Shown here one piece after another: positions 1 to 64,000 of a DNA stretch of 64,000 nt. Origin of the DNA: Burkholderia sp. L27(2015). Lineage in GTDB: Bacteria; Pseudomonadota; Gammaproteobacteria; Burkholderiales; Burkholderiaceae. Each line of letters opens with the position of its first letter. Position 1 is the first letter of the stretch. The position numbers and the translations under genes are program-made. The stretch spans positions 1 to 64,000 of the forward strand of contig NZ_LMUX01000017.1 in the NCBI RefSeq assembly GCF_009765705.1, read 5' to 3'. The notes beneath the pieces are model-generated. The model was not told the DNA's origin. It saw nothing but the letters and a program-made list of their open reading frames with translations, and searched no databases.

Positions 1-651
1 CTCAATCCGTTCGATCTGACCAAGGTGTGGCCGCATAAGGACTATCCGCTGATCGAGGTCGGTTTTTTCGAACTGAACCGCAACCCGGAAAACTATTTCG
101 CCGACGTCGAGCAAGCGGCATTCGCGCCGTCCAATGTGGTGCCGGGCATCAGCTTTTCGCCGGACAAGATGCTGCAAGGGCGCTTGTTTTCATACGGCGA
201 TGCGCAACGGTATCGGCTCGGGGTCAACCACCATGCAATTCCGGTGAATTCGCCCAAGACCAAGTACCCCAGCTATCACCGCGATGGCCAGATGCGGGTG
301 GACGCCAACGCAGGCGCTCGCGTCGGTTACGAGCCCAATACCAAGGGCGAATGGCAGGAGCAACCGGATTTTTCCGAACCGCCGTTATCGATCGAAGGTG
401 CTGCGGACCATTGGAATCATCGCGTCGACACCGACTATTTCTCGCAAACCGGAGCGTTGTTCCGGCTGATGACGCCAGCGCAGCAGCAAGTCTTGTTCGA
501 GAATACGGCACGTTCGGTTGGCGGTGCTTCCAAGGCGATACAGGATCTGCACGTTAAGCACTGCACGCAGGCCGACCCTGCCTACGGCGCCGGGGTTGCG
601 AAGGCACTTAAGGCGGGGACGCCCGAGAAGACGCCAAACGCGGTCGTCTAG
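1..651 (+). CDS. Catalase, C-terminal part (cut by window start)
   Basis: This is the C-terminal 216 residues of a haem catalase, which dismutates hydrogen peroxide to water and oxygen. The frame is open from base 1, so the start lies outside the window. The sequence begins [16 protein letters not shown], a stretch typical of monofunctional catalases. The proximal haem ligand motif R-LFS-Y (Tyr codon at 193-195) lies in [14 protein letters not shown]. The conserved run after it ([20 protein letters not shown]) fits small-subunit catalases of the KatA type, and there is no C-terminal flavodoxin-like extension, so it is not the large HPII class. The next gene is convergent, starting its 3' end 37 bp away. 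Confidence 0.93.
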
Positions 652-688
652 TGCGCTCTTGAGGATTGTGGATAAGCCAGTTCGGCGC

Positions 689-2446
689 TCATGCCGATCT
701 GGCTTGCGCGCGTGTGGCGAGGTTGGCTAATGCCAGCTCGAGCCGCACGTGGTATTCGTCTGTTAGCGAGAGCAGAGACCATAGCGGGGCGGCGGCAGTC
801 ATGAGCGCCATACCGAGGCCTGGTTCTTCCGAGCTCCAAAAAGCCCAATCGAGAGCGGTCCGTACATCGTCGATCCATCCGTCGGGCGCTTCCTGCCATT
901 TCTGGGACGCCCTGCGGCGCTGGCCAGGCAAGGTATCCCATGCATGCTGCGAATCTTGAAGATACGCCAGGCAATGCTCAGCGTGCTGCTTCTGGATGGC
1001 ATGATGTTCGCCGCTCGCGCGCAGCTTGTCGAAGGCGTAGGCCCGCGTCGTATCCAACAAGCGGTAGTAGACGGTGTCGCGGCTGATGTCGGCACAGAGC
1101 AGCGATTTCTCGGTCAAACTGGCAACGCCCTGATGGATGTCCGCGGCCGTCAGCGTTGGGCCGCGAGCCACCACACCGCTAGCTTGCAGGGTAAAGCTGC
1201 CTTTGAATACCGCCAGCCTGCGAAAGACGGTGCGCTCAAGCTCGGAAAGCGTCTCGTAGCTCCATTCGAGCATCGCGGGCAAAGTCTGGTGACGCGGATG
1301 CGCAGTACGCAGACCGCGGCTTAGAAGGTGCAACCTGTCGTCGAGATGGGTCAGCAGATCCTGGACGCCAAAGCGCTCCACACTGGTGGCGGCCAGCTCG
1401 ATCGCGAGCGGCAGACCATCGAGTTTTTGACACAGTTGCGCAATGGCGGGTGCGATTTCGTCGGTCAGATGAAACGAATCGAGGCTGGCACAGGCTCGTT
1501 CAAAGAAGAGTTGCACCGAGGCGCAACCGAGTGCTGCGGCGGCAGTGGGGCGCGCCGACAATGTCTTGCTCGCGAGCGGCGGCAGACGATAGACCCATTC
1601 ACCCTTCGCCCTGAGCGGTTCGCGGCTGGTGGCGAGGATGCGGATTTGCGGCGCGCCCTGCAAGATGTCCTGCGTCAAAAGCGCAATCGCCTCGATCAGG
1701 TGCTCGCAGGTATCGAGCACGATCAGCATGTGTTTGTCTTGCAGAAAATCAATCAAATCGGCCGCACGATCGCCTGAGTGAGTCGTTATGCCGAGGCTCG
1801 TTGCGAGTGCATTGGGAAGGTGTGCAGGATCGCTGATCGAAGCGAGATCGGCGAAACGGGCGCCATGCTCGAACGCGCCCGCAGCGGCGTGGGCGACCGC
1901 CAGTGCGACCGTCGTTTTACCCATTCCGCCCGGCCCGACCAACGTGACAAAACGATGCGACCTGAGCATGGTTTCGAGCAGTTCGAGCGTGTCGTCTCGC
2001 CCTATCATGCGCGTCAGTGGCGTTGGCAGCTTATGACTATGTTTTGTCGTATCGCCGGCAAAATGCTCGAATTTGATTTGGGTTGCGTCTTTTGCGACAT
2101 CTTTGAGCGAACGTGTGAGCGGCGCCACGAACGAGTAACCTCGGCCCGCCACGTTCTCGATGTAACGGTTGTCCGCCTGACCTTGGCCCAGCGCTTTACG
2201 CAGCGCGCCGACGTGCACCCTGAGATTGGATTCCTCGACAACCGTCTTGGGCCAGACGCTGGCTATCAGCGCTTCCTTGCTGACCGTTTCGCCCGCGTGC
2301 TCGATCAACACGACAAGAATCTCGAACGCCCGGCCGCCAAGGCGCAGTGGCTTGCCGCCGTCAAGCAATAGCCGCTGTTCAGGAATGAGTTCGAAGGTAT
2401 CGAAACTCAGGGTTCTGGCACCGGGCTCGCTTAACTGGTCAGCCAT
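689..2446 (-). CDS. Winged-helix DNA-binding protein with STAND-like ATPase domain, apparently short
   Basis: Predicted cytoplasmic transcription regulator of 585 residues. Residues 12-110 form an OmpR/CadC-type winged helix (SKEALIASVWP, then ESNLRVHVGALRKALG, ending GRGYSFVAPL). Residues 145-440 form an AP/NB-ARC-like ATPase with Walker A GPGGMGKTT (171-179) and Walker B LIVLDTCEHL (241-250). Family members I know usually carry several hundred more residues of helical repeats after the ATPase. Here the frame stops soon after the start of that region, so the protein is either a short form or a truncated gene. GAGAG lies just before the ATG. The target is unknown; the catalase is its convergent neighbour. 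Confidence 0.8.
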   Translation of the reverse strand: MADQLSEPGARTLSFDTFELIPEQRLLLDGGKPLRLGGRAFEILVVLIEHAGETVSKEALIASVWPKTVVEESNLRVHVGALRKALGQGQADNRYIENVAGRGYSFVAPLTRSLKDVAKDATQIKFEHFAGDTTKHSHKLPTPLTRMIGRDDTLELLETMLRSHRFVTLVGPGGMGKTTVALAVAHAAAGAFEHGARFADLASISDPAHLPNALATSLGITTHSGDRAADLIDFLQDKHMLIVLDTCEHLIEAIALLTQDILQGAPQIRILATSREPLRAKGEWVYRLPPLASKTLSARPTAAAALGCASVQLFFERACASLDSFHLTDEIAPAIAQLCQKLDGLPLAIELAATSVERFGVQDLLTHLDDRLHLLSRGLRTAHPRHQTLPAMLEWSYETLSELERTVFRRLAVFKGSFTLQASGVVARGPTLTAADIHQGVASLTEKSLLCADISRDTVYYRLLDTTRAYAFDKLRASGEHHAIQKQHAEHCLAYLQDSQHAWDTLPGQRRRASQKWQEAPDGWIDDVRTALDWAFWSSEEPGLGMALMTAAAPLWSLLSLTDEYHVRLELALANLATRAQARSA

Positions 2447-3099
2447 GGGACTCTCGCTTAACGGTCATAACCGGGCGATCTATGGAGCAATCGCAGTATG
2501 GACAGGTTACTTGGAGCCGACGGTTTCGTGCCGAAGTTGAAGCAGGCGCTTTAACAACTCAGCATCTGATACTTCGGAGAACACCATACCGGATTCTGGC
2601 GCGGCGCGAAGCCTGTGTCTAGCGTCGCAATATAAATCGACGTGCAGCGTCCACATTGCGAGGCGTGCACAACTATGGGGACAGACGCGCGCGGTGATAT
2701 TCGCTGAACGAAGCAATCGATGCGACACAGAATAATTAACAAGTTTTTACTAACACCCGTAGCCATCCCAGTCCTACGATAAGTCTAGTCGAGGCGCTTT
2801 CGATCTGTGGCTGGCGATTTGCGCCGAACGACTTGTGGCTAGCGATAGCCATCGAAATTAAGCCACGATGTTCTTCGCCGTCGAGCACCCGATACCGCTC
2901 AACAAACCCATCGACCAATACCATTGAGCAATAGATTCACCTTCACGTTTCTGGTGTGATTGCCTCTGTGCTTTTGTGTACCGCATCCGGTTGATCTGGA
3001 TATGTTTTATTTGAACAAGAACGTGGTGCGGACACACTCTGCGCCGGCGTCCACCGACTCCAACCGATCTCAGTCCACTCCTTTTCCCATGGTGCAAAA
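2447..3099. other. Intergenic region of about 650 bp with no supported gene
   Basis: No convincing gene, RNA or repeat is seen here. Short open frames exist on both strands, but none has a good ribosome-binding site or a recognisable product. The stretch is less GC-rich than its surroundings and presumably contains the promoter of the winged-helix regulator on the minus strand. Confidence 0.5.
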
Positions 3100-3348
3100 A
3101 TGTACGAGAAAAACGCTCTTGATACAGCACGATTGATTGCCGCCGCACAAGCGAACAGTGCAGATGCGCGTATGTGGCGTTGGTATGCGGATGCTATGGA
3201 GGAACGGCGTCTGAGGTGTCAATGGAAAGACCGCTATTGGGTGGTCACGCTCGATGGCCGCAATATCTCGTCCGATCAGTCGTTTGATTCCGCGTTGCGC
3301 GCCGCGCAGATCATGGATAGTGCGTTGGTTGGATTGCAGCGTGCTTAG
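3100..3348 (+). CDS. Small hypothetical protein (82 aa)
   Basis: I do not recognise this gene. The 82-residue product is soluble with no signal peptide. It has a Trp/Tyr-rich centre (MWRWYADAM, then KDRYWVVTLDG) followed by a short amphipathic helix, which suggests a compact alpha/beta fold. Codon usage looks native. There is no clear Shine-Dalgarno sequence before the ATG, so the start is uncertain. It lies 25 bp before a small membrane protein gene and may be cotranscribed with it. Confidence 0.5.
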   Translation: MYEKNALDTARLIAAAQANSADARMWRWYADAMEERRLRCQWKDRYWVVTLDGRNISSDQSFDSALRAAQIMDSALVGLQRA

Positions 3349-3373
3349 GCGGGCTTCTTGTCCAACGGATGTC

Positions 3374-3817
3374 ATGTCGAACGGCATTGTGGTCGAGCTC
3401 GACCCCGAGCAAAACCCCGGCTCCGCGAAGACCGTGCGAGCGCCACGCGAGATGTCGCGTGCGGCGCGCCTATCGGTTTATATCGCGACCATCTGGGTGT
3501 GGCTGGAACTGCCATGGGAATTGCTCGCCGGCAGCACGGAAGGCCAGATTTTTGCGGTACTGGTTTCCAAATTGATCTTCCTGCTCGCGGCGATTCTCAC
3601 TGTGATGGGCAGCGCGTGGGGGCGCTACCCGTTTCTTTTTATTTGCGGACTCAGCGTGTGGGCGATTGCCCCGGCCTTGCCGATGGAGTTCGAAAAATTT
3701 CCGCTGGCCTTTGTTCTCTCGGCGGGCGAACTTGTCACCAAGGCGGCGGCCTTTCTTGCGATTCATGGGGGCTGCCGCCGAGTTCTCTCTGCGGTGCGCA
3801 GGTCGGTTATCGGCTAG
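3374..3817 (+). CDS. Small membrane protein of unknown function (147 aa)
   Basis: Unrecognised integral membrane protein with about four hydrophobic segments: roughly residues 35-50 (YIATIWVWLELPWELL), 58-78 (a Leu/Ile/Val-rich run), 84-102 (YPFLFICGLSVWAIAPAL) and 112-132. The N-terminal 30 residues are polar and the C-terminus is basic. I chose the ATG at 3374 because the longer frame upstream overlaps the preceding small gene and gives an Arg-rich, unlikely N-terminus. No family assignment is possible from the sequence alone. Confidence 0.55.
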   Translation: MSNGIVVELDPEQNPGSAKTVRAPREMSRAARLSVYIATIWVWLELPWELLAGSTEGQIFAVLVSKLIFLLAAILTVMGSAWGRYPFLFICGLSVWAIAPALPMEFEKFPLAFVLSAGELVTKAAAFLAIHGGCRRVLSAVRRSVIG

Positions 3818-4056
3818 ACGGCCTGACGGATGTCGGCGCCATTTAGCCGGCTCAGGGAGTTCAGCCAGCCAGGTCATTCCAACCCGCCAAGGTATTCCAA
3901 CACCCGGCTGCGTCGCCTGACGCTACGCCCGATTACCCCCAAGCGCTAAAAAAGTCACAGTTATCGAAGGCGGTGCTAGCCGGGAAGACTCGCGCACGCT
4001 ACATTCCGAAATCAGGCGCCCGCCAACACCCGCGGTGCGCCGTTGCGGAGAGTCGT

Positions 4057-4977
4057 GTGGAAATAAAATGGATGGAAGATTTTCTCGCCCTGGCGCAAGC
4101 GCAAAGCTTCTCGCGAGCCGCGGAGCTGCGCAATGTCACGCAGTCCGGTCTGAGCCGACGGATTCGTTCGCTGGAACAATGGGTAGGCGCAGCGCTTGTC
4201 GATCGCAGCGGCTACCCGGCCACGCTCACACCGGCGGGCAAATTATTCAAGGAAAACGCCGAGGAAATCCTGCGTCAGTTGTTCGATACGCGCGCCGTGA
4301 TCCGCAAGCAGCAGCGCTTGCCTGGCATGGCGTTGCAGATCGCCGCCGGCCACACGCTCTCGCTGAATTTTCTGCCGCCGTGGTTGCATGGCTTGCGCAG
4401 CAGCTACGGGGAATTGAGCGTGCGCATCATTGCCAGCAACGTGCACGACGCCGTGCTCACGCTGGTCAACGGCGGCTGCGAATTGATGCTGGCCTATCAC
4501 CACGCCGCACTGCCAGTGCAGCTCGATGCACAACGTTACACGTACGTGACGGTCGGCCAGGACACCCTGATGCCCTTGTGCAAACCGGGACCGCGGGGCG
4601 CACCGGCGTTTCGACTGCCAGGCAGCAAAGCGCATGCGCTGCCTTTGCTGGCTTACAACCCTGCCTCCTTCTTCGGCCGTTGCATGCAATTGGTGCTTAC
4701 GCGCGCGCAAGGCGCCTCGGGTTCTCAACCCTATTTGCATCCCTGCTACGAAGCCGATATGTCCGAATTGTTGAAATACATGGCCTTGCAAGGCGATGGG
4801 CTGGCCTGGTTGCCGCACAGTGCAGCCGTCGACGAACTCGAGCGCGGCTTGCTGGTGCCGGCGGGCGGTAAGAAATGGTCGCTCGATCTCGAGATCCGGC
4901 TCTACCGCGACGTGCTCAATCAGGATCCCATGCTCGAACGCCTATGGCAGTTCTTGTGCGCCAAGCATGCCAAATAG
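4057..4977 (+). CDS. LysR-family transcriptional regulator (beside dadA)
   Basis: LysR-type regulator of 306 residues if translation starts at the GTG at 4057, which gives the N-terminus (V/M)EIKWMEDFLALA usual for this subgroup. The longer upstream frame has no such conservation. The N-terminal helix-turn-helix is seen in SFSRAAELRNVTQSGLSRRI (about residues 17-36), followed by an effector-binding domain with the hinge near residue 90. It lies 170 bp upstream of, and codirectional with, a D-amino-acid dehydrogenase gene and an amino-acid-binding protein gene, so an amino-acid effector and control of those two genes are likely but inferred. Confidence 0.85.
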   Translation: MEIKWMEDFLALAQAQSFSRAAELRNVTQSGLSRRIRSLEQWVGAALVDRSGYPATLTPAGKLFKENAEEILRQLFDTRAVIRKQQRLPGMALQIAAGHTLSLNFLPPWLHGLRSSYGELSVRIIASNVHDAVLTLVNGGCELMLAYHHAALPVQLDAQRYTYVTVGQDTLMPLCKPGPRGAPAFRLPGSKAHALPLLAYNPASFFGRCMQLVLTRAQGASGSQPYLHPCYEADMSELLKYMALQGDGLAWLPHSAAVDELERGLLVPAGGKKWSLDLEIRLYRDVLNQDPMLERLWQFLCAKHAK

Positions 4978-5147
4978 GGCTTTGCAAGAGCGGCACGCAG
5001 GCTATGCCGATTTCGCATACATTACGACTAAATTCGCATACATGTTTTTTTTTGCCTCGCTACCATGCGCTCAGCACCGGAGTGCTCTATCCGGTTTTCC
5101 GGCTTTGGCAGGACGTGCACGGATGCGCGTAGCGCGATCAGGACATT

Positions 5148-6398
5148 ATGAGAATCTGCATTTTGGGCGGTGGGGTGGTGGGCGTGACCACCGCCTACTA
5201 CCTTGCGCGCGAGGGGCATCAGGTTACGCTGCTGGAGCGGCACGATCGCGTGGCGCAGGAGGCAAGCTTCGCCAACGGCGCCCAGCTCAGCTATAGCTAC
5301 GTCGCGCCGCTGGCCGATCCCGCTGTGTTGCCCAAGTTGCCGGCCTGGCTATTGAGTCGCGATTCGGCGCTACGTTTCGTACCTCAGCTCGATATTCAGC
5401 AATGGCGCTGGTGTCTGGCTTTTCTGCGTGCGTGCACGAGCGCGGCTAGCCGGGCCGCGACCGCGCAATTGCTGTCACTGAGTTTCCTCAGCCGCAGCTT
5501 GTTGCATGAGCTGATCGCAACTGAGGGGTTGCGATTCGATCACGTTGCCAACGGCAAGCTCGTGGTGTATCGCAATCCGGCGGGGTTTGCCGCAGCGCAG
5601 CGTCAGATGGTGTATCAAGCCCAGCTTGGATGCGCGCAGACGGCGCTCGATGCGGCGGGTTGCGTCGCGCTCGAACCGGCGCTCGCGCATCTGCACAAGG
5701 AATTGGCGGGCGGTATTCATACCCCGGGCGAGGATGTGGGAGATTGCCGCAAATTTACCGAAGGCGTGGCGGCGCTGGCCGTGGCCAAGCATGGTGTCGA
5801 GCTGCGTTTAGGGATAGAGCTTATCGGGTTGCGCCGAATGGATAAGCGCATCGTTGCCGTGCACACTTCGGCAGGAGACATTGAGGCGGATGCCTTCGTA
5901 ACGTGCCTGGGCGTGGGCAGCGCGGCCATGCTTGCGCCGCTGGGCATTACTTTGCCGCTGTATCCGCTGAAAGGTTACAGTCTCACCGCAGCGGTGCGCG
6001 AGCCTGAGTACGCGCCGCGCGTGAGCATTACGGACATCGATCACAAGGTGGTGTACGCGCCGCTCGCGGACCAGTTGCGGGTGGCTGGCATGGTCGACTT
6101 GATCGGCATGAGCAAAACGCCCGATCCGGCGCGCCTCGCATTGCTGCGCCGGCACGGCCGGGCCATGTTCGAGCGCGCGGCCGATTTCGACGCTGCGCGC
6201 GAGTGGTGCGGCATGCGACCGGCCACGCCCGACAGCAAGCCACTGATAGGTGCGACGCCGTATCGCAACTTGTGGCTCAACACGGGGCAGGGTGCGCTGG
6301 GTTTTACGCTGGCGTGCGGCAGTGCGCAAACCCTCGCCGATCTGGTGGCCGGGCGTGCGTCACGGCTGGACGCCAAGGCATTTGAATTGGGTCGCTGA
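5148..6398 (+). CDS. dadA: D-amino-acid dehydrogenase (DadA family), FAD-dependent
   Basis: Oxidatively deaminates D-amino acids to 2-oxo acids, passing electrons to the respiratory chain at the inner face of the cytoplasmic membrane. The protein has 416 residues, the usual length for DadA. The N-terminal dinucleotide-binding motif is ILGGGVVGVTTAYYLAREGH (residues 4-23), followed by the acidic residue binding the FAD ribose (LLER). The C-terminus has the family signature GMRPATPDSKPLIG and NTGQGALGFTLACGS. AGGA stands eight bases before the ATG. The neighbouring periplasmic binding protein and LysR regulator suggest a small amino-acid uptake and degradation unit. Substrate preference cannot be read from the sequence, and a second dadA may exist elsewhere. 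Confidence 0.88.
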   Translation: MRICILGGGVVGVTTAYYLAREGHQVTLLERHDRVAQEASFANGAQLSYSYVAPLADPAVLPKLPAWLLSRDSALRFVPQLDIQQWRWCLAFLRACTSAASRAATAQLLSLSFLSRSLLHELIATEGLRFDHVANGKLVVYRNPAGFAAAQRQMVYQAQLGCAQTALDAAGCVALEPALAHLHKELAGGIHTPGEDVGDCRKFTEGVAALAVAKHGVELRLGIELIGLRRMDKRIVAVHTSAGDIEADAFVTCLGVGSAAMLAPLGITLPLYPLKGYSLTAAVREPEYAPRVSITDIDHKVVYAPLADQLRVAGMVDLIGMSKTPDPARLALLRRHGRAMFERAADFDAAREWCGMRPATPDSKPLIGATPYRNLWLNTGQGALGFTLACGSAQTLADLVAGRASRLDAKAFELGR

Positions 6399-6457
6399 AT
6401 GGTCGGCGTACCGATGAAGCAAGAGGTTGTTCCAACTACTGTAAATAGGAGCTGTTC

Positions 6458-7354
6458 ATGGGCGTTTTGAAGGTATTCGCGGCCAGTATGGCGATAGCAC
6501 TGACCGCAGCCAGTGCGCACGGTGAAGAACTCACCGGCACCCTGAAAAAAATCAAGGATACGGGGGTGATTTCACTCGGTGTACGCGAGGCGTCGGTTCC
6601 GTTCTCGTACTACGACAATAACCAGCAGACGATCGGCTATTCGCAAGACATCGGGATGCTGATCGTAGCGGCTTTGAAAACGCAGCTCAATATCCCCGAT
6701 CTGAAGGTCAAGCAGACGCCGGTGACGTCGCAAAACCGGATTCCGCTGATCCAGAACGGCACCATCGATCTGGAGTGTGGTTCGACCACCAATACGTTTG
6801 AACGCGAGAACCAGGCCGGCTTCTCCGACAGCATCTTCCTGTACGGTATCCGCTTTATTACCCGCAAGGACTCCGGCATCAAGGATTTCGGCGATCTCGC
6901 CGGCAAGACGGTGGCGACCACTGCGGGCACCTCGGACGAACGCATGCTGCGCAAGATGAATCAAGACAAGCAGATGAACATGACGATCGTCAGCGGCAAG
7001 GATCACCCCGAGTCGTTCCTGAACGTGACAACCGGCCGTGCGGTGGCGTTCGTGATGGATGAGCCGTTGCTGTACGGCGAGCGCGCCAAGGTATCGGATC
7101 CCGACGATTACGTGGTGCTCGGCACGCCGCCTGTGTCTGAGAACTACGCCTGCATGCTGCGCAAGGACGATCCTCAGTTCAAGCAATTCATCGACAAGGT
7201 GATCGTGAAGCTGGAAACATCGCCGGCCGGTATCGCGCTCTACAACAAATGGTTTATGTCACCGATTCCGCCCAAGGGAATCAACATGAACTATCCGTTG
7301 AGCCCGGAGATGAAAGAGTTGTTTGCGCATCCGAACGACAAAGCGCTGGACTAA
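6458..7354 (+). CDS. Amino-acid ABC transporter periplasmic binding protein (GltI-like)
   Basis: Solute-binding protein (family 3) of 298 residues that captures an amino acid in the periplasm. A Sec signal peptide covers residues 1-22 with likely cleavage after AHG. The mature part begins LTGTLKKIKDTGVISLGVRE, and later has DLECGSTTNTFERENQAGFS and FVMDEPLLYG, typical of the glutamate/aspartate-binding GltI group. AGGAG precedes the ATG by six bases. No permease or ATPase gene follows, so it must share the membrane parts of another importer. Its place right after dadA suggests it supplies that enzyme's substrate. Glutamate/aspartate specificity is inferred from similarity only. Confidence 0.87.
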   Translation: MGVLKVFAASMAIALTAASAHGEELTGTLKKIKDTGVISLGVREASVPFSYYDNNQQTIGYSQDIGMLIVAALKTQLNIPDLKVKQTPVTSQNRIPLIQNGTIDLECGSTTNTFERENQAGFSDSIFLYGIRFITRKDSGIKDFGDLAGKTVATTAGTSDERMLRKMNQDKQMNMTIVSGKDHPESFLNVTTGRAVAFVMDEPLLYGERAKVSDPDDYVVLGTPPVSENYACMLRKDDPQFKQFIDKVIVKLETSPAGIALYNKWFMSPIPPKGINMNYPLSPEMKELFAHPNDKALD

Positions 7355-7406
7355 GGTGCGCTTGTAAAGCAGAGCAGCGGGGCTTGCAGGTCGGCCCCGT
7401 CGACAC

Positions 7407-8309
7407 TCAAGCAGGCCGCGTTTCCAGCGCGGCCTCCCGCAAAGCCGCCAGGAATTGCTGTACCGAAGGGCTGGATTCAAAGCGGCGGTACGCCAGGCTC
7501 AGCGTAACCCGCGGCGCAATGCCATCGATCGGGATGTAGCGCACACCCTCGGCGTGCAACGAGCGCATCGCCGCCGGCACGATGGAAATGCCCAGGCCTG
7601 CTGCAACCAAATGTATCGTCGAGGCCAACTGCGGCGCTTCCTGCGTCACGTTGGGGCTGAAGCCCACCTGGGCACATGCGGCGACGATCGCGTCGAACAC
7701 GCCGGGGCCCGTCTGCCGCGCGTACAACACAAAATCTTCCTGTGCGATATCGGCGAGCGTGAGCCGCGGGCTTGCACTCAAACGATGGCTGGTCGACATG
7801 ACGATCAGCATCGGTTCGTCGAAGAGGCCCTCGGTTTCAAGCGTGTCGTACTGCTTGGACATGGGCCGCACGATCGCCAGATCCAGCCGGTTGTCGCGTA
7901 TTGACTCCAGTAGCGCGACCGAATTGCCTTCTCGCAAGGTGAGCGTGACGCCGGGGTGGGTTTCGCGAAACTTCAGGATGACCCTGGGCACGAACGGATG
8001 GAACGAAGCGGACACGGTAAAGCCGATTTGCAGCGCGCCGAGTTCACCGCGCGCGGCGCGGCGCGCATTGTCGCTGGCACGCGCCGCGGCAGCCAGCGTA
8101 GCGCGTGCATCGACCAGAAACACTTCGCCCACTTCAGTCAACTGTATGCCGCGCGCAAGCCGTTTGAAAAGCGGCGCGCCCAACTCGCGTTCGAGCTGCT
8201 GGATTTGCTGGCTAAGAGGCGGCTGCCCAATGCCTAGGCGCGCCGCCGCCCGCGTAAAGTGCTGCTCTTCGGCGACGGCAACAAAATAGCGCAGGTGACG
8301 CAGTTCCAT
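7407..8309 (-). CDS. LysR-family transcriptional regulator (divergent to MFS transporter)
   Basis: LysR-type regulator of 300 residues. The helix-turn-helix lies in HFTRAAARLGIGQPPLSQQI (residues 17-36), a variant typical of the BenM/CatM/CbbR-like branch, followed by the linker helix and a periplasmic-binding-protein-like effector domain. It is transcribed away from an MFS transporter gene across a 150-bp gap. That gap holds a 7-bp inverted repeat with T-N11-A geometry (8344-8362), so this protein probably controls itself and the transporter. The effector is unknown. Confidence 0.88.
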   Translation of the reverse strand: MELRHLRYFVAVAEEQHFTRAAARLGIGQPPLSQQIQQLERELGAPLFKRLARGIQLTEVGEVFLVDARATLAAAARASDNARRAARGELGALQIGFTVSASFHPFVPRVILKFRETHPGVTLTLREGNSVALLESIRDNRLDLAIVRPMSKQYDTLETEGLFDEPMLIVMSTSHRLSASPRLTLADIAQEDFVLYARQTGPGVFDAIVAACAQVGFSPNVTQEAPQLASTIHLVAAGLGISIVPAAMRSLHAEGVRYIPIDGIAPRVTLSLAYRRFESSPSVQQFLAALREAALETRPA

Positions 8310-8343
8310 CGGCGATCTGTTTTGAATATGAAGAATGCCACTA

Positions 8344-8362
8344 TTATATATTGGATATATAA
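8344..8362. promoter_or_regulatory. Candidate LysR operator between LysR gene and MFS gene
   Basis: Perfect 7-bp inverted repeat TTATATA-TTGGA-TATATAA in the divergent intergenic region. Spacing and AT-rich arms fit a LysR-type T-N11-A recognition box. It lies 35 bp before the LysR start codon and 98 bp before the MFS start codon. Binding is inferred. Confidence 0.5.
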
Positions 8363-8459
8363 GCGGATTTTACGTAATCTTGGAAGGTGGACGTCATCGA
8401 ATGTGACGACACGGAATTCACTTCGCCGAGTTGAACATCAATGAAGGAGCAAGGCCATC

Positions 8460-9734
8460 ATGTCCGGAAGTAAAGCGCGCGCTACGCAACACGGCACAGT
8501 ATTGCCGTCGGTCGCGCCAATCGAAGCCGTGCCGCGCGCGGATATCGACGCGTATTTGAATCCTGGCACCGCCGCGTATCGCCACACGTCCGCCGCGATG
8601 CTGTTGGCCGGATTCGCGACTTTCTCCCTGATGTATTGCGTGCAGCCCTTGTTGCCGGAACTGGCCACCGTTTTTTCGGTTAGCCCTGCGGTTAGCAGTT
8701 TGTCGTTGTCGTTGACCACCGGTCTCTTGGCCGTGTCGATTTTTATCGCTGGGCTGATGTCTGACAGCCTCAATCGAAAATCGCTGATGACCGCCTCGTT
8801 AATGGCTTCCGCGCTGCTCAACATAGCGGCCGCGACGATGCCGAATTGGCACAGCCTCCTGTTGGTACGCGCGCTCGAAGGCATCGCCCTGGGCGGTTTG
8901 CCGGCAGTGGCGATGGCGTATATCTCCGAGGAGGTGCATCCCAAGGGGTTGGGTCTGGCGATGGGTCTGTACGTGAGTGGAACGGCCTTCGGTGGAATGG
9001 CGGGCCGCATTATCACCGGCGTGCTGGCGGATTATTTTTCGTGGCGCTGGGCGGTGGGCACGATAGGCGTACTGGGCTTGCTCGCAGCACTGGCGTTCGT
9101 GCTGTTGCTGCCGCCATCGCGCCGCTTCAAGCCCGTGCGCAGCCAGGGCCTCGCCGATCCGCTGCGAACCTTGGGACTATTGCTGAGGCAGCCGGGCTTG
9201 CCGTCGCTGTTTGCCTTGGCGTTTCTGCTGATGGGTGGCTTTGTCGCCATCTACAATTACATCGGCTTCAGGTTGTTGCTACCTCCCTATCAATTGAATC
9301 AGACCGAGATTGGCGCGATCTTCGTCGTGTACATGGTCGGCATGGTTGCCTCCGCATGGTGCGGACGGCTGGCCGACCGCTATGGACGAGGCTTGATCCT
9401 CAAGGCCGCGGTAATGCTGATGGCGGGGGGGCTGGCGCTGATGCTTGCGCAGCCGCTGGTGCTTGTGATTGCGGGCATCGTCTTGCTGACCTTTGGTTTC
9501 TTCGCGGCCCATTCGGTCGCGAGCGGCTGGGTAGGCCAGTTGGCGCCGCGCAGCAAAGGGCTGGCTTCGTCGCTGTATTTGCTCGCGTACTACCTCGGCT
9601 CGAGTTTGCTGGGGTCGCTCGGTGGCCATTTCTGGAGCGCTGATAGTTGGCTGGGTGTGACCATCATGGTGGCTGTGCTGCTTGGCGTCGCTTTGGCGCT
9701 TACTAGCCGCATCAAAGTGCGCGCTGCGGCCTGA
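8460..9734 (+). CDS. MFS transporter, YnfM-like
   Basis: Major facilitator superfamily exporter of 424 residues with 12 predicted membrane helices after a 45-residue polar N-terminus. The first helix reads LLAGFATFSLMYCVQPLLPE, matching YnfM/arabinose-efflux-like members. The loop 2-3 motif is present as SDSLNRKSLM and the helix 8-9 loop as GRLADRYGRG. AAGGAG precedes the ATG. It is divergent from a LysR gene that probably regulates it. The substrate is not predictable; many relatives export small organic compounds or drugs. Confidence 0.87.
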   Translation: MSGSKARATQHGTVLPSVAPIEAVPRADIDAYLNPGTAAYRHTSAAMLLAGFATFSLMYCVQPLLPELATVFSVSPAVSSLSLSLTTGLLAVSIFIAGLMSDSLNRKSLMTASLMASALLNIAAATMPNWHSLLLVRALEGIALGGLPAVAMAYISEEVHPKGLGLAMGLYVSGTAFGGMAGRIITGVLADYFSWRWAVGTIGVLGLLAALAFVLLLPPSRRFKPVRSQGLADPLRTLGLLLRQPGLPSLFALAFLLMGGFVAIYNYIGFRLLLPPYQLNQTEIGAIFVVYMVGMVASAWCGRLADRYGRGLILKAAVMLMAGGLALMLAQPLVLVIAGIVLLTFGFFAAHSVASGWVGQLAPRSKGLASSLYLLAYYLGSSLLGSLGGHFWSADSWLGVTIMVAVLLGVALALTSRIKVRAAA

Positions 9735-9743
9735 ATGTGCAGG

Positions 9744-9785
9744 GGAACGAGCCGTCGTGGCGCTCGTTCCAACCGCCCCCTTTTT
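9744..9785 (+). terminator. Possible intrinsic terminator after the MFS gene
   Basis: Nine-base-pair perfect stem GGAACGAGC / GCTCGTTCC (9744-9752 and 9762-9770), ten bases after the MFS stop codon. A run of five T follows, but after a ten-base gap, so this is not a textbook terminator. Confidence 0.45.
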
Positions 9786-9897
9786 CGTAGTTTTTTCCGG
9801 TAATCGTGACCGACACGGTAGCTTTCGCATTTCGTACACACAGCATAAAAATTAGAAAAGCCTTTTAAATCAATATTGTGCGTTCGATTTTTCACGC

Positions 9898-9912
9898 TGG
9901 CACGGCTCCTGC
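9898..9912 (+). promoter_or_regulatory. Candidate sigma-54 promoter of the csbD cluster
   Basis: The sequence TGGCACGGCTCCTGC matches the sigma-54 consensus TGGCACG-N4-TTGC at every conserved base except one T (C instead). The GG and GC doublets are correctly spaced. Transcription would start near 9924, about 40 bases before the csbD ATG. A sigma-54-dependent regulator gene ends the same cluster, which supports the call. Confidence 0.55.
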
Positions 9913-9920
9913 TCCATTAG

Positions 9921-9942
9921 GTAATGCCAACTCCGGCATTAC
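9921..9942 (+). promoter_or_regulatory. Perfect hairpin in the csbD leader
   Basis: Eight-base-pair perfect inverted repeat GTAATGCC-AACTCC-GGCATTAC, at or just after the predicted transcription start and eight bases before the AGGAG ribosome-binding site of csbD. It could protect the 5' end of the mRNA, tune translation, or be a repressor operator. There is no T-tract, so it is not a terminator. Confidence 0.55.
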
Positions 9943-9964
9943 GTCAGAACAGGAGCAATACGCC

Positions 9965-10165
9965 ATGAATCAAGACATTCTCGCTGGCAAGTGGAAACAA
10001 GTCATCGGCAAAGCCAAGGAAAGCTGGGGCAAGCTCACGGATGACGAACTGGTTCGCGTTGAAGGTCATTCCGAACGCCTGGCGGGTCTTTTGCAAGAAA
10101 AATACGGCCAGAGCAAAGAAGAAGCGGAAAAAAGCGCTAGCGCGTTTTTTGACAAGCACAAGTAA
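9965..10165 (+). CDS. CsbD-family stress protein
   Basis: Sixty-six-residue acidic, soluble CsbD/YjbJ-family protein. The family hallmark is MNQDILAGKWKQVIGKAKES followed by WGKLTDDEL. Members are abundant general-stress proteins with no defined biochemical role. The ATG at 9965 is preceded by AGGAG and gives the conserved N-terminus; an upstream extension of the frame does not. It is the first gene of a cluster of envelope and stress genes. The leader has a sigma-54-like promoter and a hairpin. Confidence 0.9.
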   Translation: MNQDILAGKWKQVIGKAKESWGKLTDDELVRVEGHSERLAGLLQEKYGQSKEEAEKSASAFFDKHK

Positions 10166-10315
10166 ATCGGCAAGCGATCGGCGGGCTTGGGCGACGCGGG
10201 GTGTTGCAGCGGGGCGCTAGACATGTAGACGTCCCGCCCGAACCGCGGCTTTTCTCAAGCAGCCGGCGCTGCTTTTGATGCCGCGCGGGCTGGCGGGCTG
10301 GTTCAGGGATCCGTC

Positions 10316-10684
10316 ATGTTCAAGATTTTCCGGACTATCAAACACCTCATGTGGTTCTCAGGCGAACGGGTTGGCGATTACGCCGAGCTGTTTCAACTGG
10401 AACTCGTGTTGTTCAAGCAATCGCTGGTGCGCGCGATGGTGGGCTGCGTGCTGCTAGGCATGTGCGCGGCGCTCTGTTTGGGTTTCGTCTCGGTTGCGCT
10501 GCTGGTTACGTTCTGGAACACGCCGAATCGGATTCCGGTTGCGTGGGGCTTGGCGGGCGGATGGTTCGTGCTGGCCTTGCTGTCCGGGTGGTTCACTTAT
10601 TCGCTGCACAATGTGTCGGCTTCGTTCGATGAATTCGGCGATGCAATTCGGCGCGATCTTCGCGCGGTGAAGGGGGAGGCATGA
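10316..10684 (+). CDS. YqjE/Holin superfamily III-like membrane protein
   Basis: Membrane protein of 122 residues with two hydrophobic helices (about 40-65 and 75-97) flanked by charged termini. It resembles the YqjE-like family that databases often call phage holin family protein, although nothing here is phage-related. Such proteins are usually encoded beside YqjD/ElaB- and CsbD-type genes, as here. AGGGA precedes the ATG. Its stop overlaps the start of the next gene (ATGA), indicating translational coupling. Confidence 0.72.
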   Translation: MFKIFRTIKHLMWFSGERVGDYAELFQLELVLFKQSLVRAMVGCVLLGMCAALCLGFVSVALLVTFWNTPNRIPVAWGLAGGWFVLALLSGWFTYSLHNVSASFDEFGDAIRRDLRAVKGEA

Positions 10685-11394
10685 GCACGATACGAACGTC
10701 TCCGGGTCGCACGTCGGGTTTTGCCCAGAATCTCACGCCGGGTCTCGCCCCGAGTCTGGCCTCAGATCTCATCTCGACCCGCACTTACGATGCCGCTGCC
10801 GACACAGCGGCTGCGACCGCTGATTCGACCCATGAAGCGATTACGCCAGCGAACGCCGCTGTGAGGCGAGACGCCTTGCTTGCAAAGATGGCGGCTGACC
10901 GCGCGCGGCTCCGTCTTAATCTGGCGCGCGAAGATTCGCGCTATGCCGGCAATTCGCCGGGAACGTGGGCGCGTTTGCAGAACGCCGTGAATCCCGGCGC
11001 CATGCCATCGAGCGAGGTCGAATACGAGTCGTCGGCCACAAGCCCGCGCCAGTTCATCAGCGATCACGCGCTAAGCGTAAGCGCAGCCGTGTTGGGCCTG
11101 CTGGTACTGGGGCCGCGCAACGCAGTGTTCGCGGTGCTGCGCAACCTTGGGCCGCTATTGCTAGCACGCGGGGTGAGGATGTTGCTCGACCAGCATGATC
11201 GCTCGATCGCCGATACGGGCGAATCTGCCGAGCGGAAATTGAATCCCCGATCGAGTATGAGACTGGGTGCAGCGGGCTCGCCACATGCAGTATCTGAAGT
11301 ATCGGGTGGAGTACCGGATGAAGCACATGGGCGCCGACGAGCTGACACAGCTCGCTTTGCGGCCGCAACGGATTCGAAGCGCAATCCACATTAA
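10681..11394 (+). CDS. Hypothetical protein between yqjE-like and elaB-like genes
   Basis: I do not recognise a named family. The product has 237 residues, with a long Ala/Thr/Ser-rich N-terminal region, a basic segment (LLAKMAADRARLRLNL, about residues 62-77), one hydrophobic segment (LSVSAAVLGLLVLG, about residues 128-141) with a second weaker one after it, and a polar C-terminus. Its position, overlapping the yqjE-like gene by four bases and just before the ElaB/YqjD-like gene, matches YqjK-type partners, so it may be a diverged membrane component of the same system. The low-complexity ends suggest loose constraint. Confidence 0.6.
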   Translation: MSTIRTSPGRTSGFAQNLTPGLAPSLASDLISTRTYDAAADTAAATADSTHEAITPANAAVRRDALLAKMAADRARLRLNLAREDSRYAGNSPGTWARLQNAVNPGAMPSSEVEYESSATSPRQFISDHALSVSAAVLGLLVLGPRNAVFAVLRNLGPLLLARGVRMLLDQHDRSIADTGESAERKLNPRSSMRLGAAGSPHAVSEVSGGVPDEAHGRRRADTARFAAATDSKRNPH

Positions 11395-11405
11395 GGAGTT
11401 TGATC

Positions 11406-11777
11406 ATGGGTATTTTTGAAAAGACCGGCCGTCAGATTGATGGCAACATCGACGACGCAAAGCATGCGGGTCGTCGCACCTTGCACTCCATGCGTGGCGC
11501 AGCCGCTGATGCCAGCGGCCAAGTTCGCGCACTGATCGATGAACTCGACGATTCGTTGCGCGTCGGGACCGACACGGATATCGAGGCCTTGCGCGCTCGT
11601 CTACGCGAGCAACTTTCACAAGCGCGTGCGACCTTGGACGACGCAAGCAATAGCGTGCGCGCCCGTATTGATTCCGCGGTGTCGGCCACCGAAGACCATA
11701 TCCATCAGCGTCCATGGGAAACCGTAGGCGCCGTGGCGGGTATCGCCTTCCTGCTCGGCATCATCGCCGCACGCTAA
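11406..11777 (+). CDS. ElaB/YqjD-like (DUF883) membrane-anchored protein
   Basis: Protein of 123 residues with a long alpha-helical, probably coiled-coil body (about residues 20-95) and a C-terminal tail anchor reading RPWETVGAVAGIAFLLGIIA, the signature of the DUF883/ElaB/YqjD group. E. coli relatives are inner-membrane, ribosome-associated stationary-phase proteins; whether this one binds ribosomes is unknown. AAGGAG at 11393-11398 supports the ATG at 11406. It is the last structural gene before the sigma-54 response regulator gene. Confidence 0.85.
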   Translation: MGIFEKTGRQIDGNIDDAKHAGRRTLHSMRGAAADASGQVRALIDELDDSLRVGTDTDIEALRARLREQLSQARATLDDASNSVRARIDSAVSATEDHIHQRPWETVGAVAGIAFLLGIIAAR

Positions 11778-11838
11778 CCCCGCACGCGGCCGACGGGATA
11801 AACGGAGTTCGCGGCAACTTTAGATTAGAAGCACCTTT

Positions 11839-13206
11839 ATGCCTCATGCCCTCATCATCGAAGACGATCTCGACAGCCTGCGCGGGTTATCTCGCATCGC
11901 GCAGGCAGACGGCTTCACCGTCGACACGGCACACGATCTGGCAAGCGCGCGAGGCGTGTTGGCTCGTTGCGTGCCGGACATCGTGCTGGTCGATGTGAAT
12001 CTGCCCGATGGCATCGGGCTGGATCTATTACCGGAACTCCCGCAACTCGTGCCGGGAAAAATGGTGCCTACCGTGGTCATGACCGGCAACGCGACGGCAG
12101 AGGGCGCCGTGGCGAGTCTGCGCTTGGGTGTATGGGACTACCTCGCCAAACCGATCGATATAGGTCGACTGCGCAATTTGCTTGGACGGGTGCCGCGCCC
12201 GGCCGATTTGTATAGCGAAGTGGAGGCCCTGCGCACCACGTTACGCGAGATGGGCCGCTTTGGCGACATGATAGGTCGCTCGCCCGTCATGCAGCGCCTC
12301 TACGGCGCGATAGCCAAGATTGCGCCGATCGAGGCGGACATCATGATTTTCGGCGAGAGCGGTACGGGCAAGGAACTCACGGCTCGCACGCTGCATCAGT
12401 TGAGCGCTCGCCGCAAAGGACCATTTGTCGGCCTGAACTGTGGGGCGATCTCGCCCGGCCTGATTGAAAGCACCTTGTTCGGGCATGAACGTGACGCCTT
12501 TACCGGCGCCACCGTGACGCACGTCGGCGTGTTCGAACAGGCGCGCGGCGGCACGCTGTTTCTTGACGAAATCACCGCGATGCCGCCCGAGCAACAAGTC
12601 AAATTGCTGCATATTCTTGAGACGCGCCGCTTCGCGCGACTGGGCAGCAAAATCTCGATCGACGCGGATTTCAGGTTGATTTCGGCGACGCACGATGAGC
12701 CTGAGCAGGCGGTGCGCGCAAATACCGTGTACCCCGATCTGTTCCATCGTTTTAACGCATTTCCGCTGACGTTGCCGCCCTTGCGCGAGCGCGGCGACGA
12801 TGTCGTCCTGCTGGCCACCTATTTCCTCGATCAGCTCAATCAAGCCGGACACCAGAACAAATACCTATCGCCGTCTTGTTATCCAGCGCTGCTGGAGCAT
12901 ACGTGGCCCGGCAACGTGCGCGAACTGCGCAGCCAGTTGGAGCGCAGCTTCATCGTGGCGGACAGCATGATAGAAAATTTCGAGTTCGATGTGAACGGGG
13001 CGGCTCGCGGGTCTGCCTCGATTGCCTCGGCGAATGGCACCGCCGTGGTGGTCAAGGTCGGGACCCAGCTGGCAGATGCGGAACGGCAGTTGATCGAGGC
13101 GGCGATGAAGTCGACCAGTGGCGTGCGCAGCAAAGCCGCCCAGATGCTAGGGATCAGCCCGAAAACCCTTTACAACAAGCTGAAACAGTTTGAGGCCAAT
13201 GTGTAA
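11839..13206 (+). CDS. Sigma-54-dependent response regulator (orphan), DAFTGA variant
   Basis: NtrC-type activator of 455 residues: receiver domain 1-115 with acceptor Asp52 (VDVNLPDG) and Lys104; AAA+ domain about 138-370 with Walker A GESGTGKE (172-179), Walker B GTLFLDEI, and the arginine-finger region (FHRFNAFPLTLPPLRER); Fis-type helix-turn-helix at the end (GVRSKAAQMLGISPKTLYNK). The sigma-54-contacting loop reads DAFTGA (219-224) instead of GAFTGA. No histidine kinase gene is nearby. It closes the csbD cluster and is a plausible activator of the sigma-54-like promoter at 9898. Confidence 0.88.
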   Translation: MPHALIIEDDLDSLRGLSRIAQADGFTVDTAHDLASARGVLARCVPDIVLVDVNLPDGIGLDLLPELPQLVPGKMVPTVVMTGNATAEGAVASLRLGVWDYLAKPIDIGRLRNLLGRVPRPADLYSEVEALRTTLREMGRFGDMIGRSPVMQRLYGAIAKIAPIEADIMIFGESGTGKELTARTLHQLSARRKGPFVGLNCGAISPGLIESTLFGHERDAFTGATVTHVGVFEQARGGTLFLDEITAMPPEQQVKLLHILETRRFARLGSKISIDADFRLISATHDEPEQAVRANTVYPDLFHRFNAFPLTLPPLRERGDDVVLLATYFLDQLNQAGHQNKYLSPSCYPALLEHTWPGNVRELRSQLERSFIVADSMIENFEFDVNGAARGSASIASANGTAVVVKVGTQLADAERQLIEAAMKSTSGVRSKAAQMLGISPKTLYNKLKQFEANV

Positions 13207-13210
13207 GGGC

Positions 13211-13288
13211 GATGCATGAGGCCTGTGCATGAAGCCCACGCATGAAGCCGGTGCGTGGTGCGGATGCATGAGGCCGATGCATGAGCAG
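13211..13288. repeat. Imperfect 13-bp tandem repeat, about six copies
   Basis: About six units of a roughly 13-bp sequence close to GATGCATGAGGCC fill the space between the response regulator stop codon and the end of the convergent DUF2917 gene. Copies starting at 13211, 13263 and 13276 are nearly identical; those between are degenerate. No stem with a T-tract is seen. Confidence 0.75.
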
Positions 13289-13297
13289 GTCCGTCGA

Positions 13298-13618
13298 TCA
13301 AACGCTCAGCGGGCCCAACCTCGGCACCATGCGGCGTAAGCCCGTCGCTATCCACCGGATCAAACGTTCCTCGCAACCGGTCCGGCGTACGAACGAGACG
13401 CGTGCGGGCAGTTCGCGTTCCACGCTCACCCACAACCGTTCGCCGCGCTTGAGCTCAAGCGACTCCCCAGCACTGAGCCAGTAGTCGTGCGCGTCGCCGC
13501 TGCGCGTGAGCCATATGCGTCCTTTCTCGACCCACATCGTGTGGCTGCAACCCACCTGTAGAACGGTCGTGACCACCGGGTTGATCTGCATCTTCGTATT
13601 TGAAATAAATTCTTGCAT
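13298..13618 (-). CDS. DUF2917 domain protein
   Basis: Protein of 106 residues matching the DUF2917 family, small beta-rich, cupin-like proteins common in Burkholderiales. Recognisable features are the central run VEKGRIWLTRSGDAHDYWL and SAGESLELKRGERLWVS. There is no signal peptide or membrane segment, and the function is unknown. AGGAG stands before the ATG. The gene is divergent from a GcvA-like LysR regulator across 98 bp, an arrangement I associate with DUF2917 genes in this order, which suggests that the LysR protein controls it. Confidence 0.8.
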   Translation of the reverse strand: MQEFISNTKMQINPVVTTVLQVGCSHTMWVEKGRIWLTRSGDAHDYWLSAGESLELKRGERLWVSVERELPARVSFVRRTGCEERLIRWIATGLRRMVPRLGPLSV

Positions 13619-13716
13619 GACGATCTCCTAGATTGCCGCTTACATGAGATATCGTAGGCGTTGCTGCCGCGCCATCAAAACGATCATTTCTCAAGTATTT
13701 GTGAAATAATCTAACA

Positions 13717-14640
13717 ATGGATCTTTCCAAATTACCTAATCTGAATGCCTTGCGCGCGTTTGAGGCGGCGGCCCGGCTGGAGAGCTTTTCAGGGGCGGCG
13801 CAAGAATTGTTCGTGACGCATGGTGCAGTCAGCCACCGGATTCGTGCACTCGAGGACGAGCTCGGCATAGGCCTGTTCGTGCGTGACGGCAAGCGCGTGC
13901 GTTTGACCGAGATCGGACGGACCTATGCCAGCCAGGTACGCGTGGCGATGTTCGATATCGCTCAGGCCACTCAAGAAGTTCGGTCTGGCGACCGATCGCG
14001 ACGCTTGATCGTGAGCACCTTGCCGTCGTTTGGCGCGCGTTGGCTTATGCCGCGCATAGGGCGTTTTATCGAACTCCATCCGGAAATCGACCTCGATCTC
14101 AAGACGACGAGCGTGCTGGTCGATTTGCGGCGCGACGAAGTGGATGTGGCGATTCGATTTGGCAGCGGAGACTATCCTGGCCTGGATGCACGCGCACTGA
14201 TGGCTGAAACGTATTTCGTGGCCTGCGCACCGACCTATAACGAGAGCAAGCTTCCACGCAAGCCGGCCGAATTGCTCAAGGCACAGTTGCTGCGGTCGGA
14301 GCACGAGTTGTGGCACGACTGGTTCGTGCTGGCGGGTTTGCCCGATGCGCCGGAGCCCAGGCGTGGTGTGATGTATGAGGATTCGTCGATGCTGCTGCAG
14401 GCAGTCCTTGACGGGGGCGGCATTGGACTCGTGCGGCGTACGCTTGCGATCGATCATGTGGCGAGCGGGCGCCTCGTCAAACTCTTCGGTATCGAAGCGC
14501 CCAGTGCCATCAGTTATTTCATGGTGTGTTTGCCCGCCACCGCCGATCTGCCGCGCGTGACTTTATTTCGGCAGTGGCTGGAGGCGGAAGTGGCGCGTTT
14601 CGAGCAGTCGTACGGTAGCGTGGCTTCCGCGCTTCGATAG
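13717..14640 (+). CDS. LysR-family regulator, GcvA-like
   Basis: LysR-type regulator of 307 residues. The N-terminus LPNLNALRAFEAAARLESFS and the helix-turn-helix GAAQELFVTHGAVSHRIRAL place it in the GcvA/AmpR branch. The effector domain shows the branch motifs LPSFGARWLMPRIGRF and VDVAIRFGSGDYPGL. The promoter region contains ATTTC-N12-GAAAT at 13686-13707, a possible operator shared with the divergent DUF2917 gene. The SDR gene downstream is convergent. Confidence 0.87.
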   Translation: MDLSKLPNLNALRAFEAAARLESFSGAAQELFVTHGAVSHRIRALEDELGIGLFVRDGKRVRLTEIGRTYASQVRVAMFDIAQATQEVRSGDRSRRLIVSTLPSFGARWLMPRIGRFIELHPEIDLDLKTTSVLVDLRRDEVDVAIRFGSGDYPGLDARALMAETYFVACAPTYNESKLPRKPAELLKAQLLRSEHELWHDWFVLAGLPDAPEPRRGVMYEDSSMLLQAVLDGGGIGLVRRTLAIDHVASGRLVKLFGIEAPSAISYFMVCLPATADLPRVTLFRQWLEAEVARFEQSYGSVASALR

Positions 14641-14645
14641 CCGGA

Positions 14646-15458
14646 TCAGATCTCCAGGATCCCGGTCGCCATGAAGCCGCCGTCGACTGGCAGCGTATGA
14701 CCGTTGATGTAAGAGGCTTCTTCGGAACACAGGAATCGCACCACTGAAGCAATTTCATCGGTCGAGCCGTAGCGGCCCGCCGGCACCACCTTGATATAGT
14801 TGGCTCGCGCTATATCGGAATGCAGCTCCCGCGTGAGCGGCGTCTCGATGGGCCCCGGCGCGATGGCATTGACGGTGATGCCGAACGGCGCCAGCTCGAT
14901 TGCCATTTGGCGCGTCAGTCCCACCACGGCGGCCTTCGACGTGCCATAGGCCGTGCGTCCGGCGCTGGCGCGCAAACCCGCTACCGATGCCAGGTTGACG
15001 ATGCGGCCCCAGCCGTCGCGGTGCATCATGCGTGCGGCGTGTTGGCTGCAAAGCAGAGTGCCCGTCACGTTGACGTCCATGACGCGCTGCCAGTGATCGA
15101 GCGGATAGTCTAGGAATGGGTAGGTCTTGGCAATGCCGGCATTGTTCACGAGGATGTCGCAGTGACCGAAACGCTGGGCCACCGTCTCGAACGCCGTTGC
15201 GATGGCCTGCGGCTTGCCGATATCGAGCTCCAGCACCGAGACGTCCCGGTCTTGCGCTTTGAGCCGCTCGGCCAGTTCACCCGCGGCTTGCAAATTGATG
15301 TCGCCGATAACGACCCGATCGCCCTGGGCCGCGAGCTGCGCGACGATGGCCGCACCGATGCCCGTCGCACCGCCGGTGACGACGGCAACACGGGGGAATT
15401 CGCGGGAAAATTCGCGCGAGCGTGCCGCAACGGTCTTTTGATTGGTATCGGTGTTCAT
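14646..15458 (-). CDS. SDR-family oxidoreductase (FabG-like)
   Basis: NAD(P)-dependent short-chain dehydrogenase/reductase of 270 residues. The cofactor motif is TGGATGIGAAI (about 28-38), followed by NNAGI and the catalytic Ser in NLASVAGL and YxxxK in YGTSK. The C-terminus is SYINGHTLPVDGGF. GGAG lies eight bases before the ATG. It follows the TRAP transporter genes in the same direction across 137 bp, so it may be read with them and act on the imported compound or a 3-oxo/3-hydroxyacyl intermediate. Annotation as 3-oxoacyl-ACP reductase would be by similarity only. Confidence 0.85.
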   Translation of the reverse strand: MNTDTNQKTVAARSREFSREFPRVAVVTGGATGIGAAIVAQLAAQGDRVVIGDINLQAAGELAERLKAQDRDVSVLELDIGKPQAIATAFETVAQRFGHCDILVNNAGIAKTYPFLDYPLDHWQRVMDVNVTGTLLCSQHAARMMHRDGWGRIVNLASVAGLRASAGRTAYGTSKAAVVGLTRQMAIELAPFGITVNAIAPGPIETPLTRELHSDIARANYIKVVPAGRYGSTDEIASVVRFLCSEEASYINGHTLPVDGGFMATGILEI

Positions 15459-15547
15459 GCTGGTCTCCGTTATAGTTTTGATGAGTTGGCCTTAATTCAT
15501 AGTATCGGCCAGCTCGCGGTTTCGGTAAATCGAGATGACGGTATCAA

Positions 15548-15599
15548 GACACTGGGTTAAGTCACTGAGTTAAGTCACTGAGTTAAGTCACTGAGTTAA
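15548..15599. repeat. 13-bp tandem repeat containing the TRAP permease stop codon
   Basis: Three perfect copies of GTCACTGAGTTAA (15561, 15574 and 15587) and one diverged copy (15548). The copy nearest the gene contributes the reverse-strand TAA stop codon of the TRAP permease at 15596-15598. The array fills part of the gap before the SDR gene. Confidence 0.9.
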
Positions 15600-17485
15600 G
15601 ACAGCGGCAGGAAGCCCGTCGAGAGCCATGGCACGAACGCGATGATCAACAGCGCGATCGCAAGTGCCGCCATATAGCTCCAGACCCGGGCGACGACCCG
15701 ATCGGGCGATACCTTGCCGATGGCGCAGGCAGCGTAAAACCCGACGCCCATTGGCGGCGCGAACAGTCCCATGCCCATCGCGAGTATCACCACCATCGCG
15801 TAATGCACGTCGTTGATGCCTAGCGCCCGAGCGACAGGGAACAGCAAAGGGCCGAACAGCACGATTGCCGGTATGCCTTCGAGTACGCTGCCCAGGATCG
15901 CGAAGGTCACGATCGTGATCAGCAAGAAGCCCTGGGCACCCCCCGGTATGTGCTGCATTGCGCCGACCAACGTAGCGGAAAAACCAGACTGGGTGAGCGC
16001 CCAGGCCATCGCGGTTGCCAGGCCGATGATCAGCAGGATTGCGCCCGATAAGGTGGCGGCGTCGACCAGCATCGGGTAGACGCGCTTGAGGTCGATGCGG
16101 CGCCCGCATAGATGCATGATCAAAGCGACCACGACCGTGTAAGCCACGCCCAAGGTCGACACCTCGGTGGCGGTGGCCGCGCCGTCGATCACCGCGGCAC
16201 GTATCAGCATCGGCAAGGCCAGCGCCGGTAAGGCCGCGACAAACGTGCGTGCGATGGTCTTGAGCGGGGCACGCTTGGCGTCGATGGACGGCTGTTGCCG
16301 CGCACGCCGCCAGCAGACAAAAGCGATGGCCAGCGTGGCGATCACCGCCGGCAGCAAGCCTCCGATGAACAACGCGGAAATCGACACACTACATACCGCG
16401 CCTATGGTGATGAGCACCAGGCTTGGCGGTATCGTCTCGGTCATCGCACCGGTGGACGCCAGCAGCGCAACCAGTTCCTCGGGTTTGGAGCCACGTTTTT
16501 GCATCTCCGGAAAGAGCGCGGGCGCGACCGCCGCCATATCGGCCGCCTTCGAACCGGAAATACCGGACACCAGGAACATCGCGCCCAGCAGCACATACTG
16601 CAGACCGCCTCGCACATGGCCGAGCAGCGACGCCATGAAATCGATCAACGTACGTGCCAGTCCACTCAGTTCGATCAGCGCACCGAGCAGCACGAATAGC
16701 GGCACCGCAAGCAGGATCATATTGGACATGCCTTCGTCCATCCGGCTCACGACGATGCCCAACGGCGCCTGCGTCATCAGCGCGATATACGAGAGCGTGG
16801 CCGTGCCGAACGCGAAGGCGATCGGTATGCCGCCCGCCACGCATGCGCCAACCAGCACTACGAAAAACACGATCAAATTGAAATTGCCGATCGCGAGCAG
16901 TTCGGGCCGTGTCAGCCAGAGCAGGGCGGCGAGCACGGCGACGATCGCCACGCCACCGGTCAACTGCGCGCGGCTCGAATGGCTTGCCATCCGGGCTAGC
17001 GCTGCGATCAACATCAGCACCGCGCCGACCGGCAGCGCAGCCACGCGCAAGCCATCGGGAATCTGCAGCGCCGGCGTGGTGATATCCATCTGCTCGATCG
17101 TATGCTGGGCCGCCGGCACGATCACTAGCGCGACGAACACGCAGACCACCAGCGCGCCTAGCGTTTCCAACCAGACGCGCCAGCGCTGCGGCAAGCGATT
17201 GACCAGCGCGGTCAGGCGCATATGCTCACCACGATGCAACGCCAGTACCGCACCCAACATCGCCAGCCAACTGAAGAGCACGGAGGCGAGCTCGTCGGAC
17301 CAAGTCAACGGGTTATCGAAGACATAGCGCGAAATCACACCGGCCAGCAGGATCAGTGTCTCGGCGACCAGTAGCGCTGCCGCCACCGCACCGACCGCTT
17401 TCATCAGCCACTGCACCACGGTGTCCAGTGCCGTCGCGCCAGCGATGGCGCGCGGTATGGGGGTATCGGTACTGAGCACAGACAT
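15596..17485 (-). CDS. TRAP transporter, fused DctQ-DctM membrane subunit
   Basis: Single 629-residue protein joining the small (DctQ, about residues 15-180, four helices, SRYVFDNPLTWSDELASVLF) and large (DctM, about residues 190-629) membrane subunits of a tripartite ATP-independent periplasmic transporter. DctM features include GGIPIAFAFG, ISGSKAADMAAVAP and PPMGVGFYAACAIGKVSPD. It imports an organic acid by ion-coupled symport with the binding protein encoded just upstream. The ATG at 17485 overlaps the stop of the binding-protein gene by one base (TAATG), so translation is coupled. The substrate is unknown; the adjacent ligase and thiolase suggest a carboxylate degraded as a CoA ester. 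Confidence 0.9.
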   Translation of the reverse strand: MSVLSTDTPIPRAIAGATALDTVVQWLMKAVGAVAAALLVAETLILLAGVISRYVFDNPLTWSDELASVLFSWLAMLGAVLALHRGEHMRLTALVNRLPQRWRVWLETLGALVVCVFVALVIVPAAQHTIEQMDITTPALQIPDGLRVAALPVGAVLMLIAALARMASHSSRAQLTGGVAIVAVLAALLWLTRPELLAIGNFNLIVFFVVLVGACVAGGIPIAFAFGTATLSYIALMTQAPLGIVVSRMDEGMSNMILLAVPLFVLLGALIELSGLARTLIDFMASLLGHVRGGLQYVLLGAMFLVSGISGSKAADMAAVAPALFPEMQKRGSKPEELVALLASTGAMTETIPPSLVLITIGAVCSVSISALFIGGLLPAVIATLAIAFVCWRRARQQPSIDAKRAPLKTIARTFVAALPALALPMLIRAAVIDGAATATEVSTLGVAYTVVVALIMHLCGRRIDLKRVYPMLVDAATLSGAILLIIGLATAMAWALTQSGFSATLVGAMQHIPGGAQGFLLITIVTFAILGSVLEGIPAIVLFGPLLFPVARALGINDVHYAMVVILAMGMGLFAPPMGVGFYAACAIGKVSPDRVVARVWSYMAALAIALLIIAFVPWLSTGFLPLS

Positions 17486-18558
17486 TAGGCTAGCTTCCCG
17501 GTGTATTTCTCCAGCAAAGCCCACGACTCGTCGCCGAATTTTTTATGCCATTCGGTGTAAAAGCCGGCCGCCGTGAGCTGCTGGCGAAACGCTGCGTAGT
17601 CGATCTCGTTGAACTGCATGCCATGCGACTTGAGATCGCTCATCAGCGAGTTGTTGAGCTTGAGCACGTCGGCGCGTTCCTGGACACCGGCGTCATTGAC
17701 CGCGCTGCGCACGATCTGTTGCAGGTCGGCCGGCAGGCGCGCGAACGACTGCTTGTTGGCGAGGAACCAGAAGCCGTCCCACATGTGGTTGGTCAGCGCA
17801 CAGTATTTCTGGACTTCGTAGAGCTTGGCCGTGGCGATAATCGCGAGCGGGTTCTCCTGACCTTCGACGATATGGGTTTGCAGGGCGGAATACACTTCGG
17901 CGAAATTGATGCTGGCGGGCGACGCACCGAAGGCCTTGAACATCGAGGTCCACAAGGGGCTGGTAGGCACCCGCAGTTTCAAGCCCTTCAAATCCTCGGG
18001 TTTGAGGATGGGCTTGGCGCTCGTGGTGGTTTGGCGATAACCGTTGTCCCAGATTTTTTCGAAGGCGAAGACCGTGGTTTTTGCGATCTCGTTGCGGACA
18101 TGCGCACCCAGCTCGCCATCCATGGCAGCCCACACCTGGTCGTAATTTTTGAACGCAAAGCCCAGGCCGCTGATTTGCGCGGCCGGCACCAGCGTGCCGA
18201 GTATCAACGGCGACAACGTGAAATAGTCGATCGCCCCCGAGCGGATCTGCGACAGCATGTCGGTGTCGCTGCCGAGCTGGTTGTTCGGATAGACCTGGAA
18301 ATCGACACGGCCCTTCGATTCGGTGGCGATGCGCGTGGCCATTTCGTGGGCGCGCACATTCATCGGATGAGTGACCGGCAGGTTGTTCGCGTATTTCAGC
18401 GTAAATTCCGCGGCGCGGGCATTCAGGCTTATCAGCCCTGTCGCGCAAACACCAGCAACCCCTGCCGTTTTTAGAAACGTGCGGCGCGACAGTGAACTGG
18501 CGCTGGCGGCGCTGGTGGCTCGGGGGGTGTCGTTGCGACTGTTTTGGCTAAAGCCCAT
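17485..18558 (-). CDS. TRAP transporter solute-binding protein (DctP family)
   Basis: Periplasmic binding protein of 357 residues. The N-terminus has a twin-arginine-type signal (SRRTFLKTAGVAG, then a hydrophobic run ending NARAA). The DctP fold is shown by ANNLPVTHPMNVRAHEMA, YPNNQLGSDTDMLSQIRSGA and LKGLKLRVP, with the conserved ligand-carboxylate Arg in the last. It delivers the substrate to the fused DctQM protein encoded next. The leader carries a sigma-54-type promoter at 18683-18697, so the operon is probably activated rather than constitutive. Confidence 0.9.
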   Translation of the reverse strand: MGFSQNSRNDTPRATSAASASSLSRRTFLKTAGVAGVCATGLISLNARAAEFTLKYANNLPVTHPMNVRAHEMATRIATESKGRVDFQVYPNNQLGSDTDMLSQIRSGAIDYFTLSPLILGTLVPAAQISGLGFAFKNYDQVWAAMDGELGAHVRNEIAKTTVFAFEKIWDNGYRQTTTSAKPILKPEDLKGLKLRVPTSPLWTSMFKAFGASPASINFAEVYSALQTHIVEGQENPLAIIATAKLYEVQKYCALTNHMWDGFWFLANKQSFARLPADLQQIVRSAVNDAGVQERADVLKLNNSLMSDLKSHGMQFNEIDYAAFRQQLTAAGFYTEWHKKFGDESWALLEKYTGKLA

Positions 18559-18682
18559 CGTGATCTCCTGATTTTTATGGATGCATGCGCAAGGACATGC
18601 ATGAGGACGTGCGCCTCGTCGTTATGGTTTGCTGTCGTTTGCCGCGCTGTGTCGTCATGTGTCGTGACAGCACTTTCGATGA

Positions 18683-18697
18683 GCAAGTTGAATGCCA
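18683..18697 (-). promoter_or_regulatory. Candidate sigma-54 promoter of the TRAP operon
   Basis: On the minus strand the sequence reads TGGCATTCAACTTGC, matching TGGCAC-N5-TTGC at all bases but one with exact GG/GC spacing. Transcription would start near 18671 and give a leader of about 113 bases. It mirrors a second such promoter firing the other way at 19070. Confidence 0.65.
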
Positions 18698-18824
18698 AAG
18701 TGCGTGATTTGGCCTTGGGGGTTTTCCCTGCTCGGCGCGTGCAGCCAGCGCGTGCGAGGGTTTGCGTGCATGCGAAGTGCTGCAACGCGACGCCGACGTG
18801 GCGAATGCGCGCGCTTTGCTGCGG

Positions 18825-18907
18825 TGCGACACAGCGCGCGCAGCTTCACATGTGTCGCATGACCAACAAGCCCGATGAACAGGTGTCTAGTGTTATGCGA
18901 CACATGT
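18825..18907. promoter_or_regulatory. Candidate activator-binding region between two divergent sigma-54 promoters
   Basis: Contains the perfect 13-bp inverted repeat ACATGTGTCGCAT (18848-18860) and ATGCGACACATGT (18895-18907), plus a third half-site TGCGACACA (18825-18833), itself an inverted repeat with the middle copy. Two further TGTGTCG copies occur at 18648 and 18658. The region lies about 130-210 bp upstream of the minus-strand promoter and 160-250 bp upstream of the plus-strand promoter, where sigma-54 activators bind. Confidence 0.6.
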
Positions 18908-19069
18908 ACGTAGGGTCAGTGTGTCCAGTTCGCGTCTTTTGCCCTATGATCGAATTTCGAATCGAGCGAGCGGCAACTTAGGCAGCACGCCTGTAGCGTC
19001 GATGTGCCGTGGTGTTGCACGACTTGCAGGTCCGGCAGACCTGGCCGATCCGGTGACGGCGGCCGCGGC

Positions 19070-19084
19070 TGGCACTGCTCTTGC
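19070..19084 (+). promoter_or_regulatory. Candidate sigma-54 promoter of the thiolase-ligase operon
   Basis: TGGCACTGCTCTTGC matches the consensus TGGCAC-N5-TTGC perfectly, with correct GG/GC spacing. The predicted start near 19096 leaves a 23-base leader to the ATG at 19119, which has its own GGAG. This also supports the choice of that ATG over longer upstream readings of the frame. Confidence 0.72.
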
Positions 19085-19118
19085 TCATACCCCTGCATAC
19101 CTCACGATGGAGTACGCA

Positions 19119-20288
19119 ATGTCTGAACCCTGCATAACCGGCTGGAGCCACACGAAATTCGGCAAACTGGACAATATTGAACCCGAGGAGCTGATTGGCC
19201 AGGTCGCGCGCGCAGCGCTAGAACATGCGGGCGTAGATCCCTGCGAAATCGATTCGGTCCATGTCGGCATGTTCAACGGCGGATTCGTCTATCAGGATTT
19301 TCCTTCGACACTGGTGTTCAACTCGATACCGGAACTGCGCTTCGCTTCGACGGTGCGCTGCGAGAACGCGTGCGCGACCGGGTCCGCCGCGATCTATTCG
19401 GCACTCGACGCGATTCGCTCCGGCCGCACCCAACGCGCGTTGGTGATTGGCGTCGAAAAGATGACGGGCCTGCCCACTGCGGAAGTGGGCGACATCCTGC
19501 TCAAGTGTTCGTACGCGAAAGAAGAAGCGGGCATACCCGGTGGCTTCGCCGGCGTATTCGGTGAAATCGCCAAGGCTTATTTCGAACGCTATGGCGATCA
19601 GTCCGACGCGCTTGCCGCGATCGCCGCGAAGAATCACAAGAACGGCGTGAGCAACCCGTACGCCCATATGCAGCGCGATTTCGGCTTCGATTTCTGCCGC
19701 ACGCCTTCGGAGAAAAATCCATTCGTGGCCGGCCCGCTCAAGCGCACCGACTGCTCGTTGGTGTCGGACGGCGCGGCCGCGCTGGTTATCACCACCGAGG
19801 ATCTCGCGCGCAGCGCACCGCAGGCCATCCGCTTTCGCGCCACCGCGCAGGTCAGCGATTATTTGCCGCTGTCCAAGCGCGATCCGATTGCGTTTGAAGG
19901 CGGCACGCGCGCGTGGGCAAAGGCGCTCGCGCAAGCGAACTTGAAATTGCACGACCTGTCGTTTGTCGAAACGCACGATTGCTTCACGATTGCCGAATTG
20001 ATCGAATACGAAGCGATGGGCTTGGCCGATCGCGGACAGGGCGCACGCGTGATACTGGACGGTGTCAGCGCCCGCGATGGCGCGCTGCCGATCAACCCGT
20101 CGGGCGGCTTGAAAAGCAAGGGTCATCCGATCGGCGCTACCGGTGTTTCGATGCACGTGATGGCGGCCATGCAACTTTCGGGGCAGGCCGGCACGATGCA
20201 ACTGCCTAAAGCGCAATTGGGCGGCGTCTTCAACATGGGTGGCGCGGCGGTAAGCAATTACGTCAGCATTCTGGAAGCGCTGCGTTAG
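19119..20288 (+). CDS. Acyl-CoA thiolase of the SCP-x type
   Basis: Thiolase-family enzyme of 389 residues that probably cleaves a 3-oxoacyl-CoA with CoA. The nucleophilic Cys lies in ENACATGSAAI; HDCF (in SFVETHDCFTIAELIEYE) replaces the NEAF motif of classical thiolases and supplies the second Cys; GGLKSKGHPIGATG holds the active-site His. The C-terminus reads VFNMGGAAV without the CGGG Cys of classical thiolases. All this fits the SCP2/SCP-x thiolase branch, often active on branched or bulky acyl chains. GGAG supports the ATG. It forms an operon with the ligase gene 64 bp downstream. Confidence 0.87.
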   Translation: MSEPCITGWSHTKFGKLDNIEPEELIGQVARAALEHAGVDPCEIDSVHVGMFNGGFVYQDFPSTLVFNSIPELRFASTVRCENACATGSAAIYSALDAIRSGRTQRALVIGVEKMTGLPTAEVGDILLKCSYAKEEAGIPGGFAGVFGEIAKAYFERYGDQSDALAAIAAKNHKNGVSNPYAHMQRDFGFDFCRTPSEKNPFVAGPLKRTDCSLVSDGAAALVITTEDLARSAPQAIRFRATAQVSDYLPLSKRDPIAFEGGTRAWAKALAQANLKLHDLSFVETHDCFTIAELIEYEAMGLADRGQGARVILDGVSARDGALPINPSGGLKSKGHPIGATGVSMHVMAAMQLSGQAGTMQLPKAQLGGVFNMGGAAVSNYVSILEALR

Positions 20289-20352
20289 GCGGCGCGACGC
20301 CCGATGCCGTTCCGACCGTAACGATTACAGAAAACGTAGAAGAGACATAGCC

Positions 20353-21918
20353 ATGCTGACCCAAGTCATGAACCTCGGCAATCTGCTTACCGAGGTCGCG
20401 CGCCGGCATCCCGACGAACCGGGTTTGATCATCGGCGACACCGTGCACACCTGGCGCGCGATCAATACCCGTGTCGACGCGCTCGCGCACGCCTTGCGCG
20501 AACGCGGCATCGGTCACGGCGACAAGATCCTCGTGCATTCGCGCAATAACCTGCCGATGTTCGAGAGCGCCTGGGTAGCATTCAAGCTCGGTGCAGTGTG
20601 GGTGCCGACCAATGTGCGCATGACGCCGACTGAAGTTGCCTATCTCGGAGAGTCGAGCGGCGCAAAAGTGATGATTTACGACACCGGCTACGCCGCCTAT
20701 GTCGATGCGGTGCAGGCCGGGGGTCTGCTCGAACACGTCGTGGCCATGACGGCACCGCGCGACGGCGAACTCGATTTTGAAGCGCTGGCGACGGGGCCGG
20801 CGACGGTTTTTGATGCGGCCGCGGTCGATCGAGACGATCCCATCTGGTTTTTTTATACCTCAGGCACGACGGGCCATCCGAAGGCCGGCATGCTCACGCA
20901 TGGCCAGTTCGCGTTCGTGATCAATAACCATCTGGCCGATCTGATGCCGGGCCTGACGTATCGCTCGCGTTCGCTCGCGGTCGCGCCGTTGTCGCACGGT
21001 GCCGGCATTCATGCGGTGATCAATGCGGCGCGCGGCGCGGCCACGATTTTGCCACTCTCGGACAAGCTGGATCCACAAGAGGTCTGGCAATTGGTGGAGC
21101 GGCACCGCGTCGACAACATGTTCACGGTGCCTACCATCGTCAAGATGCTCACCGAGGATCCCGCGGTCGATCGCTATGATCACAGCTCGCTGCGTTTCGT
21201 CATCTACGCAGGCGCACCGATGTACCGCGCCGACCAATGTCATGCGCTCAAGAAGCTGGGCCAGGTGCTGGTGCAGTATTACGGACTGGGCGAGGTGACC
21301 GGCAATATCACGGTGCTGCCGGCATGGCTGCATACCGCCGACGATAACGCGCCCAACGCTCGCGTGGGCACCTGCGGCTATGCGCGCACCGGCATGGAAA
21401 TCGCCATTCTCGACGCCGATGGGCAGTGCCAGAAACCGTTTGCGACCGGCGAGATCTGCGTGCGAGGACCGGCCGTTTTTATCGGGTATTACAACAATCC
21501 CGAAGCGAACCAGAAGAGTTTCAAACATGGCTGGTTTCATACGGGCGACCTGGGGCATCTCGATGAGGAGGGTTTTCTGTATATCACCGGGCGGGCCTCC
21601 GATATGTATATTTCGGGCGGCTCCAATGTCTATCCGCGGGAAATCGAAGAGGCTTTGTTGAAACACCCGGCCGTTCATGAAGTGGCGGTGCTGGGCATGC
21701 CGGATGCGAAATGGGGTGAGAGCGGTGTGGCCGTGGTGGTCTGCAAGCCGGGGCAAAGCGTGGATGCGCAAGCGCTGCTGGCGCATATCGAGCCGTGCAT
21801 CGCCAAATACAAATGGCCCCGGCAATTCCTGTTCTGGGATTCGCTGCCCAAGTCCGGCTACGGGAAGATCGTGAAGAAAACCATACGCGCGATGTTGGAG
21901 CAGGAGCAAACGGTTTGA
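20353..21918 (+). CDS. Acyl-CoA synthetase (AMP-forming), substrate unknown
   Basis: Adenylate-forming ligase of 521 residues that activates a carboxylic acid to its CoA thioester with ATP. The P-loop-like motif is YTSGTTGHPKAGMLTH (about 174-189), followed by YYGLGEVTGN, the ribose-binding Asp in HTGDLGHLDEEGFLYITGR, the hinge GRASDMYISGG, and the catalytic Lys near the C-terminus (PKSGYGKIVKK). It would activate the acid brought in by the TRAP transporter. A long-chain fatty-acid label would be by homology only; TRAP import argues for a smaller soluble acid. Confidence 0.88.
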   Translation: MLTQVMNLGNLLTEVARRHPDEPGLIIGDTVHTWRAINTRVDALAHALRERGIGHGDKILVHSRNNLPMFESAWVAFKLGAVWVPTNVRMTPTEVAYLGESSGAKVMIYDTGYAAYVDAVQAGGLLEHVVAMTAPRDGELDFEALATGPATVFDAAAVDRDDPIWFFYTSGTTGHPKAGMLTHGQFAFVINNHLADLMPGLTYRSRSLAVAPLSHGAGIHAVINAARGAATILPLSDKLDPQEVWQLVERHRVDNMFTVPTIVKMLTEDPAVDRYDHSSLRFVIYAGAPMYRADQCHALKKLGQVLVQYYGLGEVTGNITVLPAWLHTADDNAPNARVGTCGYARTGMEIAILDADGQCQKPFATGEICVRGPAVFIGYYNNPEANQKSFKHGWFHTGDLGHLDEEGFLYITGRASDMYISGGSNVYPREIEEALLKHPAVHEVAVLGMPDAKWGESGVAVVVCKPGQSVDAQALLAHIEPCIAKYKWPRQFLFWDSLPKSGYGKIVKKTIRAMLEQEQTV

Positions 21919-22054
21919 TCGTTAGCGTCGGATTCTGAGGTGCGTCGCGCTGGCTAAAAATGGAGCGCTTCGGCGTGAGATCGCAGGCCCTGGCTTGAAA
22001 TGGAGCGCCCCAGCTTACGACGGAACGCCTCCCGCTCGCTAGACGAGCGCTACC

Positions 22055-23224
22055 TTAGTGGATGCGCCTGAGCGCGGGGTGCGTTTCCACGCCATGGGGA
22101 GCCGCCCGGGGGCTTGGCATATCGCTGGCCGATATCAGGTCACGGCCCATGTCGCGCACATGAGGGATGTCGAATTGCTTGAGCTTGCGATACAGCGACG
22201 CTCGACACATGCCCAGGCGACGCGCGGCAGCCGAGATATTCCAGCGGCTTTCCGCCAAGACGCGTATCAAGGTGTTGCGTTCCTCGCGCTGCTCGTGTGC
22301 GGCTGGCGCGCTCTGGATAAACGCATCGTTGGAACTGCCCGCGTGCACGTAGGGTAGCGGCGTTGCCGGTTGCGCCACGGTGACCGAGGTACGCGGCTTT
22401 TGCGTGATCTGGGCGGGCAAGTCGGCTAGCGTAACGGTGTCGCCGTTTTTCACCGCGCAGGCGTAGCGTAAAGCGGCACGCATCTGCCGCAGGTTGCCGG
22501 GCCACGTATAGGTCATCAACAAGTCGAGCGCGTCGGCGCAAAGCGTGTCGTCCAGCGTGCGGCCCGGCATCTCCTCGGTCAGCATGCTTTGCAGCAGCCA
22601 GGCACGGTCGTCGCGTTCGCGCAGAGCCGGCAATTCCAACACGCCGACCGCGATCCGGTAATACAAATCCTCGCGGAATTCGCCACGCTCCACGCGTTGG
22701 GCCAGGTCCTGATGCGTGGCGCAGATCAGTTGCACGTCCACCGCGATCGGTTGCGCGGCGCCGATCGGCGTGACTTCGCCTTCCGAGAGCACACGCAGTA
22801 GACGCGTTTGTTGCGCGGCCGGCATATCGCCCACTTCGTCGAGAAACAAGGTGCCTCGATCGGCCAGCACGACCTTGCCCTTCATGCCGCCAGGTAGTGC
22901 GCCCGAAAATGCGCCACGTTGATAGCCGAACAGCTCGCTTTCAACCAGGTTGTCCGGAATGGATGCGCAATTGAGCGCAATCAGCGCCGCGCGCCGCCGA
23001 CGGCTGTACTTGTGTAACGCACGTGCCAGATATTCCTTGCCGGTGCCCGTCTCGCCGAGCAGCAGCAGCGGCAACTGGCGATCGATCAGTCGACGAGCAC
23101 GCTCCAACAGGGTGTGCATCGAAGAACGAGGGCCGCATAAGTGGTCTAGCGGTAGATAGGGAGTCAGGCTTACTCCGGGGCTTGCTCCTGAAAGCGGGCA
23201 TTCCTGCGCGTCGTGGGCGGTCAT
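22055..23224 (-). CDS. Sigma-54 activator lacking an N-terminal sensory domain (AcoR-like core)
   Basis: Enhancer-binding protein of 389 residues made only of the AAA+ motor and a Fis-type helix-turn-helix. Walker A is GETGTGKE (57-64), the sigma-54 loop GAFSGA (104-109, Ser for Thr), Walker B GTLFLDEVGDMP, the arginine-finger region FREDLYYRI, sensor II YTWPGNLRQM, and the HTH SRWNISAAARRLGMCRASLY. The AAA+ part resembles AcoR proteins, which carry about 300 more N-terminal residues including a GAF domain. Here the LysR gene starts 163 bp upstream, leaving no room for one. It is the likely activator of the three sigma-54 promoters in this island. Confidence 0.88.
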   Translation of the reverse strand: MTAHDAQECPLSGASPGVSLTPYLPLDHLCGPRSSMHTLLERARRLIDRQLPLLLLGETGTGKEYLARALHKYSRRRRAALIALNCASIPDNLVESELFGYQRGAFSGALPGGMKGKVVLADRGTLFLDEVGDMPAAQQTRLLRVLSEGEVTPIGAAQPIAVDVQLICATHQDLAQRVERGEFREDLYYRIAVGVLELPALRERDDRAWLLQSMLTEEMPGRTLDDTLCADALDLLMTYTWPGNLRQMRAALRYACAVKNGDTVTLADLPAQITQKPRTSVTVAQPATPLPYVHAGSSNDAFIQSAPAAHEQREERNTLIRVLAESRWNISAAARRLGMCRASLYRKLKQFDIPHVRDMGRDLISASDMPSPRAAPHGVETHPALRRIH

Positions 23225-23355
23225 GGCTTGTCTCTTTTATAGGCAATTATATTGAGCTGCTCCGGTCCGCTTGTGGCGAGGGGCGCTCTCAGCGAAGCAT
23301 CTTGATGGCTTCAACTTCGAGAATAAGGCGATTCATTGATGACTTCCAATACAAT

Positions 23356-23372
23356 ATTAGGCATCGAATAAT
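23356..23372. promoter_or_regulatory. Candidate LysR box before the island's LysR gene
   Basis: ATTA-N9-TAAT palindrome 15 bp before the LysR ATG, with T-N11-A geometry, in the divergent region between the LysR gene and the sigma-54 activator gene. It could allow autoregulation and control of the activator. The arms are short, so the call is tentative. Confidence 0.4.
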
Positions 23373-23387
23373 ACCCGTGAGGTATCA

Positions 23388-24305
23388 ATGATAGAACTCA
23401 GGCATTTTCGCTATTTCACTGTATTGGCCGAAACGCTGCATTACGGACGCGCGGCCGAGATTCTGCACATCTCGCAACCGCCGTTGTCGCGCCTGATCGT
23501 GGCGCTGGAAGAAGAGCTGGGCGTGGTGCTGTTCGAGCGTACCCGGCGCAGCGTGCGTTTGTCGGCGGCTGGCGAGCGTTTTTATCAAGACGCGAAGGGG
23601 ATCCTGACCGCTGTCGAGCGGGCGCGTGGCAACGCGCGCTCAGCCAGCTTGGGCGAAGAAGGGGCGTTGTCGGTGGGGTTCATGTACGCGGCTGCGTATA
23701 GCGTGTTGCCGCCGTTGACCCGTGCCTACGCGTCGGCATTTCCGCGCGTGGACATGAAATTGGGAGAAACCATACCGACCTTGCTGCTGGAAGACATACG
23801 CAACGGCAAAACCGACGTCGGCATCATGTATCCCCCTGATGTGCTGGACGGTCTGGAAAGCCGGCAGGTATTTCGCGAACCGCTGGTCGCCGTGCTGCCC
23901 GCCGATCATGCGTTGGCCGGCGCGGCTTCGATTGCGGTGCGGGATCTGGGCGATGAATCGTTCATCATTTCGCCACGTGTGGCCTCGACCTTTATCTACG
24001 ACACGATAGTCAGTTACTGCCGACGTGCCGGCTTTGCACCGCGCATTCGTCTGGAGACGAATTTTCAGCAAACCATTATCAATCTGGTTGGGCAAGGGCT
24101 GGGGGTGGCGCTCGTGCATCGTTCGATGCAAAGCACTCATGCCGACAACGTGCGTTTCGTGCCGCTCAAGGCGCCGCCGTTCGTGGACGTGTTCGTGGTC
24201 TGGAGCCGCGATAACTTCAACCCGTGCGTAGAGCACTTTGTGACGACCGCCGCCTCGGTTTGGGCGCGCGAGCATGACGAAATCAGCGATCGGCCGCTTC
24301 GTTAG
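23388..24305 (+). CDS. LysR-family regulator of the catabolic island
   Basis: LysR-type regulator of 305 residues. The helix-turn-helix is HYGRAAEILHISQPPLSRLI (about 18-37); the effector domain has GALSVGFMYAAAYSVLPPL and a C-terminal GQGLGVALVHRSMQ. GAGG stands before the ATG. It is divergent from the GAF-less sigma-54 activator gene and upstream of the PPC-gene pair. A plausible role is to sense the catabolic substrate and set the level of the activator, which has no sensor of its own. That link is inferred from arrangement only. Confidence 0.87.
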   Translation: MIELRHFRYFTVLAETLHYGRAAEILHISQPPLSRLIVALEEELGVVLFERTRRSVRLSAAGERFYQDAKGILTAVERARGNARSASLGEEGALSVGFMYAAAYSVLPPLTRAYASAFPRVDMKLGETIPTLLLEDIRNGKTDVGIMYPPDVLDGLESRQVFREPLVAVLPADHALAGAASIAVRDLGDESFIISPRVASTFIYDTIVSYCRRAGFAPRIRLETNFQQTIINLVGQGLGVALVHRSMQSTHADNVRFVPLKAPPFVDVFVVWSRDNFNPCVEHFVTTAASVWAREHDEISDRPLR

Positions 24306-24325
24306 GCTTCGTTAGGCTTTGTTAG
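24301..24325. repeat. 10-bp tandem repeat containing the LysR stop codon
   Basis: Units GTTAGGCTTC, GTTAGGCTTT and a partial GTTAG start at 24301. The first unit supplies the TAG stop codon (24303-24305), so the duplication extends from the gene end. Confidence 0.8.
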
Positions 24326-24378
24326 CGCTGGGATGAGTCTGCCTGCGCGCGGGTTCGTCACGCTGGGCGAGGGTGTTA

Positions 24379-24403
24379 CACCTGTCGCTGCTTGCGACAG
24401 GTG
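24379..24403. promoter_or_regulatory. Perfect inverted repeat, candidate sigma-54 activator site
   Basis: Ten-base arms CACCTGTCGC and GCGACAGGTG separated by TGCTT, centred about 120 bp upstream of the -24 element at 24509. It shares the TGTCGC/GCGACA half-site with the repeats at 18825-18907. No T-tract follows, so it is unlikely to be a terminator for the preceding LysR gene. Confidence 0.6.
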
Positions 24404-24508
24404 CACGCCGGCAACGGTCCGCTGACCGTCTCCGAGTCAAACCCGGGACGAGCCCTCACGGCATACCCATCGGGCTTTCTCGCCGCGGCCATACCCGGAC
24501 ACCCAAGG

Positions 24509-24523
24509 TGGCACTTTAATTGC
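24509..24523 (+). promoter_or_regulatory. Candidate sigma-54 promoter of the PPC/DUF296 gene pair
   Basis: TGGCACTTTAATTGC is a full match to TGGCAC-N5-TTGC. Transcription would start near 24535, leaving about 22 bases before the ATG at 24557. Position, spacing and the inverted repeat upstream make this one of the strongest promoter calls in the window. Confidence 0.75.
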
Positions 24524-24556
24524 TTGATAGACAGGTCTCTTTAACTGGTGACTACC

Positions 24557-25219
24557 ATGAACCTGTCTATCCACGGCGCCACAAGCGCGAGTGCGATCGA
24601 GGGGGCCGATCCCAGCCCTCTGTTTAAGCTGAACGCTGCATCCGACCCGGCAGCCGATGCCGACTATCCGCGCCACGCACACAACGAAGCAAATACCGCG
24701 CGGGGCTTTTGCCACCCCGGTGCGGCAACTTCGCCACGACTGCTGTCGGTGCAAATACGTACGCCGCAAGACATGCGTATTACGATTCCATGCGGCGCCA
24801 ATGTCGGAAAGATGTTACGCGATGCGCTCGCGCCTTATCACTACAGCGGCGCGATGGGCTACATCTGCCGCGGCAGCGCACGGGCACTGCAATATCACGT
24901 GATCGTCGCGGCAGCCGAAGGCGATCGTCCTTATATCTACGGCGCGCCGATACGCGAAAGTGGCGAAGCGACCTTCATCAACGGCACCGTCAATTTTGGT
25001 CGCGACGCGAACGGCGCCGTATTGCTGCACTGCCACGGCGGCTATGCCGATACGAACGGCGCGTTGCATGGCGGCCATTTGATACTCGACGAAACCGTGG
25101 TCGGTGCCGAGCCGCTCGTGATGCATCTTTGCCTGTTCGGGCAGGGTGGTTTCGTGCAGGGCGAGGACGAAGAAACGCACTACAAACTATTGCAACCGTA
25201 CGTCGGAGCGCTGCAATGA
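24557..25219 (+). CDS. PPC/DUF296 domain protein, first of two
   Basis: Protein of 220 residues with a roughly 60-residue variable N-terminus and a PPC/DUF296-type domain (about 65-215): RTPQDMRITIPCGANVGKML, VIVAAAEGDRPYIYGAP, HCHGGYADTNGALHGGHL. The domain is shared by plant AT-hook proteins and small bacterial proteins without the AT-hook. The bacterial function is not established; some form trimers, and the conserved His residues here could bind metal. The ATG at 24557 fits the promoter-derived leader; an upstream GTG is possible. Its stop overlaps the next start (ATGA). Confidence 0.72.
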   Translation: MNLSIHGATSASAIEGADPSPLFKLNAASDPAADADYPRHAHNEANTARGFCHPGAATSPRLLSVQIRTPQDMRITIPCGANVGKMLRDALAPYHYSGAMGYICRGSARALQYHVIVAAAEGDRPYIYGAPIRESGEATFINGTVNFGRDANGAVLLHCHGGYADTNGALHGGHLILDETVVGAEPLVMHLCLFGQGGFVQGEDEETHYKLLQPYVGALQ

Positions 25220-25677
25220 ATGCACTATCGAACCCGTCGAGCGACGACCTATCGAGCGACGACCTATCGAGCGAACACGTCAAACTCGAAAGTGGGCATT
25301 ACGGTCGCGTGGTGGTCGCGCGTATCAAACCGAATGAGGATCTGGTCGGCGCACTGGAAGCGCTTTGCACTACGTATGGCATGCAGCGCGCAGTGGTGCG
25401 CGGCGTATTGGGGAGCTTGGTCGATGGACGCCTGAGTTATCGTGCGGCCGACGGGGTGCGAGAGCGGATAATCAAAGGACCTGGCGTCGAAATTCTGAAT
25501 GTCTTCGGCGAAGTCACAGCCGCAGCCATGACGACCAGCAACAGCTCGACTCAACTGAATGCCGCGTTATCTGGAACCGACGGCGCGGTGTACGCAGGGC
25601 GCTTGGTGCGCGGCGCCAACCTGGCGTTTATTACTATCGAGGCGACGCTGCAGGAATGGATTGCCGAGAGCGCTTGA
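25216..25677 (+). CDS. PPC/DUF296 domain protein, second of two
   Basis: Protein of 153 residues made almost only of a PPC/DUF296 domain: SGHYGRVVVARIKPNEDLVG, RAVVRGVLGSLVDGRLS, GPGVEILNVFGEV and YAGRLVRGANLAFITIEATL. It starts inside the stop of the first DUF296 gene, so the two are translationally coupled and may form a hetero-oligomer. Residues 8-20 contain a 15-bp direct duplication giving SSDDLSSDDLSSE. A terminator follows directly. Role in the island unknown. Confidence 0.75.
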   Translation: MNALSNPSSDDLSSDDLSSEHVKLESGHYGRVVVARIKPNEDLVGALEALCTTYGMQRAVVRGVLGSLVDGRLSYRAADGVRERIIKGPGVEILNVFGEVTAAAMTTSNSSTQLNAALSGTDGAVYAGRLVRGANLAFITIEATLQEWIAESA

Positions 25678-25681
25678 ACAT

Positions 25682-25712
25682 GGCCGGAGCCTATCCAGGG
25701 TCCGGCCTTTTT
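25682..25712 (+). terminator. Intrinsic terminator after the PPC/DUF296 pair
   Basis: Stem GGCCGGA / TCCGGCC (25682-25688 and 25701-25707) with a 12-base loop and five T directly after. It begins five bases after the stop codon and marks the right edge of the catabolic island. Confidence 0.85.
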
Positions 25713-25775
25713 GCGCGCGGCCGCGACGTATCAGCGCGGCTCTTTGCGGCGGATCAGTGGCAACTCAACGGCAAC

Positions 25776-25994
25776 TCAACACGCTTCGTTATCGATCCAC
25801 AACCGCCCCCAGCGTGTGGCATACGCCAGCGCTTGCGATTCCTCAAAAAAATAATCGAGCTCTTTGAACTGCAGTGCCTGCGCGCAACTGTCCGCCGCTT
25901 TTTGAATCAATAGCGTTGCTGCATATAAGCCGTTATGCAACGGCGTGGCATCGGCCGAAACTTGATAGCCTTTATAAAAGGTCGATAGCTTCAT
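25776..25994 (-). CDS. Small conserved-looking hypothetical protein (72 aa)
   Basis: Unrecognised 72-residue soluble protein beginning MKLSTFYKGYQVSADATPLH and ending in a Trp/Arg-rich segment (YATRWGRLWIDN). The internal ATG at 25994 is chosen because the upstream extension of the frame is low quality. It resembles the short stand-alone proteins of Burkholderiales that respond to stress, but I cannot name a family. It lies downstream of, and codirectional with, a diguanylate cyclase gene. Confidence 0.6.
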   Translation of the reverse strand: MKLSTFYKGYQVSADATPLHNGLYAATLLIQKAADSCAQALQFKELDYFFEESQALAYATRWGRLWIDNEAC

Positions 25995-26142
25995 CGTGGG
26001 TGACTCCGGAAATACGCGACGCGTGATGTGACTGACAATGCAGTCTAGCGGGGCGCACGATGCAAGTGAACTGATCTTTCGTCGTAAGCAAATTACATCG
26101 CGTATCGAGTGCATAGATGCTGAAACACTTGGCACCGATGCG

Positions 26143-27858
26143 TCAGACGCTGAGGGCCGGGAGTTTCAGCATCCACGCATGGGTCACGACGCGGTTGCGG
26201 CCATGCGCTTTCGCGTAGTAGAGCGCTCGGTCGGCGCGCTGCAGAATGCCGTCCACCTGGTCGCCCGGTTCGTAAGCCGTGACCCCGGCACTGAATGTGA
26301 AGTGCAGGGTGTGCTGGTGAAAAGCACATTGCGTCTGTTCGACCTGCGCTCGCATTCGATCCAAAACACTTGCGGCAATGTCTTCGTCGGCATCAGGCAA
26401 TAAGACCGCAAATTCCTCTCCGCCGATACGGCCGAAATAGTCACTCTCGCGCAGTTTGGTCTGGCATACCTCCACGAACGCAAGCAGTGCTCGGTCGCCC
26501 GCCGCGTGACCATAGGTGTCGTTGATCGGTTTGAAGAAATCGAGATCGATCACGGCTACACAAAAACGGCGACTTGGAGAAGCAGAAGCGAAAGCAGACG
26601 CGAAAGCGGAAGCGAAAGCAGAAGCGGGAGTGGCATTGGCAGCGCCAGCGATAGCATCGCCGAGTAACTTGACGAAGTATCCGCGATTGAAAACGCCGGT
26701 CAACGGATCGTGCCGCACTTCGTGCTCCAAGTCCTGGTTTACGGTTTGCAGGGAGGTATTCAGCGCCATGGTTTCACGTAGATGACGGCGCTCGCGCGCG
26801 TAATAGGCCGCGACCGACAGGAGCGCCAGACCCAAGCCTACATAAGTGAAGAATGCCCACCAAAAATAACCCAGGCGTTCAACGCGTATCCGGGCGATCT
26901 CGGTGACCGGCGTGACCGCGTACACGGTCAGTCCTCCCTGCAAGGTGGTTCGGGCACGGATCACGACAGGGTTAGGCAGATTGCCCAAGGTTTCCAGCGT
27001 AGACAGCCCGTGCTGAGTGTAAGGTGCGCGTTCCAGTACGTCGAAATGTGTGCGCTTGTAGGTCTCGGTTTGTTGCTCTGCCGTCAGTGAAAATACCGCG
27101 GCGCCCCGCAGTGCGCGATACAGGAATTGGGGATCGTGGGCCAGGATGATCACACCGTTCCGATCGGTCACGAACGAGTTGCCCTCGCTGATCCAGTGCG
27201 CCATTTCATCGATGTTGACCTTGACCGCGACCACGCCCGTGACATGCTGCTGGTCCACGACGGGCGCCGAGAAAAACATGCCGGACTGATCCGTGGCGCG
27301 TCCGATCGCAAAGTCTTCGGTTGGCAGGCCATTGCGGGAACCGATGAAATACCGGCGATCGCTGAGATCCAGGCCTGCGACCGATAGCGGCGAAAGGAAA
27401 TTGCTGGACGCGATGCAAATGCCGTGGGGATCGAGCACCAACAATAGCGACAGGCTGAGATCTTGCGCGGCGCCATCGAGCATCCCGTCTAGTTCCTGCA
27501 GACGCGCGTTTTCGCCTAGTTGAGCGCGACGCTGCAGCGGCAGGCCGCCGTGGTTACCGCTCGTGTAGGTGGGCAAATCACGCAGCGCCGCTTTGACAGA
27601 AGCCAGGCGCGACAACATGACAGGTACGCCGCGCAGATAGCGCAGGTTTTGATCGATTTCGCTGGTGATCCCGTCAGCCAGGCGCTCGGTCAGAATATTG
27701 GCGTCGCTGACGGCCGATGCCGCGCGTTGCTCAATCAGCCGATCGGCGGTCCAGTCGGCGAGAATCACCGAGAACAGCGCTCCGATAATCAAACAGAGGA
27801 GGAGCAGCGCGCGATAGCCGGGTTGTTTTAAACCATCCCGTATCAGGTTGACCGGCAT
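26143..27858 (-). CDS. Membrane diguanylate cyclase with double-Cache sensor and GGDEF domain
   Basis: Makes cyclic di-GMP from GTP in response to a periplasmic signal. Of 571 residues, about 15-35 form a first membrane helix, 40-300 a dCache-type periplasmic sensor (LDLSDRRYFIGSRNGLPTED, FFSAPVVDQQHVTGVVAVKV), about 315-340 a second helix, and the C-terminus a GGDEF domain starting HDPLTGVFNRGYF. The active site is intact (GGEEF) and the inhibitory I-site RxxD is present (RESD, five residues upstream). A Phe/Ala/Ser-rich insert from a tandem repeat interrupts the GGDEF domain. GAGAG supports the ATG at 27858. Confidence 0.9.
   Translation of the reverse strand: MPVNLIRDGLKQPGYRALLLLCLIIGALFSVILADWTADRLIEQRAASAVSDANILTERLADGITSEIDQNLRYLRGVPVMLSRLASVKAALRDLPTYTSGNHGGLPLQRRAQLGENARLQELDGMLDGAAQDLSLSLLLVLDPHGICIASSNFLSPLSVAGLDLSDRRYFIGSRNGLPTEDFAIGRATDQSGMFFSAPVVDQQHVTGVVAVKVNIDEMAHWISEGNSFVTDRNGVIILAHDPQFLYRALRGAAVFSLTAEQQTETYKRTHFDVLERAPYTQHGLSTLETLGNLPNPVVIRARTTLQGGLTVYAVTPVTEIARIRVERLGYFWWAFFTYVGLGLALLSVAAYYARERRHLRETMALNTSLQTVNQDLEHEVRHDPLTGVFNRGYFVKLLGDAIAGAANATPASAFASAFASAFASASPSRRFCVAVIDLDFFKPINDTYGHAAGDRALLAFVEVCQTKLRESDYFGRIGGEEFAVLLPDADEDIAASVLDRMRAQVEQTQCAFHQHTLHFTFSAGVTAYEPGDQVDGILQRADRALYYAKAHGRNRVVTHAWMLKLPALSV
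26580..26629. repeat. In-frame 12-bp-type tandem repeat inside the GGDEF coding region
   Basis: About four degenerate units close to AAGCAGAAGCGA (plus strand). On the coding strand they give the residue repeat ASAF-ASAF-ASAF-ASAS just after the first GGDEF helix. Units are multiples of three, so copy-number change would keep the frame. Confidence 0.85.
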
Positions 27859-27947
27859 CGAATCTCTCACTGGAACGAGTTTCGTTGCAAGGGTACACGG
27901 GGTCGCACCACATATCGGCCAGCGTTTACGCTAATACACCACACGAC

Positions 27948-28409
27948 TCATGCAGGGCAGTCAAACAGGCCGCCCGCCAAACCCGCATTCTCCTCGGCGA
28001 TGCACCGGTCCAGCATACGGCACACGGCATCGATATGCCCAACGAGCGTGACACGGGACGGGCCGCGATACACGCGCACGGGTTCGCCGCCAGCCAGGCT
28101 CGCATCGTGTTCTTTCTGCAGGGCGGCGCGTCCCGCGGTATCGGTTGCCGGAATATTGGCAGCGGGAGCTTGCGCCGGCGCGCTCGGCGGCCGTTGTTGC
28201 GGTGCCCTCAGCGGCAGCCGAGCAAACGCCGGGCGATTGGCTTGAGGCAACTCAATGCACGGGTCCAGTTCGAAGCTCGAATCCGGGCCCACGCCGGACG
28301 TTGCTAAAGACCAGGAGGTCGTGCCCACAGCACCGCACTCGCGCAGCATCCTCAGATGATGAAAGCGACCAAATTGGCGAAACGGGAGCAGGCGGGCAAG
28401 ACGCTTCAT
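27948..28409 (-). CDS. Hypothetical protein encoded directly after lexA
   Basis: Unrecognised 153-residue protein. It has a basic, aromatic N-terminus (MKRLARLLPFRQFGRFHHLR), a Pro/Ala-rich centre (about 70-90) and a C-terminal segment ending RVTLVGHIDAVCRMLDRCIA. GGAG stands eight bases before the ATG, only 13 bases after the lexA stop, so it is almost certainly cotranscribed with lexA and SOS-inducible. The lexA-adjacent position often holds cell-division inhibitors, but I see no SulA-like motif. Confidence 0.7.
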   Translation of the reverse strand: MKRLARLLPFRQFGRFHHLRMLRECGAVGTTSWSLATSGVGPDSSFELDPCIELPQANRPAFARLPLRAPQQRPPSAPAQAPAANIPATDTAGRAALQKEHDASLAGGEPVRVYRGPSRVTLVGHIDAVCRMLDRCIAEENAGLAGGLFDCPA

Positions 28410-28422
28410 GATGAAACTCCGT

Positions 28423-29076
28423 TCAGAATTCAGTCGGGCGGATGAGCCCGACTGCAATACCTTCCAGCGCAAAATCGGTGCGCTCCGGGTCGACAAGAAT
28501 CGACGGGTAATCCGGATTTTCGGCCATCAACTCAACGCCGCCGTGTATCCGGCGAAAGCGTTTGACGGTGACGTCGTCCCCGAGCCGGGCGACCACGATT
28601 TGTCCGTCGTGGGCTTCGTGGTGACGCTGCACGGCGAGCAGGTCGCCGTCCAGAATGCCGGCGTCGCGCATGCTCATGCCGCGCACTTTGAGCAGGTAAT
28701 CCGGTGTTTTGGCAAACAGCGCCGGGTCGCAGGTGTAATGCTGCGAGACATGCTCTTGCGCCAGGATCGGACTACCCGCGGCAACCCGTCCGACCAGCGG
28801 CAACGAAAGCTGCATCAGCGCGGCATGGGGCAGCGTCATCTGGTACGGCGTATCTTCGCCTTGCTGCGGCACGAGCCGGATTCCGCGCGAGGCACCCGCA
28901 GCCAATTCGATCACACCTTTGCGCGCCAGCGCTCGCAGATGTTCTTCCGCGGAATTGGCGGAGCTGAACCCGAGTTCCGCAGCAATTTCCGCCCGCGTCG
29001 GCGGAAAGCCGGTGCGCTCGATTGCGCGTCGAACGAGTTCGTACACCTGGTGCTGTCTTGCTGTCAGTTTGTTCAT
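28423..29076 (-). CDS. lexA: LexA repressor
   Basis: SOS repressor of 217 residues. The N-terminal winged helix is [20 protein letters not shown] with [16 protein letters not shown]; the self-cleavage site is the Ala-Gly bond in GRVAAGSP (about residues 96-103); the catalytic Ser is in VRGMSM and the Lys in DDVTVKRF. Two LexA boxes in its promoter (29084-29119) show autoregulation. In DNA damage, RecA filaments trigger its cleavage. A small unknown gene follows in the same operon. Confidence 0.97.
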
Positions 29077-29083
29077 GGGCTCA

Positions 29084-29099
29084 CTGTATGTTTGAACAG
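29084..29099. promoter_or_regulatory. LexA box (proximal)
   Basis: CTGTATGTTTGAACAG fits CTGT-N8-ACAG exactly and lies eight bases before the lexA ATG. Confidence 0.92.
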
Positions 29100-29103
29100 T
29101 TGA

Positions 29104-29119
29104 CTGTATTTTTATACAG
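29104..29119. promoter_or_regulatory. LexA box (distal)
   Basis: CTGTATTTTTATACAG, an almost symmetric CTGT-N8-ACAG site 20 bp from the first box, so the two lie on the same DNA face about two helical turns apart. Confidence 0.94.
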
Positions 29120-29283
29120 TATTCAAGTAAGGGTCAAGTGTTGTTTTCAATCGGCAACACAAAAGCCACGCCCATTCTTTAGTCAGAAATCGAATAAAGA
29201 AATGATAAAACAGTCTTTTTTATTATTTAGCGTGCTCGCTACACTCCGTCCTCGCCCCCTAATAAGAGTGGAACAGGAGTTGT

Positions 29284-30336
29284 ATGCAAGCGCTATTCAC
29301 CGAGACCGGACCTCGCAGGACCTTCAAGCCGTTGCTTTCGATGTTGCTGATTGCAGCGGCGACTGCCTGTGGTTGGCTGGCGCAAGTTGACGCTGCGCGG
29401 GCGGACACGACCTTGTTGAACGTGTCGTATGACCCGACTCGCGAGCTCTATCAGGATTTCAATCAGGCCTTCGGCGCGCAGTGGAAAAAACAGACCGGCG
29501 AAACCATCAAGTTCGAGCAATCGCATGGCGGCTCGGGGGCGCAGGCGCGCTCGGTGATCGACGGCCTGCAGGCGGATGTGGTGACGCTGGCGCTGGCCTA
29601 TGACATCGACGCGCTTGCCGAGCGCGGTCTGGTCGACAAAGGTTGGCAAAAGCGTTTGCCGGACAACGCCGCGCCCTACACATCCACGATCGTGTTCCTG
29701 GTGCGCAAGGGCAATCCCAAACATGTGCACGATTGGGATGATCTGGCCAAACCCGGTTTGAGTATCGTCACGCCGAATCCGAAGACTTCAGGCGGCGCGC
29801 GTTGGAACTACCTGGCGGCCTATGCCTATGCGCTGCATCTGCCGGGCGGCACGGACGCGAAGGCGAAGGATTTCGTCGGTAAGGTTTACAAGAACGCCGG
29901 CGTGCTCGATTCGGGCGCGCGCGGTGCGACCACCAGTTTCGTCCAGCGCGGCCAGGGCGACGTCTTGTTGGCTTGGGAGAACGAGGCATTCCTGGCGATG
30001 AAAGAGTTCGGTGCCGATAAGTTCGAGATTGTCGTGCCGTCGGTCAGCATCCTGGCCGAGCCGCCGGTAGCGGTCGTCGACAAGGTGGTGGACAAGCACG
30101 GCACGCGCAAGGTGGCGCAAGCCTACTTGCAATACTGGTACAGCGACGAGGGGCAGGAGATTGCCGCACGCAATTTTTATCGTCCGCGCTCGACCAAAGT
30201 GGCTGAGAAATACACGCGCATCTTCCCGAAACTGAAGCTGTACACCGTGGACGACACCTTTGGCGGTTGGGCCAACGCGCAAAAGACGCATTTTGCGGAT
30301 GGTGGCGTGTTCGACCAGATTTACGCACCGCAATAA
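29284..30336 (+). CDS. sbp: Sulfate/thiosulfate ABC transporter binding protein
   Basis: Periplasmic sulfate-binding protein of 350 residues with an N-terminal signal sequence (hydrophobic run about 17-35, cleavage near ARA). Sbp/CysP family features: [37 protein letters not shown] (sulfate-binding Ser/Gly loop) and [25 protein letters not shown] precedes the ATG. It heads the operon with cysT, cysW and cysA, and the cysB regulator gene follows. CysB activation under sulfur limitation is expected for this family; the AT-rich stretch at about 29190-29235 is the likely control region. Confidence 0.93.
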
Positions 30337-30351
30337 CGTAATGGATCTATC

Positions 30352-31296
30352 TTGAAACCTTCTTCGAGCGCGGTGGCAGTCGCCACCCGGTCGGCCCGGG
30401 CCGGCTTTCCCGCGGGCTTTTCGTTCCGCAAACCCAGTGCGTTGCCAGGCTTCGGCCTGGCGCTTGGCTTTACCGTCACCTATCTGAGCCTGATCGTATT
30501 GATCCCGCTCGCCGCGACCTTCCTCAAGACCGCGACGCTCGATTGGCCGCATTTCGTGCGGGCCGTCACGTCGGCGCGGGTACTGGCTTCGTATCGCTTG
30601 ACCTTCGGGGCGGCGGCGGTGGCGGCATTGATCAACGCGATATTCGGGTTCCTGGTGGCGTGGGTACTGGTGCGTTATCAATTTCCGGGCAAGCGCCTGG
30701 TCGACGCCCTGGTGGACTTGCCGTTCGCGTTGCCCACCGCCGTGGCCGGTATCGCGTTGGCGGCGGTCTATGCGGGCAACGGCTGGATCGGTCAGTGGCT
30801 CGAGCCCATGGGGATCAAGATCGCGTTTACGCGCGCCGGCGTGGTGCTTGCGTTGACCTTTATCGGCCTGCCGTTCGTGGTGCGCACGGTGCAGCCGGTG
30901 CTCGAGGAGTTCGAGCGTGAGCAGGAAGAGGCGGCGGCTTGCCTGGGCGCGTCGCGCTGGCTGACCTTTTCGCGCATTGTTTTTCCGGCGGTGGCGCCGG
31001 CATTGTTGACCGGCTTTTCGCTGGCACTTGCGCGGGGGCTCGGCGAGTACGGATCGGTCATTTTTATCGCGGGCAATGTGCCGATGAAGTCGGAAATTAC
31101 GGCCTTGCTGATCATCACTGAGCTTGAGCAGTTCGACTACGCGGGTGCGACGGCGCTGGCCGTTGTGATGCTGCTGGCATCGTTCTCCTTGTTGTTGTTC
31201 ATCAATACGCTGCAGTGGTGGTGGCAGCGCCGTCATTCGAATTCGCGGATCCAGGCCAGGCCCCGGGCCGCTGCTGCCGAGGTGCTGACATCATGA
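30352..31296 (+). CDS. cysT: Sulfate ABC transporter permease CysT
   Basis: Inner-membrane permease of 314 residues with six predicted helices after a 40-residue cytoplasmic N-terminus. The ATPase-coupling EAA motif reads [20 protein letters not shown]. It pairs with CysW. The start is TTG at 30352: the nearby ATG at 30341 runs into a stop, and no internal ATG lies before the first helix. GGA is seen nine bases upstream. Its stop overlaps the cysW ATG by four bases. Confidence 0.93.
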
Positions 31297-32261
31297 GCAA
31301 TCGATCGGGAATCAAGAACGGCGCACCCGGTGAATTCGATGCCGGATTGGATGTAAGCGCGCGCGCGCGTCGTCCTGAGCCGGTGACCGAATCGCGTCCC
31401 GTACGTATCGTTTTGATCACAGTGACGCTGGTATTTCTGTTGGCGTTTCTGGTGGTGCCGCTGGCAGCCGTGTTCCAGTTGGCATTGAGCAAAGGGTTCG
31501 CCTACTACTTCGATGCACTGGCCGATCCCGATGCCTGGTCGGCCATTCGCCTGACCTTGCTGGTCGCGGCGATCGCAGTACCGTTGAACGTGGTGTTTGG
31601 CCTGGCCGCTTCATGGGCGATCGCGAAGTTCGAGTTTCGCGGCAAGAGCCTGTTGATGACCTTGATCGATCTGCCGTTTTCGGTCTCGCCGGTTATTTCC
31701 GGGTTGGTGTTCGTGCTGCTGTTCGGCGCGCAGGGCTGGCTCGGTCCATGGCTGGACGCGCACCAGATCCAGCTCATTTTCGCGGTCCCGGGCATTGTGA
31801 TGGCGACCATCTTCGTCACCTTCCCGTTCGTTGCGCGCGAACTGATTCCGTTGATGCAGGCGCAGGGCACGGAAGAGGAGGAAGCGGCTCGGGTGTTGGG
31901 CGCGTCGGGCTGGCAGATGTTTCGCCGTGTGACTTTGCCCAACGTCAAATGGGGGCTGCTGTACGGCGTGATTCTGTGCAATGCGCGCGCGATGGGCGAA
32001 TTCGGTGCTGTGTCGGTGGTGTCGGGGCACATTCGTGGGCAGACCAACACGATGCCGCTGCACGTCGAAATTCTCTACAACGAATACAACTTTGCGGCCG
32101 CATTTGCGGTGGCCTCGCTGCTTGCGCTGCTGGCGCTCGTGACGCTGGCCCTCAAGCTGCTGGCCGAAGGCCGGCTCAAGCAGGACTTGCACGCGAGCGT
32201 GCCGGCACAGGCCGCGCCGTTGCAAAGCGCTTACGCCTCGATCAACAGGAATATGTCATGA
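31293..32261 (+). CDS. cysW: Sulfate ABC transporter permease CysW
   Basis: Second permease of the sulfate importer, 322 residues, with six predicted membrane helices and the coupling motif [20 protein letters not shown]. The ATG at 31293 overlaps the cysT stop (ATGA) and the gene end overlaps cysA in the same way, so all three are translationally coupled. A 40-residue polar N-terminus rich in Arg precedes the first helix. Confidence 0.93.
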
Positions 32262-33331
32262 GCATCATCGTTCGCGGTATCGAAAAGCAGTTTGGCAGCT
32301 TCACCGCCATCGACCATCTCTCGCTCGAGTTCGCCTCGGGCGAGTTGGTTGCGTTGCTGGGGCCGTCGGGCTGCGGAAAAACCACGTTGCTGCGGGTCAT
32401 CGCTGGTTTGGAATATGCCGATGCGGGTCAGGTGCTGCTCGACGGACGCGATGTCGCCAGCGTGGGCGCGCGCGAGCGTCAAGTGGGCTTTGTGTTCCAG
32501 CATTACGCGCTGTTTCGCCACATGACGGTGTTCGAGAATATCGCCTTTGGCCTACGCGTCAAGCCGCGCCGCGAGCGGCCCACGGAGGCGGTGATCCGCA
32601 CCAAGGTGCACGACTTGCTCAAGCTGGTCCAGCTCGACTGGCTGGCCGATCGCTACCCCTCGGAGCTTTCCGGCGGACAGCGCCAGCGTATCGCGCTGGC
32701 GCGTGCGTTAGCGGTCGAGCCTAGCGTGTTGCTGCTCGACGAGCCGTTTGGCGCGCTCGACGCAAAGGTGCGCAAGGAGTTGCGCAGTTGGCTGCGCCGC
32801 CTGCACGACGATTTGCACGTCACGACGATTTTCGTTACGCACGATCAGGAAGAGGCGCTCGAAGTGGCCGATCGGATTGTCGTGATGAATCACGGACGCG
32901 TTGAGCAAACCGGCAGTCCCCAGGAGGTGTATGACCATCCGCAAAGTGCTTTCGTGTACGAATTTCTCGGTGCAGCCAATCAGTTGCAGGGGCAGGTAGG
33001 CGAGCACGGCTTCACCGCCGTCGACGCGATTTCGGCGGTGGGCGTGCAAGCCGATTTTCGCGGGCCGGCGCTGGCCTTTGTGCGTCCGCACGATTTGCAA
33101 CTGGTGCCTGGCGAACATAATGCCGCTCATGCCGGTGGCATCAGGGTCGGCATCCGGCGCGTGATTCCCGTGGGCGGCACCGTGCGCGTCGAGCTCGAAA
33201 CCGGAGCCGGACGCATCCTCGAGGCGGAGTTGGACCGCGCTTCCTGGCAAGCACTCGGCATCGCGGTGGGCGACGGCGTGACGGCCGTGCCGCGTGCGCT
33301 GCAGGCTTTTCCGGCACAGGCACGGGCCTAG
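32258..33331 (+). CDS. cysA: Sulfate ABC transporter ATPase CysA
   Basis: ATP-binding subunit of 357 residues. Walker A is GPSGCGKTT (about 36-44), Q-loop [11 protein letters not shown] signature LSGGQRQ, Walker [13 protein letters not shown], and switch His in [10 protein letters not shown]. The C-terminal about 110 residues form the regulatory TOBE-like domain ([11 protein letters not shown]). It powers import through CysT/CysW. Confidence 0.95.
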
Positions 33332-33397
33332 CGCGATCCGTAAAAAGAATCCGCGTGGCCAAGCGCCATGCAGCAACACGACACATCGGACCTTAAG

Positions 33398-34324
33398 ATG
33401 AATTTCCAGCAATTGCGTTTTGTACGTGAGGCGGTTCGGCAGAATATGAACCTGACCGAAGTTGCCAATGTGCTGTTCACTTCGCAATCCGGCGTGAGCA
33501 AGCAGATCAAGGATCTTGAGGACGAACTCGGGGTCGATATTTTCGTGCGTCGCGGCAAGCGCTTGACCGGTTTGACCGAGCCCGGCCGCGCCGTGGTGCC
33601 CACGATCGAGCGTATGTTGCTGGACGCCGAGAATCTGCGGCGCGTGGCGCGGCAGTTTGCCGACCAGGATAGCGGCCACCTGGTCGTGGCGACCACTCAC
33701 ACCCAGGCGCGATACGCGCTGCCGCAGGTGATCCGGCGTTTTACAGAAGTGTTTCCCGGCGTGCATCTGGCTTTGCGGCAGGGGAACCCGCAGCAGATTG
33801 CGCAGATGATATTGGACGGCGAAGCCGACCTCGGTATTTCGACGGAAGCGCTCGACCGGTATCCCGATATCGCGACCTTTCCGTGTTATTCGTGGCAGCA
33901 CGTCGTGGTGGTGCCCAAGGGGCATCCGCTGGTTGGGCGCACCGGTTTGACGCTCGAAGAAATCGCGGATTATCCGATCATTACGTATGACCACGATTTC
34001 ACCGGCCGTTCCCATATCGATAGCGCGTTCGCCAAGGCTGGCGTGGCGCCCGACGTGGTGTTGACGGCAATCGATGCCGACGTGATCAAAACCTATGTCG
34101 AGATCGGCATGGGAGTGGGGATCGTCGCCGCGATGGCGATCGATCCGAAAAAAGACAGCGAACTGGTGGTCCTCGATACCGGCGAGTTGTTCGAGGCCAA
34201 TGTAACGCGGGTCGGTTTGCGCAAAGGAGCGTTCCTGCGCCAATACGCGTATCGGCTGATCGAAATGTTCGCGCCGCACCTCAATGAGGCGGAAATCGCC
34301 GCGCAGCTGCGCGAGCCAGTGTGA
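33398..34324 (+). CDS. cysB: CysB, LysR-family regulator of sulfur assimilation
   Basis: LysR-type activator of 308 residues. It starts with the family's near-invariant MNFQQLRFVREAVRQNMNLT and the helix-turn-helix EVANVLFTSQSGVSKQIKDL. The ligand domain contains the CysB/Cbl motifs TTHTQARYALP and GMGVGIVAAMA. The ATG at 33398 is chosen on this conservation; a start 30 bp earlier is open but not conserved. Family members bind N-acetylserine and repress or activate cys genes according to sulfur supply; the sulfate importer operon next to it is the expected target. Confidence 0.95.
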   Translation: MNFQQLRFVREAVRQNMNLTEVANVLFTSQSGVSKQIKDLEDELGVDIFVRRGKRLTGLTEPGRAVVPTIERMLLDAENLRRVARQFADQDSGHLVVATTHTQARYALPQVIRRFTEVFPGVHLALRQGNPQQIAQMILDGEADLGISTEALDRYPDIATFPCYSWQHVVVVPKGHPLVGRTGLTLEEIADYPIITYDHDFTGRSHIDSAFAKAGVAPDVVLTAIDADVIKTYVEIGMGVGIVAAMAIDPKKDSELVVLDTGELFEANVTRVGLRKGAFLRQYAYRLIEMFAPHLNEAEIAAQLREPV

Positions 34325-34422
34325 GGACGATCGGTTAGGCATTGAGGGCAGAGGGCGACGGCGGTCGCGGCAGGATGGCTGTCTAGGTAGGCGCACCGGA
34401 CGGCCTTCGCTACAATAGGGCG

Positions 34423-35463
34423 ATGCAAATACCCAACTCCTCCTCGTCCGAACCAGACGGCACCCGCGGCACCGAAACGTTGCCGCGCATTGCTTTGTTG
34501 GCCACCGGCGGAACGATCGCCGGCTCGGCCGCCGACGCGCTGCAAACCGCCGGTTACAAAGCCGGCACGCTGCCTGTCGAGCATTTGCTGGAGGCTGTGC
34601 CCGCACTGGCCGACTTGGCGCAGATCGAAGCCGAGCAGCTCGCCAGTATCGACAGCAAGGATATGTCGGTCGACGTATGGGCACGTCTTGCCCAACGTAT
34701 CGGCGTCTTGCTGGCGCGTCCCGAGATTGCCGGCGTGGTGGTCACTCACGGCACCGACACCCTCGAAGAAACCGCCTATTTCCTGCACCTGACGCTCAAG
34801 AGCCGCAAACCGGTGGTCGTGACGGCCGCCATGCGTCCCGCTACGGCCTTGTCGGCCGACGGTCCGTTGAACTTGTGCCAAGCCGTCAAGGTTGCGGCCG
34901 ACCCCCAAGCGGCTGGACGCGGCGTGCTGGTGGTGGTCAACAATCAAATCCATGGTGCGCGCGATGTGACCAAGCGCAATACGGCCGCGGTGCATGCGTT
35001 CGAATCGCCGGAGTTCGGCATATTGGGCTGGGTTCAGGACGCCCGGGTGGAATTCCAACGCACCGTGACTCGGCCGCATACGGTGGATACGCCGTTTGCC
35101 GTGCCGGCGCACTGGCCGATCGTGGAGATCGTCGCCAGTTATGCGGGCGTGAGCGCCGTGCTGGTCGATGGGCTGGTGGCGGCCGGTGTGCACGGTATCG
35201 TGGTAGCTGGCACGGGCAATGGTTCTATCCATTCGGCGTTGCAGCACGCCCTGGCGCAGGCTGCGGCGCAAGGTGTCGCGGTGGTGCGCGCCTCGCGCAC
35301 CGGCAGCGGGCATGTGATGCGTGATGGCGCAGCCCCCGATAGCGAACTCGGCTTTATCGCGGCGGGCACGCTCAATCCTTACAAGGCGAGGGTGCTACTT
35401 ATGCTCGCGCTGGCACTAGAGATTCCGCTCGCCGATTTGCAGACGCATTTCGACGTTTTCTGA
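34423..35463 (+). CDS. L-asparaginase (cytoplasmic)
   Basis: Hydrolyses L-asparagine to aspartate and ammonia. The protein has 346 residues without a signal peptide. Both catalytic Thr motifs are present: ATGGTIAGS (about 27-35) and VVTHGTDTLEETA (about 106-118). The C-terminal signature GTGNGSIHSAL and RTGSGHVMRDGA are family-typical. A TACAAT -10-like box ends only six bases before the ATG, so the mRNA may be leaderless. Cytoplasmic location is inferred from the missing signal. Confidence 0.9.
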   Translation: MQIPNSSSSEPDGTRGTETLPRIALLATGGTIAGSAADALQTAGYKAGTLPVEHLLEAVPALADLAQIEAEQLASIDSKDMSVDVWARLAQRIGVLLARPEIAGVVVTHGTDTLEETAYFLHLTLKSRKPVVVTAAMRPATALSADGPLNLCQAVKVAADPQAAGRGVLVVVNNQIHGARDVTKRNTAAVHAFESPEFGILGWVQDARVEFQRTVTRPHTVDTPFAVPAHWPIVEIVASYAGVSAVLVDGLVAAGVHGIVVAGTGNGSIHSALQHALAQAAAQGVAVVRASRTGSGHVMRDGAAPDSELGFIAAGTLNPYKARVLLMLALALEIPLADLQTHFDVF

Positions 35464-35504
35464 GCCTGATCGGGGCCCTGAGGCCGGCCTTTGCACACTG
35501 CGGC

Positions 35505-35533
35505 TTGTTGTGCTAGGCCTTTCAGGCTATAAT
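35505..35533 (+). promoter_or_regulatory. Sigma-70 promoter of the rpsF operon
   Basis: TTGTTG (35505-35510) and a perfect TATAAT (35528-35533) with a 17-bp spacer. The predicted start near 35540 leaves about 60 bases before the rpsF ATG. Confidence 0.8.
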
Positions 35534-35599
35534 TTCCGGCTGTTCACCTTGCCATACCGGTCTTGACGCCCGGATGGCCAATATCCATAAGGAGTTTTC

Positions 35600-35971
35600 A
35601 TGCGTCATTATGAAATCGTATTTATCGTGCACCCGGATCAAAGCGAGCAAGTGCCCGCCATGATCGAGCGGTATCGCACGACCATCACCACCCGCGGCGG
35701 CCAAGTGCACCGCGTCGAAGACTGGGGTCGTCGCCAGCTCGCGTACATGATCGAAAAGCTCGCCAAGGCACATTACGTGTGCATGAACATCGAGTGCGAT
35801 CAGGAAACGCTGGACGAACTCGAACATGCATTCAAATTCAACGATGCCGTGTTGCGCCACTTGATCGTCAAGACCAAGAAGGCCGAGACCGCACCGTCGC
35901 CGATGATGAAGGAAGTGCAGCGCGAAGAAGCCAAGAAGGTTTCCGTGCAGCCGACCGAAGTCCAGGCTTGA
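35600..35971 (+). CDS. rpsF: Ribosomal protein bS6
   Basis: Small-subunit protein of 123 residues ([20 protein letters not shown], then [19 protein letters not shown]). It binds 16S rRNA with bS18 on the platform. AAGGAG precedes the ATG. It is first in the rpsF-priB-rpsR-rplI operon behind a strong promoter. The C-terminus is a charged, flexible tail, as usual in this order. Confidence 0.98.
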
Positions 35972-36001
35972 GCGATTGAATCAGGTTCCAGGCAGCATTA
36001 A

Positions 36002-36316
36002 TTGAATCATTTGCCGCGGAATCATCTGCAACTTGAAGCAGCCGTAGTCGAGCGCGAGTCGGTGAGATATACCCCGGCAGGCGTCCCGATCGTGAGCTGC
36101 ACCTTGCATCACCGCGCCGAGGTAGTCGAGGCGGGGGTGCCCAGGCAGGTTGAGATGACCTTGCAGGCGTTGGTTGCCGGCGAACTTGCCGGCACGCTGG
36201 AGCGTTGTGAACTAGGCGTGATCGCCCATTTTGCAGGTTTCCTCGCGCTGCGCAGCCGCAATGCCCGAACCCTGGTTTTTCACATTACAGAAATACAGCA
36301 TATTGGAAAGGACTGA
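36002..36316 (+). CDS. priB: Primosomal replication protein PriB
   Basis: Single-stranded-DNA-binding OB-fold protein of 104 residues ([37 protein letters not shown]) that works with PriA in replication restart. Its place between rpsF and rpsR is diagnostic. The start codon is TTG at 36002 and no strong Shine-Dalgarno sequence precedes it, which probably keeps PriB far below the level of its ribosomal neighbours. Confidence 0.95.
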
Positions 36317-36318
36317 TC

Positions 36319-36594
36319 ATGGCACGTCCCACTGGCAAAAAATTCGAACGCCGTCGCCCGCAGCAAAATCCGCTGTTCAAGCGCAAGAAATTCTGCCGCT
36401 TCACCGCGGCTAACGTCGAGCAGATCGATTACAAAGATATCGAAACGCTGAAAGACTTCATCGGCGAAAACGGCAAAATCACCCCGGCGCGTCTCACCGG
36501 CACCAAGGCCCATTACCAGCGTCAGCTCGACGCGGCAATCAAGCGCGCGCGTTTTCTCGCATTGCTGCCGTACACCGACCTGCACAAGGCCTAA
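36319..36594 (+). CDS. rpsR: Ribosomal protein bS18
   Basis: Small-subunit protein of 91 residues with the family core [20 protein letters not shown] and [20 protein letters not shown]. The start lies two bases after the priB stop. It partners bS6. A single Cys is present (FCRF), so no zinc site is formed. Confidence 0.98.
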
Positions 36595-36619
36595 TTGACG
36601 GCGCACTAGGAGAAATCAC

Positions 36620-37072
36620 ATGCAAATTATCTTGTTGGAAAAAGTGGTCAATCTGGGCAACCTCGGCGATATCGTCAAGGTTAAGGACGGTTTCGCACGT
36701 AACTTCCTGATTCCCCAAAAGAAGGCGCGCCGCGCCACCAAAGACGCGATCGCTGAATTCGAAGTGCGTCGCGCCGATCTGGAGAAGATCGCTGCTGAAA
36801 AGCTGGCAGCCGCTACGGCTCAAGGCGAAAAGCTGTCGGGTCAGGTTATCCAGATTTCGCAGAAAGCCGGTGTTGACGGCCGTCTGTTCGGTTCGGTGAC
36901 CAACTTCGACATCGCTGAAGCGTTGAAGGCACAAGGTTTCGTCGTCGAAAAGGCGCAAGTGCGTCTGCCGACGGGCCCGCTGAAGCTGGTGGGCGAGCAT
37001 GCGGTGCAAGTTGGCTTGCATACCGACGTGCTGGTCGACGTGACCATTGCCGTGATCGGCGAGCATGCCTGA
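36620..37072 (+). CDS. rplI: Ribosomal protein bL9
   Basis: Large-subunit protein of 150 residues: N-terminal domain [20 protein letters not shown] with [16 protein letters not shown], a long connecting helix, then a C-terminal rRNA-binding domain. AGGAG lies before the ATG. It is last in the operon; an intrinsic terminator follows at 37177. Confidence 0.98.
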
Positions 37073-37176
37073 TCGCCTGGGGCGGCCTGCATGTAGCGTA
37101 TAGGCATGCGGGCGGTTCCTTGAGGGTGGCGCCAGGGTGGCAACACCAGGGTGGCCCCCGGCAGCAAGTAGGAATG

Positions 37177-37207
37177 GCGGTAAACGGTTCTCCGTTTGCC
37201 GCTTTTT
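37177..37207 (+). terminator. Intrinsic terminator of the rpsF-rplI operon
   Basis: Stem GCGGTAAACGG / CCGTTTGCCGC (one G-T pair) with loop TTCT, then five T and a further T-rich run. It separates the ribosomal operon from dnaB. Just upstream (37123-37158) three AGGGTGGC copies occur. Confidence 0.9.
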
Positions 37208-37353
37208 CTTTTTTGGGCGCCACTTGGGCAAACCGCGTTGCCCGTGTCCTCGCGGGCGCCCACCAAACCGCGGGTCCGGACCGGCGGGCCTATGGTGCAG
37301 GCGATTCGCAACTTTCTCGTTCAGGCGGCTGACCAAATGGCATAATTCGGCTC

Positions 37354-38742
37354 ATGAACGCACCTGCAAAAGACCCCCAGATCGAATCCCTGAAAGTGCC
37401 GCCGCACTCCATCGAGGCCGAGCAATCGGTACTCGGCGGCCTGTTGCTCGATAACAGTGCTTGGGATCGCGTTGCCGATTTTTTGCACGACAGCGATTTT
37501 TACCGCTTCGACCACCGGCTGATTTTCCAGCATATCGGCAAGTTGATTTCGATGACGCGGCCGGCCGACGTGATCACTGTCTTCGAATCGCTACAGGTCG
37601 CGGGTAAATCGGACGATGTTGGAGGGCTGGCTTATCTGAACGCGTTGGCCCAGAACACGCCAAGCGCTGCGAATATCCGACGCTACGCTGAAATCGTGCG
37701 CGACCGTGCCGTGCTGCGCAAGCTGGTGACGGTAGCCGACGAGATCTCGGGCGACGCCTTCAATCCGCAGGGCAAGGAAGTGCGTCAACTGCTGGATGAA
37801 GCCGAAGCCAAAGTGTTTTCGATCGCCGAAGAAGGATCGCGCGGCACGCAAGGTTTTTTGGAAATTCGCCCGCTGCTGTCCAAGGTGGTGGAGCGCATCG
37901 ACGAGCTATATCACCAGGACAATGCCAGCGATATCACCGGCACGCCCACCGGCTTCGTCGACCTCGACCGTATGACCTCAGGCATGCATGGCGGCGAACT
38001 GATCATCGTGGCGGGTCGTCCGTCGATGGGCAAGACGTCGTTAGCGATGAATATAGGCGAGTACGTCGGCGTTGAATATGGCTTGCCGGTGGCGGTGTTC
38101 TCCATGGAAATGCCGGGCACGCAGCTCGCCACGCGGATGCTGGGTTCGGTTGGCCGGCTCGACGCGCATCGTTTGCGTACCGGCAAGTTGATCGACGAAG
38201 ACTGGCCCAAGCTGACTCATGCGATGCAGAAGATGAGCGAGGCGCAGATCTTCATCGACGAAAGCGGCGGCCTGAACCCGATGGAATTGCGCTCGCGTGC
38301 GCGGCGTCTGTCGCGCCAGTGCGGCAAGCTGGGCCTGATCGTGATCGATTATTTGCAGTTGATGTCGTCGGCCTCGCAAGGCGAAAACCGCGCCACGGAA
38401 ATTTCCGAAATTTCGCGTTCGCTGAAAAGCCTGGCCAAGGAACTGGATGTGCCGGTGGTGGCGCTCTCGCAGCTCAATCGTGGCCTGGAGCAACGGCCCA
38501 ATAAGCGGCCCGTGATGTCCGACTTGCGCGAGTCGGGCGCCATCGAACAGGACGCGGACGTGATCCTGTTCATCTATCGGGACGAAGTGTACAACCCGGA
38601 TAGCCCCGACAAGGGCACCGCGGAAATCATTATCGGCAAGCAGCGTAACGGCCCGATCGGCACCGTTCGCCTCACCTTCCTCGGGCAATACACCAAGTTC
38701 GACAACTACGCCGGCGGCAACGCGTTCTTTGCCGCCGAGTAG
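37354..38742 (+). CDS. dnaB: Replicative DNA helicase DnaB
   Basis: Hexameric 5'-3' helicase of 462 residues. The N-terminal primase-interacting domain (PPHSIEAEQSVLGGLLLDN) covers about 15-120. The RecA-like motor has Walker A GRPSMGKTSLAMN (about 213-225), Walker B LIVIDYLQLM, and the C-terminal DLRESGAIEQDADVILFIYR. No intein. A CATAAT -10-like box ends seven bases before the ATG and there is no Shine-Dalgarno sequence, so the transcript may be leaderless. A convergent SDR gene ends five bases beyond. Confidence 0.98.
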   Translation: MNAPAKDPQIESLKVPPHSIEAEQSVLGGLLLDNSAWDRVADFLHDSDFYRFDHRLIFQHIGKLISMTRPADVITVFESLQVAGKSDDVGGLAYLNALAQNTPSAANIRRYAEIVRDRAVLRKLVTVADEISGDAFNPQGKEVRQLLDEAEAKVFSIAEEGSRGTQGFLEIRPLLSKVVERIDELYHQDNASDITGTPTGFVDLDRMTSGMHGGELIIVAGRPSMGKTSLAMNIGEYVGVEYGLPVAVFSMEMPGTQLATRMLGSVGRLDAHRLRTGKLIDEDWPKLTHAMQKMSEAQIFIDESGGLNPMELRSRARRLSRQCGKLGLIVIDYLQLMSSASQGENRATEISEISRSLKSLAKELDVPVVALSQLNRGLEQRPNKRPVMSDLRESGAIEQDADVILFIYRDEVYNPDSPDKGTAEIIIGKQRNGPIGTVRLTFLGQYTKFDNYAGGNAFFAAE

Positions 38743-38747
38743 CGGCG

Positions 38748-39581
38748 TCAGATGGATGGAGTCGAGCCGCCGTCCATCGGGATCATTGCGGCGGTGACGT
38801 AGCTGGAACGGACGCTGGCGAGGAACAGCGCGACGTCGGCCACTTCCTGCGGCTGCGCATAGCGGCCCAGCGGTACGTTTTTCTGGCCACGCGCGAGCGC
38901 TTCCTCTTTGCTGATGCCAAGTCGGGCCGCCTCGAGCTCCATCGCCTGGTCGACCCGGTCGGTGAGCGTTTGCCCCGGATTGATCGCATTCACGCGTATG
39001 CCGTAGCGCGCGTAGTAGTGAGCGAAGCCGGCGGTAGCCAGCATCAACGCAGCATTGGCTGCGCCACCCGCGATATGGAAATCCGTGGCGAATTTACCCC
39101 CCATGCCGATGATGTTGACAATGGCGCCTGGCGTCACCGTGCTCGTGGTACCTGAGCCGTCGCGCTCCTGCTGCGCCTTGACGCGAGCGACCATGCGCTT
39201 GAGCACCGCTTGCTGCGGGAACATATACGGAAAATATTTGGCGTCCATCGTCGCCTGGAACGCGGCGGCATCGAGCGTTTCGGGTTCGTAGCGTTTCGCT
39301 GCGCCCGCACTGTTGACGAGCACGTCGATCTCGCCCAATGCCTGCGTGACAGTCTGCACCATCTGCTCGGCTTGGTTGGCATCGGACAGATTGGCCGCGA
39401 ATGAATGCACCTGCAGCCCTTGTTCGGCCAGCGTCGCCTTGGCACGAGACAGATTGTCGGGGTCACGCGAGACGATGGCGACCTGCGCGCCTTCGCGCGC
39501 GAAGGCCTGTGCACAGGCCAAGCCGATGCCTTTGCTGGCGCCGGTAATCAGAACCACTTTGCCGTTGAGTTGCAGATCCAA
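38748..39581 (-). CDS. SDR-family oxidoreductase
   Basis: NAD(P)-dependent short-chain dehydrogenase of 277 residues from a TTG start at 39581. This start has GGAG seven bases upstream and gives the family-like N-terminus (L/M)DLQLNGKVVLITGASKGIG; upstream in-frame starts give unconserved sequence. The cofactor motif is TGASKGIG. The catalytic tetrad looks unusual: NSAGA is present, but the Ser region reads IVNIIGMGGKFATDFHIAGG, with no clear YxxxK (Ala-Gly-Gly-Ala-Ala-Asn follows). This divergent SDR may bind substrate differently or lack typical activity. Substrate unknown. Confidence 0.82.
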   Translation of the reverse strand: MDLQLNGKVVLITGASKGIGLACAQAFAREGAQVAIVSRDPDNLSRAKATLAEQGLQVHSFAANLSDANQAEQMVQTVTQALGEIDVLVNSAGAAKRYEPETLDAAAFQATMDAKYFPYMFPQQAVLKRMVARVKAQQERDGSGTTSTVTPGAIVNIIGMGGKFATDFHIAGGAANAALMLATAGFAHYYARYGIRVNAINPGQTLTDRVDQAMELEAARLGISKEEALARGQKNVPLGRYAQPQEVADVALFLASVRSSYVTAAMIPMDGGSTPSI

Positions 39582-39590
39582 GTTGGGTCT

Positions 39591-39634
39591 CCGAGGTGAG
39601 GGGATGCAGATACCGAGGTGAGGGGATGCAGATA
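39591..39634. repeat. Perfect 22-bp tandem duplication upstream of the SDR gene
   Basis: Two identical 22-bp units (39591-39612 and 39613-39634) beginning CCGAGGTGAGGGG and ending GCAGATA. The duplication begins only ten bases upstream of the SDR start codon and abuts its ribosome-binding site. Confidence 0.95.
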
Positions 39635-39737
39635 CCATAACAGCATCGCCGGCGTTATGCTGGCGATGCTGTATGCGGGGGACTGCCACTGCTACGCCGC
39701 GCAGCCGCGCAATCCAGCGACGTCGATCGAGCGCTGC

Positions 39738-40451
39738 TTACTGATCCAGCGTAAATCGGAACGGCACCAATGCTGCGCTGCGGATACCCTGGCCATTTTC
39801 CACATGTGCGTTGCAATGGCTTTGCAGCACGGCCTGCACGGCAGCATCGTCCAGCCGCGGGAAGCCGCTGCTGCGCGCCACGTTGGCCGTTTCGATGCGG
39901 CCAGCGGTGTCGATCACGATCTTCACCAGCACCGTGCCGCTGTCGCCGTTGCGGCGCGACAAGGCGGGATATACCGGCGGCGGGATAGCGCAGCTCAGAT
40001 GCTCGACCGTTTTCGGCGCGGTATCAGCCGGCAAGGTCTGCGGCATGGCCGGCACCGGATTGGCCGGCGGCGCCGCGACAGCGGGCGTTGCCGGCGCGCT
40101 GGGCGGCGTAGGCGGGGCGACCGGCGTCTCGGTGGGGCGCGTGCTTTGCTTGACCGGTTTGGGCAAGGGCTTGACCACCGGGCGCGGCGTGGGCGGTGGC
40201 GTCACGGGCGGGGTGGGCTTGGGGCTGGCCTGAGGCGGCGGCGGGGCTGGGGGCGTGGGCGCGGCGATCAGTTGCACCGAGATACTGCGCGGCGGTTCCA
40301 ACTTCAACACTTCAGGCGCGCGGGTATGAAGTGCGACGAATAGCACCAGCACATGCGCCAGCACGACCAGTGCGGCGATGACTATGGCCTTACGCTGTGC
40401 GTTGGGCTGCGCAGCCGCGCTGGCGTGATGTGTCGAACTGGTGGCAATCAT
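39738..40451 (-). CDS. tonB: TonB energy-transducing protein
   Basis: Inner-membrane-anchored periplasm-spanning protein of 237 residues that couples the ExbB/ExbD proton channel to outer-membrane receptors. One membrane helix lies at about 23-42 (AIVIAALVVLAHVLVLFVAL), a long Pro-rich linker at about 62-145, and the C-terminal TonB domain contains PPPVYPALSRRNGDSGTVLV and SSGFPRLDDAAVQAVL. It belongs to an iron-uptake block with a receptor, a dioxygenase and exbBD. Confidence 0.93.
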   Translation of the reverse strand: MIATSSTHHASAAAQPNAQRKAIVIAALVVLAHVLVLFVALHTRAPEVLKLEPPRSISVQLIAAPTPPAPPPPQASPKPTPPVTPPPTPRPVVKPLPKPVKQSTRPTETPVAPPTPPSAPATPAVAAPPANPVPAMPQTLPADTAPKTVEHLSCAIPPPVYPALSRRNGDSGTVLVKIVIDTAGRIETANVARSSGFPRLDDAAVQAVLQSHCNAHVENGQGIRSAALVPFRFTLDQ

Positions 40452-40576
40452 AGGTAACCTGCTGCAAAAAAGGCGGTGTCAAAGTAGTGAAGGTGCGCGC
40501 GCCGTACTGCGGCATGCGCGAGTCGCGTGGATAAGCGCATCGGATGCGGCGGCCTGCCGCGAACGGTGGCGGGCCG

Positions 40577-41260
40577 TCACGTCAAGCTCCATTGCCGCAA
40601 CAGATTGTGATAACAGCCCACCAGCGTGCGCCGGGCGCCGTCGTCGGCCTGTGTGACATTGAGCCGCTGAATGGCGTTATCGAGGTCGAACAACAGGGCA
40701 CGCTGCGCATCGTCGCGCACCAGGCTTTGTACCCAGAAGAAACAGCCGAGGCGCTCGCCGCGCGTAATCGGCGTCACGCTGTGCACGCTGCTGGCTGGGT
40801 AGACGATCATGTCGCCCGCTGCCAGCTTGACCTGATGCGCGCCATAGGTGTCATGGATGACCAGTTCGCCGCCGTCGTACTCGTGCGGCTCACTCAGGAA
40901 CAAGGTGGCGGACACGTCGGTGCGCAGCTTCACACCATTGGGTAGCACCCGAACCGCACCATCGACGTGGTCGCCAAAGGTCATGCCCGGCCCATACCGG
41001 TTGAACAAGGGCGGATAGACCTGATTGGGCAGTGCCGCACTGATGAACAGCGGATTGCGTTCCAGCATGGCCAACACCGTATCGGCCAGCTCCCGCGTCA
41101 ACGGGTTACCTTCGGCGAGTTGCTGATTGTGCTTGACCGGGGCACCTTGATAGCCGGCGGTGGCACGGCCATCGACCCACGCATCGCCCCCCGCGTCGAG
41201 GCGCGCACGCATGGCGGCAACTTGCTCGGCGTTGAGCACGCGGGGAACATGGATCATCAT
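40577..41260 (-). CDS. PKHD-type Fe(II)/2-oxoglutarate hydroxylase (PiuC-like)
   Basis: Dioxygenase of 227 residues matching PiuC/YbiX proteins, usually encoded beside TonB-dependent receptors. The iron triad is His98-Val-Asp100 (GDHVDGAV) and His160 (SVHSVTPI), with the 2-oxoglutarate Arg170 (RGERLGCFF). The N-terminus MMIHVPRVLNAEQVAAMR is family-like. It lies between the receptor gene and tonB. In relatives it supports siderophore uptake, but the physiological substrate is not known to me. Confidence 0.9.
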   Translation of the reverse strand: MMIHVPRVLNAEQVAAMRARLDAGGDAWVDGRATAGYQGAPVKHNQQLAEGNPLTRELADTVLAMLERNPLFISAALPNQVYPPLFNRYGPGMTFGDHVDGAVRVLPNGVKLRTDVSATLFLSEPHEYDGGELVIHDTYGAHQVKLAAGDMIVYPASSVHSVTPITRGERLGCFFWVQSLVRDDAQRALLFDLDNAIQRLNVTQADDGARRTLVGCYHNLLRQWSLT

Positions 41261-41298
41261 AGTCGTGTCATTCCATCAAGGTGGCCACGCATGCTCGC

Positions 41299-43536
41299 TC
41301 AGAAGAAGCGATAGGTCGCGGTCGCCAGCACCGTACGTCCGATGGCGGGCACCGAGCGTCCGCCATCGGATGCGATCAGCGCATCATAGTAGTTCCTGTT
41401 GGTCAAATTTTGCACGTTCAAGCGTATATCGTATTTCGGCTGGTGATAAGCCACTTCCGCATCCCAGCGCGTATAGCCGCCGGCTTTGACCAGATCGGTA
41501 TTGGCTGCGAACCGGCTCGACATGTAAGTCGGACCGCCGCCGATTTCCCAATGTGGCGTGACATTATAGGTACTCCACAAGGTAAGTGTGTTGCGCGGCG
41601 TGTTAGCCGGAGTATTGCCCTGAGTGCCGTCGGCCGCCTTCACAACCAGGGCATTCATGAACGTGTACCCGCCGAACACTTGCCATTTGTCGGTTAGATG
41701 GCCAGTCAAGCCCAGTTGAGTCCCCCGTACTCTCACGTCACCGTCGAGTTCGTATTCGGTGGCTGACACCTGGGTACGGGCATTGTCCTGCTCAACCTGG
41801 AACAGCGCTGCGGTCAGTGACAGGCGGCCTTGCATGGCATCCCACTTACCACCGACTTCATACGATGTATTCGTCTCGGGCGGCAGCGCCTGGGTGAAGT
41901 TGGTGACCGTCAAGCTTTCCAGCGAGGGATCGAATGAAGTGCCGTAGGAAACGTAATACGTGGACCAGTCTTGCGGCTGGTAAATCAGGCCGGTACGTAC
42001 ACTGGTGAAGTTATTGGTCTGAGACGCATAGGGCGGCAAGCTGACGGAGTTGGCGATTTCAGCCTTGAAGCGATCCCAGCGCACGCCACCCACGAACTTC
42101 CAGTGATCGCCGAAACTGATGGTGTCGTTGACATAGGCTGCAAACGTGTTGGCGGCCGCATCCGCCAGGTTACCCGGGGTGGTTGTCACGTTGCCCGGTG
42201 TGGCCTCATAGACAGGGTCGAGCAGCGAGACCACCGGCAGGTTGTTACGCGTATAGGCTTGGTTGTTGTACGTTTCGCGACCTAGCTCGATACCGGCATC
42301 CACATCGTGCTTGAACGGGCCGGTGGTGAATTTGTAAAGCACATCGGTGTCGTTGTAGAGCGTGTGATAGTTGATCACGCGGTCATGGCTCGCCAACTGA
42401 ACATACAACTGCGACGGCGGGAGGTTGGTGAAATTGCCGGCAGCCAGCGCCGGACTGGTTGCCAGCGGCCCGGTCAGGATCTTCGCGGCGGCCGTCTCTC
42501 GTGCATCGGTCAAATAGTGAGCGAATTGCGTCTGGTTCTGGATCGACAGTTGATCGTTGACCTTGTGCTTGACCTTGGCATTGAAGATCTGCGTGTCCTG
42601 GATCGTGCGGTCGTCGGTCAGGCCGTAAAACGTGCTGCGCGACGGCGAGAACGGCATGCCATTGAGCGCCTGTACGCCGTAGTCCGGCATATCGTTGTTA
42701 TGCTCGATCAAGGCTGACAAGGTCACTTCCGTGGGGGTGCCGATACCAAAACGCAGGTTGGGTGCGAAGCCATAATCACGGTTCACTTCCACGTCACGAG
42801 TCGAGTGCAAGGTCTGGCCGAAGGTGTTCAGGCGGAAAGCGGAAGTGTCGCTTAGCGGCTGGTTGATGTCGGTCGTGGTGCGGTATCTGTCATCGGTGCC
42901 GATGGTGCCGGATATTTCCGCCGATTGCTTCAGATTGGCCTGCTTGGTGACCTGGTTGATCACACCGCCAGTCGAGCCGCGGCCAAACAGCATGGACGAG
43001 GGGCCGTACAGCACGTCGATCGATTCGAGGTCGAAGGTGTCGCGATAGTACTGGCCCGGATCGCGAAAACCATCGAGGTAAATGTCGGTACGCGCGGTGA
43101 AGCCGCGCAAGTTGATGTTGTTGCCGATCTGGCCGCCTTCGGCACCACCGATGGTGACGCCGGGCACGTTGCGCAGAGCATCCTGGAACGAGGTTGCGCC
43201 TTCCGATTGCAGCAGGGCTTTATTGACCACCACCGCTGTTTGCGCCAGATCGTGAAGCGCCACAGGCCGCTTGCCACCGACCGAGGAGGTCTGCGCCTGG
43301 AAATCGTTCTTGTCGGCGCTGCCCGATACCGAGACGGTCGGCAAGGTCTCGGTGGTCACTGCATCTGAGGCTGCTACGGTAGCGGAGGCTGCCGCGGGCG
43401 CGGCGGCACCCGCGGTCGTTGTGCTGGTGCTGTTGGTGCGCGACGCGGGTACGGTCGTGGTTTGTGCGTACGATGCACTCAGATGGGTAGCAAATGCTAG
43501 CGTAAGCGCAGCCGCGACAGGAGTTTTTTTCAGCAT
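41299..43536 (-). CDS. TonB-dependent siderophore receptor
   Basis: Outer-membrane receptor of 745 residues. A Sec signal peptide covers about 1-24 (cleavage SYA-QTT), followed by an Ala/Thr-rich stretch and a TonB-box-like segment (ETLPTVSVSG). The plug domain (about 85-200) contains DALRNVPGVTIGGAEGGQIG and NINLRGFTARTDIYLDGFRD; the barrel ends with the usual terminal Phe (ATYRFF). Similarity is to catecholate-type receptors such as Fiu/PiuA, consistent with the PiuC-like neighbour. A Fur-like sequence lies about 100 bp upstream. The true siderophore is unknown. Confidence 0.92.
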   Translation of the reverse strand: MLKKTPVAAALTLAFATHLSASYAQTTTVPASRTNSTSTTTAGAAAPAAASATVAASDAVTTETLPTVSVSGSADKNDFQAQTSSVGGKRPVALHDLAQTAVVVNKALLQSEGATSFQDALRNVPGVTIGGAEGGQIGNNINLRGFTARTDIYLDGFRDPGQYYRDTFDLESIDVLYGPSSMLFGRGSTGGVINQVTKQANLKQSAEISGTIGTDDRYRTTTDINQPLSDTSAFRLNTFGQTLHSTRDVEVNRDYGFAPNLRFGIGTPTEVTLSALIEHNNDMPDYGVQALNGMPFSPSRSTFYGLTDDRTIQDTQIFNAKVKHKVNDQLSIQNQTQFAHYLTDARETAAAKILTGPLATSPALAAGNFTNLPPSQLYVQLASHDRVINYHTLYNDTDVLYKFTTGPFKHDVDAGIELGRETYNNQAYTRNNLPVVSLLDPVYEATPGNVTTTPGNLADAAANTFAAYVNDTISFGDHWKFVGGVRWDRFKAEIANSVSLPPYASQTNNFTSVRTGLIYQPQDWSTYYVSYGTSFDPSLESLTVTNFTQALPPETNTSYEVGGKWDAMQGRLSLTAALFQVEQDNARTQVSATEYELDGDVRVRGTQLGLTGHLTDKWQVFGGYTFMNALVVKAADGTQGNTPANTPRNTLTLWSTYNVTPHWEIGGGPTYMSSRFAANTDLVKAGGYTRWDAEVAYHQPKYDIRLNVQNLTNRNYYDALIASDGGRSVPAIGRTVLATATYRFF

Positions 43537-43639
43537 GTAGGCGGAGGAGATCTGTTGTAGTTAGAGGTAATCCAGGAGCCTTGGCTCGTCAGGACGGGCA
43601 AGCTTCAAAACAAAAAAACCGAACAGTCAGGCTGTGTTG

Positions 43640-43658
43640 AATGAGACGTATTCTCGTT
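43640..43658. promoter_or_regulatory. Possible Fur box before the TonB-dependent receptor gene
   Basis: AATGAGACGTATTCTCGTT resembles a palindromic Fur site (arms AATGAGA and TTCTCGTT), about 100 bp upstream of the receptor start codon. It is weaker than the exbB box at 45049. Confidence 0.4.
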
Positions 43659-43777
43659 TTAAGGGCGAACACGACCGCATCGCTCACTATCTGGCGAGTT
43701 AGCTGATCAATCGGGAAATTACGGAGCTAGCTGTGCAGTGGCCGGGCATGCGCCACTGCGTTATACGTCTCGGATAT

Positions 43778-44227
43778 TCATGGCTTTTTAGCGGCCGGCG
43801 CCGTCACGAAATCGAGCTTGGCCAAGCCTGCGGTTTGCGCTGCCGACATCACATCTGCCACTTTTTCGTACATCACGTGGCGATCGGCGTAGAGCTGCAG
43901 CTCGGGCTGTGGGGTTTGACTGGCGGCCGCAGCCAGCCGTGGCACGAGCTCTTCGCTGGTCAGCGGCTTTTCATTCCACGTCAACGCGCCATCGGCCGCG
44001 ATGCCGATCTGCACATGCACCGGCTTCTGGTCAATCGGCTGGCTGCTCGATTGCGGCAGATCCAGTTTCACGGCATGTTGGATCACCGGCAGTGTGACCA
44101 GGAAAATCACCAGCAGCACCAGCATCACATCGACCAACGGCGTCATATTGATCTCGACCATCAAGCCATCGTCGTGATCGCCGTAATCACTGGAGTCGCT
44201 GTGCAGTGAGTTCGAGCCCATGCTCAT
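43778..44227 (-). CDS. exbD: ExbD biopolymer transport protein
   Basis: Inner-membrane protein of 149 residues with one membrane helix near the N-terminus (EINMTPLVDVMLVLLVIFLV) that contains the essential proton-path Asp (PLVDV), followed by a periplasmic domain (VQIGIAADGALTWNEKPL). It forms the proton-driven motor with ExbB. Its start overlaps the exbB stop by four bases. Confidence 0.94.
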   Translation of the reverse strand: MSMGSNSLHSDSSDYGDHDDGLMVEINMTPLVDVMLVLLVIFLVTLPVIQHAVKLDLPQSSSQPIDQKPVHVQIGIAADGALTWNEKPLTSEELVPRLAAAASQTPQPELQLYADRHVMYEKVADVMSAAQTAGLAKLDFVTAPAAKKP

Positions 44228-44961
44228 CGCGTGCTCCTCTCGGCAACGTCACGCTGTGAGGCGAGACTGAGTTTGCCGCTCGCGGGAAAGGCCGGATGTG
44301 CGCCGGTGGCAAAATAGGCATGCAGGCCGTGCGCAAACCGGTTCAGACGATTAATGGTGGCCTTGTTGCCACGCGTCAATGCATTGAAACCCAATACCGC
44401 AGGGATGGCGACGAGCAGGCCGAACGCGGTCATGATGAGCGCTTCGCCAACCGGACCGGCAACTTGGTCGATCGAGGTCTGGCCTGTTTCGCCGATCTGC
44501 ACCAGTGCGTGATAAATACCCCAGACCGTGCCGAACAGTCCAACGAACGGGGCCGTGCTGCCGATCGAAGCCAGTATCGACAGGCCTGACTGCATCTCAG
44601 CAATGCGCTGGTCCATCGCACTGCGCAGACAGCGCGTGAGCCAGTCGCTGATGCTCATCTTGTCGTGCAGATGGGGCTGGGTCTGATGATGATGGTCCGC
44701 CGCTTCCTGGCCCGCGAGCGCAATGTCGAGAAACGGGTTGCGCCGTTCACGGCTCAATTTTTCAAGCGCGGTCTCGAAATTCTCGGAGTGCCAGAAATCG
44801 TGGTCGGCGTTGACCTGCAGGTGGCGCAAGCGCAGCATGCCATAGCCTTTGACCACAATCACGGTCCACGTCATCACCGACATCAGCAACAGTAATATCG
44901 CAATGGAGCGAGTGACAAAGTCGCCTTGCTCCCAGACGTGAATGATCCCGTAGTGCTGCAT
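44224..44961 (-). CDS. exbB: ExbB biopolymer transport protein
   Basis: Inner-membrane protein of 245 residues of the MotA/TolQ/ExbB family with three membrane helices (about 19-40, 140-165 and 185-205). The conserved region reads LASIGSTAPFVGLFGTVWGI and GEALIMTAFGLLVAIPAVLG. The ATG at 44961 gives the usual MQHYGIIHVWEQGDFVTRSI start; upstream extension is not conserved. A strong Fur box lies about 90 bp upstream, so exbBD is iron-repressed. Confidence 0.93.
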   Translation of the reverse strand: MQHYGIIHVWEQGDFVTRSIAILLLLMSVMTWTVIVVKGYGMLRLRHLQVNADHDFWHSENFETALEKLSRERRNPFLDIALAGQEAADHHHQTQPHLHDKMSISDWLTRCLRSAMDQRIAEMQSGLSILASIGSTAPFVGLFGTVWGIYHALVQIGETGQTSIDQVAGPVGEALIMTAFGLLVAIPAVLGFNALTRGNKATINRLNRFAHGLHAYFATGAHPAFPASGKLSLASQRDVAERSTR

Positions 44962-45048
44962 TTCGTGTTTCCTTAATGAATGCCGGCTCAAACGCCAACT
45001 TGGCGTAACAGGCCGCAAGGCTATGTAAATGTTAGTAACAATCTAAAC

Positions 45049-45067
45049 GAGAATCATTATCATTATT
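45049..45067. promoter_or_regulatory. Fur box before exbB
   Basis: GAGAATCATTATCATTATT matches 15 of 19 positions of the palindromic consensus GATAATGATAATCATTATC by direct count. It lies in the only intergenic gap upstream of exbB. Confidence 0.82.
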
Positions 45068-45121
45068 CTTGGTAACTTTTGCAAGTAGTGAATGCAGAAG
45101 TTTAGGGTTCGATTGTGAAAA

Positions 45122-46012
45122 TTAGAATCTGCTGGCGCTAAAGTGGGCAATGGGGTCTACGTCTGAGTCAGGCTGAGACGCTTGGGCCGGAGTCGGCTGG
45201 ACAGGCACCGAAATCGATTCGGTATCGGCGGGAAGGGTGTTTGCGGGGACGAGGTTCGCGTGTAAGCGGTCAGCAGCGGTTGTGCTGTCTGGCGCTGTAT
45301 CAGCGGAGCCGATCGAGGAGCCGATCGAGGAGCCGATCGGCGCGGCGGCAAATTGCGCGATGGGGTCGGTAGAGGCGGGAACCGCTGCGGGAGCAGGCGG
45401 CGGTGCAACTGCCTCGAAGGTCGGGGCTTCAAAGGACGGATTATCGCGTTTGGGGGCAAGGCCCGTAGCCACGCGCCGGATACCATCGAAACGCTTCGCC
45501 CAATACGGGTTGGTGACGTAATCGATCCGGACCGTGCCGCCCGTGGACGGTGCATTGACGAAGCGATATTGGCCGACGTAGATGCCGACGTGAGAATGCG
45601 CCCGGCCTGTGGTGTTAAAAAATATCAGATCGCCGGGAGCGATTTCGTCCGGGTTGATCGTGCTGCCGACGCCGCCCATCTGTTCGGTGGTGCGCGGCAG
45701 GTTGACCGATGCGGCGCGGCGCACCACGTAGTCGACCAAGCCGCTGCAATCGAAACCGCTTTCGGGCGTATTGCCACCCCAACGATAGGGCACACCCACC
45801 AGGCTCATGGCTTCGATCGAGATTTCCTCGGTTCCCACACTGTGATCGACAAATTCAGGCAAGCCGGATTCTGCAGGCGATGGCGCGGGCCTGGGTTTGG
45901 AGGTGCCATAAGTGCCGCCGCCATTTGAGGTGCCTGATGAGTTACGCAGGGGGGCGCTGGAGCACGCGGCCAACAATACAGTGAGCAGCAGATAAAAGCC
46001 GAGTCGGCGCAT
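45122..46012 (-). CDS. NlpC/P60-family peptidoglycan hydrolase, lipoprotein
   Basis: Predicted cell-wall endopeptidase of 296 residues. The N-terminus is a lipoprotein signal with lipobox LLAAC (MRRLGFYLLLTVLLAACSSA). The NlpC/P60 domain (about 60-180) has the catalytic Cys in FDCSGLVDY and His in AHSHVGIYVG. The C-terminal about 110 residues are Ala/Pro-rich, variable and contain IGSSIGSSIGS from a 12-bp repeat (45306-45339). The ATG at 46012 places the lipobox correctly. Neighbours are phoH and exbB, with no obvious link. Confidence 0.9.
   Translation of the reverse strand: MRRLGFYLLLTVLLAACSSAPLRNSSGTSNGGGTYGTSKPRPAPSPAESGLPEFVDHSVGTEEISIEAMSLVGVPYRWGGNTPESGFDCSGLVDYVVRRAASVNLPRTTEQMGGVGSTINPDEIAPGDLIFFNTTGRAHSHVGIYVGQYRFVNAPSTGGTVRIDYVTNPYWAKRFDGIRRVATGLAPKRDNPSFEAPTFEAVAPPPAPAAVPASTDPIAQFAAAPIGSSIGSSIGSADTAPDSTTAADRLHANLVPANTLPADTESISVPVQPTPAQASQPDSDVDPIAHFSASRF
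45306..45339. repeat. 12-bp tandem repeat in the NlpC/P60 gene tail
   Basis: Nearly three copies of GAGCCGATCGAG. In the coding frame they give the repeat IGSS-IGSS-IGS. The units keep the reading frame. Confidence 0.9.
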
Positions 46013-46158
46013 CAGTGGGCAGGACTCGCGCGATGAGCGCGTTCCGATTGACTGCAATGATCCGATCATAGCCGGGGCGCATGAACCTGATCAAGAAAAT
46101 ATATGAAGAAACGGCCGTAAATACCTGTCTTATTGGCATTTTTCCCACGAAAAGGAGT

Positions 46159-46193
46159 AAAAAAAACCGCTGCGAGCCTAAGCTTGCAGCGGT
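46159..46193 (-). terminator. Intrinsic terminator after phoH
   Basis: On the minus strand the stem ACCGCTGC / GCAGCGGT (46186-46193 and 46166-46173) is followed by a run of T (A at 46159-46165 on the plus strand). It lies about 60 bases after the phoH stop. Confidence 0.88.
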
Positions 46194-46254
46194 CGCGACC
46201 GCAGTATCGAGGCAGCCGTTGAACCGCAGCGGCTTCGACGGTCCATCCTTATCG

Positions 46255-48099
46255 CTACAGAATCTCCGACGCGTAGTCGGCCAGACGCGAACGCTCGCCG
46301 CGCGCCAGGGTAATGTGACCGCCGTGACGCCAGCCCTTGAAGCGGTCGACCACATAGGTCAGCCCTGAACTGCCTTCGGTAAGGTAGGGCGTGTCGATTT
46401 GCGCGATATTGCCCAGACAGACGATCTTCGTGCCCGGACCCGCCCGCGTAACCAGCGTTTTCATCTGCTTGGGCGTCAGATTCTGCGCTTCGTCGATGAT
46501 GACGTACTTATCGACGAAGGTCCGGCCTCGCATGAAGTTCATGCTCTTGACCTTGAGCCTCGACTTGATCAACTCCTGGGTGGCGGCGCGCCCCCATTCG
46601 CCGGCCGAATCGTCGGTCTTTTGCAACACTTCGAGGTTGTCGTCGAACGCGCCCATCCACGGCTGCATTTTTTCTTCTTCGGTGCCCGGCAGAAAGCCGA
46701 TATCTTCGCCGACCGGCACGGTTGCGCGAGTCACGATGATTTCGTTATAACGTTTGTCGTCCAACACCTGCGCAAGCCCGCTGGCGAGCGCCATCAAGGT
46801 CTTGCCCGTACCCGCCTGCCCGAGCAGCGTGACGAAGTCGATTTCCGGATTCATCAGCAAATTCAACGCAAAATTCTGTTCGCGGTTGCGCGCCGTGATG
46901 CCCCACACATTGTTCTTATGGTGGCCGTAATCGCGCAGCGTTTGCAGCAGCGCAGTTTTGCCGTTGATTTCCCGTACCTGGGCGTGAAACGCCGGTTCGC
47001 CGTTGCGCGGCTCCAGATAAATAAACTCGTTGACCAGCATCGACGCGCACAAGGGGCCGGTCACCCGATAATAAGTAGAGCCGGTCTTGGTGTCCTGCCA
47101 ACTTTCCATCCCTTTGCCATGCTTGGCCCAGAAATCCTGGGGCAAGGGGAGCACGCCGGGGTAGAGCAGGTCCTTGTCTTCGAGCACCTGATCGTTGAAA
47201 TAGTCCTCGGCGGGCAGGCCGAGTGCATGCGCCTTGACGCGCATGTTGATGTCCTTGGACACCAACACGACCTGGCGCTCGGTGAACTGCTTCTGCAACG
47301 CGCGCACCACGCCCAGGATCTGGTTGTCGGCTTTGCCTTGTGGCAGTCCGTCGATCGGTTCGATCTGCTGGAAGGTGGTCTGGAAGAACAGGCGCCCGGC
47401 AGCGTCGCGATTGCCCAGGCGTGCCAATGGGATGCCGACCGACATCTGGTCGCCGGTATTGGCCACCAAGGCATCGAGCGTACGGCTCACCTGACGCGCA
47501 TTGCGCGCCACTTCCGACATGCCCTTTTTATGGTTGTCGAGTTCTTCGAGCGTCATCATCGGCAGATAGACGTCGTGCTCCTCGAATCGGAACAAGCTGC
47601 TCGGATCGTGCATCAGCACATTCGTGTCGAGCACGAACAGCTTGATTACGGTGGGGGCGGCATTCTTGCCGCGCGAGCGCGTCGCACGACGGTTGGCTTC
47701 CCGCTGATCGGCTGTGGCCTGAGTACTGACAGCAGGCTCTTGCGCGGGTATCGGCGCGCGCGCGGTAGGGGTTTCGCCCTTCGCGCTCGATGGCTCGTCG
47801 TCCTGCACCCCGCCACGGTTGGCGACTGTCTGCAGCAATGCCGCAGTCGGTGTCTGCTTGCGACGGCGGCCACCGCCGTCGGCTTCAGGTGCTTTGGTCT
47901 CGGACGCCGCAACAACGTGCAACACCGGAGCCGAGGCGACGGCGACTGGCACCCCCCCGGCGCTGCCGTACGGCTCAGACTCTACGCCTTCGCTTTCATG
48001 AGACTGTTTCTTGGCGCCTTTTGCTGGACGCGCTTTAGCCTTGTATTCATCTGGGGACAGCAGATTACCGAGTTTGGAGGGGGGGGTAGGCAAAGGCAT
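46255..48099 (-). CDS. PhoH-family ATPase with N-terminal PIN domain
   Basis: Protein of 614 residues: a low-complexity, charged N-terminal region (1-150), a PIN-type nuclease domain from about 152 (KLFVLDTNVLMHDPSSLFRF, with the second acidic residue in MMTLEELDNHKKG), and a PhoH ATPase with Walker A GQAGTGKT (427-434) and Walker B VIIDEAQN (533-540). Such PIN-PhoH (PhoH2-like) proteins are considered RNA helicase/nucleases; the cellular role here is unproven. The PIN and PhoH motifs look intact, so both activities may be present. Confidence 0.92.
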   Translation of the reverse strand: MPLPTPPSKLGNLLSPDEYKAKARPAKGAKKQSHESEGVESEPYGSAGGVPVAVASAPVLHVVAASETKAPEADGGGRRRKQTPTAALLQTVANRGGVQDDEPSSAKGETPTARAPIPAQEPAVSTQATADQREANRRATRSRGKNAAPTVIKLFVLDTNVLMHDPSSLFRFEEHDVYLPMMTLEELDNHKKGMSEVARNARQVSRTLDALVANTGDQMSVGIPLARLGNRDAAGRLFFQTTFQQIEPIDGLPQGKADNQILGVVRALQKQFTERQVVLVSKDINMRVKAHALGLPAEDYFNDQVLEDKDLLYPGVLPLPQDFWAKHGKGMESWQDTKTGSTYYRVTGPLCASMLVNEFIYLEPRNGEPAFHAQVREINGKTALLQTLRDYGHHKNNVWGITARNREQNFALNLLMNPEIDFVTLLGQAGTGKTLMALASGLAQVLDDKRYNEIIVTRATVPVGEDIGFLPGTEEEKMQPWMGAFDDNLEVLQKTDDSAGEWGRAATQELIKSRLKVKSMNFMRGRTFVDKYVIIDEAQNLTPKQMKTLVTRAGPGTKIVCLGNIAQIDTPYLTEGSSGLTYVVDRFKGWRHGGHITLARGERSRLADYASEIL

Positions 48100-48234
48100 A
48101 GTTTTCCTCTAGCGGTATCGAATCGGCAAGGCCTGGAGTGATGCTGCGGGACGGGCAGTCCAACAGAGATCGGACATAGCAAAGCGACAAATTAAAACGC
48201 GGCAAACAAAAAAAACAAAGGACTGAAAAACGGA

Positions 48235-48276
48235 AAATAAAAAAGCCGCGCCCCGTGTAGCGGGGGTGGCGGCTTT
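48235..48276 (-). terminator. Intrinsic terminator after bcp
   Basis: On the minus strand AAAGCCGC pairs with GCGGCTTT (48269-48276 and 48242-48249) with an inner CCCCG/CGGGG stem, followed by a T-rich run. It lies about 90 bases after the bcp stop and before phoH. Confidence 0.85.
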
Positions 48277-48366
48277 GCGGACCAGCGCAAACAAAGTGCG
48301 GGCTTGACTGGACCGACGAGAGAGTTCGATAAGGCAAGCGATCATTGGAATCGACTATAACTCGCC

Positions 48367-48843
48367 TCAAAGCGCTTGTACAGCCTCCAACACTTCGTCG
48401 ACATGGCCTGGCACTTTCACGCCACGCCACGCATTGCGAAGGATGCCGCGCTCGTCTATCAGGAAGGTTGAGCGCTCGATGCCGCGCACTTCCTTGCCAT
48501 ACATTTTTTTATTTTTGATGACGTTGTAGGCAAGGCACACCTGTTCGTCGCCATCGGAAACCAGCACATACGGCAACTCGAGTTTGGCCTTGAAGTTGTC
48601 ATGCGATTTGACGCTATCGCGAGAGATGCCGACGATCACGGCGCCTGCCGCTTCGAATTGAGGCGACAGATCGCGAAACGCCAGGCTTTCGGTTGTGCAG
48701 CCCGGTGTATTGTCCTTGGGATAGAAAAACAGCACCACCCGTTTGCCAGCCTGGCTGGCGAGACTGAAGGTGCCCCCGGTAGCCGCGGCGGTAAAGTCTG
48801 GGGCCGCTTGGTCTATCGTCGCTTGTTCAACTGTGGTGCTCAC
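48367..48843 (-). CDS. bcp: Peroxiredoxin of the Bcp/PrxQ family
   Basis: Thiol peroxidase of 158 residues that reduces hydroperoxides in the cytoplasm. The peroxidatic Cys49 lies in YPKDNTPGCTTESLAFRD, with conserved Thr two positions earlier replaced by the usual Pro-Gly context. The resolving Cys found five residues later in E. coli Bcp is absent (Ala at that place); another Cys occurs near residue 107 (EQVCLAYNV). It may therefore act as a 1-Cys enzyme or use an alternate Cys. Confidence 0.93.
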   Translation of the reverse strand: MSTTVEQATIDQAAPDFTAAATGGTFSLASQAGKRVVLFFYPKDNTPGCTTESLAFRDLSPQFEAAGAVIVGISRDSVKSHDNFKAKLELPYVLVSDGDEQVCLAYNVIKNKKMYGKEVRGIERSTFLIDERGILRNAWRGVKVPGHVDEVLEAVQAL

Positions 48844-49012
48844 GAATCAATCTCCTCAGGTTTTATGGGGCGCGGCAATGCGGGAGCGCGCGTAGGCGGG
48901 CAGGTCTGCCGGGGGCTGGCCAGTGCACATAACCTCATGCACGTGAACTCATCCAGGCGACCCGACCTCGACCCCAAAAATGGGGTGGGCCCCGGGTGGG
49001 GGCCTTAAGCCA

Positions 49013-49909
49013 TCATCCTGGCTGGATGATCAAGTCGCCCGCACGGCCGGCGATTTCTCCCCATGTCACAGGGTACGATGGCAGGCTCTCAAGGTCCAGC
49101 GTTGCATAGTACTCGCCCATCGTGACGAGACGATGGCCTTGTGCCTTCCATCCATCCAGCAATTGAGCGAAGGCCGGTGCGAGCCGTTGGCCTTCGAGTT
49201 CGGCGTGCAAGGTATAGACTTGATCGATGTCCTGCCCGTCGGTCATTTTCAGTACGTGAGCCGTGATCGTGGTGGCATCGATGTCGTCGACGCCCAGCAT
49301 TTCGTCCAGCGTGGGTAGCGTGGTCGGCATCTGAATATGATGGAGCGCACGTCCGTTCAATACCGGACGGTAAGGGCCGTGCCCTCGACCATCCGATGCA
49401 TAGGCCATGCCCCACGTGTCGATCTGCTCAAAAGCGAAATCATTCATTTGCCAACCCGCAGCCCCATGCGTGACAGGCGGTGCACCGAAAATTTCAATGA
49501 AGCGCGCATGGCTTTGCTGCATCTGCCGAACGGTCCATTCACGTGGCCGCTGGCGCACATTATCCTGCCAGTACACATGGTCCCACGTATGGATGCCCGT
49601 TTCGAAACCGGCGTCACGGATCGCGCGCATTTCGGCCGCTGCCCGCCGGCCGATATCCGGGCCGGGAAGCAGGGTGCCATATAGCAAGGTCTTAATGCCG
49701 TAGTGCTCGACGACCGAAGTGCGCGATACTTTTTTCAAGAAGCCGGGCTTGAAGACACGCCGCATTGCCCAGCCGGTGTGATCCGGTCCCAGGCTGAACA
49801 GGAAGGTGGCCTGCGCGCCGGCGCGCTCGAGCATGCGAGCCAGGTTGGGGACGCCTTCCCGAGTGCCGCGCAGTGTATCGACGTCGATCTTCAGAACAAT
49901 CCGGGCCAT
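49013..49909 (-). CDS. arnD: ArnD, 4-deoxy-4-formamido-L-arabinose-phosphoundecaprenol deformylase
   Basis: Polysaccharide deacetylase (NodB)-type protein of 298 residues that removes the formyl group from undecaprenyl-phosphate-Ara4FN. Motifs: the first catalytic Asp region VLKIDVDTLRGTREGVPNL, the metal-binding His pair in GIHTWDHVYWQD, and AYASDGRGHGPYRPVL. The ATG at 49909 lies four bases after the preceding gene's stop. It is the last gene of the arn operon here. Confidence 0.92.
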   Translation of the reverse strand: MARIVLKIDVDTLRGTREGVPNLARMLERAGAQATFLFSLGPDHTGWAMRRVFKPGFLKKVSRTSVVEHYGIKTLLYGTLLPGPDIGRRAAAEMRAIRDAGFETGIHTWDHVYWQDNVRQRPREWTVRQMQQSHARFIEIFGAPPVTHGAAGWQMNDFAFEQIDTWGMAYASDGRGHGPYRPVLNGRALHHIQMPTTLPTLDEMLGVDDIDATTITAHVLKMTDGQDIDQVYTLHAELEGQRLAPAFAQLLDGWKAQGHRLVTMGEYYATLDLESLPSYPVTWGEIAGRAGDLIIQPG

Positions 49910-49913
49910 GCGT

Positions 49914-50954
49914 TCAGTCGACCAGCGCGCGGGCTTCGGCAACCTGTCCGCGGTACGCTTCGAAAATATTGCGCAGGGCCTGGTCCATCGTTGTGCTTGG
50001 CGCCCAACCGAGCTCTTCCATGGTGTTGTCGATTTTCGGCACGCGGTTCTGCACGTCCTGGTAACCGACGCCATAGTAGGCGCCCGACGACGTTTCGACC
50101 AATTGCACCTGCTTGGCGGTGTCGGCATACTCGGGGTATTCGGCGGCGAGCTTCAACATCATGTGAGCCAGTTCGCGCACCGAGAAGTTGTTTCTCGGGT
50201 TGCCGATGTTGTAGATCTTGCCAGACGCAATCTGCTTGTCGTTGGCGATGATGTGCATCAGCGCGGTGATGCCGTCGTCGATGTCGGTAAATGCACGCTT
50301 CTGTGCGCCGCCGTCGACCAGGCTGATGTTCTCGCCGCGCACGATGTGGCCGAGGAACTGCGTGACCACGCGCGAGCTACCTTCCTTGGCGGTATGGATC
50401 GAATCGAGGCCCGCGCCGATCCAGTTGAACGGCCGGAACAGCGTGAAGTTCAGGCCTTCCATGCCGTAGCCCCAGATGACGCGGTCCATCAGTTGCTTGG
50501 AGCAGGCGTAGATCCAGCGCGGCTTGTTGATCGGACCATACACGAGCGGCGAGGCTTCCGGGTCGAACTCGTCGTCGGCGCACATGCCATAGACCTCGGA
50601 GGTCGACGGGAACACCAGATGCTTGCCGTACTTGACGGCCGAGCGCACGATCGGCAGGTTCGCCTCGAAGTCGAGTTCGAACACGCGCAGCGGCTGCTTG
50701 ACATAAGTGGCGGGCGTGGCAATCGCAACCAGCGGCAGGATCACGTCGCATTTGCGAATGTGATATTCGACCCACTCCTTGTTGATCGTGATGTCACCCT
50801 CGAAAAAATGCATGCGTTCGTGCTGCGTCAGGTCGCCGAGGCGATCCGTCTGCATGTCCATGCCATAGACTTCCCAATCGGTGGTTTCGAGAATACGTTT
50901 GGAAAGATGATGGCCGATGAAGCCGTTGACGCCAAGAATCAGGACTTTTTTCAT
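49914..50954 (-). CDS. arnA: UDP-glucuronate decarboxylase (C-terminal half of ArnA as a separate gene)
   Basis: NAD-dependent dehydrogenase/decarboxylase of 346 residues that turns UDP-glucuronate into the 4-keto pentose used for aminoarabinose. Motifs: GVNGFIGHHLSKRI for NAD, the Ser-Glu pair in FPSTSEVYGMC, and YxxxK in YACSKQLMD. In E. coli this is joined to the formyltransferase; here the formyltransferase is a separate gene directly upstream, overlapping by four bases. Confidence 0.92.
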   Translation of the reverse strand: MKKVLILGVNGFIGHHLSKRILETTDWEVYGMDMQTDRLGDLTQHERMHFFEGDITINKEWVEYHIRKCDVILPLVAIATPATYVKQPLRVFELDFEANLPIVRSAVKYGKHLVFPSTSEVYGMCADDEFDPEASPLVYGPINKPRWIYACSKQLMDRVIWGYGMEGLNFTLFRPFNWIGAGLDSIHTAKEGSSRVVTQFLGHIVRGENISLVDGGAQKRAFTDIDDGITALMHIIANDKQIASGKIYNIGNPRNNFSVRELAHMMLKLAAEYPEYADTAKQVQLVETSSGAYYGVGYQDVQNRVPKIDNTMEELGWAPSTTMDQALRNIFEAYRGQVAEARALVD

Positions 50955-51907
50955 TTAGAAGGCAAAGAGTGAGGCGATGAATAAATGAGGCGCGCGAACT
51001 CGGCAGTATCGATGACGCGATCGTCGTGCAGGAGGCTATGAACGACGATCGCTCGACCGTCGCCGCAAACGCCCAACAGCGTATTATCGCTTACCTGCAA
51101 TCCGGTGGGCAAATTCGCGATTTCGAGAGCCGGGGCTGCGAGCCTCGCGCGCGTTACGACAAAGCGGTGGCCCGCCTGATCGGTGAACGCGCCGGGGTAC
51201 GGCGGTGCGACTGCGCGGATCAGGTTGTAGACCTGTTGCGCGTCCTGTTGCCAATCGATGCGGCCATCCTCGGGCTTGCGCCCGCCGAAGTAACTGCCCT
51301 GCGACAGATCATTGGGCAAGCGCGCCGCGCGGCCCGCCAATAGGTCCGGCAAGACGCGCCAGAGCGTCTGCTCGGCGGCGACCGTGACTTTTTCGAACAC
51401 GAGGCCGGCGGTGTCGTCCGGCAGAATCGGTACGGAAGTCTGGCCGATCAGCGCGCCCGCGTCGGGCTTGGCGGCCATCTCATGCAGGCTTGCGCCGGTT
51501 TGCGTCTCGCCATGCAGCACGGCCCAGTTCACAGGCACACGGCCACGGTATTTCGGCAGCAGCGAGCCGTGCATGTTGTAAGCGCCGGCTGGCGCCAGCG
51601 CCAGTAGCTCCACCGGAAGCATGTGCCGGTAGTAGAAAGAGAAAATAAAATCCGGGCGTGCCGCCTGGACTGCGGCGAATACTTCGGGTGCAGCCGGATC
51701 GTCGGGGGTGATGGTCGGAATATGATGTTCCGCAGCCAACGCAGCCACACTGTCGAACCAGATATTTTCCTGCGGATTATCCTGGTGCGTGACCACGAGG
51801 GTAATTTCCAGCCCCAGTTCAGCGCCGCGCGCGAGCAGCACGCTCAGGCAACGCACGCCTACGTTATGGTAGGCAAACACCACCGCTCGCTTGAGCGTAC
51901 GCGTCAT
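50951..51907 (-). CDS. UDP-Ara4N formyltransferase (N-terminal half of ArnA as a separate gene)
   Basis: 10-formyltetrahydrofolate-dependent formyltransferase of 318 residues. The active-site Asn and His are in YNMHGSLLPKYRGR and the catalytic Asp in KPDAGALIGQTS. The C-terminal domain is fmt-like. It N-formylates UDP-4-amino-arabinose to drive flux toward transfer. Overlaps with arnC (upstream) and the decarboxylase gene (downstream) by four bases each show tight coupling. Confidence 0.92.
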   Translation of the reverse strand: MTRTLKRAVVFAYHNVGVRCLSVLLARGAELGLEITLVVTHQDNPQENIWFDSVAALAAEHHIPTITPDDPAAPEVFAAVQAARPDFIFSFYYRHMLPVELLALAPAGAYNMHGSLLPKYRGRVPVNWAVLHGETQTGASLHEMAAKPDAGALIGQTSVPILPDDTAGLVFEKVTVAAEQTLWRVLPDLLAGRAARLPNDLSQGSYFGGRKPEDGRIDWQQDAQQVYNLIRAVAPPYPGAFTDQAGHRFVVTRARLAAPALEIANLPTGLQVSDNTLLGVCGDGRAIVVHSLLHDDRVIDTAEFARLIYSSPHSLPSK

Positions 51908-52911
51908 GCGTGCTCTCCCTGGGCTTGCGCGGTACCGTCGCCGGGCAGACTCAGCGCGCGTGCACCGGGTTTATGGTGGCGCTGATCGAGCACGGTTTGC
52001 ACCAGATAACGCGGCCGTGCGCGAACCTGCTGATAAATGCGGCCAATGTATTCCCCGAGCAGGCCGAGCGCGAACAGGATCGTCCCCAGCAGGAAAAAGG
52101 TGATAGCGAACAGCGTAAACACACCCTGGACCTCGGCCCCGACGATAAAGCGGCGCACGAGCAGCAACACGAACAAGGCGGCCGAGCCGAGCGCAAGGAG
52201 GATGCCCATGAAGGACAACCATTGCAACGGCACCACCGAGAAACCCGTGACCAGATCGAAATTCAGGCGGATCAAGCTATAGAGCGAATACTTGGATTCG
52301 CCGGCGAAACGCTCTTCGTGAGCGACCTCGACTTCGACCGGATTCTGCGCGAAGGTGTAGGCCAGCGCCGGAATAAAGGTATTCACTTCGCCGCAACGGT
52401 TGATCGTATCGACGATATGCCGGCTGTACGCACGCAGCATGCAACCCTGGTCGGTCATCTTGATGTGGGTGATGCGTTCGCGCAAACGGTTCATCGCCCG
52501 CGAAGCCTTGCGTCGAAACAAACTGTCCTGGCGCTGCTGGCGGATCGTGCCGACGTAATCGTAGCCTTCGCGCATCTTGGCGACCAGTTTGCCGATTTCT
52601 TCGGGCGGGTTTTGCAGGTCGGCGTCCAACGTAACGATGATATCGCCACGCGAATATTCGAAGCCCGCCAGAATCGCCATGTGCTGGCCATAATTGCCGT
52701 TGAGCAATACGACACGCGTCACGTCGGGACGCACGCGAAACTGGGCGGCCAGCAGCGCGGCCGACTTATCGCGGCTGCCATCGTTGACGAGAATCAGCTC
52801 GTAAGCAATTTCAAGCGCGTCGAGCGCGGGGTACAAGCGCGCGAACAGCGCCGCGAGCCCGGCTTCCTCGTTATAAATGGGTACGACAATGGAAAGTTCC
52901 GGCTGTGTCAT
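51904..52911 (-). CDS. arnC: ArnC, undecaprenyl-phosphate Ara4FN transferase
   Basis: GT2-family glycosyltransferase of 335 residues that moves formylated aminoarabinose onto undecaprenyl phosphate at the inner membrane. The GT-A domain begins LSIVVPIYNEEAGLAALFAR, with the metal-binding motif TLDADLQNPPEEI. Two membrane helices lie at about 232-255 and 265-290. It overlaps the formyltransferase by four bases and sits ten bases after arnB. Confidence 0.92.
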   Translation of the reverse strand: MTQPELSIVVPIYNEEAGLAALFARLYPALDALEIAYELILVNDGSRDKSAALLAAQFRVRPDVTRVVLLNGNYGQHMAILAGFEYSRGDIIVTLDADLQNPPEEIGKLVAKMREGYDYVGTIRQQRQDSLFRRKASRAMNRLRERITHIKMTDQGCMLRAYSRHIVDTINRCGEVNTFIPALAYTFAQNPVEVEVAHEERFAGESKYSLYSLIRLNFDLVTGFSVVPLQWLSFMGILLALGSAALFVLLLVRRFIVGAEVQGVFTLFAITFFLLGTILFALGLLGEYIGRIYQQVRARPRYLVQTVLDQRHHKPGARALSLPGDGTAQAQGEHA

Positions 52912-52921
52912 AGGCGGCGAT

Positions 52922-54076
52922 TCATATCAGGTTGTGTTCGCAAATCTCGTTGACGGCGCGGCATACTCGCTCGACATCCTCGCGACGCATGGAAGAAAAG
53001 AGCGGCAGTGTAACGCCCGCGCGCCCGAATTGCTCGGCATTCAAAAACATTCCCGGGCCAAAGCCGCGGTCCCGATAGAGCTTGAACAGGTGCAGCGCCG
53101 GGTAATGCACGCCGCTACCGATGCCGCGTTCGTGCAACTTCGCCATGAAGCCGGCCCGATCGATCGAGAGCTTCGCGAGCGGCAGCATGATCTGGAACAT
53201 GTGCCAATTGCTGTTTTCGAAATCGGCCTGCGGCAATTGCACACCCGCTTCAGTGGCTGCGCCTCCCACCAGACTTTCGAAATAGTGACTAGCCAGCGCG
53301 CGGCGCTGTGCGGTGAAGCGCTCCAGATGCGGCAACTGGCCTAGCCCGACTCGCGCAGCGACATCGGTCAGATTATATTTGCCGCCGAGCACGTCGACTT
53401 CCATACCGTCGAAACCGGTGCGGGTTACCCCTTGCAGCCGATATTTGGCGGCCAGCCGCGCTTCGTCCTCGTTATTGAGCACCAATGCGCCGCCTTCGAT
53501 CGACGTGAGGTTTTTGTTGGCATGAAAACTGAACGACACCAGATCGCCGATCGCGCCTATGCGCCGGCCTTTCCAGCTCGATCCCATCGCCTGCGCGGCG
53601 TCTTCGATCACGCGCAGCTTATGCGCGCCAGCCAATTCATATAAGCGATCCATATTGACCGGCAAGCCGGCCAGGTAGACGGGCAAGATGGCGCGCGTGC
53701 GCGGCGTGATCGCGCGCTCGACTAGCGCCAGGTCGATATTGCGTGTGGCCGGGTCGATGTCGACGAAGACCGGGGTGGCGCCCACTTCGAGGATCACGTT
53801 GGCGGTCGCCACCCAGCTCATCGGCGTGGTGATGACTTCGTCGCCCGGACCGATGCCGGCAATGCGCAGCGCGATTTCCATCGTCGCCGTGCCAGAATTG
53901 AAGGTACGTACCGGACGGCCACCGAAATAGGCCGAAAGCTCAGCCTCGAAGCGCTGGTTTTGCGGGCCGGTGGTGATCCACCCCGAGCGCAGGACTTCTA
54001 CTACGCCGGCGATCGTCTCTTCGTCGATTTCGGGCCGCGTGAACGGCAAAAAAGGGAGCTGAGTGGCTTGATTCAT
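52922..54076 (-). CDS. arnB: ArnB, UDP-4-amino-4-deoxy-L-arabinose aminotransferase
   Basis: PLP-dependent DegT/DnrJ/EryC1-type aminotransferase of 384 residues. The cofactor Lys is in SFSFHANKNLTSIEGG; other signatures are GWITTGPQNQRFEAELSAYF and VIEDAAQAMGSSWKGRRIG. It converts the 4-keto intermediate to UDP-Ara4N with glutamate. Confidence 0.93.
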   Translation of the reverse strand: MNQATQLPFLPFTRPEIDEETIAGVVEVLRSGWITTGPQNQRFEAELSAYFGGRPVRTFNSGTATMEIALRIAGIGPGDEVITTPMSWVATANVILEVGATPVFVDIDPATRNIDLALVERAITPRTRAILPVYLAGLPVNMDRLYELAGAHKLRVIEDAAQAMGSSWKGRRIGAIGDLVSFSFHANKNLTSIEGGALVLNNEDEARLAAKYRLQGVTRTGFDGMEVDVLGGKYNLTDVAARVGLGQLPHLERFTAQRRALASHYFESLVGGAATEAGVQLPQADFENSNWHMFQIMLPLAKLSIDRAGFMAKLHERGIGSGVHYPALHLFKLYRDRGFGPGMFLNAEQFGRAGVTLPLFSSMRREDVERVCRAVNEICEHNLI

Positions 54077-54172
54077 AGATGATCCATCTGTTGCATCTGA
54101 CGTGAGAGGCGTTAGAGAGCGGGGCGCGCGTTGGCGCGGGCATAGGGTGGATACAGGTGCACTCGGGTGCTT

Positions 54173-54544
54173 TCAGGTCCGCGCGAGAACGTAGACGCCT
54201 ATCAAGATGATACCGATCCCCGCGAGACGTTGCGGCGACAACATTTCGTCGAAAAAGTACCACGCTGCGAGCGCATTGACCACATAGCCGAGCGAGAGCA
54301 TCGGGTAGGCAATCGACACTTCGACACGCGACAACGCAAGTATCCAGACCACTACGCTAATTACATAGCACGCCAGTCCGCCGATAATAGGCCATTGTGT
54401 AGCCAGCTTGATGCCTATCGGTAAAACATTGGCCGCGCTATAGTCGAAATGCCCGACTGCGTTGACACCGGCTTTCAGCAGCAACTGCGCTACGGCATTG
54501 AGCATTACGCCGCTTAGAATCAGCGCAAACGAAATAGGGTTCAT
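54173..54544 (-). CDS. EmrE-like small membrane protein of the arn operon (ArnE/ArnF-like)
   Basis: Four-helix DMT-type protein of 123 residues (MNPISFALILSGVMLNAVAQ, then PMLSLGYVVNALAAWYFFDE). In E. coli two such proteins, ArnE and ArnF, form the proposed flippase for undecaprenyl-phosphate-Ara4N. Only one is seen here, so it may act as a homodimer. AAGGA stands before the ATG at 54544. It lies between arnT and arnB. Confidence 0.85.
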   Translation of the reverse strand: MNPISFALILSGVMLNAVAQLLLKAGVNAVGHFDYSAANVLPIGIKLATQWPIIGGLACYVISVVVWILALSRVEVSIAYPMLSLGYVVNALAAWYFFDEMLSPQRLAGIGIILIGVYVLART

Positions 54545-54573
54545 GAATAAGGTGGATCCTTGGGACAATCGAG

Positions 54574-56277
54574 TTACGGTTTAGCCACACTGGGTTTCGC
54601 CACAATCACGCGGCGCTCGTCGCGTGCAATCACCTGCATCGGCAGATGCTGCGCAGCAAACATGTCATACGTGGCCGGCGTCATCAACGCCAGCGCCGTG
54701 CGATCCTGCTGCCAACGGGTGCTCCACGCCGCCAGCGTCGGCACCCATTTGGCCGGCTCCTGCTGGACGCCGAAAGCCAGTTCGTCGGGGTTTTCGACGA
54801 TGATCATCGTGTGCCGGAGGTAAAATGGCATCGTGTGATCGAGCACCCCCACCGCGTAAAACGGTGTGTCGGTTGGCAGTTTGGCCATTTCTGCCCGCAC
54901 TGCGGGCACCATCGCGATACCCGAACTCGCTTTGCCGAAGACTTCGTGCCCGTTACCGGCTATCGTCGCCATCAGGAACCAGGTGCCTGCGTAGACCAGC
55001 AGCGCACGCAGCGTAGCATGGGGCGTTGCGCGGCGATTGAGCCACGCAGCCAACGCCAAGCCCAGCAGGGTCACCGCCAGTGCACTGTATAAGTACGCAC
55101 CGTAGGCGGCATATAAGGCGTGCGGCGTGCGCTCGTCGCCCGGATGCATGACATAGATTCCAACCGTGGTCGCCGCCAGCAACACGGCGCACAGCACCGC
55201 ATAACCGAGCAGATGCCGGTTCAACTGCACACGCGTGACCATCGGCAGGTAGACCCCCAGCAGCAGCGCGATAGCCGGTGCGACCGGCAGGATGTAAGAA
55301 ATCAGCTTCGATTCCGAAATACTGAAAAAGAAGAAAATAAAGGCCGTCCAGACCAGCAGCATGATTGCGGGCGAGAACCGGTTTGCCTGCCGTGGCAGCC
55401 GTATGCCATGCCGCACGCTCTGCCAGCACACCGACAACCAAGGCAAAAAGCCGACCAGCAGCACGGGCACAAAGTACAACAGCGGACCGGTGCGATGGTG
55501 GCTAGGCGTCAGAAAACGCCGGAAATGCTCATTAATAAAGAAAAAATCGAAAAATTCCGGATTGCGGGAGTCGACCAGAACGAACCAAGGTGTCGCGATC
55601 AAGAAAAACAGCAGCAGGCCGCTCACCAGATAGAGGCGCTTCCATAGCCCCCAATCACGCGCGATCAGCGAATACAGGATCAGCACCGCGCCAGGCAACA
55701 CGATGCCGATCAGCCCCTTGGACAACACCGCCAAGGCCATCGAGGCCCAGCACAGCCACATCCAGCCGCGCACTTGGCGCTTGGGCAAATTAGGGCGTTG
55801 TGCCAGCAGTAGCGCACACAGGGTCACGGCCATCGCGCACGAGAGCCCCGTATCCAACGTGTTGAAGTGACCGAGCAAATTCCAGTAAGGCGAAGCTGCC
55901 AGCGCAACCGCGGCGAACAGGCCCGCGCGCGGCGTGAATACGCGCGCGCCGGTGTAACCGACTGCCAGGACGCCGATAAAGCCCGTGAGCGCCGTGTAAA
56001 GGCGGGCCTGCCAGTCGCCGATGCCGAACCAAGCGAAGCTGAGCGCGGTCAGCCAGGTCTGTAGTGGCGGTTTTTCGAAATATTTGTAGCCGTTATAACG
56101 CGGGGTGATCCAATCGCCCGTGCTCAGCATTTCCCGGGCCATTTCTGCGTAACGACCTTCATCGGTGGGAACCAGGTGGCGCAGATCCAGTTGCCCGAAC
56201 CAGATCAGCGCGAACGCCAGCGTCAGCCAAATCAGTGCGGCGCGCGACAGCAAGGGTTTATTGCTTGTTTCATACAT
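54574..56277 (-). CDS. arnT: ArnT, lipid A aminoarabinose transferase
   Basis: GT83 membrane glycosyltransferase of 567 residues that moves aminoarabinose from undecaprenyl phosphate to lipid A on the periplasmic face, lowering negative charge and giving resistance to cationic peptides. The first periplasmic loop has the essential acidic motif VPTDEGRYAEMAREML and YNGYKYFEKPPLQTWL. About 12 hydrophobic segments follow, then a C-terminal periplasmic domain. The ATG at 56277 removes an unconserved 42-residue extension. Confidence 0.92.
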   Translation of the reverse strand: MYETSNKPLLSRAALIWLTLAFALIWFGQLDLRHLVPTDEGRYAEMAREMLSTGDWITPRYNGYKYFEKPPLQTWLTALSFAWFGIGDWQARLYTALTGFIGVLAVGYTGARVFTPRAGLFAAVALAASPYWNLLGHFNTLDTGLSCAMAVTLCALLLAQRPNLPKRQVRGWMWLCWASMALAVLSKGLIGIVLPGAVLILYSLIARDWGLWKRLYLVSGLLLFFLIATPWFVLVDSRNPEFFDFFFINEHFRRFLTPSHHRTGPLLYFVPVLLVGFLPWLSVCWQSVRHGIRLPRQANRFSPAIMLLVWTAFIFFFFSISESKLISYILPVAPAIALLLGVYLPMVTRVQLNRHLLGYAVLCAVLLAATTVGIYVMHPGDERTPHALYAAYGAYLYSALAVTLLGLALAAWLNRRATPHATLRALLVYAGTWFLMATIAGNGHEVFGKASSGIAMVPAVRAEMAKLPTDTPFYAVGVLDHTMPFYLRHTMIIVENPDELAFGVQQEPAKWVPTLAAWSTRWQQDRTALALMTPATYDMFAAQHLPMQVIARDERRVIVAKPSVAKP

Positions 56278-56281
56278 CGAT

Positions 56282-56317
56282 TGGAAGCCTAAATGGGAAG
56301 CTAAAGGGAAGCCTAAA
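56282..56317. repeat. 12-bp tandem repeat just upstream of arnT
   Basis: Three near-identical 12-bp units (TGGAAGCCTAAA, TGGGAAGCTAAA, GGGAAGCCTAAA) five bases before the arnT start codon, in its leader on the minus strand. On the minus strand they place CTTCC motifs near the start and no Shine-Dalgarno sequence is evident. Confidence 0.9.
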
Positions 56318-56514
56318 CATGAGCGACTGCAGGCGCCGCGGCATGCAGCTGATGCCGCTTCAACTGATCCAGCGTGGTAGTGCGTTAGCGCACGATAGCG
56401 CAAAGTAGCTTAATCCAGCCTTAGGGCGGTATCCGCGAGGGCTTAATGCAACGTAGAGTGGCCTGGCGTGGGCTTGCCAGTGCCTCAATTGCGTATACCT
56501 TAATTGCCTGTATC

Positions 56515-56892
56515 TCAGGCCGCTTCAATCAAAAGGACCGCGGCGACTTTGCGGCCTTCGGCCATCAAGACGTTGTAGGTACGACAGGCCGCTTGCATAT
56601 CCATCGTATCGACGCCGATACGACGCTCGGCCAGCGCGCTGGTCATTTTCGGATGCGGGAAACGCAGGCGCTTACCGCTGCCGAATACCACCAGTTCAGG
56701 TTCGAATTCGAGCAGCATGTTGAAATGCTCGGCGCCCAGCGCTGCAAATGACGCGACGGGCCATTGCATAACGGCGCCCTCCGGCATGAGCAGCACGCTG
56801 TGGGCGTAGCGCACTTGGTTGATCTCGATGTAGTCGTCGCCATAGGCGGTGACCGTATTGAGCGGGGGTAGCGAATCCGGGTGTAATTTCAA
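56515..56892 (-). CDS. Mth938-like domain protein (DUF498)
   Basis: Protein of 125 residues of the Mth938-like family: IEINQVRYAHSVLLMPEGAV, LVVFGSGKRLRFPHPKMTSA and DTMDMQAACRTYNVLMAEGR. Soluble, no signal peptide; function unknown, with eukaryotic relatives (NDUFAF3) acting in complex I assembly. The start is TTG at 56892 with GGAA upstream. Divergent from alaA. Confidence 0.85.
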   Translation of the reverse strand: MKLHPDSLPPLNTVTAYGDDYIEINQVRYAHSVLLMPEGAVMQWPVASFAALGAEHFNMLLEFEPELVVFGSGKRLRFPHPKMTSALAERRIGVDTMDMQAACRTYNVLMAEGRKVAAVLLIEAA

Positions 56893-57246
56893 AGCGGTAT
56901 TCCGGGTGCGAGTGCGGCGACCAATGGCCGCTTGAAGTACTCAGGTGGGGCTAGGATGTACATCGGGACGCACATCGGGCGGCGAAGTATCGTTGCCTAA
57001 CCATGCGATAATCCGCTAAATTATAACTTTTTGTCGAGCCTTTGCGGGCGTCGAGCACGCAGCGTCGCGCGGCGTCAGGCTGGCTCTTGCGCCGTCAGCG
57101 TACGGCGTGTCCTGTGCCCGGTGCGCTCTGCACGGGCCGTCGCGTGACTAGTCCTGTGGTTGCTGGCCCGTCGTTCCCGTGCTTGGCTTGGCGCTCGGGG
57201 CCGCGCGCTCTTTGCCATCTTTCCAATCCTACTGCCTGCTACCGCC
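56893..57246. other. Divergent intergenic region before alaA, no gene seen
   Basis: About 350 bp between the Mth938-like gene and alaA. A short AT-rich island (about 57005-57030, containing GATAAT and TTATAAC) is the likely promoter zone. The 200 bp before alaA is GC-rich with no supported gene or RNA. Confidence 0.5.
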
Positions 57247-58473
57247 GTGAAACCTATTCAAAAATCGAACAAGCTGCTCAATGTGTGCTACGACATCCGA
57301 GGGCCCGTGCTGGAGGAGGCCAAGCGGCTGGAAGAGGAAGGCCATCGGATCATCAAACTCAATATCGGTAACCTGGCACCGTTCGGCTTCGACGCGCCTG
57401 ACGAAATCGTCCAGGACATGATTCTTAACCTGCCGGCGTCGGCAGGCTATTCCGATTCGAAAGGGGTGTTCGCCGCGCGCAAGGCGATCATGCATTACAC
57501 GCAGCAAAAACGTATCGCCGGCGTCGAACTGGACGACATCTACCTTGGCAATGGCGCCTCCGAGCTGATCGTGATGGCCATGCAGGGGCTGCTCAACGAT
57601 GGCGACGAAGTGCTGGTGCCGGCGCCCGACTATCCGCTGTGGACCGCCGCCGTATCGCTCTCGGGCGGCACGCCTGTGCATTACATCTGTGACGAGGGCA
57701 GCGGCTGGTTGCCCGATCTTGACGATATTCGCGCCAAGATTACGCCCAATACGCGCGCCATCGTCGTGATCAATCCGAACAACCCGACCGGTGCGCTTTA
57801 TCCGGACGACCTGCTCAAGGGCATTGTCGAGATCGCGCGCCAGCATGAGCTGATCGTTTGCGCCGACGAAATCTACGACAAGATCATCTATGACGGCCTC
57901 ACGCATACGTCGATCGCCTCTCTAAGCGATGACGTGCTGACCGTGACCTTCAACGGTCTGTCCAAGAGCTATCGTTCGTGCGGTTTTCGGGCCGGCTGGA
58001 TGGTTGTCTCAGGCGACAAGCGGCATGCCACGGACTATATCGAGGGGCTCAATATCCTCGCCTCGATGCGGCTGTGTCCCAACGTGCCCGGGCAATATGC
58101 GATCCAGACCGCGTTGGGCGGCTACCAGAGCATCAACGATCTGATCTTGCCGGGCGGACGCCTGTACCGCCAGCGCGAGGTTGCGTACGACTTGTTGACG
58201 TCGATTCCGGGCGTAACGTGTGTGAAGCCCAAGGCTGCGCTTTACCTGTTCCCCAAGCTCGACCCCAAGATGTATCCGATCCAGAACGATCAGCAGTTCA
58301 TTCTGGACTTGCTGCTGCAGGAGCGCGTGTTGATCGTGCAGGGCACGGGCTTTAACTGGACGTCGCCGGACCATTTCCGCGTGGTGTTTCTACCCAACGT
58401 GGACGACCTGCACGATGCCGTGGGGCGGATCGCGCGCTTTCTCGATTCCTATCGCAAGCTTCACGCGGCCTGA
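57247..58473 (+). CDS. alaA: Alanine-forming PLP aminotransferase (AlaA-like)
   Basis: Class I aminotransferase of 408 residues, most like AlaA, which makes alanine from pyruvate and glutamate. The PLP Lys is in FNGLSKSYRSCGFRAGW; other signatures are NPNNPTGALYP and YSDSKGVFAARKAIMHY. The start is GTG at 57247, giving VKPIQKSNKLLNVCYDIRGP; longer readings are Arg-rich and not conserved. It lies just before hom and thrC and may feed the same amino-acid network. Confidence 0.88.
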   Translation: MKPIQKSNKLLNVCYDIRGPVLEEAKRLEEEGHRIIKLNIGNLAPFGFDAPDEIVQDMILNLPASAGYSDSKGVFAARKAIMHYTQQKRIAGVELDDIYLGNGASELIVMAMQGLLNDGDEVLVPAPDYPLWTAAVSLSGGTPVHYICDEGSGWLPDLDDIRAKITPNTRAIVVINPNNPTGALYPDDLLKGIVEIARQHELIVCADEIYDKIIYDGLTHTSIASLSDDVLTVTFNGLSKSYRSCGFRAGWMVVSGDKRHATDYIEGLNILASMRLCPNVPGQYAIQTALGGYQSINDLILPGGRLYRQREVAYDLLTSIPGVTCVKPKAALYLFPKLDPKMYPIQNDQQFILDLLLQERVLIVQGTGFNWTSPDHFRVVFLPNVDDLHDAVGRIARFLDSYRKLHAA

Positions 58474-58484
58474 GCGTACGCTTG

Positions 58485-58523
58485 ATTTCGTAGCTAAATT
58501 TCGAAACTAAGTTTCGTAACTAA
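58485..58523. repeat. 13-bp tandem repeat between alaA and hom
   Basis: Three units (ATTTCGTAGCTAA, ATTTCGAAACTAA, GTTTCGTAACTAA) 12 bases after the alaA stop. They include in-frame stops and lie upstream of hom by about 40 bases. Confidence 0.9.
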
Positions 58524-58565
58524 AACCCGCTTTAAAACACTCGCTTCAATAACTGACAATTACGC

Positions 58566-59888
58566 ATGGAATCAATCAAAGTAGGGCTGCTGGGCCTGGG
58601 TACGGTCGGCAGCGGAACCTTCGCGGTGTTACGGCGCAACCAGGAAGAAATTCGGCGGCGAGCCGGGCGCGGGATCGAAATTACCCGCATAGCGGTGCGT
58701 AATGTGGCGCGCGCTCAGGCCATCGTTGGCGACGCGGCTCAGGTCGGCGCAGATCCGTTTGCGCTGGTCGACGATCCCGAACTCGACATCATTGTCGAAA
58801 CGATAGGCGGGACCGATCTGGCTCGTGAGCTGGTGCTGCGCGCGCTGGCCAATGGCAAGCACGTGGTCACCGCCAACAAGGCCCTGCTGGCGGTGCATGG
58901 CACCGAAATATTCGAGGCCGCGCAGGCAGGCGGCGTCATGGTTGCCTTCGAAGCGGCGGTAGCCGGCGGCATTCCTATCATCAAGGCGCTGCGCGAGGGG
59001 CTCACAGCCAATCGGATCGAGTGGATCGCCGGCATTATCAACGGCACGACCAATTTTATCTTGTCCGAAATGCGCGATCGCGGCACCGATTTCGCCACGG
59101 CGCTCGCCGACGCGCAGCGCCTGGGGTATGCCGAAGCGGATCCTACTTTCGATATCGAAGGGGTCGATGCGGCGCACAAGGCCACGATCATGAGCGCGAT
59201 CGCGTTCGGCGTGCCGATGCAATTCGAGCATGCCTATATCGAGGGGATCAGCAAACTCGACGCGATCGATATCCGCTATGCCGAGGAACTCGGCTATCGC
59301 ATCAAATTACTGGGCATCGCCCGGCGCGCCGAGCACGGCATCGAACTGCGCGTCCATCCCACCTTGATTCCCTCCAAGCGGCTGTTGGCCAATGTCGAAG
59401 GCGCGATGAATGCGGTGCTGGTGCAGGGCGATGCCGTGGGCGCTACGCTCTACTATGGCAAGGGCGCCGGTGCCGAGCCGACCGCTTCGGCCGTGGTGGC
59501 CGATCTGGTCGACGTGACGCGCCTGCATACCGCAGACCCGGAGCATCGCGTGCCGCATTTGGCGTTCCAGCCAGATAGTCTGGCCAATACGCCGATTCTG
59601 CCGATCTCCGAAGTGCGCAGTGGCTACTATCTACGCCTGCGCGTGGCCGATGTCACGGGCGTGTTGGCGGACATTACCAAGATTCTCGCCGATGGCGGCA
59701 TCTCGATCGATGCGTTGCTGCAGAAAGAGTCGAATGGGACGAATGCCCAAGGCGAAGGCGAAACGGACATTATCCTGATCTCCCATGTGACCGTGGAAAA
59801 AGGCATCGATGCGGCGATTGCGCGCATCGAGGCGCTGGCAACGGTGCGCTCCAAGGTAATCAAATTGCGCATGGAAACCTTGACCTGA
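58566..59888 (+). CDS. hom: Homoserine dehydrogenase
   Basis: Reduces aspartate-4-semialdehyde to homoserine for threonine, methionine and isoleucine. The protein has 440 residues: Rossmann domain with GLLGLGTVGSGTFAVL (7-22), catalytic domain with VVTANKALLAVHG, GIINGTTNFILSEM and ADPTFDIEGVDAAHKATIM, and an ACT regulatory domain at about 350-435 (LRLRVADVTGVLADITKIL). This is the monofunctional form without aspartokinase. It is followed by thrC. Confidence 0.95.
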   Translation: MESIKVGLLGLGTVGSGTFAVLRRNQEEIRRRAGRGIEITRIAVRNVARAQAIVGDAAQVGADPFALVDDPELDIIVETIGGTDLARELVLRALANGKHVVTANKALLAVHGTEIFEAAQAGGVMVAFEAAVAGGIPIIKALREGLTANRIEWIAGIINGTTNFILSEMRDRGTDFATALADAQRLGYAEADPTFDIEGVDAAHKATIMSAIAFGVPMQFEHAYIEGISKLDAIDIRYAEELGYRIKLLGIARRAEHGIELRVHPTLIPSKRLLANVEGAMNAVLVQGDAVGATLYYGKGAGAEPTASAVVADLVDVTRLHTADPEHRVPHLAFQPDSLANTPILPISEVRSGYYLRLRVADVTGVLADITKILADGGISIDALLQKESNGTNAQGEGETDIILISHVTVEKGIDAAIARIEALATVRSKVIKLRMETLT

Positions 59889-60096
59889 ACGGCGGCGCGG
59901 GCGCGTATTCTTGACTGCCCGCGCTGGTCGCGGTGCGCGCAGGCCTCGTGCTTGCGCTTTGTCCCGCGCTTCGGCCTGCATCACGTCCCGCGTTTCATCT
60001 TGTGTTACGCCTCGTGTTACCTTAATGACTGCCCCCCCAGGGCTGAACTCCCGGCTCAACCCCGGCGCCCGAGTGGCGTTACCCATGCAAACTGCA

Positions 60097-61572
60097 ATGA
60101 ACTATATTTCGACCCGTGGCACCGACCCCAACGCGGCGCCGCAAAACTTTTCGGACATTCTGCTGGGTGGCCTCGCCAAGGATGGCGGCCTGTTTTTACC
60201 CAGCGCTTATCCTCAGGTCGACGCTGCCGAATTGACGCGTTGGCGCACGTTGTCCTATGCAGATCTGGCCTTCGAGATACTGGCCAAATTTGCCGACGAC
60301 ATTCCACGCGACGCGTTGCGCGCGCTCACGCATAAGACTTACACGGCCGCCACGTATTGCAACGGCCGCGATCCAGGCCGGGCTGCCGACATCACGCCGC
60401 TCAAGGTGCTGGGCATCGAGCAGGGTGCACCGCTCGCATTGCTCGAGCTGTCCAACGGGCCGACGCTGGCGTTCAAAGACATGGCGATGCAGTTGCTCGG
60501 CAATCTGTTCGAATATGCGTTGAGCCGCCGTGGCGCTCATCTGAATATTTTGGGCGCGACTTCGGGCGACACTGGCAGTGCGGCTGAATATGCGATGCGC
60601 GGCAAGCAGGGCCTGCGCGTTTTCATGTTGTCGCCGCACGGCAAGATGAGCGCATTTCAGGCCGCGCAGATGTACGGGCTGCAGGATCCGAATATTTTCA
60701 ACCTGGCGGTGACCGGCGTTTTCGACGACTGCCAGGATATCGTCAAGGCCGTATCGAACGACCATGGCTTCAAGGCGCGTCAACAGATCGGCACGGTCAA
60801 TTCGATCAACTGGGCGCGCGTGGTGGCGCAAGTCGTCTATTACTTCAAAGGCTATTTTGCGGCGACCCCGCAACAGCCGCCGGCGCCCGGCGCGGCACTG
60901 CCCAAAGTATCGTTCGCGGTGCCGTCGGGCAATTTCGGCAACGTTTGCGCAGGGCATATTGCCCGCATGATGGGGTTGCCGATCGAAAAATTGGTCGTCG
61001 CCACGAATGAAAACGATGTGCTCGACGAATTCTTCCGCACGGGTGCGTACCGGGTGCGCAAGTCATCGGAAACGTTCCATACCACCAGCCCGAGCATGGA
61101 TATCTCGAAGGCGTCCAATTTCGAACGATTCGTCTTCGATTTGCTGGGCCGCGATCCGCGGCGCCTGGTCGACCTGTTTCACGAGGTCGAGCATAGCGGT
61201 GGTTTCGATCTATCGGGCAGCGAGGCTTTTGCACGGGTAAAGGCGTTTGGTTTTGTCTCGGGCCGTAGCACCCATACCGACCGTATCAACGCGATTCGCG
61301 ACGTGTTCGAACGCTATGGCACGATGGTCGACACGCATACCGCTGACGGCCTCAAAGTGGCGCGCGAGCATCTCGAAACTGGGGTCCCGATGGTCGTTCT
61401 CGAAACGGCGCAGCCGGCCAAATTTGGCGAGACGATACGCGAAGCGTTGGGACGCGAGGCTGACCGGCCGGCCGGGTTTGACGATATCGAATCACGGCCG
61501 CAACACTTCGAGGTGGTGTCGAATGACGTTGCGCAGGTCAAGGCATTCATTGCGGCGCATACTGGTCTGTAA
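60097..61572 (+). CDS. thrC: Threonine synthase
   Basis: PLP enzyme of 491 residues that makes threonine from phosphohomoserine. N-terminal MNYISTRGTDPNAAPQNFSD is family-like; the PLP Lys is in SNGPTLAFKDMAMQLLG, followed by the phosphate-binding GATSGDTGSAAEYAM. The ATG at 60097 begins the conserved sequence; an ATG four codons earlier (60085) has slightly better upstream GAG and is an alternative. The longer frame upstream is low-complexity. Confidence 0.94.
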   Translation: MNYISTRGTDPNAAPQNFSDILLGGLAKDGGLFLPSAYPQVDAAELTRWRTLSYADLAFEILAKFADDIPRDALRALTHKTYTAATYCNGRDPGRAADITPLKVLGIEQGAPLALLELSNGPTLAFKDMAMQLLGNLFEYALSRRGAHLNILGATSGDTGSAAEYAMRGKQGLRVFMLSPHGKMSAFQAAQMYGLQDPNIFNLAVTGVFDDCQDIVKAVSNDHGFKARQQIGTVNSINWARVVAQVVYYFKGYFAATPQQPPAPGAALPKVSFAVPSGNFGNVCAGHIARMMGLPIEKLVVATNENDVLDEFFRTGAYRVRKSSETFHTTSPSMDISKASNFERFVFDLLGRDPRRLVDLFHEVEHSGGFDLSGSEAFARVKAFGFVSGRSTHTDRINAIRDVFERYGTMVDTHTADGLKVAREHLETGVPMVVLETAQPAKFGETIREALGREADRPAGFDDIESRPQHFEVVSNDVAQVKAFIAAHTGL

Positions 61573-61650
61573 AGCGCGCGGGGGCTGCCGCGCGGCTATA
61601 GCTGCCGGGCAGCGCAATTGTTGCGCAAACTTAAAGCACGAGCTCCTGGT

Positions 61651-62889
61651 ATGAACACAACCACCCCTACTGCACCTGTTCCTATGCTGAGTACCGCGGC
61701 CGCACTCGAAATCCTGCTGGGTGCCGCACGCCCGCTCGATCGGATCGAAGAAGTCGACACGTTTGCCGCACGCGGGCGGGTGCTGGCCGCGGATATCACC
61801 TCACCGATCGACGTGCCGCGCATGGCGACAAGCGCAATGGACGGTTACGCGGTACGGCTGGCCGATTTGCAGGTAACGCGTCAATTACCCATCTCGCAGC
61901 GGATTCCCGCCGGACATCCCGCTCAACCGCTCGCCGAGGCTAGCGTGGCGCGCATTTTCACCGGTGCCACCGTGCCGCCGGGCGCCGACGCCGTGGTGAT
62001 GCAGGAGCAGGCCGAAGTGGAGGGCGATAGGGTCAGGTTCGCGGCCATGCCAGCCCGAGGCGAGTGGATCACGGCACAAGGTGCCGACATCAAAACCGAT
62101 TCGGTGATCCTTCCTGCCGGGCGCAGGCTCGACGCCCAATCGCTGGGGCTCGCGGCATCGGTTGGTCGGGCCAGCTTGCCGGTGGTAGGCCGCCCCAAAG
62201 TGGCCGTGTTCTTTACTGGCGACGAACTCACGATGCCGGGCGAGCCACTGCGGCCGGGCGCGATCTACAATTCGAGCCGCTACACCTTGCGTGCTTTGCT
62301 CGAAAACCTCGGTTGCGTGGTCAGCGACTTCGGCATTGTTCCCGATACCCTGGCGGCGACGCGCGATACGCTGCGCGCGGCGGCCGCCGAGCACGATTTG
62401 GTGCTGACTTCGGGCGGCGTATCGGTCGGCGAGGAAGATCACGTCAGGCCTGCGGTGCTCGCGCAAGGGCGGCTCAATCTTTGGCAAATCGCGATGAAAC
62501 CCGGTAAGCCGCTGGCCTTTGGCGAACTAGACCGGGCCGACGCCGCACCCACATTTTTCATCGGGCTGCCGGGGAATCCGGTCTCTAGTTTCGTGACCTT
62601 TTTGATGTTTGTGCGGCCGTTTTTGCTGCGTTTGGCCGGCGTGCTCGACGTGACGCCACGCGTCTTGCAGTTGCGTGCCGACTTCAGTCAATCCAAGGCC
62701 GATCGGCGTAACGAATTCCTGAGGGCGCGCCTTAATGCCGATGGCGGCTTGTCGCTGTTTCCGAACCAGTCGTCGTCGGTGCTCACCTCGACCGTTTGGG
62801 CTGACGGTCTGATCGACAACCCACCGGGGCATGCGATCCAGGCGGGCGAGATGGTCCGTTTCATCCCGTTTTCCGAGCTGTTGAATTAA
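61651..62889 (+). CDS. moeA: Molybdopterin molybdotransferase MoeA
   Basis: Inserts molybdate into adenylylated molybdopterin. The protein has 412 residues: N-terminal MoeA region with PRMATSAMDGYAVRLADL and FTGATVPPGADAVVMQE, the central MogA-like domain with AVFFTGDELTMPGEPL, TSGGVSVGEEDHVRPA and GLPGNPVSSFVTFLMF, then domain IV. The ATG at 61651 gives a normal-length N-terminus. It is first in a moeA-moaD-moaE run. Confidence 0.94.
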   Translation: MNTTTPTAPVPMLSTAAALEILLGAARPLDRIEEVDTFAARGRVLAADITSPIDVPRMATSAMDGYAVRLADLQVTRQLPISQRIPAGHPAQPLAEASVARIFTGATVPPGADAVVMQEQAEVEGDRVRFAAMPARGEWITAQGADIKTDSVILPAGRRLDAQSLGLAASVGRASLPVVGRPKVAVFFTGDELTMPGEPLRPGAIYNSSRYTLRALLENLGCVVSDFGIVPDTLAATRDTLRAAAAEHDLVLTSGGVSVGEEDHVRPAVLAQGRLNLWQIAMKPGKPLAFGELDRADAAPTFFIGLPGNPVSSFVTFLMFVRPFLLRLAGVLDVTPRVLQLRADFSQSKADRRNEFLRARLNADGGLSLFPNQSSSVLTSTVWADGLIDNPPGHAIQAGEMVRFIPFSELLN

Positions 62890-62892
62890 GCC

Positions 62893-63150
62893 ATGAAGAT
62901 CCAACTTAAATTTTTTGCGAGCGTGCGCGAAGCGCTGGGCGTCGCTGACGAAGTGGCCGACGTGCCGGCCGCCGTGGTAACCGTGGGCGATGTCCGCACT
63001 TGGTTGCAGGCGCGCGGTGGCGCATGGGCGGAGACGCTCGCCGCGGGGCGCACCTTGCGTATGGCGTGCAATCACGAGATGACGGCGCCCGAAACACGTC
63101 TCACCGAAGGCTGCGAGGTCGCGTTTTTCCCGCCGGTCACTGGCGGTTGA
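62893..63150 (+). CDS. moaD: MoaD, molybdopterin synthase sulfur carrier
   Basis: Ubiquitin-like small subunit of molybdopterin synthase, 85 residues, ending in the diagnostic VAFFPPVTGG whose terminal Gly carries the thiocarboxylate. N-terminus MKIQLKFFASVREALG. It starts three bases after moeA. Confidence 0.96.
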   Translation: MKIQLKFFASVREALGVADEVADVPAAVVTVGDVRTWLQARGGAWAETLAAGRTLRMACNHEMTAPETRLTEGCEVAFFPPVTGG

Positions 63151-63191
63151 GATAGGTTATTGAAACGAGCTATGCCGGGAAAGGAACCCTC

Positions 63192-63665
63192 ATGACAGTC
63201 AAGGTACAGCTCGAAGATTTCGATCTTTCCACTGAAGTTGCGGTGCTACGCCGTGCCAACCCGAAGGTCGGCGCGGTGGCCTGTTTTATCGGCGCGGTAC
63301 GCGATTTGAACGACGGCGAGAACGTCAGCGCGATGGTGCTCGAGCATTACCCGGGCATGACTGAGAAAGCACTCGAAGCCATCATCGAGCGGGCACGCGA
63401 GCGTTGGCCGATCGCGGATGCAGTGGTCATTCACCGTTACGGACCGCTCGCGCCCACCGACCAGATTGTGCTGGTGGCTGTCGCGACCGCGCACCGTGGC
63501 GATGCCTTTGCGGCCTGCGAATTCATCATGGATTACCTCAAAACGGTGGCCCCGTTCTGGAAAAAAGAAACACTCGAGAACGGCGAGCGCTGGGTCGACG
63601 CGCGCGTGCACGATCATGCCGCGCTGGACAAATGGGCTGAGCCCGGGCCGCCGAAGGCCGATTAA
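63192..63665 (+). CDS. moaE: MoaE, molybdopterin synthase catalytic subunit
   Basis: Large subunit of 157 residues that transfers sulfur from MoaD to cyclic pyranopterin. Motifs: VGAVACFIGAVRDLNDGENV, LEHYPGMTEKALEAI, IHRYGPLAPTDQIVLVAVAT, and the catalytic Lys region APFWKKETLENGERWVDARV. It follows moaD by 41 bases. Confidence 0.96.
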   Translation: MTVKVQLEDFDLSTEVAVLRRANPKVGAVACFIGAVRDLNDGENVSAMVLEHYPGMTEKALEAIIERARERWPIADAVVIHRYGPLAPTDQIVLVAVATAHRGDAFAACEFIMDYLKTVAPFWKKETLENGERWVDARVHDHAALDKWAEPGPPKAD

Positions 63666-63677
63666 ACGTGCTGAGCG

Positions 63678-64000
63678 CTAATCGAGCGCAATGGGCGTTG
63701 CGGCTGAGCCATCCACGTGCCGCGCCTCGGCTTCGCGCGTTTTGCGTGGATTGATCCTTTCCAGCAATTCGAGTTGCACCGCCGGTACTTTGAAGTCCCA
63801 ACCAAAGCGGCTTAACTGCAGGCTGTGCGCAATGCGCAGCGCCGGTTCCATGAAGCCGATTGCCGCCGCGGGCTGATAGTGCGATTCAACCGTGTCAACG
63901 AACAGCTTCAGCCAACGATTGAAATGAGCGGGGGTCAGATCAGGCAAGGCCTGATGCACGGCTTTAAGATTGCCTTGATAGCCCTTTTCGCGCAGTACCA
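63678..64000 (-). CDS. Group III truncated haemoglobin, C-terminal part (cut by window end)
   Basis: The minus-strand frame is open to the last base, so the N-terminus is outside the window. Visible are VLREKGYQGNLKAVHQALP, then LTPAHFNRWLKLFVDTVESH and ARRI-like helix G/H residues (LRIAHSLQLSRFGWDF), which match group III truncated globins. The conserved proximal-His region lies mostly at and beyond the window edge. Such globins bind O2 or NO; the specific role is unknown. Convergent with moaE, 12 bp apart. Confidence 0.78.
   Translation of the reverse strand, partial: VLREKGYQGNLKAVHQALPDLTPAHFNRWLKLFVDTVESHYQPAAAIGFMEPALRIAHSLQLSRFGWDFKVPAVQLELLERINPRKTREAEARHVDGSAATPIALD

Follow-up and report, generated by a model that had tools for sequence, protein, structure and literature searches.

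A probable shared activating sequence between two divergent sigma-54 operons in Burkholderia sp. L27(2015)

Results

We analysed 64,000 nucleotides of DNA from Burkholderia sp. L27(2015) (the 64-kb window) and found that the region between two divergent operons is, with a probability of roughly 85%, a shared upstream activating sequence, or enhancer. It would serve two opposed sigma-54 promoters, P1 and P2, and would be bound by the sigma-54 activator encoded at 22055-23224. As a prediction from sequence, this reading is carried by comparative data and not by the number of copies of the heptamer that drew attention to the region.

Three operons with sigma-54 promoters

The two operons are separated by a 560-bp gap that runs from dctP (17485-18558, minus strand) to the thiolase start at 19119 on the plus strand. 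Operon 1 comprises dctP, which encodes a TRAP transporter solute-binding protein (Pfam, NCBIfam), a fused dctQM TRAP permease gene (15596-17524, minus; Pfam) and a short-chain dehydrogenase (SDR) gene (14646-15458, minus; Pfam). Operon 2 encodes a thiolase-domain protein (19119-20288, plus; Pfam and NCBIfam PRK07516) and an acyl-CoA synthetase (20353-21918, plus; NCBIfam PRK07470). Sigma-54 promoters were recognized by the -24/-12 pattern TGGCAC-N5-TTGC, which is present in P1 (TGGCATTCAACTTGCT, 18682-18697, minus) for dctP-dctQM-SDR and in P2 (TGGCACTGCTCTTGCT, 19070-19085, plus) for the thiolase and acyl-CoA synthetase genes. P1 agrees with the consensus at 9/10 and P2 at 10/10, and both are kept in orthologs, which bears out the pair of opposed promoters described in the initial annotation. 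Two genes for the sigma-54 factor itself score above the Pfam cut-off in the genome. The dctP-thiolase gap yielded no sigma-70 promoter and, at up to one mismatch, no IHF-like site; the missing IHF-like site counts against the enhancer reading.

A third promoter with the same pattern, P3 (TGGCACTTTAATTGCT, 24509-24524, plus; 10/10), was missing from the earlier description. It precedes a gene for a PCC-domain-like protein (24548-25219, plus), whose PCC match is weak and below the cut-off (E = 0.0019); a second gene, with a clear PCC domain (25216-25677, plus; E = 7e-14), probably belongs to the same operon 3. A similar promoter with similar sites is also found at the loci L069, L149 and L151. 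We also observed an exact IHF consensus match at 24517-24529, overlapping the -12 region of P3.

Heptamers and inverted repeat

We observed TGTGTCG five times in the dctP-thiolase gap, at 18648 and 18658 (plus), 18827 (minus), 18851 (plus) and 18898 (minus), all within 260 bp as originally described. The 13-bp inverted repeat reported with them (18848-18860 with 18895-18907) is indeed perfect and extends to 16 nt at 94%. When the 560-bp gap was shuffled 400 times with dinucleotides preserved, a 13-bp inverted repeat arose in one shuffle and five copies of TGTGTCG itself in none; some heptamer occurred five times in 36 of the 400, which makes the number of heptamers by itself weak evidence. The inverted repeat taken alone is suggestive and not conclusive. 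These figures bear on the possibility that the repeats arose by chance in a G+C-rich gap and have no function. The frequency of fivefold heptamers in shuffled DNA speaks for it, and the copies at 18648 and 18658 are probably of this kind; the rarity of the inverted repeat speaks against it, as does an independent matrix, described below, that finds both arms. Overall, we hold chance to be extremely improbable.

The copies at 18648 and 18658 lie downstream of P1. From its -12 position, the P1 transcription start is predicted near 18671, so both copies would be transcribed as part of the predicted dctP leader. We saw no counterpart of them in relatives and rejected them as operator parts; they probably lie outside the operator.

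A conserved dyad in orthologous gaps

A thiolase search covered 80 named loci, among which the closest matches were from Paraburkholderia, and further genomes of the same family. The element conserved in the orthologous gaps of Paraburkholderia, Herbaspirillum and Pandoraea is a 16-bp dyad, TGCGACA-SS-TGTCGCA, present in one to three copies. TGTGTCG was rejected as the motif, the conserved core being TGTCGCA inside this dyad. The initial proposal of a shared TGTGTCG/TGTCGC operator is thus supported, with amendments: conserved sites do lie between the promoters, but their motif is the dyad, and two of the five heptamers are not part of it. Motif discovery over orthologous gaps, which had been suggested as a check, recovered ACAGGTGTC de novo as the most shared 9-mer, in 11 of 12 representative gaps against at most 5 after shuffling. 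In Herbaspirillum and Pandoraea, the dyad stands between two opposed sigma-54 promoters, both of which are kept; a loss of the repeats in relatives that retain the operons, named at the outset as evidence against the idea, is not what these gaps showed. In the P. fungorum gap, the dyad is retained, the dctP promoter is clear and the thiolase promoter is weaker (8/10).

The exact dyad was present in 42 of 399 family genomes and a reversed control pattern in 7. With up to two mismatches allowed, the dyad was found upstream of the thiolase gene in 15 of the 21 loci that have the activator, compared with 0 of the 48 that lack it (Fisher p ~1e-10, a value that overstates independence because the two groups of loci are not equally distant phylogenetically). 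This co-occurrence and the shared 9-mer largely refute an origin by chance. Along with the separate sites found in Pseudomonas, the co-occurrence also supports the earlier suggestion that one activator, that of 22055-23224, acts for both promoters. At three mismatches, a whole-genome search was uninformative, since it returned fewer matches for the dyad than for the control (155 vs 220). Two motif matches, inside a gcvT-like gene (L002) and inside a dehydratase-like gene (L200), were taken as chance.

Six of the 21 loci are exceptions: P. unamae, P. ferrariae, three Pseudomonas and G036 (by locus label L070, L071 and L151, plus the variant sites in Pseudomonas). P. unamae and P. ferrariae have the genes in one operon, and their sites are confined to the PCC-gene promoter. 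The operons are separated in Pseudomonas, and variant sites there lie upstream of each perfect sigma-54 promoter individually. The recognition helix of the activator is changed in these Pseudomonas loci (L079, L082 and L085; CRPSLYRVL in L079), and the sites also deviate a little (AGCGACAGGTGTCTCC), which may represent a natural change of specificity. G036 (L151:7408-8722) keeps the activator and the operons; its 1.3-kb dctP-thiolase gap contains neither sites nor sigma-54 promoters, and sites are present only at its PCC-gene promoter. G036, P. unamae and P. ferrariae thus weigh against the shared enhancer.

The dyad also accompanies related activators elsewhere. Pandoraea carries a second pair of activator and LysR-type genes at another place in the genome (L189:7229-9874; 58% and 63% identical), and a dyad and sigma-54 promoter of its own precede a phosphopantetheinyl-transferase-like gene there. 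In another genus, two good dyads (8182 and 8205, within L188:8175-8396) and a sigma-54 promoter precede an acetoin-dehydrogenase-like gene, and an AcoR-like activator (45% identical) is encoded some 8 kb from the dyads, at 16008-16994. No LysR relative was found in this 18-kb locus.

Activator sites in the window

A half-site matrix trained on 35 dyads, none of them from the window, was used to scan the ~128,000 window positions. Ranks 1 (24389, minus), 2 (18849, plus), 3 (18892, minus) and 6 (24379, plus) all fell upstream of sigma-54 promoters. Candidate site A (CTTCACATGTGTCGCA, 18844-18859, plus; rank 2) combines the strong half TGTCGCA at 18853-18859 with a weak partner half and coincides with the first arm of the inverted repeat. 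Candidate site C (TGCGACACATGTACGT, 18896-18911, minus; rank 3) has its strong half on the minus strand and coincides with the second arm, its centre 52 bp from that of A. A weaker candidate, site B (18875-18890, plus; rank 18), contains ACAGGTGTC at 18879-18887; its centre lies 31 bp from that of A and 21 bp from that of C. The heptamer at 18827 falls in a possible weak site (TGCGACACAGCGCGCG, 18825-18840, minus) with 4/14 mismatches to the dyad, which scores below the half-site cut-off and is uncertain. Upstream of P3, two candidate sites lie side by side at 24374-24408 (CACCTGTCGC-tgctt-GCGACAGGTG, centres 24381.5 and 24400.5), and these account for two of the four top-ranked hits, ranks 1 and 6.

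The sites lie 134-244 bp from the promoters, within the roughly 80-300 bp typical of sigma-54 enhancers. Frequent spacings between site centres are 20-23, 30-34, 41 and 52 bp, the first three being common in relatives; these approximate whole helical turns, and spacings of 13, 16 and 18 bp, which do not, occur as well. The initial annotation had placed the heptamers midway between the promoters. The inverted repeat is nearly midway, but only three of the five heptamers are between P1 and P2 at all, and the midway position is not conserved: the distance from site to promoter varies widely between species, from about 100 to 446 bp, and a central location is therefore not required.

Unlike most relatives, the window lacks a good full dyad in the stretch from P1 to P2. 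Its dyads there are imperfect and spaced, each with one strong half (4/14 mismatches). This would fit a decayed remnant, in which ancestors used the dyad and the lineage has since lost the full sites and the control between P1 and P2, and the family member G036 has lost its sites from the dctP-thiolase gap altogether. However, P1 and P2 remain close to or at full consensus, the reading frame of the activator is intact with a conserved helix-turn-helix (HTH), and the half-sites outrank nearly all other window positions. We therefore consider decay unlikely and favour a working enhancer between P1 and P2.

The activator and its LysR-type neighbour

The predicted binder (22055-23224, minus) was characterized by Pfam and by an alignment of 11 relatives. 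It consists of a sigma-54 interaction domain of the AAA+ type (PF00158, 2.4e-62) and a Fis-type HTH (PF02954, 1.2e-11). The AAA+ domain begins near residue 31, leaving no sensor domain, and orthologs have the same layout in the aligned region. Its loop reads GAFSGA in place of GAFTGA, a conservative T-to-S variant that is invariant in the 11 relatives.

Divergent from the activator gene and conserved together with it is a gene for a LysR-type regulator (23388-24305, plus; Pfam). The gap between the two contains the box ATACCCGTGAGGTAT (23371-23385), of the form ATAC-N7-GTAT (T-N11-A), the sole match in the window. The same pattern occurs in 17 of 23 orthologous activator-LysR gaps, in most cases some 18 bp ahead of the LysR start, and 24 times in the 1.42 Mb of all large loci, these gaps included. 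A box of this form is typical of LysR-type sites, so both the activator gene and the LysR gene itself are probably under the control of the LysR protein.

Another regulator, for example this co-conserved LysR protein acting as the operon regulator, might bind the dyads instead, with the sigma-54 activator working elsewhere. The LysR gene accompanies the activator in every compared locus that has the activator, so co-occurrence alone fits both proteins and cannot tell which one binds. Other observations point away from a different binder. The activator-LysR gap has a different, typical LysR box, and the dyads keep to enhancer distance from sigma-54 promoters even in rearranged loci. The AcoR-like activator of another genus is likewise associated with these dyads, placed before a sigma-54 promoter, and no LysR relative was found in its locus; in Pseudomonas the sites and the recognition helix of the activator differ together. 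Binding by another regulator thus appears quite unlikely, and we retain the sigma-54 activator as the predicted binder.

Proposed mechanism

In the model that we propose, dimers of the sensorless activator would bind the cluster of imperfect dyads at 18844-18911, possibly starting from 18825, and would reach sigma-54 RNA polymerase at P1 and P2 by DNA looping over ~180-245 bp each. The same activator may use the cluster at 24374-24408 to drive P3. With one protein at both clusters, the transporter, CoA-activation and PCC-domain genes would form one small regulon. Because this protein lacks a sensor domain, its abundance is the probable determinant of its activity; the divergent LysR regulator would control that abundance through the box at 23371-23385, giving a chain from LysR through the activator to three sigma-54 promoters. 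We give about even odds to the full two-tier switch, in which a LysR sensor sets the amount of an always-active sensorless activator that drives three promoters, one enhancer cluster serving the two divergent ones. The module recurs in Burkholderiales and Pseudomonas.

Discussion

Our analysis outlines a putative regulon of three promoters, centred on a TRAP-transporter/thiolase pathway, and presents a natural case of one probable enhancer cluster facing two promoters that lie about equally far from it. For an activator that has no sensor, the LysR box points to a possible route of control. Literature searches returned only unrelated papers for the dyad sequence, no useful lead for HbcR or for the gene set, and no description of this sigma-54 activator, for which a concrete predicted binding motif is now given.

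Sensorless sigma-54 activators such as PspF consist of AAA+ and HTH domains only and lack an N-terminal regulatory domain. The activator described here has this composition too, but it is not a PspF ortholog: its score against the PspF model is 212 bits, well below the cut-off of 443.55, and it has a LysR neighbour. AcoR-type systems are similar in that the activator of 45% identity, encoded near an acetoin-dehydrogenase-like operon in a different genus, is accompanied by the same dyads, whereas the target genes are not the same.

The Desulfovibrio vulgaris orp operons are two divergent sigma-54 operons with one enhancer-binding protein, DVU2106, and palindromic sites (PMC3897727). Our case resembles them in that divergent sigma-54 operons would be activated together by one protein through palindromic sites. 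In the orp system, DVU2106 also represses the sigma-70 promoter of its own gene, with IHF sites located between activator sites and promoters (PMC3897727); in the window, the activator gene stands 4 kb off, beside a LysR gene, and the gap has no IHF-like site that we could find. According to a survey of one-component enhancer-binding-protein regulons in D. vulgaris, most control one to four operons, with conserved dyads near sigma-54 promoters and a co-localised activator gene (PMC4641369). Neither the dyad TGCGACA-SS-TGTCGCA nor the dctP/thiolase gene set was met in the consulted part of the survey; the small size, the dyads near sigma-54 promoters and the nearby activator gene are shared with what it describes (PMC4641369). 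Since divergent sigma-54 operons with one activator and small regulons of this kind are already known, the window case is a further example: for a nutrient-uptake pathway that is apparently unstudied, it appears to be a genuine bacterial switch of an ordinary type.
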